64,000 nt of DNA from Arctopsyche grandis (lineage: Eukaryota > Arthropoda > Insecta > Trichoptera > Hydropsychidae): NCBI RefSeq assembly GCF_051622035.1, contig NC_135355.1:29172986-29236985 (forward strand), given 5' to 3'. Position 1 is the first letter of the stretch. Each line of letters starts with the position of its first letter. This document shows positions 1-64,000 of the stretch, in pieces. A program made the translations under genes and the position numbers. Below the pieces are notes generated by a model. The model was not told the DNA's origin. It saw only the letters and a list, made by a program, of their open reading frames with translations, and made no database searches.

Positions 1-525
1 AAATGGAGATCAGAAGAAGGATCGAAATAGCAAGAAATGCCTTCGGAAGCATGAAAAAAGTTTTGTGTTGTCCAAGGTTGTCTATGAAATTGCGCTTAAG
101 AGTCCTGCACTCCTATGTTTGATCGGTTTTGCTGTACGGATGCGAAACGTGGACGATGTTAGTGGCATCTATGAACAGGATAGAGTCCTGTGGTGTTACC
201 GGAGGATGCTAAAGATCTCGTGGAAGAAGCATGTAAGAAACGAAACACTCCTCCAGCTTCTTCATAAAAAGAGTGAGCTTCTTGACACGGTGAAGCGCCG
301 TAAGATGGAATACTTTGGCCACATTATTCGCGGCCCCAAATATCGCCTTCTGCAAACAATCATAGAAGGGAAAATAAAAGGCAAACGGTGGCTTGGGAGA
401 AAGAAGCTCTCTTGGCTCCGGAACATCAGGTCATGGATGAGACTCGGTCTCGAAAAGTTATTTCGGCTAGCCGATGATAGGGAAGAATTCGCACGGGCCA
501 TAAACGATGTCTGCCCATGGTAATC
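1..525 (+). mobile_element. LINE (non-LTR retrotransposon) fragment, reverse-transcriptase C-terminal part, broken
   Basis: The plus strand encodes the C-terminal tail of a non-LTR reverse transcriptase. From base 3 one frame reads through EIRRRIEIARNAF and LRLRVLHSYV, hits an in-frame TGA, and continues with SVLLYGCETW, the usual landmark of these proteins. A second frame then carries RRMLKISWKKHV, RRKMEYFGHIIRG, LLQTIIEGKIKGKR and DREEFARAINDV to a stop near 523. The stop and the frame change show a dead copy, and the 5' part lies left of the window. The family is a telomeric-side-independent LINE type common in insects; the exact clade cannot be set without a search. It differs from the other LINE family repeated later in this window. 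Confidence 0.8.
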
Positions 526-564
526 GCTTACGTCCGAATACGGATTCGGCATTAGAAGAAGAAG

Positions 565-603
565 ATATTACAAATACCGAGCGAAGCCGGGTAAAAACAC
601 CAG
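565..603 (+). mobile_element. Helitron family 1, 3' terminus (variant)
   Basis: The stretch TATTACAAATACCGAGCG, then AAGCCGGG and an A-rich tract, matches the 3' ends at 9051, 32371 and 49815. It holds the small terminal hairpin (CCG-GC stem) expected upstream of a Helitron 3' end. The last bases here are CCAG, not the canonical CTAG, so this is a decayed terminus. Confidence 0.45.
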
Positions 604-772
604 TATTGTATAAGAACGCTGTAGATACGTTTAAAAACGGTCAGAGCTGTAGTCGGAGTCACATTTTTTTCAAGCCGTCCCAATTTTTTTGTTTCGATTT
701 CATAAACTGAACTGCATTGTGTGTGCATAATCAAAAAAAAAAAAAAACAAATGAATATGTCAAGTGTGATAC
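604..772 (-). other. First intron of the BTB gene (start of it)
   Basis: Begins with GTATCA on the minus strand at 772 and continues leftward. It holds a poly-A run at 733-747 and, further left, the Helitron end and LINE fragment described separately, so the intron has accepted transposon insertions. Confidence 0.6.
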
Positions 773-967
773 CTTGAAGAGGTCCTTGAAGTAGGGGCTG
801 CAGGCGGAGAGCACGACCTTGTGGGCTTGGAGACGGCGACCTTCGCAGGCGAGGGTCACGTCTACGAAGTCCTCCTGATCGCGCAGCGCCTCGAACTGGC
901 TGGTGATGTTCGCCTGGAAGTTGTTCCATCGCAGACAGAACTGCTGCTCGCAGACACCACTAGACAT
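773..967 (-). CDS. BTB/POZ transcription factor, first coding exon (partial gene)
   Basis: Minus-strand ATG at 967 opens 65 codons that end exactly at a splice donor (CAAG|GTATCA, donor at 772-771). The product contains [44 protein letters not shown] and KDLFK. This is the first half of the BTB domain as found in the insect Broad/Abrupt/Tramtrack group, whose members are nuclear DNA-binding regulators that dimerise through this domain. The second BTB half and any zinc-finger or HTH exons would lie at lower coordinates outside the window, so the family member cannot be named; from memory the sequence is closest to the Broad and Abrupt type. Three residues after the start are small and polar, as is usual. 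The ATG sits 11 bases below an AG-GT-like point, but the sequence upstream is purine-rich, so I treat the 5' UTR as continuous with this exon. Confidence 0.9.
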
Positions 968-988
968 TTTGCAGTCACCTGGCCAGGC

Positions 989-1050
989 TGCCCCCTGTCC
1001 CCTGTCCCCTGCCCCCTGCCCCCTGCCCCCTGCCCCCTGCCCCCTGCCCA
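989..1050. repeat. C-rich 7-bp minisatellite next to the BTB start codon
   Basis: About eight copies of CCCCTGC/CCCCTGT on the plus strand. In the sense (minus) strand of the BTB gene this reads as runs of four or five G separated by CA, only about 20 bases upstream of the ATG, so it would lie in the 5' leader if that is unspliced. Confidence 0.85.
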
Positions 1051-1097
1051 CTACCCACTGCTCACCTCTCGGAGCTCACCACCACCAGACTCCGGGA

Positions 1098-1230
1098 CAC
1101 TCAGACACTCCAGGCACAGGCACAGTCACAGTCACAATCACAGTCACAGCCGCACTCACATTCGCAGCCACAGACACAGTTACAGATGCAGACAGACATA
1201 GACATAGACAGTCAGACACGGTCGATACTG
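1098..1230. repeat. CACAGN hexamer-like array
   Basis: Degenerate tandem repeat of CACAGT/CACAGC/ACAGAC units. It produces several open frames on both strands that are compositional only. It lies upstream of the BTB exon. Confidence 0.7.
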
Positions 1231-1991
1231 ACCGCCTGCGACACACACCCACACCCCACACTCACACCTCGCATCTCGAACCCCGCATACATTCATCACC
1301 CCATACACGACTCTCATCTCACGTCTGCTCCATTCCCGCACCCCCTTCATTAATCTCTCTTCGTTTTCTATTCAATATTTTATACTATTTTTATTACAAT
1401 CAGAATTGATGTGCATATTTTTCGCTACTTTGATAAGCGTTCTTATTTTGACATGCCCGATGTTACGGCGGCTTACGGCTATCTCTGAACTGTCAGCTCA
1501 TTTCATGACGTTCGTATGTTCACAAACAGGGGAGCAAATTTTCGAAATTGTTGCACACTATACAACGATTATTAGATACTACATAATTACTACTTGGATT
1601 TTTTTTTATTACATTACAAATAATGAAATGTGTATTCTGATTAGAAACTGGTTGGATTCTTGTTATTAGCTCTTTGAAGCATAGAGGTATCAAAAATGGC
1701 TCATATTTTTTTATCTTTTGCTACATGGTGGGATGTAATTTATACCATTTCGAAAAATTAAAACTATTTGAAGCACAAAGGTTTATATTGTGTCCCACTA
1801 ACTAACTAAAAAAAAAATTTTTCTGTGCAACACGTGACTTTTTTTGTTTCAAATCTCGTGCCGCAAAGAGTTAATTATTGATTTTTCAATCTTGATAAAA
1901 TGACAATTCTCTTCTTTAAAATCAGGGTAAAAGCTGAGTGTTTACGGATGAGGCGGACCTTCTTGGCTCGCTAGCAAACGTGCTGGCCGCT
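1231..1991. other. Gene-free stretch, upstream flank of the BTB gene
   Basis: AT-rich. A CAC-rich segment continues to about 1350, after which nothing recognisable is seen. Short open frames here lack codon structure or homology that I recognise. Confidence 0.5.
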
Positions 1992-1999
1992 GTCATTAG

Positions 2000-2132
2000 T
2001 AAAGCCCGGACCCAGAAGGTGCCGCGTATCGTTCAAATGTTGTAAATGCATTGTTAAAGGTTTAACGAACCTTTTTTACAAAGGATTTACAACAATAGAA
2101 CAATGAGCGGCACCTTGGCTATCCTACCTCTA
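2000..2132 (+). mobile_element. Short hAT-type MITE, 133 bp
   Basis: Starts TAAAGCCCGGACCCAG and ends CCTACCTCTA. The perfect 8-bp direct repeats GTCATTAG at 1992-1999 and 2133-2140 are its target duplication, fitting the hAT pattern nTnnnnAn. It has no coding capacity. Sister copies lie at 5889, 11397, 31456, 35093, 48988 and 49128. Confidence 0.8.
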
Positions 2133-2238
2133 GTCATTAGCTGCTGTGTGCGAGTAGGTTCTTCCTGTAAAGCCACAATAGTCCAAAACTACTATAAATA
2201 AATAAATAAATACAAAATACAATACAAGTTGTGATTAC

Positions 2239-2359
2239 CAGAGACCGGCGGACAAGTTCCTTTGACCACAAAAAATAGTTCACTATTGTCAATTACTATT
2301 GTCCTACAAAGCAAGAAACCAAAAAAAAGTTGACAATCGTCAACCATTTTTTGTCTCTG
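2239..2359 (+). mobile_element. CAGAG-type short hAT MITE
   Basis: Begins CAGAGACCGGCGG and ends TTGTCTCTG, with GTGATTAC on the left and GTGTTAAC on the right (6 of 8 bases match). Internal segments around CTATTGTCAA resemble the elements at 7519, 59605 and 63149. Confidence 0.6.
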
Positions 2360-2566
2360 GTGTTAACAACCATTTGATTATTCCATTTCAATTAATTTCA
2401 CTCTCGTTATCAATATCACACCTTTAAAATGGCATACTACAACTGAAAATGATCAAATATTACAAAAACTTACATATTTAAAAAACGTGCCAGTGCAAAA
2501 AAAAAGGAAATTAAATCGGACTTAAATAACAAATACCATGACATCAATTATTGGAAGTATAGCCCT

Positions 2567-2608
2567 ATAGGTCTTAAAGTAGGTCTTAGCTGCCTACTTT
2601 AAGACCTA
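2567..2608. repeat. Hairpin, AGGTCTTAAAGTAGG inverted repeat
   Basis: The arms TAGGTCTTAAAGTAGG and CCTACTTTAAGACCTA flank an 8-9 base loop. No function is visible; it is probably a MITE remnant. Confidence 0.6.
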
Positions 2609-4080
2609 AAATTGTGAAGAAAACAAATGTTAAAAAAATAAAAGCTTTAAGTAATAATATTTTTTTATCCTCGTTTTCAGAATGTGCAATGTGTGCCCAC
2701 AAAGAGGCATTTATTTTTATTTTTTATTTTTTACATATGTATATTTTAACACGATAATTATTTGAAATCTTATTTAGCATTCACGACTGAATTCATTCAG
2801 CTTTTTTATATTATTTTGGAGAGTAGGAGGAGGGAAGGGCATCACCTGTATATAACTCTTTTATGTTACACTTATCATCTGGTCACCCTTGACTGAACCA
2901 CCGCTAGAAAAATATACTGTGTGTGAGCCTACAATCAGTAAATGTATAATATCGTGAAGCTAGCGACAAATGGCACATATTTTGAAGAACGATAAATATT
3001 TTAAGTAAAAATACATATTTCATATCCAGATTCCATGAATGAATAACAATTAATTAATTAATTGAATAAATGAGAAATATATATCGCTGATTTAATGCGT
3101 TATAAAATAAAAGAAAACTGTTAAAATTAATGGTCACATATTGAAGTGTTACGTTTTAGAAAATGTGAAAGGTTTTCGGCCAAATGTTCAATTGTCGTTC
3201 AGTCGCGTGCGATCTCTTCCCTGGTTAGGTCGTCCGTTTGGTTTTCTTATTTTCTTCTTTCAACTCGTCAATTGAAAAAAAAAGAATATGGTTGTTTTTG
3301 GATAACTCCCCCAATTTTGTAAGTTCTCACACCGAACAGTTTATCATACATCACAAACACTGTAAATACATATCCTGTAATATACATACATTTATAATAA
3401 TGCAATACACATTTCATACTATCCTCGATAATAATATGTATGTATTGACTATTGTTACTTCTTAAGAGCGCTTCGATAGTGCGATTGTTCTTGTATAAGG
3501 TGTGCAATTAATTTTATATTACGTAGACTTTCAGTTAATTCAATATTTAACTTTCAATCTTCGTATGTACACTCGTGTGTGTACACTCTGAAATAAGAAT
3601 AGCCGTACGAAATGTCGATTATGTCACCTGTCAACATTAGCAACATCTATTTTGAAACGCGAAGTCTATATTTCTATTATAATACAGAACGATAATTATT
3701 TGCGTACCGACCGTTGTTTTATTTTTATTTACATAATAATTACGTTTGTTTTCACGTCAATGTCAACGCTTTGCGCAAACCTTTTCCGTCTTTCTACCCA
3801 CATTTCGCTCGTTGCACAAATATTGCAACTATTATCAATCAATCATGTGTACATGCACGTGCAATTCATTTATATGCATATTTCATATATGTACTCCAAC
3901 TATGAATCGATATCCCATAGAACAATATGGCAATGGCAAACGAATTGCATGTAGCTATTACGATATTTTCAAAGAGGAACAACCACATGCAAAAAGGAAT
4001 TTTTTTCTTATAAAAGTTATTATTAGTAAATTATTTTAAAGTAATTTTTACATATATACGTCTTATTTTATCTTTTTAAT
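2609..4080. other. Gene-free AT-rich stretch
   Basis: Very AT-rich, with scattered ACATATGTA motifs. Several overlapping open frames of 60-100 codons at 3238-4039 are Phe/Ile/Tyr/His-rich and overlap in different frames, as expected for non-coding AT-rich DNA. Confidence 0.5.
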
Positions 4081-4084
4081 TTGT

Positions 4085-4440
4085 ACCAGGAAGGCCTAAC
4101 AGGTAACCCTAATGCGCCTTCCTGGCCAGAAACATTGTACATTTGATAAAAAAATTATTAGTATTATGAAAGACATCTATGGTCAAATTTGCAAATTTAC
4201 AGCATTTTATACAATTCAGCTAAATTCGAGATTGCTGAAAACTCGATATTTTGTGAGAAAATGGGTAAGGCTGCCAATTTGTTGGAACCGTTTCAATGAA
4301 AATCAGATAAATTGGCAAACTCTGATAGGAAACGATCGACCTGAAGTCACAAATCTAAGGTCTTGCGAGCAGAAGCCAGTGGGATTTAAACCCGTGACCA
4401 CTCTGTTCAAAGCATTATACCACTGGTCTACATCTGTGGG
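4085..4440 (-). mobile_element. tRNA-headed SINE copy
   Basis: Read on the minus strand from about 4440 it starts with a tRNA-like head: TGGTATAATGC (A box) and GGTTTAAATCC (B box). The body passes AGTTTGCCAATTT and ends in an inverted-repeat tail, CCAGGAAGGCGCATTAG to AGGCCTTCCTGG (4085-4127), followed by an A-rich end. Head, body and tail are shared with the copy at 12072; the head and body are shared with 57649. Confidence 0.75.
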
Positions 4441-4449
4441 AAACTGCGT

Positions 4450-4635
4450 TATACAATGCTTTTTATAAAATAAAGCCATCAAAATGTACTATTTTGATAA
4501 AATTTGCTTATATTATAAATTATTATATTATATGTATATGAGTTATTTGAAAGAAACTAAATCTTAGTTACGTCTACTAAGGGCAGTTCATGCTGAATCC
4601 GCCAGCGACAATAGCCTCGGGTGTAGTTAATTTAT
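4450..4635. other. Gene-free AT-rich stretch
   Basis: Nothing recognisable. Confidence 0.4.
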
Positions 4636-4685
4636 CAATTCCTTTCCGAAACCACCCGTTTAAAAATCAACTGGCACAACACTAA
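4636..4685 (+). mobile_element. Helitron family 2, 3' terminus
   Basis: ATTCCTTTCCGAAACCACCC leads into a weak hairpin and then CACAACACTAA. It matches the ends at 47945-47999 (plus strand) and 9330-9273 (minus strand). The final CTAA fits the Helitron CTRR rule. Confidence 0.5.
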
Positions 4686-4955
4686 TAATTATATAAAAAG
4701 TATTTCTTCGGTTAGTTTCCATTTTAAAGCTAGAATTGCTTAGTATTGTGTATATTTGTCAAATTGCCTAGCATTGCTCAGGCGAGTGGAAATTGGGGGG
4801 GAAAAGTCAAAAACTTACGCTTTTTTTAGAAAATATTTGTATGGCGGTGGTCTAAATCAAATTACCATGAGATAGTTTATCATATTTTGTGGTTCTAAAT
4901 TGAAAACTATAAATTGGCAATGCGAACAAATAAAGACGCGAAGATTCATCTTCAT
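4686..4955. other. Gene-free stretch
   Basis: AT-rich; a G8 run at 4795-4802 is the only visible oddity. Confidence 0.4.
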
Positions 4956-4959
4956 GTTG

Positions 4960-5185
4960 TAGAAATATGATATAATGAAGAGAATAAGAGATTCTTAAAA
5001 TGGCGATGTGTGGGTCACGTAGCTAGAAGAATGGGCGAAAGAAGTGCTCGAATGGTACCCGAAAGAATGTAAAAGTGTGCAAGGAAGGCCACAAGGGAGA
5101 TGGGTGGATGAAATTAGAAAAAAATGTGTGAGAGTTACCCAAGACAGGTGAATGGAAACGTGTTGGAGAGGTTTTCATCCAGCAG
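4960..5185 (+). mobile_element. LINE family B, 3' end of ORF2 (short copy)
   Basis: Encodes, with frame breaks, the C-terminal peptide EVLEWYPKECKSVQGRPQ, GRWVDEI and a Trp/Arg-rich end, followed by TTTCATCCAGCAGTGGAT and an ATGATGAT tail. It is the plus-strand form of a family found at 35425, 47071, 54886, 56290 and 60840. Only the 3' end survives, as is typical of 5'-truncated LINEs. Confidence 0.8.
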
Positions 5186-5880
5186 TGGATAATGATGATA
5201 TGCACATTGTAGATTGTTCTGTTAATATTACTTTTAAAAAAGGCGTGTGAAAAATAGCTGATATCTGAGGATCTGGAGTGCATTTATACAATACAGAATA
5301 TGAAACAATACAAATGTGCTATGGGAGATGGTCCAAAATGATGTAATACTTCTCTGCTAAACTATTATATTTTAAATCGATTACATTCTATAAAGTATGC
5401 CAAATGATTTCCAAAATGTATCATATTGTACAGTTTGGCCTCGAGAATAGCCTGGACTACGAATCGTATTAAACGATATTAAATTTATCTTTTGTTACTA
5501 GCCAATTTGAACGTCGACTCCAATGAAGATACTTGTCTGAGTTGATTCACGGTAAATTGCATGAGCGGTTTTAGTGAGATGCACTTCGCCGAATGTTCAA
5601 AACGCATCTCGAGTTCATTGCATCCGATTCACCTTGACGCGGTCAACACACTAACATTGCATAATTTCCACGTGTCGGAAGGGTCACCTTGGTACACCGA
5701 ACCTAACCTTATATTTGGGGCCTTTATACATTAGTGGATGGTGAATGGCTGTAAATGATGACGATCACTCATTTTCTTCATACGAAAATTAAAAATATAT
5801 CGATAGATTCTAGGAACGGTCCGAACCTACTGAACCCACTGGACATAGGGATATGCTCGCCTGATCAACGTATTTATATT
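5186..5880. other. Gene-free stretch
   Basis: No recognisable gene or repeat boundary. Overlapping short open frames only. Confidence 0.4.
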
Positions 5881-5888
5881 CCTATGAC

Positions 5889-5990
5889 TAGAGGTAGGAT
5901 AGTCACAGTGCTATCCATTGTTCGGCAAACCTTTAACAATGCATTTACAACCTTTGAACAATACACGGCCCCCTCAGGCTCCGGTGACTA
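5889..5990 (-). mobile_element. Short hAT-type MITE, 102 bp
   Basis: TAGAGGTAGGATAG to CCGGTGACTA, bounded by perfect CCTATGAC duplications at 5881-5888 and 5991-5998. All 102 bases are identical to the copy at 11397-11498. Confidence 0.85.
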
Positions 5991-5998
5991 CCTATGAC

Positions 5999-6247
5999 TC
6001 TTACGACAGTATATACGATACCCAATAGAGCAATCCCGAATATCAAAAAAAGATTTTTCTATCAAGTTAACTAAAGGAAAAGAATTTTGCCCTGATGAGT
6101 ATCCGTAGACTACTTATAACTATTTTCCAATTCATAACATAAATTGCTAAAATATATGGATAAATAACTAAACATTTAAAACCCACATCATATCTACACG
6201 TACGTGCATATATAAATTTCATTCGTGTTATTTCGATTGGTAAGTTT
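5999..6247. other. Gene-free stretch
   Basis: Nothing recognisable. Confidence 0.4.
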
Positions 6248-6756
6248 TAGGGATTTCATTACCGGTTCACCGATTTACCGGTAAATCGCCAAAATTTCGC
6301 ATAAATCGCCGCATTTTCAAAATTATTTTATCGTGAATTGAGTACGTATACAGGCATATTATTGCGTTAAAAATCGATGCAAATGGCGTATTGTGGATTA
6401 GGTAATCTGTAATTCATTCATTTTCAGTATTAAATGTCCATAATAACTAAAATTTTGAGTGGGATGAATAAGAGGTATGCAAGGCTGTAAATTCATCATA
6501 TTTCTCTTTTGTTATAGGTGTTGAAGTTTTGTACAGTGGTAACATAGTAATAGTAATTCGTTGTAATGATTTGTAGCGAGTAACGAGCCTTCTGTCAGTT
6601 TGACAGTTATCTTGTAACACTACTGATACATGCTGAAGAGTGGCAACACAGATCAACTACGTCGTAATAAATGCTATCAGACGGTTGTTTCAATTATGAT
6701 TATTAATTATTAGAAATGGACTTTATATATTTATATTACATTATTCACCTGAGATT

Positions 6757-7130
6757 ATTGATATAGAATAACCTAGATGCGCCTTACAATACATTTTTGG
6801 TCGGAGATCTTGTCGCCACTAACTGAGGGGTGCGGGGGGTTTAAAATTAGCGGGGAAGTTGAGAAAATAAAAGGTTTTTTTCCCTACGACGCAGCAGTCG
6901 GCGTTTTTTTCACTTCCCCGCTAGTTAAACCCCCCGCACCCCTCAGTTAGTGACGACAACATCTCCGCATATCTATCGACAAGATCTCCGCAATCGATCT
7001 TTCCTACTTAGAAGCTAACTACCTACTGATAGAAAGTGTGCATGCGCCATGTATTTTATGTATTTTGCATGCGCCAAAAGGGAGACCAGTATGAAGCGTG
7101 AGGGCGGATCTATGTTATTCTATATCAATG
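6757..7130. mobile_element. TIR element with 9-bp target duplication, nested
   Basis: Inverted ends ATTGATATAGAATAACNTAG of about 28 bp, flanked by perfect CCTGAGATT repeats at 6748-6756 and 7131-7139. A 9-bp duplication is usual for Mutator-like elements, so this may be a MULE-type MITE; no transposase is present. It lies wholly inside the hAT element 6248-7299, so it is the younger insertion. Confidence 0.7.
6797..6965. repeat. GC-rich palindrome inside the nested element
   Basis: The left arm GGAGATCTTGTCG, then ACTAACTGAGGGGTGCGGGG and GGTTT, is mirrored on the right by AAACCCCCCGCACCCCTC, AGTTAGTGACGACAAC and ATCTCC. The arms are about 55 bp with few mismatches; the centre is about 60 bp. 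Confidence 0.75.
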
Positions 7131-7350
7131 CCTGAGATTTAAGTATTTGCGGTTCAATCTACCTAACGTTTGTAGAAAAAATAACCACATATACATAGCT
7201 CTAATCTACGTTGATTTTTTTCCATTTACCGGTAAAAACTGGGAGAAATTATTTACCGTCTACCGGTAAATGAAATTTGGCCATAAATTGCAATCTCTAA
7301 TAAGTTTCAAAAGAAGTGTTGCAACGAGATGCTACGTGCTGCGTCGTAAG

Positions 7351-7503
7351 TAGAGATAGGCGCAGGACCGTGCTTTTTGGACAAAAAATGAGAGTTTTGG
7401 GGCGATTTTCCAGGAAAGAGGGCAAACTACAAAGCTAGAGACCAAAAACAAAAAGGTTCACCATAAAAATGAACAATAGTGCGCAGGGTCGCGCCGAAGC
7501 TTA
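7351..7503. mobile_element. Short hAT-type MITE
   Basis: Starts TAGAGATAGGCGCAGGACC and ends GCGCCGAAGCTTA, flanked by GTCGTAAG (7343-7350) and GTCATAAC (7504-7511), 6 of 8 matching. The interior GGGGCGATTTTCC and AAAGCTAGAG resemble the elements at 11507 and 42800. Confidence 0.6.
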
Positions 7504-7518
7504 GTCATAACTCATAAG

Positions 7519-7675
7519 CAAAGATCGACGTTCGATGGATACTTTTCGCACAAAAAATGGTTCCCTATTGTCAATTTCTAACAAAAACCTTGCATTTTTA
7601 AATCTCTTGTTTTTAACATCAATGTAGTGGTCTATTGTTTGAAAAGCATCCAACGCTGATCTCTGGTCATAAGTT
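7519..7675. mobile_element. CAGAG-type short hAT MITE
   Basis: Ends CAAAGATCGACGTTCGATGG and AACGCTGATCTCTG. Flanks CTCATAAG (7511-7518) and GTCATAAG (7676-7683) match at 7 of 8. It shares the first base of its left flank with the right duplication of the preceding element, so the two are back to back. The closest sister is at 63149-63288. Confidence 0.7.
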
Positions 7676-7694
7676 AACATTATCGACTAATTTC

Positions 7695-8271
7695 TAGTGG
7701 CGGATTGGCCATACAAGCGACATTTCCTAATGGCGAGTGGGCCCCTCTATCTGTTAAATATGGGCCCTCAGTAAAATTAAATAACTTTTTAACTATTCCA
7801 TTTTACGTGTGTAAAAATTTACAGGATATTGCACTTAGGGTATTTCAACAAAACGAATTTCTTACGATATACACAAAGAACTAATACCTGCTTTTACAAC
7901 CCAAGGATTGGTTCATTTTTTTAATAAGGGTCGAAATGTAAGTTTTCAACATTTGCGTGGGCCCTTTTACGCGGGCTTATTTCCAACATCAAGAATTTGT
8001 ATACATATGTACATATGTATATCCTATCAAAATTGTTTTAAGCAATTTAAGCAACGATTCGTCATCAACCAGCGATTTAAATTTACTTCATACTTTCAAA
8101 ATAACATTGGATTATAATTGCACTTTTAATTTTTGATTCGTGCATTTTTGAAAATTTTATTTATTTTTTATTACCCTTGATTTTTATCGTGATGGAAAGA
8201 AGAATATTTTGTTACATGGGGGGCCCCTTTGACTCCTGGCAAGCACTGATGTCAGTCTCAGTCCGCCACTG
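7695..8271. mobile_element. hAT-like element, GTGGCGGA termini
   Basis: Left end TAGTGGCGGATTGGCC and right end CAGTCCGCCACTG are inverted copies of the CAGTGGCGGA terminus also seen at 25701-26635. No target duplication remains. Open frames inside are short and not convincing. Confidence 0.5.
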
Positions 8272-9050
8272 ATCAAAACCATACATATAGCATTAACATG
8301 CAATTTGGTGTTGCATGGTAACTCAGGTTGACATTGCTTTACTTACATATGTGTTGTTCAGATTCAAGACTGCTCGTTTGACCCCTCAATTTTTACGCAT
8401 ACAACAAGACGTCATTGCATTTGACCGATACTGCCTCACCTTTCTACAGTAACATCCATGTTTATCTGAGATATACATACATACTTTAAATATGCCTACA
8501 TATATAATCTTATCAGATAAACAATATCCAGTATAGCGGAAGTTCTTTTTTTTTAATTATCTCCACGCGTCATCGTTCAGACATTGACACGCGAAATTAT
8601 CAAGATCAAAGTTTGAACTTCAAATTTTAATTTTGTACTCGTTATTTTGCACATGTGAATAATAACAATTGTACGAAAATACGACTGCTTTTCGTGCACT
8701 TTTGAATTATCTAACTGTAGACGAGAATATCTACTCAAAGTCATGACATTCACCACATTTCTTTCTCGCATAATTATATAATATTCATATGTATGTAGAT
8801 GTATTGACAACTTAACTTGGAAATTCAAATTTTTTCATGCGATAATTAAAACTCACTTGTTTTCATGCGATAATCAAAACTCACATGTATCATTTTTGTG
8901 AAATTATTGAAATGAAATGAAATATAAAAAATCAGTTGTATTTTCACCAAAAGCGAATGTGTGAATTAGACGGAGGCCGTCGCGTCCTTTGGCAGGCCGT
9001 AAACATATCCTTGTTAAATATCATATGTGCACATTTGTAAATATTATTAA
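8272..9050. other. Gene-free stretch
   Basis: AT-rich with TACATATGTA motifs; repeated phrase TTTTCATGCGATAATNAAAA at 8832 and 8861. No gene seen. Confidence 0.4.
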
Positions 9051-9260
9051 CTAGTTGTTTTACCCGGCTTCGCTCAGTATTTGTAATATAAACAGCTTAA
9101 ACATGACGAATCTAATAGTAAATATTCTTTTGTTTTTTTATTAAATTTATTTGAATCGAAAAACTAATACATCGAATCGTCATAGAAACTGTTTTGTTTA
9201 CGAAATTCCCAATCTAACATACAAACTTACAAAGTCTCTTTCGAAATTATATATTATATG
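9051..9260 (-). mobile_element. Helitron family 1, short non-autonomous copy
   Basis: On the minus strand it begins near 9260 with ATAATATATAATTTCGAAAG and AGACTTTGTA. It ends with the hairpin sequence GAGCGAAGCCGGG, AAAACAA and CTAG at 9054-9051, followed by T. Its length and both ends match the 191-bp copy at 49625-49815. Confidence 0.7.
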
Positions 9261-9272
9261 TATTCTATATTA

Positions 9273-9680
9273 CTAGTGTTAGGCCCGTTGATTTCAATGG
9301 GTGGTTTTGAAAAGGAATAAAAATAAAGTTAAAGAAATTGAAACGACCGGTTTCGGAAAAAATTGATGCACGAATTACAAATTTCAAAGTGATTACGAAA
9401 GTTACGAATTACGTTTTGTGCATCCCCGACGCCACGACGTCTTCGCCCCCGATGCCTCCGGCACCCCGGGGCCTTCGCCCCCAGCGCTCCCGACGCCTCC
9501 GACGCCCCTGGGCCTTCGCCCCCAACGCCCCCAGCGCTTCCGACACCCCGGGGCCTTCGCCCCCACCCCCGAAATGAAAAAAAATGAAAATAATTGGTGG
9601 AAATAATTGGTTCCCTATACTGGTTGATCGTCCGTCACAAACAAACATACATACATATTTAGCGACAGTCGGTTTTTATA
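9273..9680 (-). mobile_element. Helitron family 2 copy with GC-rich internal repeats
   Basis: The minus-strand 3' end is at 9273: the hairpin CCCATTGAAATCAACGGG followed by CCTAACACTAG. The body holds a GC-rich tandem region (9425-9575, GGGGGCGAAGGCCC units) in a very AT-rich context. The likely 5' part, near 9680, carries TGTGACGGACGATCAACC. Open frames across the GC-rich part are repeat translations, not genes. Confidence 0.5.
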
Positions 9681-9972
9681 TATATTGTTATACCAGAATC
9701 CGACGGCCCCCCCCGGCACCCTCCCCCCGGCGCCCCGAAAAGCATGGTTGACAATAGAGAAATATTTTTGGTGCCAAAAGCATCATCCCAATCTTTGTTT
9801 ATCATTCATCTCTGTAGCCCCGCCACTGGATCCTACCCAATACAAAAGATATATAGGTTTCTTTGACGCTTTCGCGTACACTTCAAAATTACTGGACACC
9901 AATTATTGATGCAATTCCTGAGCATTAAAACATAGGGTTTTAGTGATAAACCATCACTAAAACCCACAATTA
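9681..9972. other. Short gene-free stretch with hairpin
   Basis: Holds a GTAGCCCCGCCACTGGAT segment (9819-9836, reminiscent of a hAT end) and a perfect 13-bp hairpin GGGTTTTAGTGAT / ATCACTAAAACCC at 9935-9965. Confidence 0.5.
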
Positions 9973-10717
9973 CACTGAGCAACAAAAAAAAATACCAGAG
10001 CGGAGACTAGCCAATCTTTACTAAGTTTGACCCACTGAATTCGAATATGATATTGATTTTTGTTGGTGGGTGATCGTTTACGAGATATGAGCGTTTAAAA
10101 AAATCCGCGATTTTTACAGTTTTTTGGCTTTTGCGGTCTTTAACTCAAAATTCAAAATCTGTGAGGTGGTACAGCGGTCGGACCTCACAGAGTACAGCGG
10201 TCGGACTACATGCCATCTCGCTTGCACCTAACATATTACGCGATACAACCATATATACAACGAAAGCATTTAAATTGCAATTACCGCTTGAGTTAGTACG
10301 TTTAGATAAAAAAAAATATTGAGATAGAAAACCAATCCTTATAAACGTGGTGAAATAAAAAAAATTCCCAAATAAATGAAAAATAGCACGGAAAAAAAAT
10401 ATATTTTTGACTTTTAAAATTTGCTAGACAATTAATTAGAAGTATTTTAAAGCAATGAAATATAACAATTAATAGGAAAATATCTGACTATTGATTCCAA
10501 TACTCACTTTGAGCGTAACAATCCTAAATTTTGAGTTAAAGACCGCAAAAGCCAAAAAACTGTAAAAATTGCGGATTTTTTTAAGCGCTCATATCTCGTA
10601 AACGATCACCCGCCAACAAAAATCAATATCATATTCGAATTCAGTGGGTCAAACTTAGTAAAGATTGGCTAGTCTCCACTCTGGTAACTCAAAAACGTGA
10701 TTTTTTGTTGCTCAGTG
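9973..10717. mobile_element. Foldback transposon, 745 bp, arms about 190 bp
   Basis: The terminal CACTGAGCAACAAAAAA is mirrored by TTTTTTGTTGCTCAGTG, and the inverted arms continue for about 190 bp with few differences (AGACTAGCCAATCTTTACTA and GGCTTTTGCGGTCTTTAAC in both). It is flanked by TTA at 9970-9972 and 10718-10720, a 3-bp duplication as in PIF/Harbinger elements. The centre carries a direct duplication of GTACAGCGGTCGGAC. No transposase is encoded. A damaged second copy lies at 49317-49946. Confidence 0.8.
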
Positions 10718-11388
10718 TTATTATTTATATTATATAAATCTTCAACAATATTTTGAAAGTAAATATTATTATTTATTTATAAAATAATAGTGTTCTCAAC
10801 TTATTTGTCCAGAGGTTCTCAATTTTAATATTTAAAATATTTATAGAATAATTTATTTAACCTCAAAATTATAAAAAAATCTCTAAAGTGAGCTGACTAA
10901 GTGTTCGATTTCAATTTCGATGTGTGTGAGTGCGTGCGTGCGTGCGTATGTCCGTCCGTTCGTGTGTGTGTGCGTGCGTGCGTGTGATTTTGATTTCGAT
11001 TTCGATGTGTGGGTGAGCGTGCGTGCGTGCGATTTCAATTTCGATGTTGATGTGTGTAAATTCAAATCTTGATTCGTCGAAATCTTGCTAAAAAATCAAA
11101 ATCTTGCTTTTTCTCAAAAATCTTTTTCTCCAAAATCAAAATCAAAATCAAACGAAATCTTGCTCAGTGAACATGTTCGTGCACAAGTGTGCAACACTGT
11201 GCGCTTACAAAAGTTACACGCGGCATTGCCGGTGGAGACAGAGGCTAAACGCGATACCAGCTTAGTACGTGTTGTGCTGTAGTTTTGCACAAAATGTTTG
11301 TAAACAAATGTGCTGCACACTATTTTGGTGGAATCGTACCTTAACACTTTCAAGCGAGCGTCTGTCTCATGCGGACCTAAGTCCAACT
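10718..11388. repeat. AT-rich flank with GTGTGCGTGCGT and AAATCAAAATC low-complexity tracts
   Basis: Degenerate TGCG/TGTG repeats at 10920-11055 are interleaved with GATTTCGATTTCGATG phrases, and A/T-rich AATCAAAATC repeats follow at 11078-11165. The open frames here (Thr/His/Lys/Ser repeats) are compositional. No gene seen. Confidence 0.6.
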
Positions 11389-11396
11389 CTCATAAG

Positions 11397-11498
11397 TAGA
11401 GGTAGGATAGTCACAGTGCTATCCATTGTTCGGCAAACCTTTAACAATGCATTTACAACCTTTGAACAATACACGGCCCCCTCAGGCTCCGGTGACTA
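11397..11498 (-). mobile_element. Short hAT-type MITE, 102 bp, identical to 5889-5990
   Basis: TAGAGGTAGGATAG to CCGGTGACTA with perfect CTCATAAG duplications at 11389-11396 and 11499-11506. The right duplication is at once followed by the next element. Confidence 0.85.
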
Positions 11499-11506
11499 CT
11501 CATAAG

Positions 11507-11671
11507 TAGACTGCGGATAGAGACCGTGCTTTTTCCAAGAATCGGGGCGGTTTGGCTCTATTTACAAAGCTAGAGTACAAAAAAAAAGGTTGGGCGAACT
11601 TTTTACAACAATTGAACAATAGCATTTACAACAATTAAACAATAAACGGCGCGCTGTGGATCCGGCCACTA
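11507..11671. mobile_element. Short hAT-type MITE abutting the previous one
   Basis: Starts TAGACTGCGGATAGAGACCG immediately after the CTCATAAG duplication, ends GGATCCGGCCACTA, and is followed by CTCAAAG, a near copy of the same duplication. The interior AATCGGGGCGGTTTGGCTCT is shared with 42800-42923. Confidence 0.65.
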
Positions 11672-11847
11672 CTCAAAGTGACTTTGGCCTTTTATTTGGA
11701 TTCCGAACATGTTTTTAACCAAAATCGGATTTACGAGGTATATAAATTGAGCTGCCGACGCAGTAAATTGACTGATTCCACTGACAACCCTACAAGCGGG
11801 CCCGTACTATCATCTGCTAGTGCGTCTGCCTCAGCTGGGCCGACTCT

Positions 11848-12619
11848 TAGGACGAAAACACACTGAGTGGTATGGGACGTCACGTCCCTGACTTGTAAAC
11901 AGTGGGTGTTCTCCAAACCGAATTAGAGTGTAGTTGCACGTGCAGAATGCATATGTTTGGGAAGTCGCACGTGTATGCATATCCATATGCAGCCAACAAG
12001 TTTCTTCTACATTTATTCAAATATGGGATTCATCGCTGTTTTTTATTTTATTTTATTTTTTACATAGATATACCAGGAAGGCCTGACAGGTAGACCCCAA
12101 TGCGCCTTCCTAGTAAATTAATTACAAACATTGGAGCATTTTTATTACATAAATCACTGTATTTCGAGAGGCCGAAGAACACGAAAATTAACAATTCATT
12201 TATTAATTAATTAATCCATTGAGACATCTATGGATTGAGACTTGTACATATTTTTTTACATATTGTACATAAATAAAATTCAGACAGCGGGTAGGATGAT
12301 TTTTGCCAATTTGAGGAACAGTTTCAACAATGAAAATCAGAAAAATTGGCAAACTCCCATAAGAAACGATCGACTTAGAGTCAAATATCCAAGTCTAACC
12401 AGCAGTATTAAAGATAAGCACGGGATCGAACCCAGCTTAACATAAACGCAACCACCGATCCATACTGCTGGCTATCGATCACTCAACCAAGGATAAAATA
12501 TCACCGAAAACACCCCAGGGGGTGATTTTAGGACTGTGTATCATTTATGTTTTTTCGCATGTTTAAAATTATCTAAAAAAAAAAACACGTACCACATACC
12601 ACACAGTGTGTTTTCGCGC
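11848..12619. mobile_element. TIR element (ACGAAAACACACTG ends) split by a SINE
   Basis: Left end TAGGACGAAAACACACTG, right end CACAGTGTGTTTTCGCG. The interior next to the right end, ATGTTTAAAATTATCTAAAA, is shared with the compact copy at 44878-45006, which shows that the two ends belong to one element. The SINE 12072-12478 lies inside. Confidence 0.6.
12072..12478 (-). mobile_element. tRNA-headed SINE copy, nested
   Basis: Minus strand: head with GGTTGCGTTTATG and B box GGTTCGATCCC (about 12425), body with GGAGTTTGCCAATTTTTCTG, tail TAGGAAGGCGCATTGGGGTC to AGGCCTTCCTGG at 12072. It is the same family as 4085-4440. Confidence 0.75.
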
Positions 12620-15265
12620 GTTTGTCTTTCAATTTTTGAAGCTCAACCGATTTATTCCTACTTTTCGCTTAGTTTTGACACAGTTTCTACGAGCTCGTTC
12701 GCCGCGAAACGAAGGTCTTATTTGCACATTTTCAACGTCCAAAGAAAAAAATAGAAATCGCACATGTATTGAACTTGAACGACTTGAATCGGAGGAGTCT
12801 AACGAAAGTCACATGACTTTGAATAGATTCTAATGAAAATATATACATATTCCTTTTGTACGTAGAGCAGTTGTTTTCTGTACTTTTCCATCAGTGCGTT
12901 ACTAATTATCGTTCATGTTTACATTTTTTTTATTTATTTTTTATTTATCCGGTTAAAACTTGAAGTCCTTGACCTGAACTGATGTTCAACAGTCGGTGTG
13001 ACTCAATCGTTTCAATCAATTTTAACACTTTCGTAAATATGTACATATGTGAGGAAAATATAATACAATCCCACTCTAATGAGTCTAACTAGAAAATAAA
13101 TTTCAGCACTGAAAATTTTCTTCAGAAAATGCTCCAAAGCAAACCATTCCGTAGTGTATTGTAATTGTTTGTACTAAAATTTGACTTGATCTCTAAAACA
13201 CGATGTCTGGCACCTAATTTTACACGCGATAACCGTGAAGATAAACGATAATCACAAAAGCAGTCAAAACAGTGAATAAAATACTATGTTTTGTACTAGA
13301 TAAAAATTCTCGATATCTAAAAAAAAAATGATTTTCGGTCGTGAAGTACAGGGATCGGCAAACTTTTCAACTTGTCCATGAGCTGGAATTCGCATATGCA
13401 GTCCTCGTTCAAATGAATGGGAATAACCGGTCTATAATTATAATTGCAGTTCTAACTGCACGTCGTTGGCAAAACTCCAATTTACATAGCTAGTAAATTT
13501 CAACTCGGTAGTTCGACATTAATCGTATGTATGTACAGTGATGATTTGATTTTTTTGTCTCCTAATATAATTAATGATGAAATGTTCGATACGCCTGTCA
13601 CAATGTTAAAGATCACCAACCTTTGATTCACTTCGATTTTGTTTAAATAATCTATAAATAAATGTACATATTTATGTATTTATCTCAAAAACCTCGTGCC
13701 ACATCGACTTAATGGTCATTTAAATAATAATATGTAATTTCAAGTTAGCAAAAAAAATTAAATATGTAGACTTTTTCCTCAATCGCGATTATTGTTAAAG
13801 ACTATATTCGTAAATCTACAAGCTAAATCAGCAATGACAATATTTGTCCAAAGTTCAATATCAACATTTGATTTTCATTCACTTGCTCATTCTTTGAGAA
13901 GCTTAATTTGAGCTCTGCAATTCTGTTTAATTCTTTGAATTTTATTTAATTCTTTGATTGATGTCGCACTGTTGCCCCCCCCCTCCCCTCCCCTCTGGAC
14001 ACTTATATTTTTAAACAATAAATTTTCTTATAAATAAATCATATTTCGTAGTCGAACTATGATTCTTCTAAGTGGAATTTTATTTAATTCTCATATAAAG
14101 ACAATTTAATATATTATCCCTATTAATTCAATTCAGATTCGTTTAAATACGAGTAAACAATAGTACGAGATTTTAGCTCGGAATTTTACCGATTTAAAAT
14201 TCAGCACACTTCCAATTAACCCTTTTAAACGAAAAAATAAATAGTGTGGCCAAAACACTAGATTCCAATATTCATTTTGAACAGGAAATTGACAGATTTT
14301 GAGACATCGACCGAACAACACCAAGATATAGAAAAATCGCGCGATTTAAAAAACACATGCAAAAAACATCTCCGAATCTTGAGCCAATCAACATTTTTTA
14401 TTACCAGATTCGTGTTCACTGGGCATAAGTCATATCTCGTCTCTGAACCATTTTTCGTGTCGAACAGTGTTATTTTACCCACATACGCTGTTGAATGTAC
14501 GTAGTGACAAAAAAATTACAATGTTTGTAATTTTTAGCTATTTTTCCTTATAAAAAAACCAGCAATCAAACTATTTCTTATCACATAAATATATGGACTT
14601 TTATCGATATATCATATTGTATGTATGTACATATGTACCTACTTATCACATACATTTTTACTATTCCTATTACATTCTGTTATCTTGTTATTTCTTTCCT
14701 GTAAATACCACTTATTATAAATTGTTACTTAAATAATTGTGATATCTTCATCGATGATACGTCGTAGATGTATAAATTTTATTTAATAGATGATTATTTT
14801 CAATTCTTATTTTGCCATAATCACATCATTTAAATGAGCATTGCATTGAAATTTGCAGACGTTACTGCATTTAATATTCATATTATATTTAGCATTCCCA
14901 TACTCTAACGCGGATATTTTCCTTATGCATGTAAATATGTGTATATGTATGTAGTATTATACTGCACTTGGTCAAGTCAGATATAAACACACACCCACTT
15001 TGCCGGTGATAATTTAGCCTCATTTCTTATCAATTTAATCATGATAATTGTGCAAATGTAACGGAAGCCTTGTAATTTCGTCAATGTCTAGTAATTATCA
15101 TTTGATTAAAAAAAATGTTTGTCTCCGCTTTTGAGGCTTCACCTTTATTTGTTTTTGTCACACTATCTCTTGTGGGAAATTGAGCTTTTATACATATGTA
15201 CATATATAATACAATCATAGTGTTTCGTTGATTTTTATCTTTATTTTATTACTTTTTGTTTTCAG
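12620..15265. other. Gene-free upstream region of pyruvate carboxylase
   Basis: AT-rich, with a slightly CpG-richer part at 12600-12830 that could hold an untranslated exon, a hAT-like end GGGATCGGCAAACTTTT at 13351-13367, and a C-rich tract at 13975-13997. Any real promoter of the downstream gene is not identifiable. No coding region seen. Confidence 0.45.
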
Positions 15266-15395
15266 TTCATTTGTGCAGACCAACCGCCGACTCGTTCTTC
15301 ATACTAAATTGCTCAAACTAGTCATTCCTATATTTTTATTTTTTAATTTTACATTTTAATATTAAATTTTTTTTTAAATAAACAATAACTACAAA
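15266..15395 (+). other. Probable 5' UTR part of the first resolved pyruvate carboxylase exon
   Basis: Starts after a good acceptor (TTTTTGTTTTCAG at 15253-15265) and runs into the start codon. This implies at least one further untranslated exon upstream, not located. Confidence 0.45.
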
Positions 15396-18300
15396 ATGAA
15401 AATGTTACGCGCAACCAAGTCAATTAATCAAATATTAGCTCAACGAGCATTATGCTGCACAACAAATGCATCATCCAAGCCGAGATACACCTCTACAAAG
15501 GTATATATTTATATTTCAACAGTTTTATTTTATAAATTTATATTAAATGATACTACTTTTTTCATTTTACAGCCAGCTGGATCTGGCATTGAATATAGAC
15601 CAATACGAAGTGTATTGGTCGCCAACAGGGGGGAAATTGCTATCAGAGTATTCAGAGCTTGTACTGAACTAGGTATCAAATCTGTTGCTATTTACAGTGA
15701 GCAGGATAAAATGCATATGCACAGGTTTTTTTTTTTTGCTATTCATTTTAAATATATTCTAAATCTTACAAACTATTTTACGGACTAAATAATTTTTAAT
15801 AGACAAAAAGCTGACGAATCATATTTGGTTGGGAAAGGCTTACCACCTGTAGAAGCATATCTTAGTATTCCAGAAATTATTAGAATTGCCAAGGAAAATG
15901 ATGTGGATGCGGTTCATCCTGGATATGGTTTCCTTTCAGAAAGGTATAACACATTTCATACTACTCAAGATTCGTTCATACTATCTAGCACTAGAAGGCA
16001 ACAGCACTACGTGCACAGAAAATACTATACAGCAGGGCACGTTTCGGCACGTTCAGACTTGTTTTGGCCGAGTTCAATGCAACATACGGCGCAATATCGT
16101 CACAATATGACATTTCCGAAAATGTTCGCTTGTGCACTTTCGTTAGTACACGTGCACTCGCTACTATGACGTCGTGCGTGAATATTTCCACAGTTGTGAA
16201 AGAAAACTGTTTTTGCTTGATACGTTATGGTGACATGTACTGCTGTATAATATGAATAGATCGTGTCGGTTACTGCTGCTACGTTTACACCACCTACATA
16301 TTGTATATGTAGAACATATGAATGTGTCTATATAGTAAGGTGACCATTTTTTCTGAATTCAAAACCAGGTCATTTTTTTTCCAAAAACATATTTCTAAAT
16401 ACTAATATTATTAAAAATCAAGATTAAAGTATCATAGACGCTCATTTATGCAAAAAAAAATAATTAATTTTCTTGAATGCTCTTATAGAATTCTACACAA
16501 ACCTGGTTTAAACTGGGTTCTACATAAGGCTGATTAAAAAAAAGAATTGATTAGCAAACATCGTAAGGTGTCAACATTCAATTTTGTTTTATCGCTGAAT
16601 ATATATTATTATACATATATTGTTCATCAAAGTAAAAAATCCTTCGGCTGGTACATTTGTTCCTGATAAATGGAAACAACATTTGACTAATATGCCAATA
16701 TTTTTGTAGACGACATCATTTTCACCGAATAATTTGTATATTTATCCATCTATTAGATAAAAAATTCAATTACATAAAAGAGCGTACTGGTTTTATCTCA
16801 CAACTTACCAGGACAGATACCCAAAAAACAGGACTGTCCTGGTAAAATCAGTACGAATGGTCACCTTACTATATAAAACGTATTAAAGAATATGTACTTT
16901 TAGTACTGCTGTTTACATGAAGTTGCCGGTATGTGCTGTGCCATTATGAATGGACCTTTATATGTATAATGTGTAAAATTATATTATAAACACAAATGTT
17001 TAATAAAACAAATCTTTAGATCTGACTTCGCCCAAGCTATCATCGATGCTGGACTTCGGTTTATTGGACCGTCACCTAAAGTTGTCCAACAAATGGGTGA
17101 CAAAGTTGCCGCTAGAAAAGCTGCTATTGAAGCCAGTATGTAAATTTTTTAAATTTTATCCTTTATGTGAATGAATACAAAAAAAGATCTGACCCAAATT
17201 TGTACGAATGTAATGTCCTTTAACGAATCCACCACTAAACAAAATTCAGACTACTTTTGGTGCTATTCATATTACTCGTGCAGGCTTAATACCATTAACA
17301 AGATCAAAGAAATACTAATTTTATTTGTATTTCAGAGGTTCCAATCGTACCCGGTACCGATGGTCCAATAACGACTAAAGAAGAAGCCTTAGATTTTTGT
17401 AAAAAGCATGGTTTACCTGTGATATTCAAGGTTTTCATAATATATAACATACGTTGTTGTTTTTGTTTATGAATTTATTCTTCGATATTTTTATACATAT
17501 TTTGTATTTATTCAACAGGCTGCGTTCGGCGGAGGTGGACGAGGTATGAGAGTTGTACGAAGCATGACAGAAGTGGGCGAATCGTTCGAGAGGGCCTCAT
17601 CTGAAGCCAAAGCCGCTTTCGGAAATGGTTCAATGTTCATCGAGAAGTTCATAGAGAGGCCACGTCACATCGAAGTTCAACTGCTGGGTGACAAAGCCGG
17701 AAACGTAGTTCATCTATACGAGCGGGATTGCTCTGTGCAACGTCGTCACCAAAAAGTCGTTGAAATCGCACCAGCACCTCACTTGCATCAGAGTATAAGA
17801 GATCGCATGACCGAATGTGCAATTCGCCTGGCTAAACACGTCGGCTATTCCAATGCGGGAACCGTTGAATTTTTGCTCGACGACAAGGGAGAGTTCTATT
17901 TCATCGAAGTCAACGCTCGGTAGTTTGAATTGAAATCTCAGCGGCGATAAAGGATATTGCTTCACATTTTTACAAAGAATTACCATTTCAGGTTGCAAGT
18001 AGAACATACCGTCACTGAAGAAATTACCGGCATCGATTTGGTACAATCGCAAATACGAGTAGCTGAAGGAATGACATTACCGGAAATGGGCTTAACTCAA
18101 GACCAAATTCACACCCAAGGATATGCTATTCAATGTCGAGTTACTACCGAGGATCCGTCCAACGGCTTCCAACCCAGCACTGGGAGAATTGAAGTATTCA
18201 GGTATGACAAATTGTGTTTGAATATATAAAAAAAAAACGTACGATACATTGGATATATTAAAATGCAGGTCTGGAGAAGGTATGGGTATTCGTCTTGATT

Positions 18301-21300
18301 CTGCTTCAGCTTTTGCCGGCGCAATTATTACACCTTATTACGATTCGCTTCTTGTAAAGGTAACATTCAACTTTTTCGTACTACAATCATACATTGAAAT
18401 TCACTTTCAAAGTTAAAGCAGTGAAAAAGTGCAAACCAAAGAGCTTTGACATTCTACATATAATATATTTCCATGTTATTTTGTTTAATTTTTCACTGCT
18501 TTGAAATATATTATACGGATTTTATAATTGCACTCGAATTTTTGACAGGTAATTTCACATGCGTCTGATCTAGCTTCTTCCAGTGCCAAAATGAATCGCG
18601 CGCTGAAAGAGTTCCGTATTAGAGGCGTCAAGACTAATATCCCATTTTTGCTCAACGTCCTCGAAAATCAGAAATTCCAGAATGGTCAGCTATGAAAGCA
18701 CTATTTTTTGTGTATAAATATTGATTACATTTTCTCCGTAGTGGTATAATATAAAACATCTCTTTTAGGTTCCGTTGATACGTACTTTATCGATGAACAT
18801 CCTCAATTGTTTGTCTTCAAACATTCTCAAAATAGAGCTCAAAAGCTGCTCAACTATTTAGGACAGGTAATTTGTGATATTTTTTGAAGCTGAAAGACAG
18901 TAGCAAATTTAGCGTTTGTTATATTTTGATACCAATTTCAGGTCCTTGTAAATGGTCCCACAACTCCGCTAGCGACGAATGTCAGGCCAGCTGAAATCCA
19001 CCCTCACGTTCCTGAAGTGCCTTTGGGTATAGCTTTATAATAAAATTTATTACTAATCTAGTGATTTTAGCCAATTGCAATATCAGCGTTTAGTTTAGTT
19101 TAGATATCGTGCATTGTAAACTTTTTATTTTTGCTCAATTTTTTTTATTTATTATATAATAGAATCAATCTCGTATTGTTTTCATTGTTAGATTTAGATT
19201 TTTTATGCCTATAAAGTTTTAGATTTTTTTTTGTTTAGTGTAGGAGCACACATGAAATTGTATAACAAAATTAACAATGCTTGTACTTAATATGTAACCC
19301 GCTCACTTTAAAAAATATTCCATGTGATTTTGTTTATTTTTAATTCTTTGTGATGTTTATTAAAGTTTTTCCTTGGCTTTCTTGCTCACCACTCGGCTTC
19401 CACTTTCACCATTTTCTCAAACCCTTAATTTTTAAATGGTACATGGAAGTTTTTCGCCTGCAAATCTAAAAAATCCACCGTCTTTCTAACAGTTTGTTTT
19501 CCATTTGTTAGATGTTTTCGGTTTTGGTTTACAGATCTATCCCCAGAAGCGTTGCACCGTCAAGAACTCACTGGTGAGAACACAGGTAAAAAAAATACAC
19601 AAATTCAAATTTTTCTTGATATCGTTTAAAAAAAATAGTACGTCAACGATTTTCAAACGAATCGATTAAAACAGCTCATCTACCACTCTAACTAATTTCA
19701 ACTATATCAAGGTATTAAGAAATACATATTTATTGTTTTGTAAGTAACAGCATGCTTTTAAACTATTATTACACATAGTGATTGCATTTTTTTGAATTCG
19801 TTATTTTTAGATTTGTTTTCTACTTAAAATAGAGTACTGGCTTTTCTTATACCATCGATGCATCTTTTGTTTATTTAATTACATATTTACAATTTTATTA
19901 TGATATTGTTTTTTAAAAATGTGAATTTTAATCCTAGTTGTTCTTCTATTCAATTTTCAACAGGTTTCTCATCAAAAAGCAATTAACTAGGTTATGATGA
20001 AAAAAAGTTTAATTTTTATTTCCCTTGTAATGAATTTTTTTTGTTATAATTAACCTTATTTATAAAATTCAATTGAATGCGCACATTCTCTTTAATGAAT
20101 GCTTTAGTAATGTTCCGTATTATAAACTTTCAGCGATAGCTCCTCCCAGAGGATACAAACAACTCTTGGACGAGGAGGGTCCCGAAGCCTTCGCCAAGGC
20201 AGTCAGAGCTAAAAAAGGACTTCAATTGATGGACACGACTTACAGAGATGCTCATCAATCGTTATTAGCTACCCGTGTTCGTACTCATGATTTGCTAGCT
20301 ATATCTCCGTACGTAGCTCACAACTTCAGCAATTTATATTCATTGGAAAATTGGGGCGGTGCTACATTCGATGTAGCCATGAGGTTAATATTCAAAAATT
20401 AATCACGTAAATGTATAATACAATTTTAGTTAATGATTTTGAATGATTTTAGATTTTTACATGAGTGTCCGTGGGAGCGGCTTCAGGAAATGCGACGTGA
20501 AATACCAAATATTCCATTCCAAATGCTTTTAAGAGGAGCTAATGCTGTCGGTTATACCAACTATCCTGATAATGTCGTATATAAATTCTGCGAATTGGCT
20601 GTAAACATTGTTTTTTTTTTTTCAAAATATTTTCATTTGTAAAATATCTACTTATACATAATCGTACAACTTTTTCGTTTCATTTTAAAAGGTGAAATCC
20701 GGAATGGACATCTTTAGAGTGTTCGATTCTCTAAATTATTTACCAAATCTCATCCTCGGTATGGATGCTGCCGGTAAAGCAGGCGGTGTAGTGGAAGCTG
20801 CTATATCATACACAGGTGATGTGTCCGATCCTAAGAAAACGAAATACGATCTCAAATATTACGTCAACATGGCTGATGAATTAGTCAAAGCTGGTTTGTA
20901 CTTGCTTTATTTTCTTATATTTACAAATAAGAATCTTTTTAATGTATTAATGATCGATTTCAGGAACGCACGTTCTTTGCATAAAGGACATGGCCGGTTT
21001 ATTGAAACCGCAAGCTGCTAAGTAAATATAGTTCTAATATTATAATAGTATATTCTAATATTGTAATTATTATATAACACTAATTTAACACTTTCAGATT
21101 GTTAATCACAGCAATCAGAGATAAACATCCCGATATTCCAATTCACGTCCACACGCATGATACTTCAGGAGCGGGAGTTGCATCTATGTTAGCTTGCGCC
21201 GAAGCAGGTGCTGATATTGTAGATACAGCTGTAGACTCCATGTCAGGAATGACCAGTCAACCTAGCATGGGAGCCATTGTCGCATCTTTACAAGGAACGC

Positions 21301-22921
21301 CTTTAGATACAAGTAGACACTTTTTTTACACACTACATATGAATAGGTATAGTTATTTTAAATCGTTCATTGAATATCGAATGTATATTTGTTAGATTTC
21401 CAATTGCAAAATATCTCTGAATATTCGGCTTATTGGGAACAGACGAGAACGATGTATGGTCCGTTTGAGTGTACCGTTACTATGAAGTCCGGAAACGCTG
21501 ATGTTTATCTGAACGAAATTCCCGGCGGGCAATATACGAATCTTCAATTCCAAGCGTTCTCGCTTGGACTCGGAGATCAATTTGAATCTGTTAAAAATGC
21601 TTATAGGTCAGTATTATACATAATTTTTCACCGTTTATGTGACATACATACATACATTGAAATGTCTTAAATTCGTTGCAGAGAGGCAAATTTACTACTC
21701 GGAGATATAATCAAAGTAACGCCATCTTCTAAAGTCGTCGGTGATTTAGCTCAATTTATGGTTCAAAATAAACTGACCACTGACGATATTATGGCTCGAG
21801 CTGAAGATTTGTCGTTCCCAAAATCCGTTGTTGAGTTTCTTCAAGGAGCTATCGGCACACCACACGGCGGATTCCCTGAGCCGCTTAGGTATGTACCTAT
21901 GTATATATTGCTATTTTTAGATTGATTTATTTATATAGACTAATTCTTTATTGAGTAAATGCTTCTTTGATTAGGTCTAAAGTGCTTAAAGATATGCCTC
22001 GCATCGATGGAAGACCTGGAGAAAATTTGGCTTCGGTAGATTTTGATAAATTGAAGAAAGATCTTATAGAAAATTATCCACAGGTACTATTTTGATTCAA
22101 TATTAGTTTTTGGGCTTTTTTTACAAACTGTTTTTATTAATATTCTTTCAATAGATTTCAGATTACGATGTAATGTCTGCTGCTTTATATCCTCAAGTTA
22201 CTGGTGACTACTTACGCTTTAAGGATTCTTATGGACCTGTAGATAAGCTAAACACGAGAATATTCTTAGTTGGGCCGAAAGTATGATTTTTTTTTTATAT
22301 GTCTTTAATTTCATACATATAAATATAAATGTATTATTATGAAATTCAAATGTTTTCAGGTAGGAGAAGAAGTTGAAGTTAAACTAGAAAAAGGAAAGAC
22401 ACTTGCTATTAAAACTTTAGCTTTATCTGATGATCTTACCGCTACCGGTCTCCGAGAAGTCTTCTTTGAACTGAACGGTCAACTTAGATCAGTTTTTATC
22501 AGAGATGAACAAGCCAGCAAGGTATATATAATGGAAATATTACATAATGTATTTTGTTATATTCATTTGAAAGTAATTTTATAATACATATATTTTTTAT
22601 TTAGGAAATGCATGTTCATCCAAAAGCAACAAAAGGTAACAAAAATGAAGTAGGTGCCCCCATGCCTGGAACTGTTATAGGCAAGTGTTCTTACTAATGA
22701 TATATATTGTGTATAATTTCCTTTATAACTAATTTCCAATTTTTTTAGACGTGAAAGTAAAAGAAGGCGATCACGTTGAAAAAGGTCAACCTATAGCAGT
22801 AATATCTGCCATGAAAATGGAAATGATAGTACAGGCACCGATCGCTGGCACAATTAAATCTGTACAAGTCACCAACGGAGTGAAACTAGAAGGAGAAGAT
22901 TTGATCTGCAAAATTGAATAA
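15396..22921 (+). CDS. PC: Pyruvate carboxylase, mitochondrial (complete, 23 constitutive coding exons plus one optional)
   Basis: Converts pyruvate, bicarbonate and ATP to oxaloacetate in the mitochondrial matrix (anaplerosis, gluconeogenesis, lipid precursor supply). Constitutive coding exons: 15396-15500, 15573-15724, 15803-15943, 17020-17135, 17336-17430, 17519-17919, 17992-18201, 18269-18359, 18549-18684, 18769-18866, 18942-19026, 20134-20383, 20453-20600, 20692-20893, 20964-21021, 21098-21312, 21396-21606, 21682-21888, 21975-22083, 22155-22280, 22360-22521, 22605-22680, 22749-22921. All phases agree and give 1188 aa, the normal family size. Residues 1-35 are basic and acid-free, a likely targeting peptide. 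The biotin carboxylase domain starts at [18 protein letters not shown] (47); the ATP loop GGGGRG is at 207-212; [13 protein letters not shown] is near 335. The carboxyltransferase has [11 protein letters not shown] (576, metal ligand D582), CIKDMAG (K751) and HVHTHD (H781, H783). The biotin carrier ends in AMKMEM with biotinyl K1154. Splice sites are canonical except one GC-AG. Intron 3 carries a transposon. Confidence 0.97.
16336..16868. mobile_element. hAT element in pyruvate carboxylase intron 3
   Basis: The inverted ends TAAGGTGACCATTTTT and GAATGGTCACCTTA are flanked by CTATATAG (16328-16335) and CTATATAA (16869-16876), 7 of 8 matching. Subterminal GGACTGTCCTGG motifs occur. It codes for nothing. 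A longer relative with TAGGGTGACC ends lies at 42120-43109. Confidence 0.75.
19535..19585 (+). CDS. PC: Candidate 51-nt cassette exon of pyruvate carboxylase
   Basis: Lies alone between exons 11 and 13, with acceptor GGTTTACAG and donor ACAG|GTAAAA. Its 51 bases keep the frame: the G left by the exon before is completed either here (giving Asp) or by the next exon (giving Ala). Inclusion adds 17 residues, [17 protein letters not shown], between the linker and the carboxyltransferase domain (after residue 543), for 1205 aa. Good splice sites, open frame and plausible hydrophilic peptide support it; homology is not known to me, so inclusion could be regulated or absent. Confidence 0.6.
22681..22748 (+). 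other. PC: GC-AG intron of pyruvate carboxylase
   Basis: The donor reads ATAG|GCAAGT and the acceptor TTTTTTAG|ACG. Only this choice joins TVI to DVKVKEG in frame at the biotin-carrier domain. The rest of the donor, AAGT, is a perfect match to the consensus, as is usual for GC donors. Confidence 0.85.
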
Positions 22922-23330
22922 GCCGCCCTCAAAATTACACACAGTCCATTGATTTTATTTTAATGCAAGCAAATCCAAAAACTACAACACATTATTACAT
23001 TTCCAAAATGTTTCTACTTATATGATTGTATGTGTTGAGTTATTTGTATTTAATATAAATAATTCTTACGAGTATCTGTAAAGTTTAATTATTCGGCACA
23101 AATTGTGTATAATGTACTAAGTACGTAATCAACAAACCCATGCCTTCGTGTTAGAGAAGATGAGATTATTATATTTTAAAAACTAGTTTTATCTTCATAT
23201 TACGAATTGTTAAATGATTTTAATTTAAATATTTATTTTAGCGATAAAAGACGTATCACTATAAGTGCTGGTCTGAGGGTCCTTTATTTTATATAAGAAT
23301 TTTAATTTTAAGTAATTAATGAATAAATTT
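22922..23330 (+). other. Pyruvate carboxylase 3' UTR and polyadenylation candidates
   Basis: AT-rich trailer after the TAA. AATAAA at 23322-23327 is the first good poly(A) signal; another is at 23611-23616. The exact end cannot be set. Confidence 0.45.
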
Positions 23331-25374
23331 AATGTATTTAGTACGATGTATGTATACATCAATGTATGTATTTACGTATACTTGTTTCATTTTTTAAATG
23401 GCTGAAACTCAACGGTGCTTTTATTTATTTCTTCTGGCTGGAATTGGAGCTATGTATGTAGAATATCGTAGTGTTTGTACTTTTATGCTCATTTTTTTAC
23501 CTTTTAAATTATCCGTTTCAAATATTTTTCATTTTTATGCATACAAAAAATTTTTAAAAAAATTGTCTTTTATTTGAGCGATTGTCATTTTTTTTTATTT
23601 CAGATGACGCAATAAAATGGTAATAAAAATTAAACAAATGTATGATTTTAAAAAATTTATTATTTGGATTTATCATTGCAATCCAGTTGCTTTCGTACGA
23701 ACACACAGATCAAGGGAAGCGTATTAGACATACTATACATTATTTTCCATCTAGTCTAATGGAAATGAAAACAGTTTCAGAAGATTCAAAATCAAAAATC
23801 TATTCTTTTGTTTCACATTTAGAGACTTTCATATTGATGTATAAAAGTTATTTTTTTTTAATTCAACAAATGATATGATTTATTTACTACATATCATAAA
23901 TACAAAGTTTGATTTGCCAAAAATCGTGTATATGAATTATTTTATTACTTTTCGATCACAGCCATACGTTTCATCTAAATCGTAGTCAATCTTTCTTTCA
24001 CAGTGTAAACCAATCGGCTTTTTATTTACGGATGTACATATAATATTATAGTAATGACATTACACACAACTTACAGTTGTATTAGAATGTTTAAATTAAT
24101 TGAAAAACCTTGCAAGTAACATAAATTGGTTTATTACACAAATTTCATTTATAAAAGATGCAATTGACATGTCATACGATATTTCACAGATATGACACTT
24201 CATTACATATTAAAAACAAACATAATTTCACGTGTTAACTTACTTTGTTTTCAAATCTGTTCTTACTGAAACATTTTCTCAAGATATCAAAGAAAAAATT
24301 GTTAGCATTAATTTTAATATTCATCAATGCATTGCCCTGAATATACATATGTATAATAATATTAAAAAGAAAAATCATCATCCGCAGAAACAAAGATTGA
24401 ATCCATCGAAACATTAAAAATTGACACAATCACACAGTAAACATGTATATATTACACATCTACAAATGTTCCGTTGTAAAACAATAATTGGTGCCTTCAA
24501 AAACTTCAACATTGAAACGTCTGTTTATTCAAATTAATATTAATTTGCATTAAGTGAACGGTAAATTGAAGTGACGTTGCTCTTATATAATAATAATATT
24601 AAGGCATTAAACATAAAAATGTTGTATTGAAAAGCGATGCTGTCATCAAGCAAAGCCTCGTGTACTTGTGTGTGTGTGTGTGTTTTGTGTGATTCTTTAC
24701 AGAAGTAGAATGTAACTTGCATCTTTGTAAGTATACATACATACTTAAAGTTAAATCGGTGGTGTGCCATTCGATAAATACAAATATAATGTGAATACGA
24801 CAAACTCTGCATCTATGAAACGATACGAACATGCCTCAAATAGTCAAATATAGTCTATACGAGACTTATAAAAGACACAGTCAGACCAAGTAAATTTATG
24901 ACGTTTTACAAAACATCAAATGCGTTTTATATTCTTGTGTAAAAAATTCATAAGATAAGATATACGTACCTAACGTGCAGAAACAGACAAAACTTCACAT
25001 TTCTATATATAACACCATTCACGCAGTTTGCCATTCGTGGATAATAAATATCATACTTTCAATAAAATGCATATTGAAACTATGTAATCGAGTGAATATT
25101 TTTGCGTAGTACACGTACAGTGATATTCCGAATTAAAAGCTGCGATTCAACGAGCAAGAAGCTGTTGATTAGATTTAAGCGGAGCATGAGCGTCGCTCCT
25201 TGCTCATTGAATCACAATCGTTAATCTTGAATAGAGCCTACGTTATTAATTAATATATCATTCCTTCGAATAGAAAACGAAAATTAAAACTATCACTTAA
25301 ATTTTACAATATTAAGATACACTGATCCTTACTAATCTTACATACACACATATTATGATGCTCCTAATCTATAA

Positions 25375-25375
<1 letters not shown>
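23331..25375. other. Gene-free AT-rich stretch
   Basis: Short frames only. A small TG run lies at 24667-24690 and ACATAC motifs are scattered. No gene or clear element seen. Confidence 0.45.

Positions 25376-25463
<88 letters not shown>
25376..25463. repeat. Long (AT)n microsatellite
   Basis: About 43 uninterrupted AT dinucleotides. Confidence 0.97.
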
Positions 25464-25465
<2 letters not shown>

Positions 25466-25700
25466 ATGAGACAATTTTCAAGGATGTTAAGGGTGAAAAA
25501 ATAGTTTTTCGCTACTAATTTTAGAAAAAATATACCCTATACCTGCTTGTATAAAAAATATATACAACTACTAAAAAGCACATCGACCTACAAACATAAC
25601 ATGTGGATTTTGATTAAAATCAATTCATGGGAATGTATGTACATTTATTCGTCATTTCTTTTTTACTAAAATAATTAAGAAAGTGACTAACACCCCTGAT

Positions 25701-26635
25701 CAGTGGCGGAACTAGGTGGCGGGGAGACTGGGGCAGAAAAGGGCCTATTTATATTAAATAATCATATTTTTTCATATATTATTCTGTAATAGCTTTCTTC
25801 AATTTATTTTTTTGATTGTAAAATTGTTGCTCTTTGCTTTTTTTAATTTGAATTTGTTTAATTGCTGTTTGCTATTTTCAAATTTTGTTTTTTGTTGTAA
25901 AAGTTTTGTATTTTTTATGTATTTGCCTGTTTTTTATCGTCTGCAATTTTAATTTGGCATAATGTTCATTATATTGTAAGCAAGGCTGTAACGCGGGGGG
26001 GGCAGGGGGGGGGTAGTTGATCCCATGCACAAAATTTAGAGATTGACTGATTTTTTTTAATGATTTTAAAGTGTTGATTATGATCTGAAATTTTACAATT
26101 CTTGTTTTTTTTAATGTAGACGATTGCCTTTCGCCCTATCTATGTATTTATGAAAATGACTATAATTTCCTTTCAATTCATTTTATTCTTTTGAAGTTTA
26201 ATTTATTTGTTTACTTGGCGTATGATATAAAATAATAGATAAATAAGGAATAGAGGGGGGGGGCGACAATAATATGTTTGACCTCGGGTGCAATCTACCC
26301 TAGCTATGACTCTAATTATAAGTAATTAACTACCAATTTCTGTTTTTTTAGATACCAGTGCCATAATAAGACAAATAGGGCCCAAGATGAGGAGGGGGGC
26401 GAAATAGAACTGACAAATATAATAGACAAAAGAACAAATTTAAAATAAATAAAATCTCAAATGTACATATATATTTGAAGAAATCTTTTGACTTGTGGCG
26501 CATTTTTTTCTTTTATAACAATCTTTCCAAAATCTTTAATTTTTTATGGTTATTTTACATTTTTTTATTTTTTATATATTATTTAAATAAGCGAGTCCCT
26601 GATATTTTTTCGGAGGGGGGGGAGTTCCGCCACTG
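25701..26635. mobile_element. Non-autonomous hAT element, 935 bp, with G-runs
   Basis: The inverted termini CAGTGGCGGAACT and AGTTCCGCCACTG are perfect over 13 bp. Flanks CCCCTGAT (25693-25700) and CCCCTAAT (26636-26643) match at 7 of 8. The interior is AT-rich with five runs of 6-9 G on the plus strand. No open frame of note. Confidence 0.8.
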
Positions 26636-26643
26636 CCCCTAAT

Positions 26644-27749
26644 GGTAATATTTGAGATCTGGAAATAAAAATACCAACATAATCTTATCAATATACACAT
26701 AGATAGTTTTATCAAATTTGATGTTTCAAGTAACTATGTACATATGTATGTGTATGTACCTCTTGGAGGCAAGACCACTTTCTTCTTCACAGCAAACGCT
26801 GTTAAATATTAAACGGAAGTCAGTTTATTCATAAGAAAGCTCAGAGTATATTGTAGAACTTATCTTGATCATTATAATAAATCTGGAAGTGTTAAGCTAT
26901 CCAAAACATTTCATTAAAAAAAACCAACCTCAAACTTAACAAATAAGATTTATCAATAACCCTAGGAGTATTAACATATGTACGAGTAGGTTATTTATGT
27001 AATATATTTTTTTTTTATAATAATACTTATTTCACTTTCTTTTAAGCATTTTCAGTCAATTTTCAAAACTACCTTTAGCACGTATTCACACTACATACAT
27101 TACAAAATTGTGACATCTACACAATCACAAATAAATGCGATTTATATGTGCGCTTTTTGAATAATTTATTGAACAATGTTAGTGTGATTTAGTTTTGATG
27201 ATGAATGAAACGATGACCCACCCTTCTTATCGACAAAATATGAAGTCGTTGAATATAATTAATCCTTAAATTGTATGTGCATACATTTCTTGTCGAACTT
27301 CAATCATTTGTGTTTAACAGTTCCAATGCAAGCGAATCATTTATATAAAAAAGTTTATCCAATTTTCCGTTTTTAATTTAAAAAATGCTTTTTAATCAAC
27401 TACATTTTCAATCGTATGTAATACATGTATACATATTTTTTAATTTGAATAATTTCAGTAAGTATATCAAAAAGTATTCTGTTTCTCACTAAGAATAAAT
27501 ACTGATTTACCGAGTGGAAAAATAAATTAAAATAAATATGAAAATATATTCATCATTTTTTTTTTTTAATACTACCCCTCAAAATGAAATACTTTAGTTA
27601 AATGAAGATGAAACTGCTACATTGCCAATGACACCATTTTTATCACCGAAGCGCAAATAAAAACGCTCATATGTTATATAGATATTATATGAATGTATAA
27701 TAAATAGGCTTTGTTAATAGTAAAATATAAATGCTGAACTTCTGCAGTA
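26644..27749. other. Gene-free stretch, 3' flank of the two-membrane-segment gene
   Basis: AT-rich, no recognisable gene. The minus-strand 3' UTR of the next gene probably lies in its right part. Confidence 0.45.
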
Positions 27750-29219
27750 TTAATCCTCTTCAGATGGATTTTCAGCCGTCAGTAATATTGCATTGTCTTC
27801 TGCTTGCAAATCCGATGTTAAATTCTACAAACATATTTTTACTTAAAACAATTAACTATTAACAAAATATATTCGAATAAAATGTTATATGGGAATTATA
27901 CCCCTATCTCTTGAATCCTCCTCTTACAACGTTGTCTTCGGCGAAGAGCATAGCACAGAATGGCTAAGACGAGCAGTGCGGACAAAGCAGCCGAAAGAAT
28001 TGCTGGTAGCAATAAGTTATCTCGAGCACTATAACCCTATAAACAATAATCAATCTTAAAGTTTAAAAAATATCCATCTATCTAATTAATGTAACCAAAT
28101 GTAACTCACCGTCCATTGGAAGTAAGACGACGGATCAACAAAAGGCCACCTTGTTTGTAACCATGACGACTTTGTCTGTGACATTTTCACATCGTCGTTT
28201 CCTGTCTGCTCAGAAACATCATCTTCATCAGCCAAAGGTTCTTTATAATCTTCATCGTCATCATCTAAAATGTGTTCTTTCATTTCCATGTACTTCACTG
28301 CGTCCATTTTACTTTTATTCTTGTCCTTTGAATCGTTGTCTGCAACTGTCTTATTTTGAACTATTTTAATAGCATCTGTTACATTGGCGTTCACTGTAGA
28401 TACTATCGTTGTTGTGGATTGATTTGTAGTTGATGTGGACGTAGTCATGGGAGTTTTGGTCATATCATAGTCTTCATCATCGTCACCCTCGTAATCAGGC
28501 CACTTTATCTGATCGTGTCCTAGCATCAAATCATTATTACTCTCTCTTTGATGAGAATAAGGCGAAGATAGCTTTTCTATAGTCGTCAGAGTACTCAGCT
28601 TAACGACGTCAGTATTTGGTGTTGGGGTAGGCGTGGTGGACAATTGGAGCCGTTTCAAAGCTGGCATTATCCAAGCTTGCTCGGTTGTTACAGTTTGATT
28701 TGGAGCAATTGTAGTAGGTGGAGATGTAACTATAAGAACAGTTTCGACTGGAATTACTGTATTATTTTCATTCTGTTGAACGGTAGTCTTGTTGAGAGTC
28801 ATACTAAGCGATTTATGTGTACTCGTCTCTTGTGATAACTTCATATCATGCGCCAATTCCTTCTTTCTCGTAGGACTTTTATCGGGTTGTACAGTTGAGC
28901 ATGGAGTGGTATTTTTAGCAGACAATTGTTCGTGTTTGACAGAATTGATATGATTTGGTAAGTCGATGGGCATTATGCCGCTCAGGATGAGAGCAAACAA
29001 AAGAGTTCCAAATACCAGTAATAGACCAAAAAATATAATGGCCACATAATATACCATTAACTTTTTACTCATTCTTCTGACATGAGTTGACGGGCTGTAA
29101 TCTCTGCCTTTGCCTTTAAGACCGCTATTCGAAAGCACTTCTTCAGTCTGCGGCAGTATCGTATACTGCAGACTGTTCTCGCCTTGCCTCACCGTTTTGT
29201 ACATCTTGAACCTGCTCAT
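27750..29219 (-). CDS. Unknown two-pass membrane protein, Ser/Thr-rich, three exons, 439 aa
   Basis: Coding exons on the minus strand: 29219-28110 (370 codons), 28036-27902 (45 codons), 27824-27750 (24 codons plus stop). Introns have GTGAGT/TATAG and GTATAAT/TTTGTAG boundaries, all phase 0. Residues 1-53 are basic and likely cytoplasmic. MVYYVAIIFFGLLLVFGTLL starts a membrane segment at about 55-82. Then come about 290 residues rich in Thr, Ser, Asn and Pro with several N-X-S/T sites and two acidic tyrosine motifs, DDDEDYD and DDDEDYK, that could be sulfated. A second membrane segment (378-401, LLLPAILSAALSALLVLAIL) is followed by RRRQRCKRR and an acidic tail ending NPSEED. Both ends would be cytoplasmic and the mucin-like loop outside. 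I do not recognise the family. Long uninterrupted frame, clean splice sites and sensible topology make it a real gene. The convergent neighbour is pyruvate carboxylase, about 4.8 kb away. Confidence 0.8.
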
Positions 29220-30189
29220 TCATTATTAACACAATTATAATAAAAGCTACACATAAATATGTAAATAAATAAGTAGTAAAAAAAAAATTGATCAAAATAT
29301 TTTCATTATAGAGCTATTAACGTCTAAGAAATATGATAAAATTGAATTTTTTACTTGGAAAAACGATAAACTTATTTATAAAGATAAAAAAAATGGTCAA
29401 ATCTAAACTGCTTTTAATTTTTTGATAACACTATTTAAATATGTAAATAAACAAAATAATTATATAAAATTTGATTTTTATATGTTCATGAGAAATACCT
29501 CTGTATGTACATAAACTACATACTAAATCCACTACTTAATTAAATCTTTTCAGATCTAAAAGTGTCAACATCTAATTCACAATGTAAATTCTGCTGATCA
29601 ACTCATCGAGAAGCCGAAGAGGTACACATAGATTTTTTTGTAGTTTCTGTACTCATATATGAAAGTGATCATAAGGTTTTTAACGTTATCTGAAGATTTT
29701 GGATTTTTAAACTATTTCGCAATACTAAAATTTGGACATTGCCAAATGTTAATTGACCGGCTAACGTTTGCTTCTTAGAAAGAAAAACCTAAAATTCTCA
29801 AAATTTTCATCAAATATGAGGTGTCTCAATATGGAAATTGATAATTTATTAGCTGTTAATTAGATAGTCAATATTGGTTAAACTTTTTGGTCAAATTTAA
29901 ATTATATTACAACTAATCAGTCATTCACGATTCATTGCTATATAAAGGCCTCTCTAATACCCTTCCATTTTTTTTTTCTGGGCGACACTTGATCTGATTC
30001 CACACATTTTCTAACACACTTACTTCCTACTCAAAATCTAGATACACTCCCTTGAATATATCTCTTGTCCATCTGCCATCCTATCTTCATTTTGATACCC
30101 TCACTCACTCCACTGTATCACCAACCATAAATTATACATCTGACCTATATGTTTTAGCATATTTATATTACACACTTCTCTTTACCATA
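29220..30189. other. Upstream flank of the two-pass protein gene
   Basis: AT-rich. An overlapping out-of-frame ATG lies 4 bases before the chosen start. No further exon identified. Confidence 0.4.
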
Positions 30190-30415
30190 CTTAAAGGTAA
30201 AATTTCGGTAATTGGATTATTAGTCACATTGCGACCGCCCAAAAGACAATTTTTGCCATGAAAATCGCGGATACGGAATATTTGGCACTCCAGCTCTCAT
30301 TAGTATGATAGTTATCGTTAGTATGATGGACTTTTCGGCTGCCAGATGTTCCGTTATAGAGATTTTAGTGACTTTTGGGCGAGCGCTTTGTAACCAATAA
30401 TCACGGAACCAGAAT
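30190..30415. mobile_element. TIR MITE (TGCCAGATGTTCCG family), diverged
   Basis: Left part AATTGGATTATTAGTCAC and right part ACCAATAATCACGGAACC are imperfect inverted copies. It also shares GCCAGATGTTCCGT and GAGATTTTAGTGACTT with 37690-37905. Confidence 0.55.
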
Positions 30416-30890
30416 TTCTGATGTTTTATATCTTTCATAGATCATGAAACCACTCGGCTATAAAATTTACTTATTATGAGTCATAAATACAACTACGGTA
30501 GTTTCTAATAAGTGTGTGAAAATGTTATGCATTTATTGTAACGTACAGTTTCCAATTTTAGTATATGTAGGTAAATATTGTATTGAATTCACCGTTAGAG
30601 CTTTTTATTACCTCGTCATAATATTATAAAATTACTTTGATTTACGATTTACGAACACTCATTTCAACGCGGAAATTTACAAATCGCACGCGACATTAAA
30701 TGAAAAGTGAGAAAACCAAACATCGTCAGTAACGAACGTGTTGATTTCGTACACTGAATAGGTACAATTACGTTCGGAATATGTAATTTAATGTTTGTAG
30801 CGCATTTTGATCGATATCCAAACAGCAGCAGCATTTCGACCCTAACAAGTGATGAAAATTGATCAGCGCTATCCGCATACTTGCACAAAT
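30416..30890. other. Gene-free stretch
   Basis: Nothing recognisable beyond short open frames on the minus strand without known motifs. Confidence 0.4.
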
Positions 30891-30899
30891 ATCACTATG

Positions 30900-31060
30900 T
30901 ATTTCCTGGTTCGTACCGTTTGGTAAAATGAGTCTGACGTCAGGCGGCCGCTGCACTTCCGGTTTGACGTGCGTGAAAAACCCGGTTTTATCCGCGACTT
31001 TCCGGTGACTAGCGCATCTGTTCGATATGTGGAGGATGAAGAGGATATTTTGTGCGCAAG
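30900..31060. promoter_or_regulatory. CpG-rich candidate promoter
   Basis: Much richer in CpG than its surroundings. It contains a perfect CRE-type TGACGTCA (30935-30942), GCGGCCGC, and CACTTCCGG, an ETS-like core, within 30 bp. On the minus strand it would lie 1.7 kb upstream of the two-pass protein gene, which may therefore start here with an untranslated exon. No transcript evidence is available. Confidence 0.3.
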
Positions 31061-31437
31061 TCCGATTTCATCGAACCGTCCAGACTTACCCCTTCTCTCA
31101 CCCCATATTTTACAACGGCGGCAAATTTAAATTCAAAAGCACGTCAAATCGTAAATTCGCTACGCATCTTACATATAAAACGCTAAAGTTTGTTCGTATG
31201 TATGTTCGTATCTTTGTATGTATGTACCTATGTATTTTTCGTCAATTTAATTAATAGTCGACAGTCTATTGTTCTGACGTCGTCGAACAAATAATTCGCT
31301 TTTTTACATACATACCTCCTTTACGTTTCACTTACGATTACAATTCAGGAAAAAGTTTGCCTCTTATCCGATCGTTTTCATACTTTGCCATATTGCTCAT
31401 TTTGGTCATCAATATAAGTAAATGGATCCTCCAACCT
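31061..31437. other. Gene-free stretch
   Basis: ATGTATGTA microsatellite motifs at 31195-31235; otherwise nothing seen. Confidence 0.4.
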
Positions 31438-31850
31438 TAATGGTTCGGTGATTACTAGTCACCGGACCCAGAAGGGGCAATGCATTGTTAAAGGTTTGCC
31501 GAACCTTTTTTACAAAGGATTTGCAACAATGGAACAATGGATAGCACTGTGACTATCCTACCTCTAGTGATTACTAGTCAAATGTGAACCGGTCACAGGA
31601 CAACCGGTCGCCCTAGATCGGTCACACGTGATCACCCGTCACACTAAAACTGGTCACGATAAAACTAGTCATACCCTAAAATCGGTCACGAGAAAACTGG
31701 TTGACCGATTTTAGGGTGTGACCAGTTTTCTCGTGACCAGTTTTAGGGTGTAATCAGTTTTAGTGTGACGGCTGATCACGTGTGACCGATCTAGAGCGAC
31801 CGGTTGTCCTGTGACTGGTTTACATATGACTAGTAGTCCGTTTACCGCCA
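31438..31850. mobile_element. Foldback element built of GGTCAC repeats, interrupted by a MITE
   Basis: The left arm TACTAGTCAAATGTGAACC and GGTCACAGGACAACCGGTCG are mirrored by CGACCGGTTGTCCTGTGAC and TACATATGACTAGTAG. Each arm is itself a series of 15-20 bp units with NCNGGTCAC cores. The arms seem to extend outward past the MITE at 31456-31566, which therefore inserted into the left arm. Confidence 0.7.
31456..31566 (+). mobile_element. Short hAT-type MITE, 111 bp
   Basis: TAGTCACCGGACCCAGAAGG to CCTACCTCTA with perfect GTGATTAC duplications at 31448-31455 and 31567-31574. It is internally deleted relative to the 133-bp copy at 49128. Confidence 0.8.
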
Positions 31851-31975
31851 TTACGATAGAGATAAAATATCGTTTAAGAAGCTTTTCAAATCTGCCCGGC
31901 GAGATACTCGGTGACGTTTACCGTTGACGTTTGTTTATTAGTTTTAAACATAGATGGCGGTAGTAAAAAAATATA

Positions 31976-32371
31976 TTGGTGTTTTTATTCAAAATAATAA
32001 GAGGTATGTTTTTAAAAAACTTTTTTCCTATTCAAAGGATTCGAAGTTCTCGGGGGCGTAGGCGACGAGGGCGAAGCCCAAGGGGGCGCAGACGCCATGG
32101 GCGGAGCCCTAGCGGGCGCAGACGCCGTGGCCGGAGCCCTAGGGGGCGCAGACCCCGGGGTTGTACATATATTTTTTTATAACAGACTTACTATATATGT
32201 TTGTTAGTTCGTGACAGTTAATTTAATAAAAAAAAAATAAATGAGTATTCAACTAAATTTATATAAAATAAAACTATTCAAATAAATTTAATAAAATGTT
32301 TACTATTAGATTAGTCATGTTTAAGCGGTTTATATTACAAATACCGAGCGAAGCCGGGTAATAAAGCTAGT
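31976..32371 (+). mobile_element. Helitron family 1 copy with GC-rich array
   Basis: The 3' end is GTTTATATTACAAATACCG, the GAGCGAAGCCGGG hairpin, then AATAAAG and CTAG at 32368-32371, followed by T. The 5' boundary is uncertain. 32041-32163 is a tandem GGGGGCGCAGACGCC-type array like that at 9425-9575; the Arg/Gly-rich frame over it is a repeat translation. Confidence 0.55.
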
Positions 32372-34309
32372 ATAGTATAAGAATATCAGTATTAATTATT
32401 CGTCCCCTGATATTGAATGTAATTTAGATTTTACTGTTCGATAATGTTTGCTGTATCACTCACTACCTCTGTGTCTGAATTAGTAACCTCCATATATGTA
32501 CATATGTATGCACATATGTAGTAGATCAAACAGTATCTCCTCGAATGTTCAAAATCGGAGTCGAAGTCTGAGTCGGAGAAGAAGTCGTAAAAAATCAACC
32601 AACTCTTTATTATTTTCATTGATTAATAGTATTACGGTATGTGTCAACTAGAGTCTCCAATTTTATTGAAGTAAATCCACTAAAAAATTTTAATTTAATA
32701 ATTACTTTATCTATGTACGTAGTAACAATAGATGAAGTTTTGTGATCATGCGAAAATTCGAACTTGAGATTTTGACTGATTCGAATCGATTACTGATCAC
32801 GTTTTCATGATCTAGAAAAAATGTGTGTGTCTGTGTATTTTGGGGATTTTTTGAACACCGTTAGTCCTATCGAACTGAAACTTGGTATCGTTACTGAAAT
32901 TCTTATCGACACGTCGTAAATTTTTTTTAAATTTTTAAAATGACCGGAAATGGTACCTCCCCTTATAAGTGTCCTCTTTTTTTTAAGTTTTTGAATTCAA
33001 TTATCTTCCAAACCGCTAACTGAATCGAACTAAATTTTTTTACATGTAATATAAATTATAAATTCTATAACCTAATATTTTTTTAATATTTTTACCTGAA
33101 CCGAAAGTAGTACTTTTACTCTAGAGAATCGAGGTTTTTTATGTTTTTCTCAGAAACCTTTTGGTTTATTTTTTATAAAAATCGTGATTTTAAATTACAT
33201 CTTCTAATATATAATTCCGAAAGAGAGTTTGTATGTACATATGTAAGTAAGTTTTGGTTCGTAGAATCAAGAAAAAACTTGTATACATATAAATATTGTT
33301 TACTATCAATATTTCCTCTTGGAAAATAGAGTCACGAGAATTTAGCGCCATCTTTTGAAAATTAATTTAATTATTAAATTATTTTTTATATTGCTGTTTT
33401 ATATTGTTTATATGTAAGTAGTTAAGTAGTTTTTACTTATGAAATGAAATTTTCATCGGGTCTTTCACTAGTCATAAAAAAAATCTTTGCATTCACGGCT
33501 GTCTAATACTTTTTTCTCATTTTTCGCATTGATTTATTTGTGCATGAAATTCATATAGATACACCATTAATGTAATTACTTTTTATTTTTATTTATCATT
33601 ATTCATTACCAATAATTCAAAAAATTGGTCTACGTGCACAGATATAGAATAACATTGTTCTATGGCTACAAGTTTTTTTCTTTTTTACTTAATAGTTTAT
33701 ATTTTGGAAATCGCTATTATTTTTACTACTAACAATTTTATACGTTGGCAAGAAAAGTCGATCTTACTAAAATTCAGATCAAGTTGGAGTCAGAGTCGGT
33801 AAATTGTGATCCGATTCCAAAGTCCTGGTTCTTCTGCAAATAAGGTGTCAATTTCTATGTATCTTTTTTTTTTTAAAGCACGTGTTGACTGATCCAGACA
33901 CAAAAATATATGAACATTAAACACACACCAGATATATTTTGATCCATCATTATATATAGAAAAACGACATAAACTGGAGCTAAAAATTTTCCTTCATAAT
34001 GCTACGTATGCTGACTAATTTTTTTCTTATCCACCTTTATGAAATCGGATGAATACGTATAACCATATCAAATTAATAATAGATACATTTGTACGACTGT
34101 TTATAATCTATTAAATATATTCGCTTACATGCATTATATTATGCGAGGGTTGACCAGAACCCACCCGCATGGTACGACATGAAATTCTCATGCCCGTTTC
34201 CTGGTTAAAATTAACTAATGGATATGTATGTATTTCCATGCACACATACATACATACATACACATATCGTTAAACGTTAGAACCAAACATCCCCTCGCCT
34301 TTCAAATCA
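32372..34309. other. Gene-free stretch with dispersed repeat pieces
   Basis: 32740-33070 (phrases TTTTGTGATCATGCGAAAAT and GTTTTCATGA) recurs in diverged form at 54535-54680. A Helitron family 1 5' end, TCTAATATATAATTCCGAAA, starts at 33203 without a clear 3' partner. ACATACATAC repeats lie at 34240-34265. No gene seen. Confidence 0.5.
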
Positions 34310-34700
34310 TGTTTATTGCTTTTGACTTCCCGACTCAATTTCACCCCAATAAACAAAGATTCCATAATGAACTACAAAGAGGGCTGTCTCAGCAATGTTG
34401 TCAGTAAAATTTGGACGGATATTTTCGCGTTTTTCGTTGCGTGAAACCCGTTCGGTGCATCGAGTGCGGTGCAGTGAGTTGTAGTAGACGCATCGGGATT
34501 GCAAATCACCAAAAAAGTAAAATCCACAAAAAGTAGTAGCACAAAAGCGAGAGAACGTTTCGGGCGAGACTAAACCAGTTTCGAAACTCGTATACATGTG
34601 TATAAAATGCACTCGAGAAACTGCATCAGTTTCACGATGCGCTTCGGTTTCAAAAGGGTTCAAATAATATCCCGGCTGATTTTCGACGATAAATACCCGC
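34310..34700. promoter_or_regulatory. CpG-richer stretch, possible untranslated exon or promoter
   Basis: Base composition is less AT-rich than the flanks, with several CG dinucleotides and CAGTGAG-type initiator-like words (34470-34480). The minus-strand open frame of 116 codons has no recognisable motif. Low confidence. Confidence 0.2.
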
Positions 34701-34986
34701 TGTTCTTTCGTATAACACGAGTAGTGCGTAATAGACGATTAAATATGAACTTTATTACGACACATTATCGCATCTGCATTTGTCTATAGTTAAATCTTCA
34801 TATTGTGATACGCTTAGCGGGGTTGTGGGCCGACCAACTAGCACTTGTATAACAAAATCAGTTAAAAAAACTTTTCCTCGACTGCTACAGGCTGGTTTTC
34901 AAAACATTTGCATTATATTGTACCGAAATTTCAATATATATGTATCATTCGAAATTTGTTGTGTTGCGCAAGTCATCAGTGATGAC

Positions 34987-35084
34987 CAGAGCTCGGCGCC
35001 TCATTGCGCAAAATGGGTTCCTATTGTAAATTTATAGAAATTTACAATAGGAACCCATTTTGCGCAATGAGGCGCTGATCTCTA
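34987..35084. mobile_element. Near-perfect palindromic hAT-type MITE, 98 bp
   Basis: The arms CAGAGCTCGGCGCC and TCATTGCGCAAAATGGGTTC are mirrored almost perfectly around ATAG and end GCTGATCTCTA. Flanked by perfect GTGATGAC at 34979-34986 and 35085-35092. Confidence 0.85.
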
Positions 35085-35092
35085 GTGATGAC

Positions 35093-35225
35093 TAAAGAGC
35101 GGACCCAGAGCGCGCTGTCTATTGTTCACATGTTGTAAATGCATTGTTAAAGGTTTGCCGAACCTTTTTTACAAAGAATTTACAATAATGGAACAATAGA
35201 CGGCGCGCTTCCGGTCCTACCTCTA
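35093..35225 (+). mobile_element. Short hAT-type MITE, 133 bp, second in a chain
   Basis: TAAAGAGCGGACCC to CCTACCTCTA. Its left flank GTGATGAC is the right duplication of the preceding palindrome; its right flank is GTGTTGAC (35226-35233). Confidence 0.85.
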
Positions 35226-35233
35226 GTGTTGAC

Positions 35234-35406
35234 TAAAGAGCGCACCAACTTTGCGCCGTTCATTGTTCATTGTTCGTCGTGGTTTGATCATTTTTATGAC
35301 GAACTTTTTTTTATGATCTCTAGCTTTGTAGTTTTCCCTGTTTCCTGGAAAATAGACCCAAAAGGATCTGTTTCCTGCAAAAACCACGCTTCTGGTCCTA
35401 CCTCTA
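35234..35406 (+). mobile_element. Short hAT-type MITE, 173 bp, third in a chain
   Basis: TAAAGAGCGCACCAAC to CCTACCTCTA, followed by GTGATGAC at 35407-35414. The interior ATCTCTAGCTTTGTAGTTT differs from the second element, so it is not a tandem duplication. Confidence 0.8.
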
Positions 35407-35424
35407 GTGATGACTCATGGTCAT

Positions 35425-35697
35425 CACCGCCAACACCAATTCATCATTATCGTCTACAGCCATTCACCATCCACTGCTGGATTAAGGCCTCTCTGACACG
35501 CTTCCACGCGTCTCTGTTTTGCGCAACTCTCATCCATGTCACCCCACACATTTTCATAATTTCGTCTACCCATCTTCCCTGCGGTCTTTCCTCGTTATGC
35601 CAAGCATACAACGTTCCATACTTCTTTGAGTGCATTGGACTTTGTGTAGCAACTTGACGTTCAATGTCCAAGTTTCATATCCAAACGTCATCACTAA
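35425..35697 (-). mobile_element. LINE family B 3' end
   Basis: Minus strand encodes GRWVDEIMKMCGVTWMRVAQ and REALIQQWMVNGCRR, then the CATCATTATCG trailer. It is 5' truncated and broken; the upstream part with PYALH-type text is rearranged. Confidence 0.8.
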
Positions 35698-36228
35698 AAC
35701 CAATTATGCCGATTTTAATTGTTGGATTTTTTTGTTTTGCTTTATTTATCAAATATAAAACTTTAGAATGAAACATAAAATGCCACTGCATACATTAAAT
35801 CGCAATTGCCTTTAAAAATCTTGATTATTTTCTGCATAAATGATACACAGATTTAATTTGGCGTTCAAAATTTCTATCAACGTTTTTTTCAGATCATAAA
35901 ATTTACCATTTTTTTTCACACTCTTGAATCATTTGGGGAATAATTAAATAAAATGGAATTAATTATTTTACAAAATAATTTATGTTTCAAAAAGGCAAGT
36001 TATCATAAATGCAATTTTTCTTTATGCACTAATGACTAAATGTGTGGAGATTTTAGTTTTGTATCTAACCTTGAATTTGTTCTATTCTACTGAATTTTTA
36101 ATCTCATCTTGTATCGGTTAATGCAGGTTTTGAAACGTTATTTTGAACATAATAATGCAATTAGAAAAAATAGACAAGACACTCCTTTTTTAAAATATGT
36201 ATTTTAAAGTGTATAAATATATATGTGA
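35698..36228. other. Gene-free AT-rich stretch
   Basis: Nothing recognisable. Confidence 0.4.
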
Positions 36229-36827
36229 GTTACAGTGAAATTATAATTACACTGACGTTTCAGTGAATTCATATTCGACTACGAATTCACTAGGTATTTT
36301 CATTACGCTTACAATTCAGTAATTAATTGATATCTCGCAAGCATAAAAGTCAGGTTTTTGATGACGCTTTTATGTACATTTATCCCAAATTATAGCGACT
36401 AACAAATCTCGAATTGAACAAAATAAAGATTAACCATACAATCATTGGTGTTTTGTTCAATATCTGGTTCACTATTAAATATCTAAATCATACAAAATTA
36501 CTTTCTGTTAATAAAATAACAAAATTTGAACATATTTAGATGACATATCCTTAAAAATATTTCAAATAATGATGCTGTGCGACTTCAGATTTCGTATGAT
36601 CTAGTCAACTTTACATTATTGAAATATACGTATGAATTAATATCACCAAAAGACTTAATTTTCATTTAACATTTTAGCGCATTTATTTACGATTTATTTA
36701 CTTCTCTAACATTGAGTAGGGAATTTGTAATTCTATTGTTAAATCCATACTCACTACCCAAGTTGGAGAAATTCTAATTTCATTAGCGATATTTTAAATT
36801 CACTGACAATAACAATTTCACTGTAAC
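36229..36827. mobile_element. TIR element, 599 bp, GTTACAGTGAAATT ends
   Basis: The inverted ends GTTACAGTGAAATT and AATTTCACTGTAAC are followed inward by CACTGA repeats at both sides. The target duplication is not clear (AT repeats on both flanks). Non-coding. Confidence 0.6.
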
Positions 36828-36899
36828 GTATATATATATATACATATGTAGACACAAAATATATCAGCAAAATGAAATATGAATAAGAAATATTATGTG

Positions 36900-37660
36900 G
36901 TGTATTTTGTGAGCAACCTGTTGCCAGAGAGAAACATGCAAGGGACCTCTTCGCCTCAGAGGCTTTTAGACCACCATGGGTGTACTATATAACATTTCAC
37001 TGAACATATTTATTCGTTGTAAAACGGCGTTAGTGGAACTTGTCGGTGTATGTTCGCGATAGAGAGAAAAAACCTCGGAAGAGGAAAAAACTGCGAACTT
37101 ATCTCGAAATTTTTAATGGACCGGTTCACGGTCACCATATTGCGGCGCACTTGTAGCTATAATTTTACGAGTATAATATATTAAATCTGCACACGTTTCT
37201 TTTTATCAGTATTTTGATCCTCCGAGTATAGTGAACGTGCCAAAAGAGCACGCACCGGATAAAAAATGTGCATAGGCGTCGTTAGTGTGCAAAATTTCAC
37301 GCAAAAGTGACATTAAAGCGAGGCGATCTCCCGCCGCGAACGTTAAAGGTTAAATAAAGCTCTGGGAAAAGCCGTTGGAACAAACACCGAAATAGAAACA
37401 AAGGAAAAACGCTTTCCAAAACGCACTTGGCAAACGGCTGAAACGCGCTACGTGTTTTTTACTCAAATTTTGGTACGCAGTTGGATCAGCAAGCTATAAA
37501 AAAGATGTCCAGCATTCATCGCACACGAATGCTCGATTCTTAAAAAGTAAATGATAGAAACCGAAATACATCGAATCGGATGCCAGACACCTATAGATAA
37601 TAGAAATAAACACCGATAGTTCCATATAAAACAAAAAGTTCTTTCTAGCTTTCACATATA
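36900..37660. promoter_or_regulatory. Possible promoter and untranslated exon
   Basis: A TATATAA box at 36986-36992 precedes a stretch that is richer in CG and purines than its surroundings, with GAGAGA and GTGCAAAATTTCACG words and no long open frame, as expected for an insect 5' UTR exon. A small hairpin, CCTCTTCGCCTCAGAGG, lies at 36939-36955. No linked coding exon is visible. Confidence 0.2.
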
Positions 37661-37689
37661 CATATACAATATATCAGTCGAGGCGATAA

Positions 37690-37905
37690 AATTGAGGGTT
37701 CGGTGATTATTCCGCAAAAAGCGATCTTACGTACGGTCACTAAAATCTCTATCACGGAAAATCTGGCACCCAAAACTCCATCAATCGAAACTGACACACG
37801 CGAAATATTGTACTAACGAGAACTTGAGTGCCAGATGTTCCGTGAACGAGATTTTAGTGACTTGCGCGAGATCCCTTTTTGCGGAATTATAACCGAACCA
37901 TAGAT
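37690..37905. mobile_element. TIR MITE (GGTTCGGTGATTATTCCGC ends)
   Basis: GGTTCGGTGATTATTCCGCA at the left is mirrored by TGCGGAATTATAACCGAACC at the right. Inner arms GTCACTAAAATCTC / GAGATTTTAGTGAC and GGAAAATCTGGCAC / GTGCCAGATGTTCC are also inverted. A diverged sister is at 30190-30415. Confidence 0.75.
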
Positions 37906-40900
37906 GATATACATATGTATTATACATATGCTATAATGACAAAAAAAAGACACGTATTCTGAAAAAAATGTTTTATTCATGTTTGAAAAATATAAATGTG
38001 ATTTTTTTAGCATAATATATTAATGTATGTAAAATATGATTAGCTAAACAAATTAAAAAGAAATAGCACTAAGTATGTATTCGTTTTTAATCGAAGGACG
38101 TTTAAATGGTCCATTTTGTGAAAATATCTTGAATTCATCGCACTCATTTAAAATTTGCATTAAATTTTGACTATTTTGTCCTGGTTGCATGGCTCTGCAT
38201 ACTACTAAGAAAAAAAATAAATCATTAGATCTCGAATGAATCCGTCAAGCTGGATTTAAAAACATTCCTGTTTTTATCACAGTTTGTAAATTCGCAGGGC
38301 AGATTACAAAAAAGCATTACATACTTAAATTCGTCAATTTGATTTCTATTTTAGATTACGTTTCCAACAGGGACTTCTTGAATGTAATGATTTTAATGAT
38401 TTACTTTTCAATGTGTTTCTATTTTTTTTATTGAAATTTGAATATTCATTTTACTTTTTGCTAGACAGATTAACATATAAAACAAATCAAGTGAATTTAG
38501 CTGTTGTATGGAATAAATAAATATAAATATTTTGTAGTACGAGCTACAACCATGCGTCAAAGAAAATAAGGATCCCAAAACGGACCGAGAACCATTTCAA
38601 GGTTATGCAGTGTTATTTTTTTTTGTACCCTGTTTGATCTTTGTGCCCGAGCCAGCCTCCCCTTGCGGTCCTCACACACACACATACACCCACATCGAAA
38701 ATCTGTTTTTGTAGACATTTGCTTTTATCTGAGCTATCCCTGAAATGGTTCACCGTTGGGATTATGTATGTATTCGTTGTGTTGGTTTCGCTATTGAAAA
38801 ACTCCCCTATTGCTCTGTGAAACAGGTGCATTGTGCACTGCTTGAACTGTGCACTTCTAACGCACTTGCAGCCAAAATTCCGTGACGCATTACATATATC
38901 ACGACAAAATCATCGGATTTTAAATTCGTGTCAGTGTACAAAAAATACAGTTTTTCAAATGAGAATGCGCATCCTGAATAAATATGAACATGATAGGAGC
39001 AGGTAACCTGGCATGACAAATTATGTACATTTTACAAAAGGTTCTTGGGGGAACCTTCTATTGTCAAATGCATAATAATGTACCTACTGCATATGTATGT
39101 CAACGTATAATTCTAACTCACCTGTAAAATGTACAACGAATCGTCATTGAAAATTAATCATTTTTTTTAACAATTGTGATACTCATATTATACTATGTAT
39201 ATTACATATGTAATTACTCATATATTACATATGTAATATACACTGTATAGCATATATTTATACATATATTGAATACTTGGGAAAGGCGGCAAAGCCGATG
39301 GACCCAAGAGGTTTTATAATAAGTATACAGTAATACATAAATACTAATATTAAATAAGATAATAAAATAAAAATACAAATCGAAAACAAAAGGAAATATT
39401 AAAAATAGACGAAAAAAAAAAAAAATACAAAAAATGAACTTAACTTTAAAAGGGAAGAACTTCAAAAACCCATTTATTTTAAGGAAATCATCAAGTATAT
39501 TTTTATAAAAAGGTTTAAGTTACTAGAAGCTACTAATTCATTTGATAGTCTATTCCAAACTTTAACCTCTCAATTTGAAAAAAAAAGGGTTCTCTAATTA
39601 TTTTGTAGTAAATATCTTTTTGGAGTCAGAGCACATGACCTCTCAGATGAGTGTTATTGTTAAACATAAGGAGGTTTATCATAGGACAATTGTAATGGTT
39701 ATTTATAATTTTATAGACTTCAATTAGATCAATTCTGTGTAAAGATTCATACTTTTCAATCTATATAATGTACGTATTTCCTTTGTGTTGAAAACATTTC
39801 AATGCCTATTTACTTACTTGAAAGGATTGTAAAACAAACCAACACCTGCAAAATACAATACGTAAGTTTGCTTTTGTGTACTTTTACTTAATTGCGTAAC
39901 TAATTTTTATTACATTTCATAAAAAAATTAAAAATAAATTTTTGACGGTTTTTTGTTATCTCGAAATATACATTCATAGATGATGCCATTGTATTGTATA
40001 TATATATATATATATAATATATGTATATGTTTCCGAAACTCAATTCTATACGCGTCGATTTTATGGCCAGTCGTTAAAGTAAAAATCATTATTTCAAAAA
40101 AATTTCGTTCGTTTTAACTATAATTTCAACTGTACCGTGACAAAGTTAAAACATGTGTTCGTCATATTTCAAATTGTGCACGATGTTGTCATTTCAGTTG
40201 TGATATTTTTATTTATTGCAGACCATTTTCTTACCCCTTCTCGGAAACTTTGAAAGTATGCACTTCCTTTGTGTTTTATTTGAAGCTGAAGAGCAGTGTA
40301 TGAATAGAGAAAAAGGTGATTTTCAAAGAGTCAGCAAGTTCTAAAAAAACGATGGTGCTAATTTTCAATTCCTACAATAAAAACTTCCTAGTTTTTTGTT
40401 GGGCTGAAACATTTAAAATTTACAAAGGCAATAAAAAGCAAGACCTTCTAGCAACATAGTTCCTCAGCATCAATACGTGATTGATGTAACTTTTTTTTAT
40501 TTCGGAAATTTAACTCTTATAGTCTATTGAAAACTAAACATTTATTTTCAGTATATGCGGAGAATGGTCTATAATTATGTACTTACATTTCGCGCATACT
40601 TTGTTTTGTTTGTAAAACTGCGTTTTTTCTTCTGTTTTTTATTGATAAGTTATTCTTCGTCAAAAATTGAACAAATTCTTTTGTTTGACAGCAAACAATT
40701 ATTATAATGCTGTTCTATAAGAATGCTATTAGTTAGACTGCAGTGAATACAAAGCTAGTATATGTATGTATATACATATGTAGTTTCAACTTACATTCAT
40801 TATAAAATAAATTTTTGTCATAGCAACTGACAGTGTACATACAAATATATCGAATTATTGATATAATTTAAATCGAGACGATTCCAATTTCAATTAAGTG

Positions 40901-41880
40901 AGATTTATTAAAATCTTAATAATGGTTTAATTAATTAAAAGTTCAGTTATTCGTTACAAACATAGAAGTAGAATGCATAGAATGGTCATTTCTAACTAAA
41001 GTATCGTCTAAAACCGAGCCATCGAAGTGAAAGACGGAAAGTCAGAAGAGAGAGACAAAAGTTCGATATGCATTTATCATTGATTTGGTAAAAAACAAAT
41101 TATAATTGTCAAAATGTAACAAAAAAATGATCGAGTGCGTTGGATTGAAGGGATCTAGACATGATTTGAAAATTCTTCTATTAGCTATTTATTAGCATGC
41201 TGTACTGAGAAGAAAGCTACAGGACAAAGATGTTGTTTTTATTGTGTTCTTCCGTTTTAGCTGCACGTGCAACCTCGTCGGCTTTCTTTCGACAGGACAG
41301 AAAAGAAATGAGGGATTATTGCGTTCCTCACATCGTTTTATGACCCATGGCAATTTTCTCAAACTATCCTACTTCAGAAATAGGCCGAAGTAATACACGC
41401 TCGAAAATGAGTGGAAATGTCAATTTTTATTAGGGGTGTCATATATCAGGACAAGCCGAAAGAGATTTCGGTCTTTTTGAAACCGCCGAACTTGCTCATT
41501 TGCAATCGCCGACAAAAATATAAAATATGTTAACCAGGAGTGTCGTGCATGCGATTTATGTATGTACATACATAGAAGTACTACTTCTATGGTTACATAC
41601 GATATATAGGAAGAGCAAAGTGTGTGTCATGCGAGTTTTACAGCGTGAAATTTGACCCATTATCCTGGCCAAGACGGCGTGTCTGAACCGATTTGGTGGT
41701 ATTAAAAACCCCTTAACGACCTTCTTAGCGCAGATTGAAAAATAGACGGATCAATTGTTGTGGAGCTCTCCTTTTCTCGGAATATGTACTATATAAAAAT
41801 GAAACTAAAAATAAAAGGCAAGCGTAAAAATGTCTCGGCGTTGGTCCATGCGTACACTCGCTTAAAATTAAAATAAAATC
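37906..41880. other. Long gene-free stretch
   Basis: AT-rich throughout. Visible items: CACACACA tract at 38673-38692, palindromic TATATTACATATGTAATATA at 39222-39241, (AT)n at 39998-40024, many TACATATG motifs. Open frames of 60-83 codons are AT-driven. Confidence 0.45.
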
Positions 41881-41905
41881 AAAAAAAGTAAATGAACCTC
41901 GAAGA

Positions 41906-42118
41906 ATGCACTATAATTACGACGAAACGCGGTGCTGGGGGTATGAAGAGGTTGACTCATGTGAAAATGTTCGTCAGTATTACAGAAAACAATCTTTTCA
42001 TCAAAATACATCAAGTCCTAGTCAACTAAAACGGGAAAAAATTATGAATATGTACTTAAATTATGTATCAAAAACTAGTTTTACGATCGTTCTAACCCCA
42101 TCTTCCTATCTTCTTTAG
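41906..42118 (+). CDS. Small ORF, possible exon, unknown
   Basis: Seventy codons starting MHYNYDETRCWGYEEVDSC with mixed, hydrophilic composition through QLKREKIMNMYLNY, unlike the AT-driven frames around it. The last dozen codons look non-coding, and a donor-like TAT|GTATCA falls just before them. A transposon begins directly after (42120). No family recognised; it could be an exon of an unseen gene or chance. Confidence 0.2.
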   Translation: MHYNYDETRCWGYEEVDSCENVRQYYRKQSFHQNTSSPSQLKREKIMNMYLNYVSKTSFTIVLTPSSYLL

Positions 42119-42119
42119 G

Positions 42120-43109
42120 TAGGGTGACCGTATTTCCCAGGACTCAAAACGGCACCCTCCGCAAAATAATTGTCTCCCCCACAATATGAAAAAATGTGTA
42201 GCACATCCAAAAATTATATAATTTTACCTTCAAATAACCATTGATATGGTCGAAAAATTTTTGATTTTTTTTTTCAGATAATAGAAACAATATAAAAAAT
42301 ATGTAGTATATTTAATGTTCATGCGCCGCACGCTAATTTTTTTTCTGAAACATGTAAAATTAACAAATAAAAATAAAATTTTCCAAAAATATATTCTCGG
42401 TTTCTTTTAATTGCAAAAATTATGTACAATTGAAAATTTTGATTTCTTTTAAGTACTTAATTATCAGAACGTACATTTCTTTAAAAGAAGAAAATGAAAC
42501 CAGATAAAAAATTAAATATAATATTGTACTACATTTATTCAAAAATAGTATAAATTTTTTCAGTAACATATAAAATAAAATATTTATATTACTTTAAAAT
42601 TGCATATAATTGTATATAATTATATTTGTTTTTGGGGAATGAATTAATTGGAAAAACAAGGAAAAATTTGGAAATATATGAGCCGCTATAATTGAAAGTG
42701 GCATAAGTCCATTTTTCTTTATTTCGAGAAATAGATATCTTGTAAAACATTAAATATAATGATTTGATTTGAAAGTACTGGTGGCCTGTAATTCGCTTAT
42801 TCAGGAATCGGGGCGGTTTGGCTCTATTTACAAAGCAAAGTGCAAAAAAAAAGGTTCGACGAACCTTTAACAATGCATTTACAACAATTGAACAATGAAC
42901 GGCGCGCTCTGGGTCCACTATTTAGCTGATTTTTTTGCTGATACAATTTTTGAATTAAGTAAAACAGAAATAGTGTTTTTGGAATTGAAAACTTGACTTC
43001 CACCACTTTCAAATATAACGGCTCATTCGTGTCTTCTCTCCATTCTCCAAGAAAATGACGGGACAAACGCAAAGCTCGTATATAGAAAACGGGACGTATG
43101 GTCACCCTA
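42120..43109. mobile_element. hAT-like element with TAGGGTGACC ends, 990 bp
   Basis: Left TAGGGTGACCGTATTTCCC and right GGGACGTATGGTCACCCTA are inverted. Flanks TCTTTAGG and TATTTGGG match at 6 of 8. It is related to the element in pyruvate carboxylase intron 3. It contains a piece of another MITE at 42800-42923. Confidence 0.7.
42800..42923. mobile_element. MITE piece nested in the hAT element
   Basis: AATCGGGGCGGTTTGGCTCT and AACAATGAACGGCGCGCTCT match the element at 11507-11671; the end GGGTCCACTA matches its terminus. The left end is lost or unclear. Confidence 0.6.
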
Positions 43110-44035
43110 TATTTGGGGCACATCCCATGTGCTAGTTCCATTTTGGAGTCAATCACTGATTTTTTGACAAAATTATACACCCATCTTTGCATTTGATAAA
43201 AGTATATACTCCATATACAATGTACAAATGTAGCATTATCGTACATTAGCAGTTATCGGTCATAAGCATAACGCAACGTTTGCTTATCAAAACTGGGTTA
43301 AAAGTTTAAAAACACAATCGTTACTACAAAAATATTATTTTTTATTTACCACTCGCATTGTTATTAGTATTACATAGCAGTAAAGTTAGTACAATACCTA
43401 TTCAGATAATTACACAACTGAATCCGTTTGATCAATACGTACATTTTATTCATAATAAACTCGAGTCTCTCATACTATATAGTTTCAAGGTTGTCAATTC
43501 CGTAACCACTTTCGTTTTTTTTTCTTCTGTTTTCAAATTATCATCCTTATAAACTGGCTTGATCACTTTTTTTCCTGTTATGTTGATATTTTTTGCGTGA
43601 AATCAAGTTTGATCAATATAATTTGCTTCTCGAAACTTAAGGCGTTGCGAAATTAAATTGGCTCGCTCTGAAAATATTTTAAAATCACAAGGCTTTTGTT
43701 TTTTTTATCCATCCTCGTGTTTATTTATAGTTCCAGAGTGATAGAAATACATAAAATTTGGTGAAACGGACACCTACTTGATTGAAGATAATTGATTATT
43801 GTGGAGCGTGAAGTCGTTCATATATGATGGGTGGCGACGAAACCATATACAAGCACTGGAGTAGGCACAACAAGCATATGGTTTCTCGGAACCGTGGGAA
43901 ACTTCAAAACATGTGCGAAACACAACACGAAACTGATGACGCCAAATAAATAAGGACAACATTGAAGATTTTTTACTTCACTTTTAATCTAAAGGCGTAC
44001 TCCCCCTTTACTGACTTACACGTAACTGCGCAATT
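43110..44035. other. Gene-free stretch
   Basis: Nothing recognisable; moderately AT-rich with several short frames. Confidence 0.4.
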
Positions 44036-44248
44036 GGAGTGAGCCAAAACTTTGCAAACCATTCTATGAATACAGCTATCGACAGACCTACCAATTACTC
44101 TGGCTCTTTGTGCTTACAAAATAAAATATGTATGGAAAATCAATTTCATTTGGCTCGTGATATGAATTTGTCTTCAAGAGTGTCGACTCTTCATAGTACA
44201 TATTTCAATCGGCCAGAGGCGTTGGTATTCGAACGTTATCAAAAATAA
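44036..44248 (+). CDS. Small ORF, possible terminal exon, unknown
   Basis: Open from the stop at 44012, with the first ATG at 44066, ending ALVFERYQK and TAA at 44248. Composition is mixed (NTAIDRPTNYSGSLCLQNK), which is unlike neighbouring AT-driven frames. No family recognised and no good acceptor in front; possibly chance. Confidence 0.2.
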   Translation, partial: GVSQNFANHSMNTAIDRPTNYSGSLCLQNKICMENQFHLARDMNLSSRVSTLHSTYFNRPEALVFERYQK

Positions 44249-44877
44249 ATAATTGTTGAACGTATCAATAGTAGGTACATATGAAGTTGTGCGCAGATAC
44301 AATATTTCGTTTTGTATCTAAACGATTAGGTCTGACATTAATGTATTTCGTTAAATCTTTATGAACCAATTCAACGTTTATAATCTTTCTTCGCCTCAAG
44401 TGGTCGTTATGTTTTCATTTTACGCGATAAAAATTTTCGAAGCAGCAAGATAAGAAAACGATATTTATTATCTATCCAAAAAAAACAGGAAGAGGGTGTG
44501 ATTTTGTATTTGCTCTGTGATTTAATTTCAAGTAACCCTACAGTTTCAGTTCTGGGTAGCAAAAAAAAATCAACTCGAAATGCAGTGCACGACCTCTAGC
44601 CTCAGAGATGCTCGGAAAATCCACCTGTTTTTGGTTTAAAACCAACAAAAACTGCTCACCCTTGTGAAACTGGATATTTTTGAAACGGACCCATTTCAAA
44701 CGGGGACGCTCTAAAAGTTTCTGTCGTTTTTATTTATTGCCAATGTGAAACATGTACATATTTGATATGAGATAAAATGTACCGACATCATAAACGAGCA
44801 AATTTTTTTAGCAATATTGCTCGGCAACATTTTCAGCATCACATTCGCAATATGTTCAATGATTGCCGGCAATAAGT
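44249..44877. other. Gene-free stretch
   Basis: Nothing recognisable. Confidence 0.4.
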
Positions 44878-45006
44878 TAGGGCGAAAACACACAGGGAAG
44901 AACGGCACGTCGTGGTCATTTTGGGGCCCAGCCCATTTCTTTCGAATGTTTAAAATTATCTAAAAAAAACCACGTGCGACGTGCATCGCTGTGTGTTTTC
45001 GCCCAA
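44878..45006. mobile_element. Compact TIR MITE, GGGCGAAAACACAC ends, 129 bp
   Basis: Ends TAGGGCGAAAACACACAG and CTGTGTGTTTTCGCCCAA. The interior ATGTTTAAAATTATCTAAAA and ACGTCG/CGACGT words tie it to 11848-12619. Confidence 0.75.
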
Positions 45007-45154
45007 CTGTTTTATTATTGCCCAAATTTTGTGTTTTTGAGACTTTGTGGCTGCTGCATATGTGATTTTATAAAATAATAAAAATATGAATGTTAACTTA
45101 AATATACGTGATTTGATGGCTCCTATAAAAAATCAATAATTAGAACTCGATAGT

Positions 45155-45430
45155 TCTTCTTCTTCCTCGTTAGCTCAATGCTGACCGTCGTGGTCATCGA
45201 TGTGTAGAATTTGATGGACGATTCGCCTCCATTCCTATGCCAAGTTAAAGGCAGTGTTAAAGGACGATCCCGTCAGTTCTTTGATCTGGTCTGACCATCT
45301 CTTGGGAGACCGTCCTCTCGCTCGCCTTCCCTCCAGCGTTCCGGTGATTACCATCCTCTCCAGACTCTCCAAATTCTTCGTGGTCAAAGTAGGAAAGAAC
45401 CCTTTTCCTACATGTTATGGAGTCTCTCTG
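45155..45430 (-). mobile_element. LINE family C, 3' end of ORF2
   Basis: The minus strand reads NLESLERMVITGTLEG, RRARGRSPKRWSDQIKELTG and SSFNTAFNLA, then after a frame break EWRRIVHQI and DDHDGQH, the standard C-terminus of a jockey-like LINE. Trailing GAAGAAGAAGAAC is its 3' end. The other long frame across it is not the coding one. Confidence 0.8.
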
Positions 45431-47070
45431 AGACTGCCAGCTCTTAGAGGATGGAGATGTTCGTGCGTCTTGCGGTCCATGGTATGCGAGGCATTCATCT
45501 CCAACACTACATTTCAAATTCTTCTAAATGTCCATTTCTTTCTTTTTCGGGATCCATGTCACTGGATAATTATCTGTTTAAAAATTTTACAAAAATGTCC
45601 ATGTCTGAAATCGAAGATTTAATTTGTATAATTGGATTAAACATAAAAAAATTTACACCGTTATGAAAAAAAAATGGTTGCTACTTTACAACTCTCTCAA
45701 TATTTATTCAGAGTATCCAACTTATACATTTATCATATTTTACCAGAAGTGTATAAAACATTGACAGAAGGAATAAAAGAACCGAGACCAACGTTTGTGA
45801 GGGAGCAGGAAAGAAACAATATTGCTGAAGTATTACCGCATATTTTCGTATAGCGAGCGATATGGCAACAATACTCGGCAACACACGGTTGTAAAAATGT
45901 TGCTCGATTACAGAGTGCTTAAGCGGTCTCCAATCCAATCAAATATTTGATGACATAAGAGGAAACAAGAACGAAACAATTACATTTATTTATACGCATG
46001 TATACATAAACGTACGTAAGAATAAAAGCGTAAATTGAAACGATAAAGTTATCTTAAAGCGGGGAAACGCGTAATATCTCAATTGCGTTAATTTAAGCAA
46101 TATCTCACCACATTGTAAATTTCAAACAACATATTAAACACGTATATGCGAAAATTCACTGTTAAATAACATTCTTACGCTCACTGTAAGAAAGATAACA
46201 CTTTCAGTCACGCAAAAACAACAAAGATTTTTGTAAACATGGATTTAAACATTTATCAGTAGTATACATACATATGTTGTACAGGCATATTTTTGTTGCG
46301 GTTGAAATTTATGTGTATTCGCATTATTATCATTACTCACATTTCTTTGAGTTTCATCGACGTTAAATTTTATTATTATCTGGTATACTTTTGAAACCAT
46401 CCTCGCTAACAGTCTCGTCTCGAACATATTTGAACAAGTCGTCGGGCCAAAATATTCTTTATGCTCATGGCGGGCAAGATATGATATTTCGTGGCACATT
46501 CAAGGGTACGTATCTTCATAAAAACTAGTTTATGATGAGGGGGAAAATATTAAATCACATTTAAATTTAAAATATGATAATATGCTGGATTTAAACCGTT
46601 TTAATTCTCCTATATGTATTCAATTAAGTGCATAAAGGTATTCGAACTTTTATAATTTCTTCTACAACACGTTCCCATTATTTTACTAATAATTTTGTGT
46701 CCATTTACTAATAAGTGAATGTATACAAAACAAAGCAAAGACCATATCACAACTTTTCGCGTCGATTAAAAATGTCCCTTAATGGTCCATGTTTGTTCCT
46801 GGCGGTCATGCGACATGACATGTGATATGAAATGTGTCATCCCACATCTTCTTTGATGATGAAATCTTTTTTTTTTTAATAAAACGTTCTTTATCATCCA
46901 GGGCACTCTTATAATAATATAATAAACATGCCTACATGCTTTCAAAATTATAAATGTAATTTTTATAAATTCTACATTGATGTAGATATATTTACCTCAG
47001 TTTTTAGGTTAATTTTCGCTTGAGACATAGTTCCGGAACCCGTGCTATTTGATTCTGGATAAAATTATTC
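45431..47070. other. Gene-free stretch
   Basis: AT-rich. Short frames only; no gene or bounded element seen. Confidence 0.4.
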
Positions 47071-47760
47071 GTCATCATCATCATCATCTAAAGACCATTC
47101 ACCATCCACACTGGATGAAAGCCGCTCCAACACGAATCTATTCGTCTCTGTTTTGCGCAACTCTCATCCATCTCACTCCACACATTTTCCTAATTTCGTG
47201 TACCCATCTTCCCTATGGTCTGCCTTTTACCCTTTTGCATTCTCTCGGGTACCATTCTAGCACTACTTTTGTCCACCTTTCGTCCATTCTTCTAGACACG
47301 TGGCTCGCCCATTGCCATTTCAATCACCTCACTCTATCTATTATATCCACTACTCTTCTCATACTTCTCACTCACGTATTATATTTCCTGTCTTCCCTAG
47401 TTTTGCCAAGCGGACATACTTCTTTGAGTGCATTGGATTTTGTGTGTAGCAACCCCCGTGACCTTCCATGCACTCTTTTACATTCTTACGGGTATCATTC
47501 GAACACTTCTTTCGTCCAACTATCATCCGTTTTTCTAGGGACGTAGCCCACCCATTGCCATTTCAATTTATTTACTCTCTCCATTACATGAAACAACTTT
47601 GGCATACATATTTCTAACCCACGAATTCCGTTTTCTATCTCCCTTTATTATGCCAAGCATACAACGTTCCATGCTTCTTTGAGTGCACTGGACTTGTGTA
47701 GCATCTTGGTGTTCAATCTCTAAGTTTCACATCCATATGTATACATATCATACATCCATA
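47071..47760 (-). mobile_element. Two adjoining LINE family B 3' pieces
   Basis: Minus strand. 47071-47455 holds the trailer and the C-terminal peptide region up to the MERRMLG-like part; 47463-47745 repeats the EVFEWYP to ERCMLG part. The second piece starts inside the ORF, so two partial copies lie head to tail. The long plus-strand frame over it is antisense. Confidence 0.75.
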
Positions 47761-47944
47761 TTGGTAAAAAACATTGGTCGAAGATCTTTTTCTGATTATT
47801 ACAAGAATATATTTAAAAAAAACTTGTCAAAAAACTCGCTGGATATCTCACATTGAAATTGTTATAATTTTTTTTTTATCAAAAAAATTGATTTTCTTTA
47901 AAAATACTTAGTGACGCTGCTTTAAGGTTAGCCTTATTTCAATT
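47761..47944. other. Gene-free stretch
   Basis: Nothing recognisable. Confidence 0.4.
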
Positions 47945-47999
47945 CGTGTATCAATTCCTTTCCGAAGCCACCCGTTGAAATCAATGGGCACAACACTAA
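47945..47999 (+). mobile_element. Helitron family 2, 3' terminus
   Basis: ATTCCTTTCCGAAGCCACC leads into the hairpin CCCGTTGAAATCAATGGG, then CACAACACTAA, followed by T. It matches 4636-4685 and 9273-9330. Confidence 0.55.
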
Positions 48000-48979
48000 T
48001 GTAATTATAAAAGTCGTTCTTCTTACACCATATGCTCTAAATGAGATTATTGTTACTGTTATTTTAATGTATGAGAGTTTTGCATGTAAAAAAATTTAAA
48101 TATATATATGAATACGTTTGAAAACTTGGATAAATCACGCAAACAAACATATGTACATGCATATGTATTAAACTAATGAATAAATATACAAAACGTCACG
48201 ACTAAATATTGAATGCAGCGCGTCTGTGAGATGGACATATTTATTTTGGTCATTATCAACTGGCGAACGAGTAACGAGCTTTTTACGACGGATTTCGTCA
48301 CACCTATGTATGTATGTATGTATCTATTCATACAGTCGTGTTGAACTTGTACAGCTTTCATATTAGAAATTGTGAAGCACTTTACACTTGAAATGCAAGA
48401 TGCGATGTGTGCCCTCCTCGTTAGTTTCAGTGGAATGTTGACACCACTCTGATTAAAAATTCAATTGTTACATGGGTATCTCCGTGTGTTTATCGTGGCG
48501 ATATGTATTCCAATTCCGACCAACTGAACAAACTGTCTTTTGAGGTCCACCCCGCTTCTATGCATCGACAGATGCAATGCACCAGCTTTCGAAACAACAC
48601 AACTGCGTCACAGAGCATTTGAACAAACATTACTGAAAACACCTACGTATCTATAAAATGTTAAATATGAAACATGGTAAATACCTGCTGCTTTCAGTAT
48701 TACTAAACTAGGGTTAAAATACGAACGTCCTATATTTGAAGCCTTAAATTTCTGTTGTCCTTTTGTTCATATGGATTTTTCGTCTCAATACACATGCTAG
48801 CATGTAATTCCAAATACGATTTTTTTTATATTTTGCCATGATGCTATTATGGGTTTTACCCCTGAGCGACACCTATAGTAGTAAACGTTTACTTACATAA
48901 ATTTGAAATCATATTCAAATAGTGGTGATAAATAGTAAGCGGGATGCTTTTGTCAATTTGTTGAGGGACCGCTTCAACA
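48000..48979. other. Gene-free stretch
   Basis: Includes TATGTATGTATGTATC at 48305-48320. No gene seen. Confidence 0.4.
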
Positions 48980-48987
48980 ATGATAAC

Positions 48988-49119
48988 TAGAGGTAGGATA
49001 GCCAAGGAGCCGCTCATTGTTCCATTGTTGTAAATCCTTTGTAAAAAGGTTCGGCAAACCTTTAACAATGCATTTACAAAATTTGAACAGTACGCGGCAC
49101 CTTCTGGGTTCGGGCTTTA
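48988..49119 (-). mobile_element. Short hAT-type MITE, 132 bp, first of an inverted pair
   Basis: TAGAGGTAGGATAGCC to TTCGGGCTTTA between ATGATAAC duplications at 48980-48987 and 49120-49127. Confidence 0.85.
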
Positions 49120-49127
49120 ATGATAAC

Positions 49128-49260
49128 TAGTCACCGGACCCAGAAGGTGCCGCGTATTGTTCAAAGGTTGTAAATGCATTGTTAAAGGTTTGCCGAACCT
49201 TTTTTACAAAGGATTTACAACAATGGAACAATGGATAGCACTGTGACTATCCTACCTCTA
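49128..49260 (+). mobile_element. Short hAT-type MITE, 133 bp, second of an inverted pair
   Basis: TAGTCACCGGACCCAGAAGG to CCTACCTCTA, in opposite orientation to its neighbour. It shares ATGATAAC with that neighbour and has a third ATGATAAC at 49261-49268. Confidence 0.85.
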
Positions 49261-49316
49261 ATGATAACAAGTATTTGAGAGTGTGAGCGAGTGAGATGGA
49301 GTGATGCGCTCTCCAC

Positions 49317-49946
49317 TATTCATCTCGCTCTTACATCATCGATTTGTGTCTAGTTTTAAACTCAATTTAAAATCATTTACCGCTCAAATTAGTACGTTTC
49401 GATAAAACAAAAAATATTGACATAAAAAACCAATCCTTATAAACGTGATAAAGTAAAATATTAGCGAAGTTAATTAATTATAAGTATTTTAAAGCAATAA
49501 AAAATAGCAATATACAGAAAAAACATCGGACTAATTATTTCAATACTCACTTTTGACAATACTAGATATTGAATTAAACACGGCAAAAGCCAAAAATCTT
49601 TAAAAATTGCGCATTTTTTTAAACACTAATATATAATTTCGAAAGAGACTTTGTATGTATGCTTGTTTTTTTGGTCCGTAGAATCCACGACGTTCAATTA
49701 AAAAAAAAAAACAAATGAATATTCAAATAAATTTAATCAAATGTTTACTATTAGATTAGCGATGTTTAAGCGGTTTATATTACAAATTCCGAGCGAAGGC
49801 GGGTAAAACCACTAGTATCTCATAAACGACAAGTAAAATAAAATTTAAAATTCAAATAAAATTTAATACATACTCAAATTCAATGGGTCAAATTTAGTAA
49901 TGATTGAATAATCTCCGCACCGTTAATTGTTTTGTGTTGTTCGGTG
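49317..49946. mobile_element. Second, decayed copy of the 745-bp foldback element
   Basis: Follows the centre and right arm of 9973-10717 (TTAGTACGTTTCGATAAAAC, CCAATCCTTATAAACGTG, GGCAAAAGCC, CTCATAAACGA) and ends GTGTTGTTCGGTG. The left arm is missing. A Helitron interrupts it at 49625-49815. Confidence 0.75.
49625..49815 (+). mobile_element. Complete 191-bp Helitron family 1 element
   Basis: 5' end CTAATATATAATTTCGAAAG; 3' end GAGCGAAGGCGGG hairpin plus AAAACCA and CTAG, followed by T. Aligning the flanks to the foldback copy at about 10590 (GCGCTCATATCTCGTAAACG) shows where it went in: the foldback text resumes with TATCTCATAAACG right after CTAG. It codes for nothing. Confidence 0.8.
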
Positions 49947-51698
49947 TAATCGATAGAATGTCAAAAAGTGGGTGTAAAAATAATATGCATTAAACATTAA
50001 AAAATACAACATGCACAGGAAGATAAAAATAGATAAAGTATGTACTTATACAAGTTGGTAATATCAATTTGTCGAAATGTAAAAAAAAAGTATTTTTAGA
50101 TTAAAATCCTACCGTAAAATTATATGCCTAGGATTGGCAGCCCTATCTAAACCAGCTTTATATGTATTTATTTGATTTTAATTTCAGGTTTCATTAATGC
50201 TATTCCATTGACTCATGATTACGATAACGAAAAAAATATTAAACGTATTGGAAATATAATGAAAACTCTAATTTTTTAGTAGAATTTTATGGCAGCTTGA
50301 AAACTAGACTTTGAAAACTTCTTTTGGGAGGACTGTCGTGAAAATAGGCACGAATTGACGTATTTATAAAATGTAAAGGACATTGTTTGCAAATTTGTAA
50401 ATTAATTAAGTGTGCGCGTGCCGTGCCGCCAATGGTTGGTTTTTAGCTGAGACCGGTTACCAATTCCGAGAAACCGAAACTGGATGTTTTACATAACGAC
50501 GCACACGAACAGTTCATCTCGTTTGTCTGTTCATCTTGCAACCGACTCGTTGCATTGAATTCATTAAGAAAAAAATCAACGGTCTATTTCTGACGAAGCT
50601 CAAATTTCCGCAGAAAGAATAATATATATATATATATACATACATACAAATGAATATTCATAAAATATTCAAAGCGTAGTTCTCACTTTGCCGAAGTATT
50701 TCGGTGAAATTAGACTATGTTTGTATATGTATATAAGAGACTTTCATGAGATTTACTTCTTCGTATTGAAAATAATCAAAAATTTTCGGCAAAATGAGCG
50801 TTACTCAGTGCGTGTATTATATAGTTTGTTATTCACAGCTAAGAGATAAAACAATGATTTTCAATGCGACAGAAAGGACATTGGGATTAAAAACACGTCC
50901 CGGAACATATTATGCATTCTCCTACTGTTTTGAATCTCCATCTTTTTATTTTCAAGTCAATAGGTTTTAACTTGTTGAAAAAGTGTCTATTTACATTCAG
51001 GACAGCTACATTGAATTGAGAATGGAGTGAAAAAATAAAGAGTTATAACTTTTTATTTGTTACTGATTACTTCACGTCCTATCCTAGGAAGAATTCCGCG
51101 TCGAACGAGACAGTCCAGTTTTTCCATTTCGATCTCAAATCAGTACCATCAATCAACTGAGCAATTATTCTGCTAAGTCGACACCAGATTACGTGCTGTT
51201 TTGTATGCAAAGTACATATGTACGCGTTGTTTTGAACCAACTGCTCATTTCATTCAACATTCAGCACAAGCAAAAAAAAAAACGACATCGAAAGCGAATA
51301 AGTAATAGACTCCATTATAAATAAACTGGTGTAAACATACATTAAAGGAACAGAGTGAATTGTAATTAGATCTTCGATGATATGGGGATAGCACCATCAT
51401 AAATTTAAATAAGACTAATATTTTACAATCCAGCATTGAATAGTATTAAAATTTATCGTTTCCTTCGCGGATCATTTTGAAATGGACTGATGTGTAGTTA
51501 GCAGTATAAAGTGTTAGTATCAAATATGTATCTTCTTCGGCTCGTAAATCTGATGTACATATATGTTACAGTTGAAGTGTATTGTTACGGGGACAAGAAG
51601 GAGAAGGTGTAGAATATTATAGTCACAGATTTTGTCAAATGATTATATTCTTTAATTAGCAGTAAATATGAACAAGACTAATATACAAGTTTGTATTA
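49947..51698. other. Gene-free stretch
   Basis: AT-rich. (TA)n with TACATACATAC at 50623-50647. No gene seen. Confidence 0.4.
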
Positions 51699-51935
51699 CA
51701 AGTTACTAGTAAGGCAGTTTAATCGCAAGTAACTATGTATGTAGTAATCACAAGTTACTAGTAAGACAGTTTAATCGCAAGTAACTATGTAGTAATCACA
51801 AGTTACTAGTAAGGCAGTTTAATCACAAGTAACTATGTATGTAGTAATCACAAGTTACTAGTAAGGCAGTTTAATCGCAAGTAACTATGTATGTAGTAAT
51901 CACAAGTTACTAGTAAGGCAGTTTAATCGCAAGTG
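51699..51935. repeat. 52-bp minisatellite, about 4.6 copies
   Basis: Units start at 51699, 51751, 51799, 51851 and 51903 with CAAGTTACTAGTAAGGCAGT; the second unit lacks an ATGT and is 48 bp. Copies are nearly identical, so the array is young or homogenised. Confidence 0.95.
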
Positions 51936-53483
51936 AGGTTCAATAGATCTAACATGAGCATTTATACACAAAAGAATGATAAGCTTTAACCAATCACAGA
52001 ATTTTGGTAAATAACAAAGTGATTAAGATACAGAGCAACATCCGTGTGTAAGACAGTTTTAATATTTGATTTATGTATCCTTTGAGAGTATCGAGACATT
52101 TTTGAGTAGAAACACAATTTATCATAGAGATAAATAGAGATAATAATATTTTAGGGTTTACACGTATCGTGGGACAAAATGCAGCTATAGCAATAAAGAT
52201 TATTAAAAGTAATACTTTGTATTTCAACAGGTCATTAACTGTGTCGTCTTATATAGCAATCGTGTTAGAAACTCGCATAAATTATAATAGATAAGAAGTT
52301 AAGTAGATAGAGTTGAACAGAATAGTTGATTGTACAGGGTGGAAGCAATAGAGATATTGAAAGTCTCATAATTAATGAGTGATAGCTTTAAGAGATACAT
52401 CATAAGTAGTTAAAAATGAAACAGATGTTCAAACTTAAGGTTAAAGGGTATTATACATAAGTATATACATAGGTTGTAAGATCCTACCACATAACAGTAT
52501 CTTCCAGTTCTAATATATTTTGACTAGTTGGAATATATTCGTCCAACCCACGTAAGTTGATTCATATGACGAATTACATTCCAACCGGTCAAAATATATT
52601 ACAACTGAAAATACAGTTCGACTATAAGTTGGTACCAGGTTAGATGCAGAGTTTAGGTTTTCGTGGAAACGTCAAACGATTAATAAATTGAGTTGGAAAG
52701 CCACATTTTGCTTTGAATACATTCTTAGATTTATCTTAACACGGTACTCGTTACCTTTATTCGTAATACCTAGCAAATGTTAACGCATTATTGAATTCTG
52801 AAACAATCGTAAAAATATTAGAGCTTTCAAAACTCATCTGTTATATTACAACTGGCGCACGTTGTTGAAAGTGTATTTGCACTTGCAGAATTTTACTAGT
52901 TGAATTGTATTCGAATATGAATGACCTAAAACGCCAGTTGGAATATATTACAACTGAAAATACACTTCAATTTTAGCTATTGCAAACATTGGATATCTTG
53001 TCCTTGATCTTCATTTCAGATGAATTCTTTCATTTATAATTGAAATAAAAAGTACTGGGATGCGCTTCGCTCTATAAAAACTTCCAGTGTGTTTCGTCAT
53101 ATATTAATTTCCTTAGATTATTATTATGAAATAATGGGAGGAAATTTGAAAACCTGAGGTATTGAAAGGTGTTCACGTTCGAGCTTCAAAATATATGCTA
53201 GTCGCGTCCGTATGGTACGCATGAAGCGACATTCTTCATCGGTGTGGCCCATGGGGTGGGAGCAGGAGAGGTAAAAATGCGTGATATTATGTGAGATTCG
53301 TTGTTGACGATGGTATTGTTGCATAAAACTATTACATATTTGAATTATTGTTCCTACAATTTTATTTTTCAATCGGTGTGTAAATAGAATATCACCAGAA
53401 AGCAATTAAGAGACCTTGAATTATGTAAGATGGTCAATAAACAATAAATATATGCTATTGCATTTATTACTATCAAATGAATT
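51936..53483. other. Gene-free stretch with a dispersed motif
   Basis: The phrase TATATTACAACTGAAAATAC occurs at 52597 and 52945, each preceded by GTTGGAATATATT-like text in direct or inverted form, perhaps a decayed TIR element at about 52500-52975. No gene recognised. Confidence 0.4.
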
Positions 53484-53536
53484 CAAATTACTATTTATAA
53501 TCTGCCAGTTGATTGCAGATTATAAATAGTAATTTG
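53484..53536. repeat. Perfect 22-bp hairpin
   Basis: CAAATTACTATTTATAATCT plus GC is repeated in reverse complement after a 9-base spacer. A third, partial copy of the arm is at 53551-53567. Confidence 0.85.
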
Positions 53537-53691
53537 AAGCCAAATTAATTCAAATTACTATTTATAAGTTATAACCCAGTTGTTATTGTTAAAATCACCT
53601 GGGCAATTTAACGTAACGATTTATCACAGTGGCAAACTATCAAGTAGCAGGTAGGTAGGTCTTTCAAGAAATAATATTAGTAAACGTTGCA
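53537..53691. other. Gene-free spacer
   Basis: Only the third hairpin-arm copy is notable. Confidence 0.4.
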
Positions 53692-54122
53692 TATGTATAA
53701 TACGGGTCTACGTAACGAGACAGAATGTTAAACGACAGAAAACGCAAATATCGGCAGGCAAAGATCGAAAATCGAAAGATCTTAAGTCGAAAGATCAAAA
53801 AAAAATGGTGCATGGTAAACGGTACATACTCACGTACATACTCACTTAATTTGCGCGAGCAGGATACAACAGGAACAAGAGGAACAGGCTTTTCCTCCCG
53901 TATTCTGCGCGCGAACATTAATACGGGAGGAAAAGCCTGTTCCTCTTGTTCCTGTTGTATCCTGCTCGCACAAATTAAGTGAGTATGTACCGTTTACCAT
54001 GCACCATTTTTTTTTGATCTTTCGACTTAAGATCTTTCGATTTTCGATGTTTGCCTTCCGATGTTTGCGTTTTCTGTCGTTTAACATTCTGTCTCGTCAC
54101 GGAGACCGGTATAATACATACG
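53692..54122. mobile_element. Large palindromic foldback element, 431 bp
   Basis: Arms 53692-53904 and 53919-54122 are about 90 percent or more complementary by eye, around a 14-15 base loop CTGCGCGCGAACATT. Each arm carries GACAGAATGTTAAACGACAG, AAGATCTTTCGAC-type text, TACATACTCAC, GAGCAGGATACAACAGG and GGGAGGAAAAGCCTGTTCC. The paired open frames on both strands are the same palindrome read twice, not genes. Confidence 0.85.
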
Positions 54123-54133
54123 TGTGTATATGC

Positions 54134-54200
54134 AGTGGTGTAGTGCTTAATAAAAAAGAACCAGGTCGGGTTCAATTTTTACGAACCCCCCCCCCCGCTT
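54134..54200 (+). mobile_element. hAT-like terminus with C-run
   Basis: GCAGTGGTGTAGTGC, then ACCAGGTCGGGTTC and a C11 run. The CAGTGGNG start is like other hAT ends in the window. No partner end found. Confidence 0.35.
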
Positions 54201-54404
54201 TTGCCCTTACTAAAAAAAATTGTATCCTAATATTGGTAGTTCGAATATTTATAAAAAAAAATTAAATAATTAATAACAAATATTCTTGTTGAAATTATGA
54301 TGTATTTTTTTAAATTTTATAAAAACTTCCATAATGCATCCTCTTCGACATCTTTGATTTTGCAAAACCCGTGTTTGTGTGTCAACAGCAACATTTGCTT
54401 TTAG
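54201..54404. other. Gene-free spacer
   Basis: AT-rich, nothing seen. Confidence 0.4.
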
Positions 54405-54527
54405 CGTATGTATTCACATATGTACGTATGTATTCACATATTTTACGTATGTATTCACATATGTACGTATGTATTCACATATTTTACGTATGTATTCACA
54501 TATGTACATATGTGAATACATACGTAG
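54405..54527. repeat. CGTATGTATTCACATA tandem repeat ending in a palindrome
   Basis: Alternating CGTATGTATTCACATATGTA and CGTATGTATTCACATATTTT units. The last unit is closed by its own reverse complement, TATGTGAATACATACG. Confidence 0.85.
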
Positions 54528-54885
54528 TTAGTTTTATGGTCATGTAAAAATTCTCGAGATTTTGATTGATTTGAACTCAGAATCAGTCACTGATGACGTT
54601 TTCATGGGATTTTTTTAATTGTTACTAGTGTCTATGTATTTTGGAGTATCATACAAAAACTTAGTATCAGTTACAGAAACATTTGTCTAAAAACAGAAAC
54701 AAACAGCATAACAACCAGTGGCGGCTGATCAAATGCTGTATCTTTATCGCACAGTCCATATTTGCAGTATTTTCCGACCCATTGATCATTTATTTAACGC
54801 ATTAAATTTTTTATTGTTACTATTTATGATTTTATCTTATTTTAATTTTGTTGTTTTATATATGTATGTAAAAACATGTGTATCA
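54528..54885. other. Dispersed-repeat segment
   Basis: 54535-54680 is a diverged copy of 32740-32900 (GTTTTCATG, TGTCTATGTATTTTGG). A lone hAT-like end, CAGTGGCGGCTGATC, begins at 54717. Confidence 0.4.
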
Positions 54886-55165
54886 TCATTCATCATCATC
54901 ATCATCAACAATTCACCATCCACTGCTGGATAAGGGCCTCTCCAAGATGATTCCATTCATCCCCGTTTTGGGCAACTCCCCACACATTTTTCTAAATTCA
55001 TCCACCCATCTTCCTCGCGGCCTTCCTTTCACCCTTTTACCTTCCCTCGGGTTCCATTCCAGCACTTCTTTTGTCCAGCTTCCATACATTCTTCTAGCCA
55101 AGTCATCCACGCATTATCATTTCAATCTCTTCACTCTTTCCAATGTGTCAACTACCCTTATCATA
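54886..55165 (-). mobile_element. LINE family B 3' end
   Basis: Minus strand reads RMYGSWTKEVLEWNPREGKR, VKGRPRGRWVDEFRKMCGEL and then a Trp-terminated tail with the ATGATGATGATGA trailer. It is 5' truncated. Confidence 0.8.
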
Positions 55166-56289
55166 CTATGCAGCAATAAATACACGTAAGTTGCGTTAAG
55201 ATAGGTTCATATGTAAGATAGGTTCATATGTAAATTTGACCTAATAATATTGGCATTTAATTGGGTAACAATATAATAATTATTCTTCATGGTCGTAAAT
55301 ATTACCGAAACCACATTTACAATCGGCGAGACCGCATCTCATTTTCATATAAATTGGTAGTTATGTAGTAAGGCGACTAGCTACCGAAACCACCGGATGT
55401 ATATGGCTATCTTTTTATCTATTGTACACTCCACATTGTAAGTTTGTTTGTATGTATATTACGTTGAAATCGACCCAACAGATTTTCAATTGTCAAGGAA
55501 CGACAATCCGTTATAAATTATAATTATGTATCTAACCACTATCGATAATAAGCGTCTGTGATAGTGGATCATTTAGTTCTGCTTATATTATGATATCCGA
55601 GACTACCATTCTTCGAGTTTCATTTTTTCGATTTAAAACGAAAGTATGAAAAAACAATTGGGTTCAATCGCCAAGAAATTGGATCCTTACCCAGATGTGT
55701 GTGTGTTGGTTGGTCTTTATCGCCAGTAATGCGACACCCAGATAAATTGACTGGCTCAGTTTTATGCACCGACAAACACAATCATCGACTCCCAAACAAA
55801 AACCAATTCAATATCACAATTTTAAAAATAATTAATGTATATCAGAACTTTTCAAAAATATCAGTTTTGTTGAAACTGGCTGATACTAAGTAGTAATAAT
55901 AAATGAGGTTTGTAAAAATCATTGTTATTTTGATCTAGTATAATCTATCCAACTTTAAAATAGGTTTGTAATTCTAAAAAAAAATATATGTGTATATCTA
56001 ATATATAATTTGGAAAGATACATTATACATGAGGAAACAGTTAATTGATACAAAGGAGTATTTATACTTGTCGAGGAACGTGACTCATCGGAGAGCTAGT
56101 CACGGTAAATAACATGACTTTGCCTATAGGAAAATAAAACTCATCAGATTCGAATACATATATGTATATTTATGTATTTGTATAATAAATATTGCATGCC
56201 CGATAGTATTACATTAGACAATATGAAAGAAGTAGTTAAGAATTATTTATATCTAGGTCAAATTATTGTCAAATTATTACAAATTATCT
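55166..56289. other. Gene-free stretch
   Basis: Contains a Helitron family 1 5' end, TCTAATATATAATTTGGAAA (from 55998), without a 3' partner. Otherwise nothing recognised. Confidence 0.4.
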
Positions 56290-56860
56290 CCGGTAATAAA
56301 GAAGAGGAAATAAACAGATGTATGAAATTAGAATAGAGTGCATTTGAGCGAATAAATGTCGTTGTTATTAAAACTAAAATGCCACTGTGCCTGAAGAAAA
56401 AGATCTTCGATTAGTGGATCTTACCAGTGATGACGTATTATATATGTTCGAAACTTAGACATAGTACGCCAGAATGTTGGATAAGGTCCTGCGTACTTAA
56501 AGAAGTATGGAACGCTGTATCCTTGGCATAACGAGGAGATATATAGATAGAAAACGGAATACATGAATTAGAAGTATGAAAAAGGTGGTTGATGTAATGG
56601 TGAAGGTAAAGAGATTGAAATGGCAATGGGCGGGTCACGTAGATAGAAGAACGAATGTAGATAGCTGGACGAAAGAAGTGCTCAAATGGTACCCGAGAGA
56701 ATGTAAAACGGTGCAAGGAATGCCGCAGGGGAGATGGGTGGGTAAAATCAGAAAAATGTGTGGGATGAGATGGATAAGAGTTGCCCAAAACGAAGACAAG
56801 TGAAAGCATGTTGGAAAGGGTTTCATCCAGCAGTACATGGCACATGGTCGTGAATGATGA
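56290..56860 (+). mobile_element. LINE family B, longer ORF2 C-terminus
   Basis: Broken frames give KMPLCLKKKIFD, SMERCILGITRR, VVDVMVKVKRLKWQWAGHV, TKEVLKWYPRECKTVQG and GRWVGKIRKMCGMRWIRVAQ, then the TTTCATCCAGCAG trailer with GATGACGAT. Stops and indels show an inactive copy. Confidence 0.85.
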
Positions 56861-57074
56861 CGATACATATGTATGCATACATTTAAATCTTTGCAGTCGA
56901 TATTTATATTGAGACATTGGAATATAATCGGGTGATAAGCATTTTTGCATTGCGTGAATTATAAAGAGGGTTTTTATTAGAGGTTATAAAGAGTGTTTTA
57001 TAGGAGGTTTTTTTTTTTAATTGGCAACACTTTTTCCAACAACAGCCAATTTGAAAGTTAGTTGATAGCTTATT
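56861..57074. other. Spacer, possibly part of the following transposon
   Basis: TATAAAGAGNGTTTTTATTAGAGG is repeated twice in diverged form at 56959-57008, perhaps a terminal region of the mariner-like remnant. Confidence 0.35.
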
Positions 57075-57380
57075 GTGCTCAGTTTGGTTTGTCATTTTAT
57101 CGTAAACAGACTTACGCCAGAACATGTGCAAATTGTGCAAATTTGTTTCAAAAATCGTGGTTCAGTTCACGAAAATTGCCGTGCGCTACGTCCATTTATC
57201 GGTCGTGAATTGGCCTCCAAGATCGTTGGATTATTTTCTGTGGGTATATGTGAAATCGCTAGTCTATACCGATAAAACAGAGACGATGGACGGCTTGGAA
57301 GCCTTCGCCGCGTTATTGCCGATATACGGCCTCAGCTGATCGAAAATTGGAATTTAAACACTAATGGCATAGCAGTATCT
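57075..57380 (+). pseudogene. Mariner-superfamily transposase remnant with large internal deletion
   Basis: The first part reads RLTPEHVQIVQICFKNRGSV and CRALRPFIGR, matching the N-terminal helix-turn-helix of a widespread insect transposase type. The next frame reads NWPPRSLDYFLWVYVKSLVY and DKTETMDGLE, the segment around the last acidic catalytic region, and a third frame continues LRRVIADIRPQLIENWN. The roughly 200 residues normally between N- and C-terminal parts are missing, so this is an internally deleted, non-autonomous copy. Assignment rests on remembered family motifs. Confidence 0.7.
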
Positions 57381-57648
57381 TCCAATAAAACCAATGGTGT
57401 TACCACGATTTTTATTTCATTTTAAAGTTCTACACCTTTAAAAAAAACACACTTTATTTATAGAAAATAAATAATCACACAATGAGGAAAGGGATATAAT
57501 CAAAATAAGAATATTCACTAACACTAAAAACTAAAAAGCTTCTTCAAATGCAGTTGATTTATTCAAATTATTTTCTAATGTAGGACTTGAATTTCAATAA
57601 CAAACTCTTCATCAAATTGTAAATATTTCAAATTCAATTCAAGTTAAC
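57381..57648. other. Gene-free spacer
   Basis: AT-rich, nothing seen. Confidence 0.4.
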
Positions 57649-57915
57649 CAGCAGCATAGACTATTAGTAAGCATATAATACTTTCGAACAAAGTGGTCAC
57701 GGGTTCAATGCTGGCTAGAGCTTGGATATGTGACTCCAGATCGACCGTTTCCTATCAGAGTTTGCCAATTTTTATCTGATTTTCGTTGAAACGGTTCGAA
57801 CAAATTAGCAACATTTACACATTTTCTCACAAAATTTCGTGTTTTTCAGCATCTTGAATTTCGCTTATTTGTATAAATACTGCAAAGCTGTCCATATATG
57901 TCTCTGTGGATGTTA
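57649..57915 (+). mobile_element. tRNA-headed SINE copy lacking the tail
   Basis: Head with CATATAATACTTTCGAACAA and GTGGTCACGGGTTCAATGC (B box), body with CAGAGTTTGCCAATTTTTAT and GAAACGGTTCGAACAAATT. The AAGGCGC inverted-repeat tail of the other copies is absent. Confidence 0.7.
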
Positions 57916-59604
57916 ATGGAATACTTACAATACTTCTGTGTATAATGTAATATCGTGTATAATGTAATATACGTGTATAATGTAAATACGAGGGTGAATA
58001 CCTGTATATATAATTAATAATTTTTAATATTTATACCACAATCGTCGCTTTGGAGAAATATGTTAGGACGAGTGTGTATGATTGATTGAATAAAATAAAT
58101 TTAAATCGATAGAATTTTTGAATCTTCCTTCGTCTTCTTCTTCGAGTGCTTGAGAACAAAAATCTTCAAAGGCTGGGACCACCTGACTGAACAGGTCTTG
58201 GTCCTGTGCTATTCGAACCAGTTCTTGAAATCCCATGCTGGTCCATTTTCAAATATATGTATTTCAAAATATAGAAAAACCACCACTTGAATGAATAACA
58301 TTTACATGCCTACGTACATGCATACTGTATGAAACTAACCGTGTAATTGAAGCTAAATTGTGTATATTGAATAGTGACTTTGAATTCTAAATTTATCTTC
58401 AGTTCAACACTCACATGTTTTGAGGAAATTTTGTACAAAAAATTGGCATCATTTTGACCGTTTAAATTCGCAAAATCGGACGAACAACCTCTTCCAATGT
58501 CGATTATATTCGCGCCTCGATTTATTTCAAACACTCAGTATTTTTTTTCATCCGGCTCAAATGTTTTCATTTTGCACGCAAAAACAAACACAGAAACATG
58601 ATCAACTATCGTATTGTGAACGTGGTAGTTAAATTGCAGATGCAATGACAATTTTAAAAGCGCGACTATCGTTTCGCAATAATTGCTGGAAACACAATCG
58701 ATTGATTTTTTGATCGATACGATTTCAATTACGAAAACCAGTTTCGTCTGCGCGAGTGGTTAAACCAGTTTCCCGGTCTTCGGCTGGTCACCCTACTCAC
58801 GCATACAAACACTGCACGTAAGCAAACCTACCTGACTATATCACTCAATATCAGCTACTACGTACTTGGAAAACCATAATTTACCTAAGGAAAACGAATC
58901 GATTTAATTCGGAAAAAAAAACAACGTAAACAAACCATTTATATGTGAAGTTAACGGCAGTAGCAAATTTAATTCATGAAAATTTATATTATTAATAAAA
59001 TATTACATACATATTGTGTTGCGTCATCGTCAGCGATATATCGCAATCGTAGAAAAAATGATGCACTTTCTTACATAAAACATGGCGCTATTATTATACC
59101 AATTCACACATACGTGCAACGCTGTCACGGACAAGCGATTGAGAAAGAAAGTGAAATTCGACCACAAAAACCATAATATATGTATACGGGTAAATAAATT
59201 GACGATGACGTCATTTTTAACGTACTTTTATACGTATAATATGACCGGTTACTGTATTTTTTTTTATTTAGTATGTGTCATCTTTACGTGTTTACGCCTC
59301 ATATTGATAAGGCACCCTATGCTACTTTTTACAGAAAAAAAACTAAGGCAACATCGCCAAACACACTTATCATTCCTCTTACTTCACTGTTCACTATCTT
59401 TCTCGCTCTTTTAGAAGCAACTTATATTATTTACGCCAAATTCCTCATTTCGTTATTGTTTCCAAAATACAATAGTGCAAATAAATAGCACACGAAATTC
59501 TTAAACCAAAAATAAACGTACAAAATATGAAATATGTATCAAAAGATAAATTAATCGAGACTAGTCTGGCTGGATACATGGGCTTAGTCTATGTAGTAGT
59601 CATG
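57916..59604. other. Gene-free stretch
   Basis: One isolated GCTGGTCACCCTA end at 58781-58793 resembles the terminus of 42120-43109. Short frames only. Confidence 0.4.
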
Positions 59605-59738
59605 CAGATAGATCGGCGGACAAGTTTTTCTCGCAAAAAAAAATGGTTCACTATTGTCAACCTTTTTTTATCTATTGCTTTGTAGCACAATAGTGAAATA
59701 TTTTTTGTGGACAAAAGAAACTTTTCCGGCGATCTCTG
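59605..59738. mobile_element. CAGAG-type short hAT MITE
   Basis: AGATCGGCGGACAAGTTTTT at the left and AACTTTTCCGGCGATCTCTG at the right, with ACTATTGTCAAC and ACAATAGTGAA inside. GTCATG and ATCATG flanks are a weak target duplication. It is related to 2239, 7519 and 63149. Confidence 0.65.
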
Positions 59739-60839
59739 ATCATGAAATATGTAGGTAAAACATGGATGTAAAGGCGCAGACACTCGATAAATATGTACAT
59801 ATAATCGATGAACTGTTTTTTTATCATATTATATGTACATATGTATATCACGATGTACATATACAAAAACAAACTCCCAGTAAACACTATATGAGCCGTT
59901 ATATTTGCAAGTGACATATGTACATAAGTTCATTTTTCTTAATTTCAAGAAATATTTCGTAAAACATTAAATATAATGATTTGCGTTAAACAATATTTAA
60001 AAAAATACAGGTGTTTTTTTACACTATGTTTATTCCGCTTTTCCGAGATACTGTACATATCGAATTAAATAAGTGGTAACAATTTTTTTAATGAAGTCAA
60101 ACAGAAATAGTGTTTTTGGAACTGAAAATTGGACTTCCGCCACTTTCAAACATAACGGCGCATGTAACTATTTACATACATATGTACATATGTACATATG
60201 TACATATATATGTAGGTGATGAGCAAAATATTTATGTATGTAATTTCACACATTAGGTGTAACGTAAAAATTCGTTTGCACCTTGGGTGCAGAACATATT
60301 GGTTCCAGATGTAATGTGTACGTTTCAGTTAGTTGAATTGAGTTACTATTTTCATAATGCAGTGCCAACAGTTGTCATGCGTCATCCAAGGCGAGAGAGG
60401 CAAAACGTGCTAAATTTATTCGCTACAAATTTCAACTGGTAAATTATTGTTGCCGAGATAACTTGGACGAGTATCGAAGGACGCGATTTCAGTACCATTT
60501 CCTGATTTCAGCAATGAATTCCGATTTGAAACTGCAGCAGGAAACGGAACTGTTATGGGACAAGGCCTTACAAATAAATCAAACGCATTTACATAATTTA
60601 AATCCACACTGGCGACTTCACTGATTAACTGATTTTATACACTTATCCACGGAAAGAAATACAATAATTTACAATGTAAAGTATTTCATTTGTGAATGTA
60701 AATATGTATAATTCATACCTTTATATAAACGTAGATCGGCTTAAAAGTTGCTAACCACATAGAGATTTGTATCCAACCACGCAATTAGATTCTCTAGCTT
60801 CGACAATTGTCGCAGTTTAGGACGCTAAGTCTATGACCA
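59739..60839. other. Gene-free stretch
   Basis: ACATATGTACATATGTAC repeats at 60178-60212. 59900-59990 and 60100-60165 resemble parts of 42660-43030 (TAAAACATTAAATATAATGATTTG), so a piece of the 42120 element family lies here. Confidence 0.45.
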
Positions 60840-61405
60840 GCCCTGCAACGAACGCAATAATATGAGCATTGGACCGATCACACAGAGGACAAAGAATAAT
60901 TGCCATCTTCAAATCTAAAATGCCACTTAGCCCGAATAAAAAGATCTTCGATCAATGTTTTTTACCAGTGATGACGTTTGGATTTGAAAATTGGACATTG
61001 AACTCCAAAATGCAAGACAAAATCCAGTGCAATCAAATAAGTATGGAACGTCGTATGCTTGGCATAATGAGGAGGGATAGAAAATGGAATACGTGGGTTA
61101 AAAGTATGTATCCCAAAGTTGGTTGATGTAATGGTGAGAGTAAATAAATTTAAATGGTAATGAGTGGGCTACGTAGCTAGAAAAACAGACGATAGATGGA
61201 CGAAAGAAGTGTTGTTGGACGAAAGATAGTTGGACGAAAGGACGAATGATACCCGTGAGAATGTGCAAGAATACATGGAAGGTCACGGAGGAGATAGGTG
61301 TATGAAATCAGAATGTGTGGGATGAAATGCTCAAAACAGACGAATGGAAGCGTTTTGGGGAGGCTTTCATCTAGCAGAGAATGGTGAATGGCTATTAATG
61401 GTGAT
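60840..61405 (+). mobile_element. LINE family B, ORF2 C-terminus and trailer
   Basis: IIAIFKSKMPLSPNKKIFDQ, LPVMTFGFENWTLNSKM, SMERRMLGIMRRDRKWNTW are intact in one frame (60869-61126). Frame breaks follow through the GHVARRTDDRWTKEVL part, with a duplicated TGGACGAAAG phrase at 61197-61238, and it ends in the GATGATGATC trailer. Confidence 0.85.
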
Positions 61406-61408
61406 GAT

Positions 61409-61518
61409 GATCTGGTTGAGGGATTGTTTAATTTGAGATTGTAAACGTGTTCTAATATTGTATGCATTTATTTTATGTTTTACAAACTCAAATTAAACAA
61501 TCCCTCAACCAGATCAGC
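61409..61518. repeat. Perfect inverted repeat, about 30-bp arms
   Basis: GATCTGGTTGAGGGATTGTT and TAATTTGAG are mirrored by CTCAAATTA and AACAATCCCTCAACCAGATC around a 48-base centre. It sits directly after the LINE trailer. Confidence 0.85.
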
Positions 61519-61692
61519 TTATTTTAGATTAAACAAATCCAAGTTATCAGAAATATGGTTGAGGGGTTTTATACTCCTTGCAACAGGTGACGAAGCCATC
61601 AAATTGGTACATGTCACAGGAGAAGAGAACAAACTGCGGCATTTAATGTACCTAAGGTGGCTCAAAGCATTGATGCTAAATGTACATACATA

Positions 61693-61864
61693 CCAGTGGC
61701 GTGCCGTGGAAATTTTCCATTTTTATCGCACATATTTACTTGTGTGCGCGAGCAGGACACAAGGGGACTAGGTGACGTCATACCAAGTCCCCTTGCATCC
61801 TGCTCGCGCACACGTAAGTGAGACTGTACAATAAAAAGGAAGATTTCCACGGCACACCAGTGGT
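61693..61864. mobile_element. Foldback element, CCAGTGGCGTGCCGTGG ends
   Basis: CCAGTGGCGTGCCGTGGAAA and TTTCCACGGCACACCAGTGG form the ends. Inner arms GTGCGCGAGCAGGA and TCCTGCTCGCGCAC and AAGGGGACTAGGTGACGTCA/ACCAAGTCCCCTT complete the fold. The inner part is shared with 53692-54122. Confidence 0.8.
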
Positions 61865-63102
61865 ATATGAATATGTATATACACAAACGTGTATATATAT
61901 ATATATAAAATATAAATACAATATTTTAATAGCTCCGTACATGCATATACCACCGAGAGTATTAACTTTCCTTATCGAAAAAAATAATTGGGCGCCAACG
62001 AGAGAGACGGATAAGGAAACGATTTGCGGTGTAAATTCGTCGACCAGGAAGCCAGATACACTCATATCTCATTTAAAGAGATTGTGAAGGTAAAATGAGG
62101 CTATTTTGCTGAGACTGCGGGTGTTGGTGCTGCTGCTGCTACTGAAGAAGTACATTGATCGAACAGGTTTGGTCTACTGGTCGTTCATACAGTGAAAGTG
62201 AACGACAGCACGCTCGGAAAAAGGGTACCATATTGGTGGAGTGAAGGTCGATTGAAAGCGAAGATTGGTCGGAGAGGACCTGAACGACCTCAGCTTATCG
62301 TCAGAGGCCCCCTTTCTATTCAGAGAAACTCCACGAGGGGTTTCACCGATAAATCACACCATTTCAGCCTCCCTTACTCAACTGAACGAAAACCAAGTGT
62401 TATGATTATTATACTAAATATATTCGGATAAACAATCGAAATATATTCGGATAAACAATCGAAAAAATTGTTATTGATTTAGGTTATATTTTTGGACAAA
62501 AGGTTGGGTAATATATTGCAGCGACAATCGCGAGGATTTATTGTAGACATAATCACAACGATTTATTGTATCGACAGACTGATACTTAGATAGTAAGTAC
62601 CAATTCTCAAATATCGCTAGATCAGTTTATTGTGGTAAATTATAAATCTTTTGTCCTGTACGTAGAACTACATTTATTCGTAAGGGAATCTACTTACAAA
62701 CGGTAGAAGTCAAGTACTAAGCGAAATTTAACAAAATTTTTAAAATTGACTTCGGTTAGTTACATGTTAGGGTTGCCAACTGGGAAATGAAAAAAAGAGG
62801 ACATTTTTTTTAAATATTTATTACAATAAAGCCTTGACATTAAAAATTTAACATAAGATCGTTTAGAGCAGCGGTCGCCGACCTTTTGGACTTCACGTAT
62901 CACTAAATTCATAATTTTAAATCTTGCGGACCAGTTTTTTGAATTTTTAAAAAAGATACGATATAAATTTGTAAATTAATAATCACAAATTTATATTTTA
63001 TTTATATGAAATGCATTCAGTGGCGTATCATAAACAGTGTGGGCCTGGATGAAAGGTTACAAATTGAGTCCACATTATTTATTTTTAATATTGTAATAAT
63101 AA
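61865..63102. other. Gene-free stretch
   Basis: (TA)n at 61892-61908. A GCTGCTGCTGCT run at 62132-62143 lies in a CpG-richer patch (62100-62350) with a 79-codon frame of no recognised family. CAGCGGTCGCCGACCTTTTG at 62869 and CAGTGGCGTATCATAAACAG at 63019 are isolated hAT-like ends. Confidence 0.4.
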
Positions 63103-63148
63103 ATTTGTAGGTAATTTTTATAAATTATTTATAAAAATTACCTACAAA
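63103..63148. repeat. Perfect hairpin TTTGTAGGTAATTTTTATAA
   Basis: The arms are complementary along their length around TTA. It directly abuts the next MITE. Confidence 0.8.
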
Positions 63149-63288
63149 TGGTCGATGGATGCTATACAAATAACAATAGACCACTCAATTAGTAAAGCAA
63201 GAGAGCAAAAAAGTATTGTTTTTCTAAGAAATTAACAAAAGTGAACCATTATTGGTGCGAAAAGCATCCATCGAATGCCGATCTTTGA
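63149..63288. mobile_element. CAGAG-type short hAT MITE
   Basis: GTCGATGGATGCT at the left is mirrored by AGCATCCATCGA near the right end, which closes with TGCCGATCTTTG. The reverse complement matches the left half of 7519-7675 closely. Confidence 0.7.
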
Positions 63289-64000
63289 TCATTAGACAAG
63301 TATTGCAACTTTCAAATTATACGAAAAATTCGAAATGTATTAAAAATAATAAAATTCATGTATTAATAAAATAAGTGCCAGTTTAATTTAATACAAACTA
63401 AAATTTATAAAAAATTAATTAATTTATTTAGCGCCGCGGATGAAATTTTTTTTCTTATTCTAGAATCTCATTACATATTTGCTGGTGCATTCACTTTCAC
63501 TTTACCATGAGAAAAATGTTATATTCTGGGAAGCGTTATACTTTACAAAATTGTGGAACGTGAATTATATATAATAGTTATAAATTAAATGAAATACATA
63601 AGTATTGGTTAGATCAGATTTTAATTTCTCAAATTTTCTTATGATATTCTTCATATACATACATATGTATATTTAAGCCTAGAACTATGCAATTCGAACA
63701 TTCCAAATTGAATAAATAAATGTAATCATTACAAAATAATAGTAAAACAAGTTTCAAAACGATCGGAAGACTGTAGACTGAAGAGGCTTTGTAAAAAAAA
63801 GAAATATTTTGAGCATATTTAACAAAAGAGAGAGAACAGATTAATTTTATCAAAAAATTACCAAATCGATTGTCCGACAGTACGCCGCGGCCATTCGATT
63901 TTCTTGGTTTTTGTCTGTCTTGCGTTGTTATTGAAGTCATCGCATAAGAAGGGGTAGGAGAGTGAAAATCAGTAAATAGTGAAGATGACACGTCGTTTGA
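63289..64000. other. Gene-free stretch to the right edge
   Basis: AT-rich. A minus-strand frame of 120 codons at 63629-63991 has a credible N-terminus (SSSLFTDFHSPTPSYAMTS) but turns into Ile/Leu/Tyr-rich AT-driven text; it could include the edge of an exon but shows no motif. Confidence 0.3.

Follow-up and report, generated by a model that had tools for sequence, protein, structure and literature searches.

Tandemly arranged mobile elements have been proposed as a seed of satellite DNA. The hobo element belongs to the hAT type. According to two reviews (PMC12628747, PMC9659126), McGurk and Barbash (2018, Genome Res) described how an insertion regenerates its target and a second copy lands there, so that the tandem junction has the size of the target duplication; as reviewed there, hobo expanded to 16 tandem copies. 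The locus described here, from the trichopteran Arctopsyche grandis, follows the same principle as these double insertions in Drosophila. As summarised in the same reviews, the Drosophila cases are tandems of one element type, whereas the A. grandis chains combine different MITE families and orientations, on a target that is a marked palindrome. Repeated insertion and copying look alike in uniform arrays but can be told apart where a chain is mixed and has an 8-mer of its own. The genome contains single insertions, short chains (two to four beads) and a chain of 17 intervals, part of which is already amplified, so the steps can be compared side by side.

Structure of the chain at 34979-35414

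The window is a stretch of 64,000 nucleotides of contig NC_135355.1 (positions 29,172,986 to 29,236,985), and coordinates given without a contig refer to it. The chain, read on the plus strand, begins with a target duplication GTGATGAC (34979-34986), which fits the form STNATNAS. It is followed by E1, a 98-bp near-perfect palindromic MITE with CAGAG/TAGAG ends (34987-35084), and a second copy of GTGATGAC (35085-35092). E2, a 133-bp MITE with the ends TAAAGAGCGGACC and TAGAGGTAGGACC and with relatives in the window and in the genome, occupies 35093-35225. The third copy, GTGTTGAC (35226-35233), has one mismatch; E3, a 173-bp MITE with E2-like ends and a different middle (35234-35406), and a fourth copy, GTGATGAC (35407-35414), complete the chain. 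The sequence-only reading of three elements chained through one 8-mer, with no other DNA between them, was borne out, one of the four 8-mer copies having a mismatch. E1, described as a palindrome, is predicted to fold into a near-perfect hairpin (-78 kcal/mol). That all three elements differ held in part. E1 has no long stretch in common with E2 or E3, but E2 and E3 are related at their ends (sequence comparison: last 20 bp 95% alike, first 36 bp 75%, middles unlike), which makes them cousins.

By itself, the 8-mer is no rarity: when one mismatch is allowed, GTGATGAC occurs 49 times in the window; shuffled sequences gave a mean of 38.5 and reached at least 49 in 7 of 100 shuffles. What is not due to chance is its place at all four element boundaries, together with the genome-wide peak at exactly 8 bp. 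The surroundings of the chain (34972-35427) are also rich in targets, in that inverted copies of the same 8-mer occur to the left, in GTCATCAGTGATGAC, and to the right, in GTGATGAC-TCATG-GTCATCAC. A full heptad match, repeated or inverted, was found beside single insertions on 2 of 130 sides (mean 1.37 with shuffled flanks) and on none of 13 outer chain sides; the palindromic flanks of this site are therefore not a general feature. Elsewhere in the window, two open stretches match biotin-dependent carboxylase domains and are apparently exons.

Other chains and single insertions in the window

A second chain, of mixed orientation, lies at 48980-49268 and consists of ATGATAAC, an E2 relative (minus strand), ATGATAAC (49120-49127), an E2 relative (plus strand) and ATGATAAC. 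In the third chain (11389-11679), CTCATAAG is followed by an E2 relative (minus strand), CTCATAAG (11499-11506), an unlike element (11507-11671) and CTCAAAGT, a decayed copy. The fourth is a chain-like pair (7343-7673), in which GTCGTAAG, an E3 relative (7351-7503), the junction GTCATAACTCATAAG (7504-7518), an E1-like element (7519-7665) and GTCATAAG follow one another. The same 8-mer, within a mismatch, occupies all junctions and outer ends at 34979-35414 and again at 48980-49268, and other chains have other 8-mers. Two E2 relatives on the plus strand stand singly, at 1992-2140 with GTCATTAG on both sides and at 31448-31574 with GTGATTAC on both sides. GTGATTAC, which fits the target, also recurs four times on the minus strand in a tandem repeat with a 52-bp unit at 51698-51934.

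Junctions across the genome

The 475.7-Mb assembly (189 contigs) was scanned with two junction patterns. The tail-to-tail pattern (TACCTCTA, gap of 0-30, TAGAGGTA), which picks up pairs of opposite orientation, was found at 75 places, against 1 in the control. Among the 50 matches listed of these 75, the gap was exactly 8 in 35, of which 33 fit NTNATNAN and 26 fit STNATNAS. The tail-to-head pattern (TACCTCTA, gap of 0-30, TAGTCACC) was found at 91 places, all listed, against 2 in the control. Its gap was 8 in 69 of the 91, or in 59 of 80 after merging of same-gap rows within 20 kb; 58 of these 59 merged junctions fit NTNATNAN and 52 fit STNATNAS. The junction 8-mers vary from place to place across the genome. 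An assembly artefact, which the sequence-only reading had named as one way in which the chain could prove spurious, is unlikely, because such junctions occur on C1 to C13 with many different 8-mers. On C8 (25205573-25233255), one chain junction (GTGATCAG) occurs six times, 4.9 or 5.9 kb apart, as if within a large tandem repeat.

Target preference and a model of chain growth

Frequencies were obtained from a sample that is blind to chains. The 11-bp element end TCCTACCTCTA has 5,666 exact copies in the genome, against 304 in the control. The first 100 places listed, all on C1 between 0.8 and 8.0 Mb, gave 91 loci and 100 ends, from which 83 elements with both ends (166 sides) were kept. Ten ends without a recognised partner 8-mer were left out (including L073 and L101, with neighbours 10 and 16 bp away), as were the doubtful pairings L043, L066 and L109, L119, whose flanks are those of L118, and the second rows of the symmetric elements L046, L077 and L085. 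The copies L118 and L119 are separated by 101 kb of C1; their flanks being identical, they probably reflect a segmental duplication. At L029, L034, L035, L050 and L074, the MITE flanks have another interspersed repeat in common. A reading of L091 as one 274-bp element was rejected, as it consists of two 133-bp elements head to head. After splitting of L091 and L105, the sampled elements measure 76-177 bp, the commonest lengths being 102 and 133.

The 8-mers were identical on both sides of 70 of the 83 elements, and the rest were accepted with one or two mismatches; 73 fit NTNATNAN and 43 fit STNATNAS. A strand-symmetrised logo was built from the 48 single insertions among the first 60 loci. 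Position 2 is T in 93%, position 4 is A in 99% and position 3 is T in 39%, and the information is confined to the 8-mer, none of 15 flanking positions exceeding 0.10 bit. The target is thus the palindromic NTNATNAN, strongest as STNATNAS with G/C at both ends. For this part of the genome, the proposed examination of flanks revealed a clear preference, lying within the 8-mer only. The motif first put forward, nTSATNAn, fits the cases in the window but restricts position 3 too much and leaves out the G/C ends. STNATNAS was found in 52 of 59 chain junctions versus 29 of 64 single insertions (Fisher P 4.5e-7), which indicates that the best targets chain most.

Very probably, the chains grow in place, bead by bead, by insertion into the duplicated 8-mer target. 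E1, E2 and E3 would share one target preference, the palindrome NTNATNAN in its best form STNATNAS. Each insertion would copy the 8-mer, and the target would survive on both sides of the element; since every insertion copies its 8-mer, a chain of n elements would offer n+1 targets. Later elements of the same or a related family would insert into one of these copies, in either orientation. Members may be excised again, leaving altered or doubled 8-mers that could be used once more. The observations behind this model are the anatomy of the chains, the motif, the private 8-mer of each chain, the mixture of families and orientations and the frequency in the sample. From these we infer the order of insertion events and the excision steps.

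Frequency of abutment

Another family member was abutted exactly through the duplicated 8-mer on 22 of the 166 sides (12 on the 3' and 10 on the 5' side). These sides belong to 19 elements at 16 loci in 15 chains (L040 and L041 lie in one chain), so that sides within one chain are not independent. Abutment was judged by eye and checked against other loci. The right neighbour of L047 was counted though it lacks the first base; the left neighbour of L040, being unsupported, was not. On three additional sides of the sample (L082, L090 and L105), the neighbour was displaced by 2 bp. Together with L073, these are neighbours at 10 rather than 8 bp, with GA/TC between element end and 8-mer in L073, L082 and L105.

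The sharp palindromic target makes a null model based on the target alone computable. The density of the family was estimated from 9 clusters in a systematic 200-kb grid, with an incomplete element library; these clusters are too few for chain counts, and the grid was therefore kept as a density estimate. A structural search of the grid for 8-mer-bounded elements gave 2-3 hits and was dropped, because three of six control patterns had more than 6,700 hits, presumably from a simple repeat. NTNATNAN accounts for 1.05% of grid positions and STNATNAS for 0.067%. Relative to the average position, a STNATNAS site receives about 680 times as many insertions, and an existing target duplication about 326 times as many on average. 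The target strength used is class-based (317, then 326); earlier values were 203 (independent positions) and 270 (repeated 8-mers, some double rows).

The expected number of abutting sides is at most 2.4 at grid density, even with all other insertions being later, 4.6 at the upper 95% limit and 8.2 at the density beside elements. The 22 sides observed exceed these values with P 3e-14, 5e-9 and 5e-5, respectively; when the 15 chains are counted instead of sides, P is 5e-8, 1e-4 and 0.02. Because the density was obtained with an incomplete element library, these expectations are too low. Measured against the genome-wide model, the excess appears safe; against the local-density model it is tentative. 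In this part of the genome, abutment through a common 8-mer is therefore well above expectation (22 of 166 sides versus 2.4, or 4.6). Together with the target preference, this excess supports the sequence-only reading that an insertion regenerates a preferred target into which the next relative inserts, for the part of the genome covered.

If insertion were concentrated in permissive regions, abutment would be local crowding. Pairs of ends 10-50 kb apart are 1.7 times as frequent as expected (92 versus 55.4), and the five non-abutting neighbour sides, spread over about 33 kb of flank, correspond to roughly three times the 9 per 200 kb of the grid. However, pairs 2-10 kb apart show no excess (7 versus 11.1), and even at the local density 8.2 sides are expected against the 22 seen. 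The ratio of abutting to non-abutting neighbours, 22:5, points the same way (P 0.03), on small numbers. On this evidence crowding appears unlikely as the cause. Closer than 600 bp, 10 end pairs were found against 0.8 expected; in three of these cases both ends belong to a single symmetric element (L046, L077, L085), and L094 is probably a fourth such case.

Target preference and copy number thus predict 2-8 sides against the 22 seen, so something may add to the target preference, and a simple target-only model may be incomplete given the 2.4-4.6 (or 8.2) sides it predicts. Element ends could hold transposase that guides newcomers to the adjoining 8-mer, so that chains would form faster than target preference allows. 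The target-only expectations are exceeded about 2.7- to 9-fold, in agreement with such tethering, but this excess may shrink, as the density comes from 9 clusters in 200 kb and an incomplete library; we consider tethering doubtful.

Long chains and local copying

Several loci bear chains, which can be long. L003 has four copies of CTCATAAG. In L105, four copies of CTCATCAG surround three unlike elements (102, 169 and 133 bp), and a fourth element is displaced by 2 bp. L091 has three copies of GTTATAAA and its pair is in opposite orientation. Three copies of GTTATGAC occur at L082, where this chain (L082:440-870) lies at the centre of another inverted-repeat stretch, at GTCATAAGTTATGAC. The row that begins at C1:2,109,624 comprises five intervals and the first part of another element, on CTTATGAG or GTTATGAG. 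Along this row the terminal base of the 8-mer alternates between C and G, and one 290-bp interval may hold two elements.

The longest chain (C2:9,122,144-9,124,667; L008, L121, L122) contains 17 element-sized intervals in a row, of 102-199 bp. Five intervals stand on GTCATAAC (two copies mismatched), followed by GTCATAAC-A-GTTATGAC and by twelve intervals on GTTATGAC or GTTATAAC. A single A thus separates the part on GTCATAAC from the part on its reverse complement, GTTATGAC. The right end is imperfect in interval 3 and not recognisable in interval 7. Seven of the twelve units (c10-c16, 130-133 bp) are 95-100% identical, co-oriented and mostly spaced at a 141-bp period; other pairs are 68-92% alike or not alignable. 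This contrast indicates that the chain consists of unlike pieces and a part amplified by copying, and we infer that the unlike pieces came first. A chain is seen here in one place with what may be an incipient satellite.

Units c10-c16 are also what would be expected if tandem duplication, by unequal exchange or replication slippage, had multiplied one element together with its 8-mer. Likewise, five neighbouring tail-to-head row pairs have a distance of 110 or 141 bp (one on C4, one on C6, three on C9), four of them with the same 8-mer, and duplication is the explanation given for MITE arrays in coral, as far as described in PMC2872659. However, in the chain at 34979-35414 and in others the neighbours are of different families or face opposite ways, and duplication of a single element cannot produce such a row. 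For mixed chains it is contradicted by their unlike or inverted members, and it stands as a second step for uniform arrays; as the general origin of chains it is very unlikely. The sequence-only statement that the chain is not tandem duplication therefore needs qualification: mixed families, mixed orientations and private 8-mers argue against duplication as the general cause, but copying of one unit also contributed to the growth of at least one long chain.

A pair with intact outer ends could in principle move together, and pairs or chains might then jump as one composite element bounded by the outermost ends. This would place new outer 8-mers around an old inner one. In the chains read, however, the inner 8-mers match the outer ones, and different chains have different 8-mers. 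We regard such composite jumps as extremely improbable. At L047, the 8-mers differ along the row (GTAATAAC, GTCATAAT).

Growth in place by insertion into the duplicated 8-mer may have a further consequence. A STNATNAS site, once hit, could become a self-reinforcing landing pad, whose element ends or bound transposase would draw insertions and excisions beyond what the 8-mer predicts. Chain length would then follow from preferential attachment, and the longest chains would seed satellite arrays, as the C2 chain with its 17 intervals and seven near-identical units suggests. This extension is put forward tentatively, as a possibility rather than an expectation.

Junctions longer than 8 bp

An excision footprint of a hAT element consists of side-by-side copies of the 8-mer with changes in the bases that adjoin the cut. 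Junctions longer than 8 bp were read, together with the outer 8-mers, in five cases, namely the pair at 7343-7673 and L132 to L135. At L135, both outer copies are GTCATGAC and the inner 22-mer, GTCATGA-ATCATGA-CTCATGAC, contains three copies whose changed bases adjoin the joins. In the chain-like pair at 7343-7673, between the outer copies GTCGTAAG and GTCATAAG, the 15-mer GTCATAACTCATAAG reads GTCATAA-C-TCATAAG and resembles a footprint. The junction at 7504-7518 and that of L135 fit the footprint pattern, and L133 fits in part. At L132 each element has its own outer 8-mer, so two neighbouring targets suffice and no footprint is needed. A spacing of 15 bp was seen 6 times, against about 1.2 usual per spacing (P 0.0015, or 0.019 when natural target overlap is allowed for); the statistics of the 15-mer junctions are weak (P 0.02 for their number, 0.06 for self-similarity). 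A few junctions thus resemble hAT excision footprints, and some chain members may have been cut out again.

Relation to hAT elements

The Ac-type hAT target has the form nTnnnnAn, and hAT terminal inverted repeats begin with YARNG. The T at position 2 and the A at position 7 are part of NTNATNAN and hence present in the 73 of 83 sampled elements that fit it. The TAGAG, CAGAG and TAAAG ends agree with YARNG; the TAGTC, TAGAC and CAGTC ends do not. The elements are short, without transposase and of high copy number, as MITEs are, and as in double insertions the junctions have the size of the target duplication with matching outer copies. Judged by the target duplication, the target and part of the ends, E1, E2 and E3 are probably non-autonomous hAT-type MITEs, and a hAT transposase would have made the chains.

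The hAT domain PF05699 is present in the genome (150 of 2,335 candidates scored). Five hAT transposase loci were examined, and none of them proved to hold an autonomous partner with the ends of the MITEs. L123 (C5:729600-732900) has a 628-aa open hAT frame, with the 8-mer GTGACAAC on both sides and ends (TAGGCTTG) unlike those of the MITEs. The 873- and 862-aa copies have CAGTGGCGTAAC ends, and no ends were recognised for the 655- and 640-aa copies. Among the 150 hAT hits listed, 13 frames of 628 aa at 66.0 bits, one of 628 aa at 64.7 bits and one of 474 aa lie within 3.6 Mb (C2:30794643-34350408).

Comparison with known systems

Our search, which most subscription papers lay outside, found no report of chains of unlike MITEs joined through one target duplication with a genome-wide count. 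At inversion breakpoints of Atlantic cod, the main text of PMC12368964 describes hAT-derived MITEs in tandem over up to several kb, as here; unlike here, the units are of 167-169 bp and belong to two subfamilies of one family, and the terms 'TSD' and 'target site duplication' are absent from that main text. The SaTar/MULE arrays of guayule and rice, as presented in PMC5907723, also have intact, unlike non-autonomous elements placed end to end through a preferred target. Their elements are MULEs and their linker is a microsatellite, whereas the linker here is one 8-bp target duplication. The coral CMITE arrays, in the account given by PMC2872659, likewise consist of full-size MITEs but are of piggyBac type with a TTAA target, and their formation is ascribed to replication slippage; of the A. 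grandis chains, only the uniform stretch of the C2 array is similar. Mar, a Buster-type hAT MITE of Drosophila, shares the 8-bp target duplication; the Mar/Buster target as stated in PMC3517528 is nnnTAnnn, whereas the A. grandis target has T at position 2, a central AT and A at position 7, so that the central TA of Buster is not found. Double insertion into a target duplication was already known, and the mixed MITE chains, frequent and sometimes long, are what is new here.
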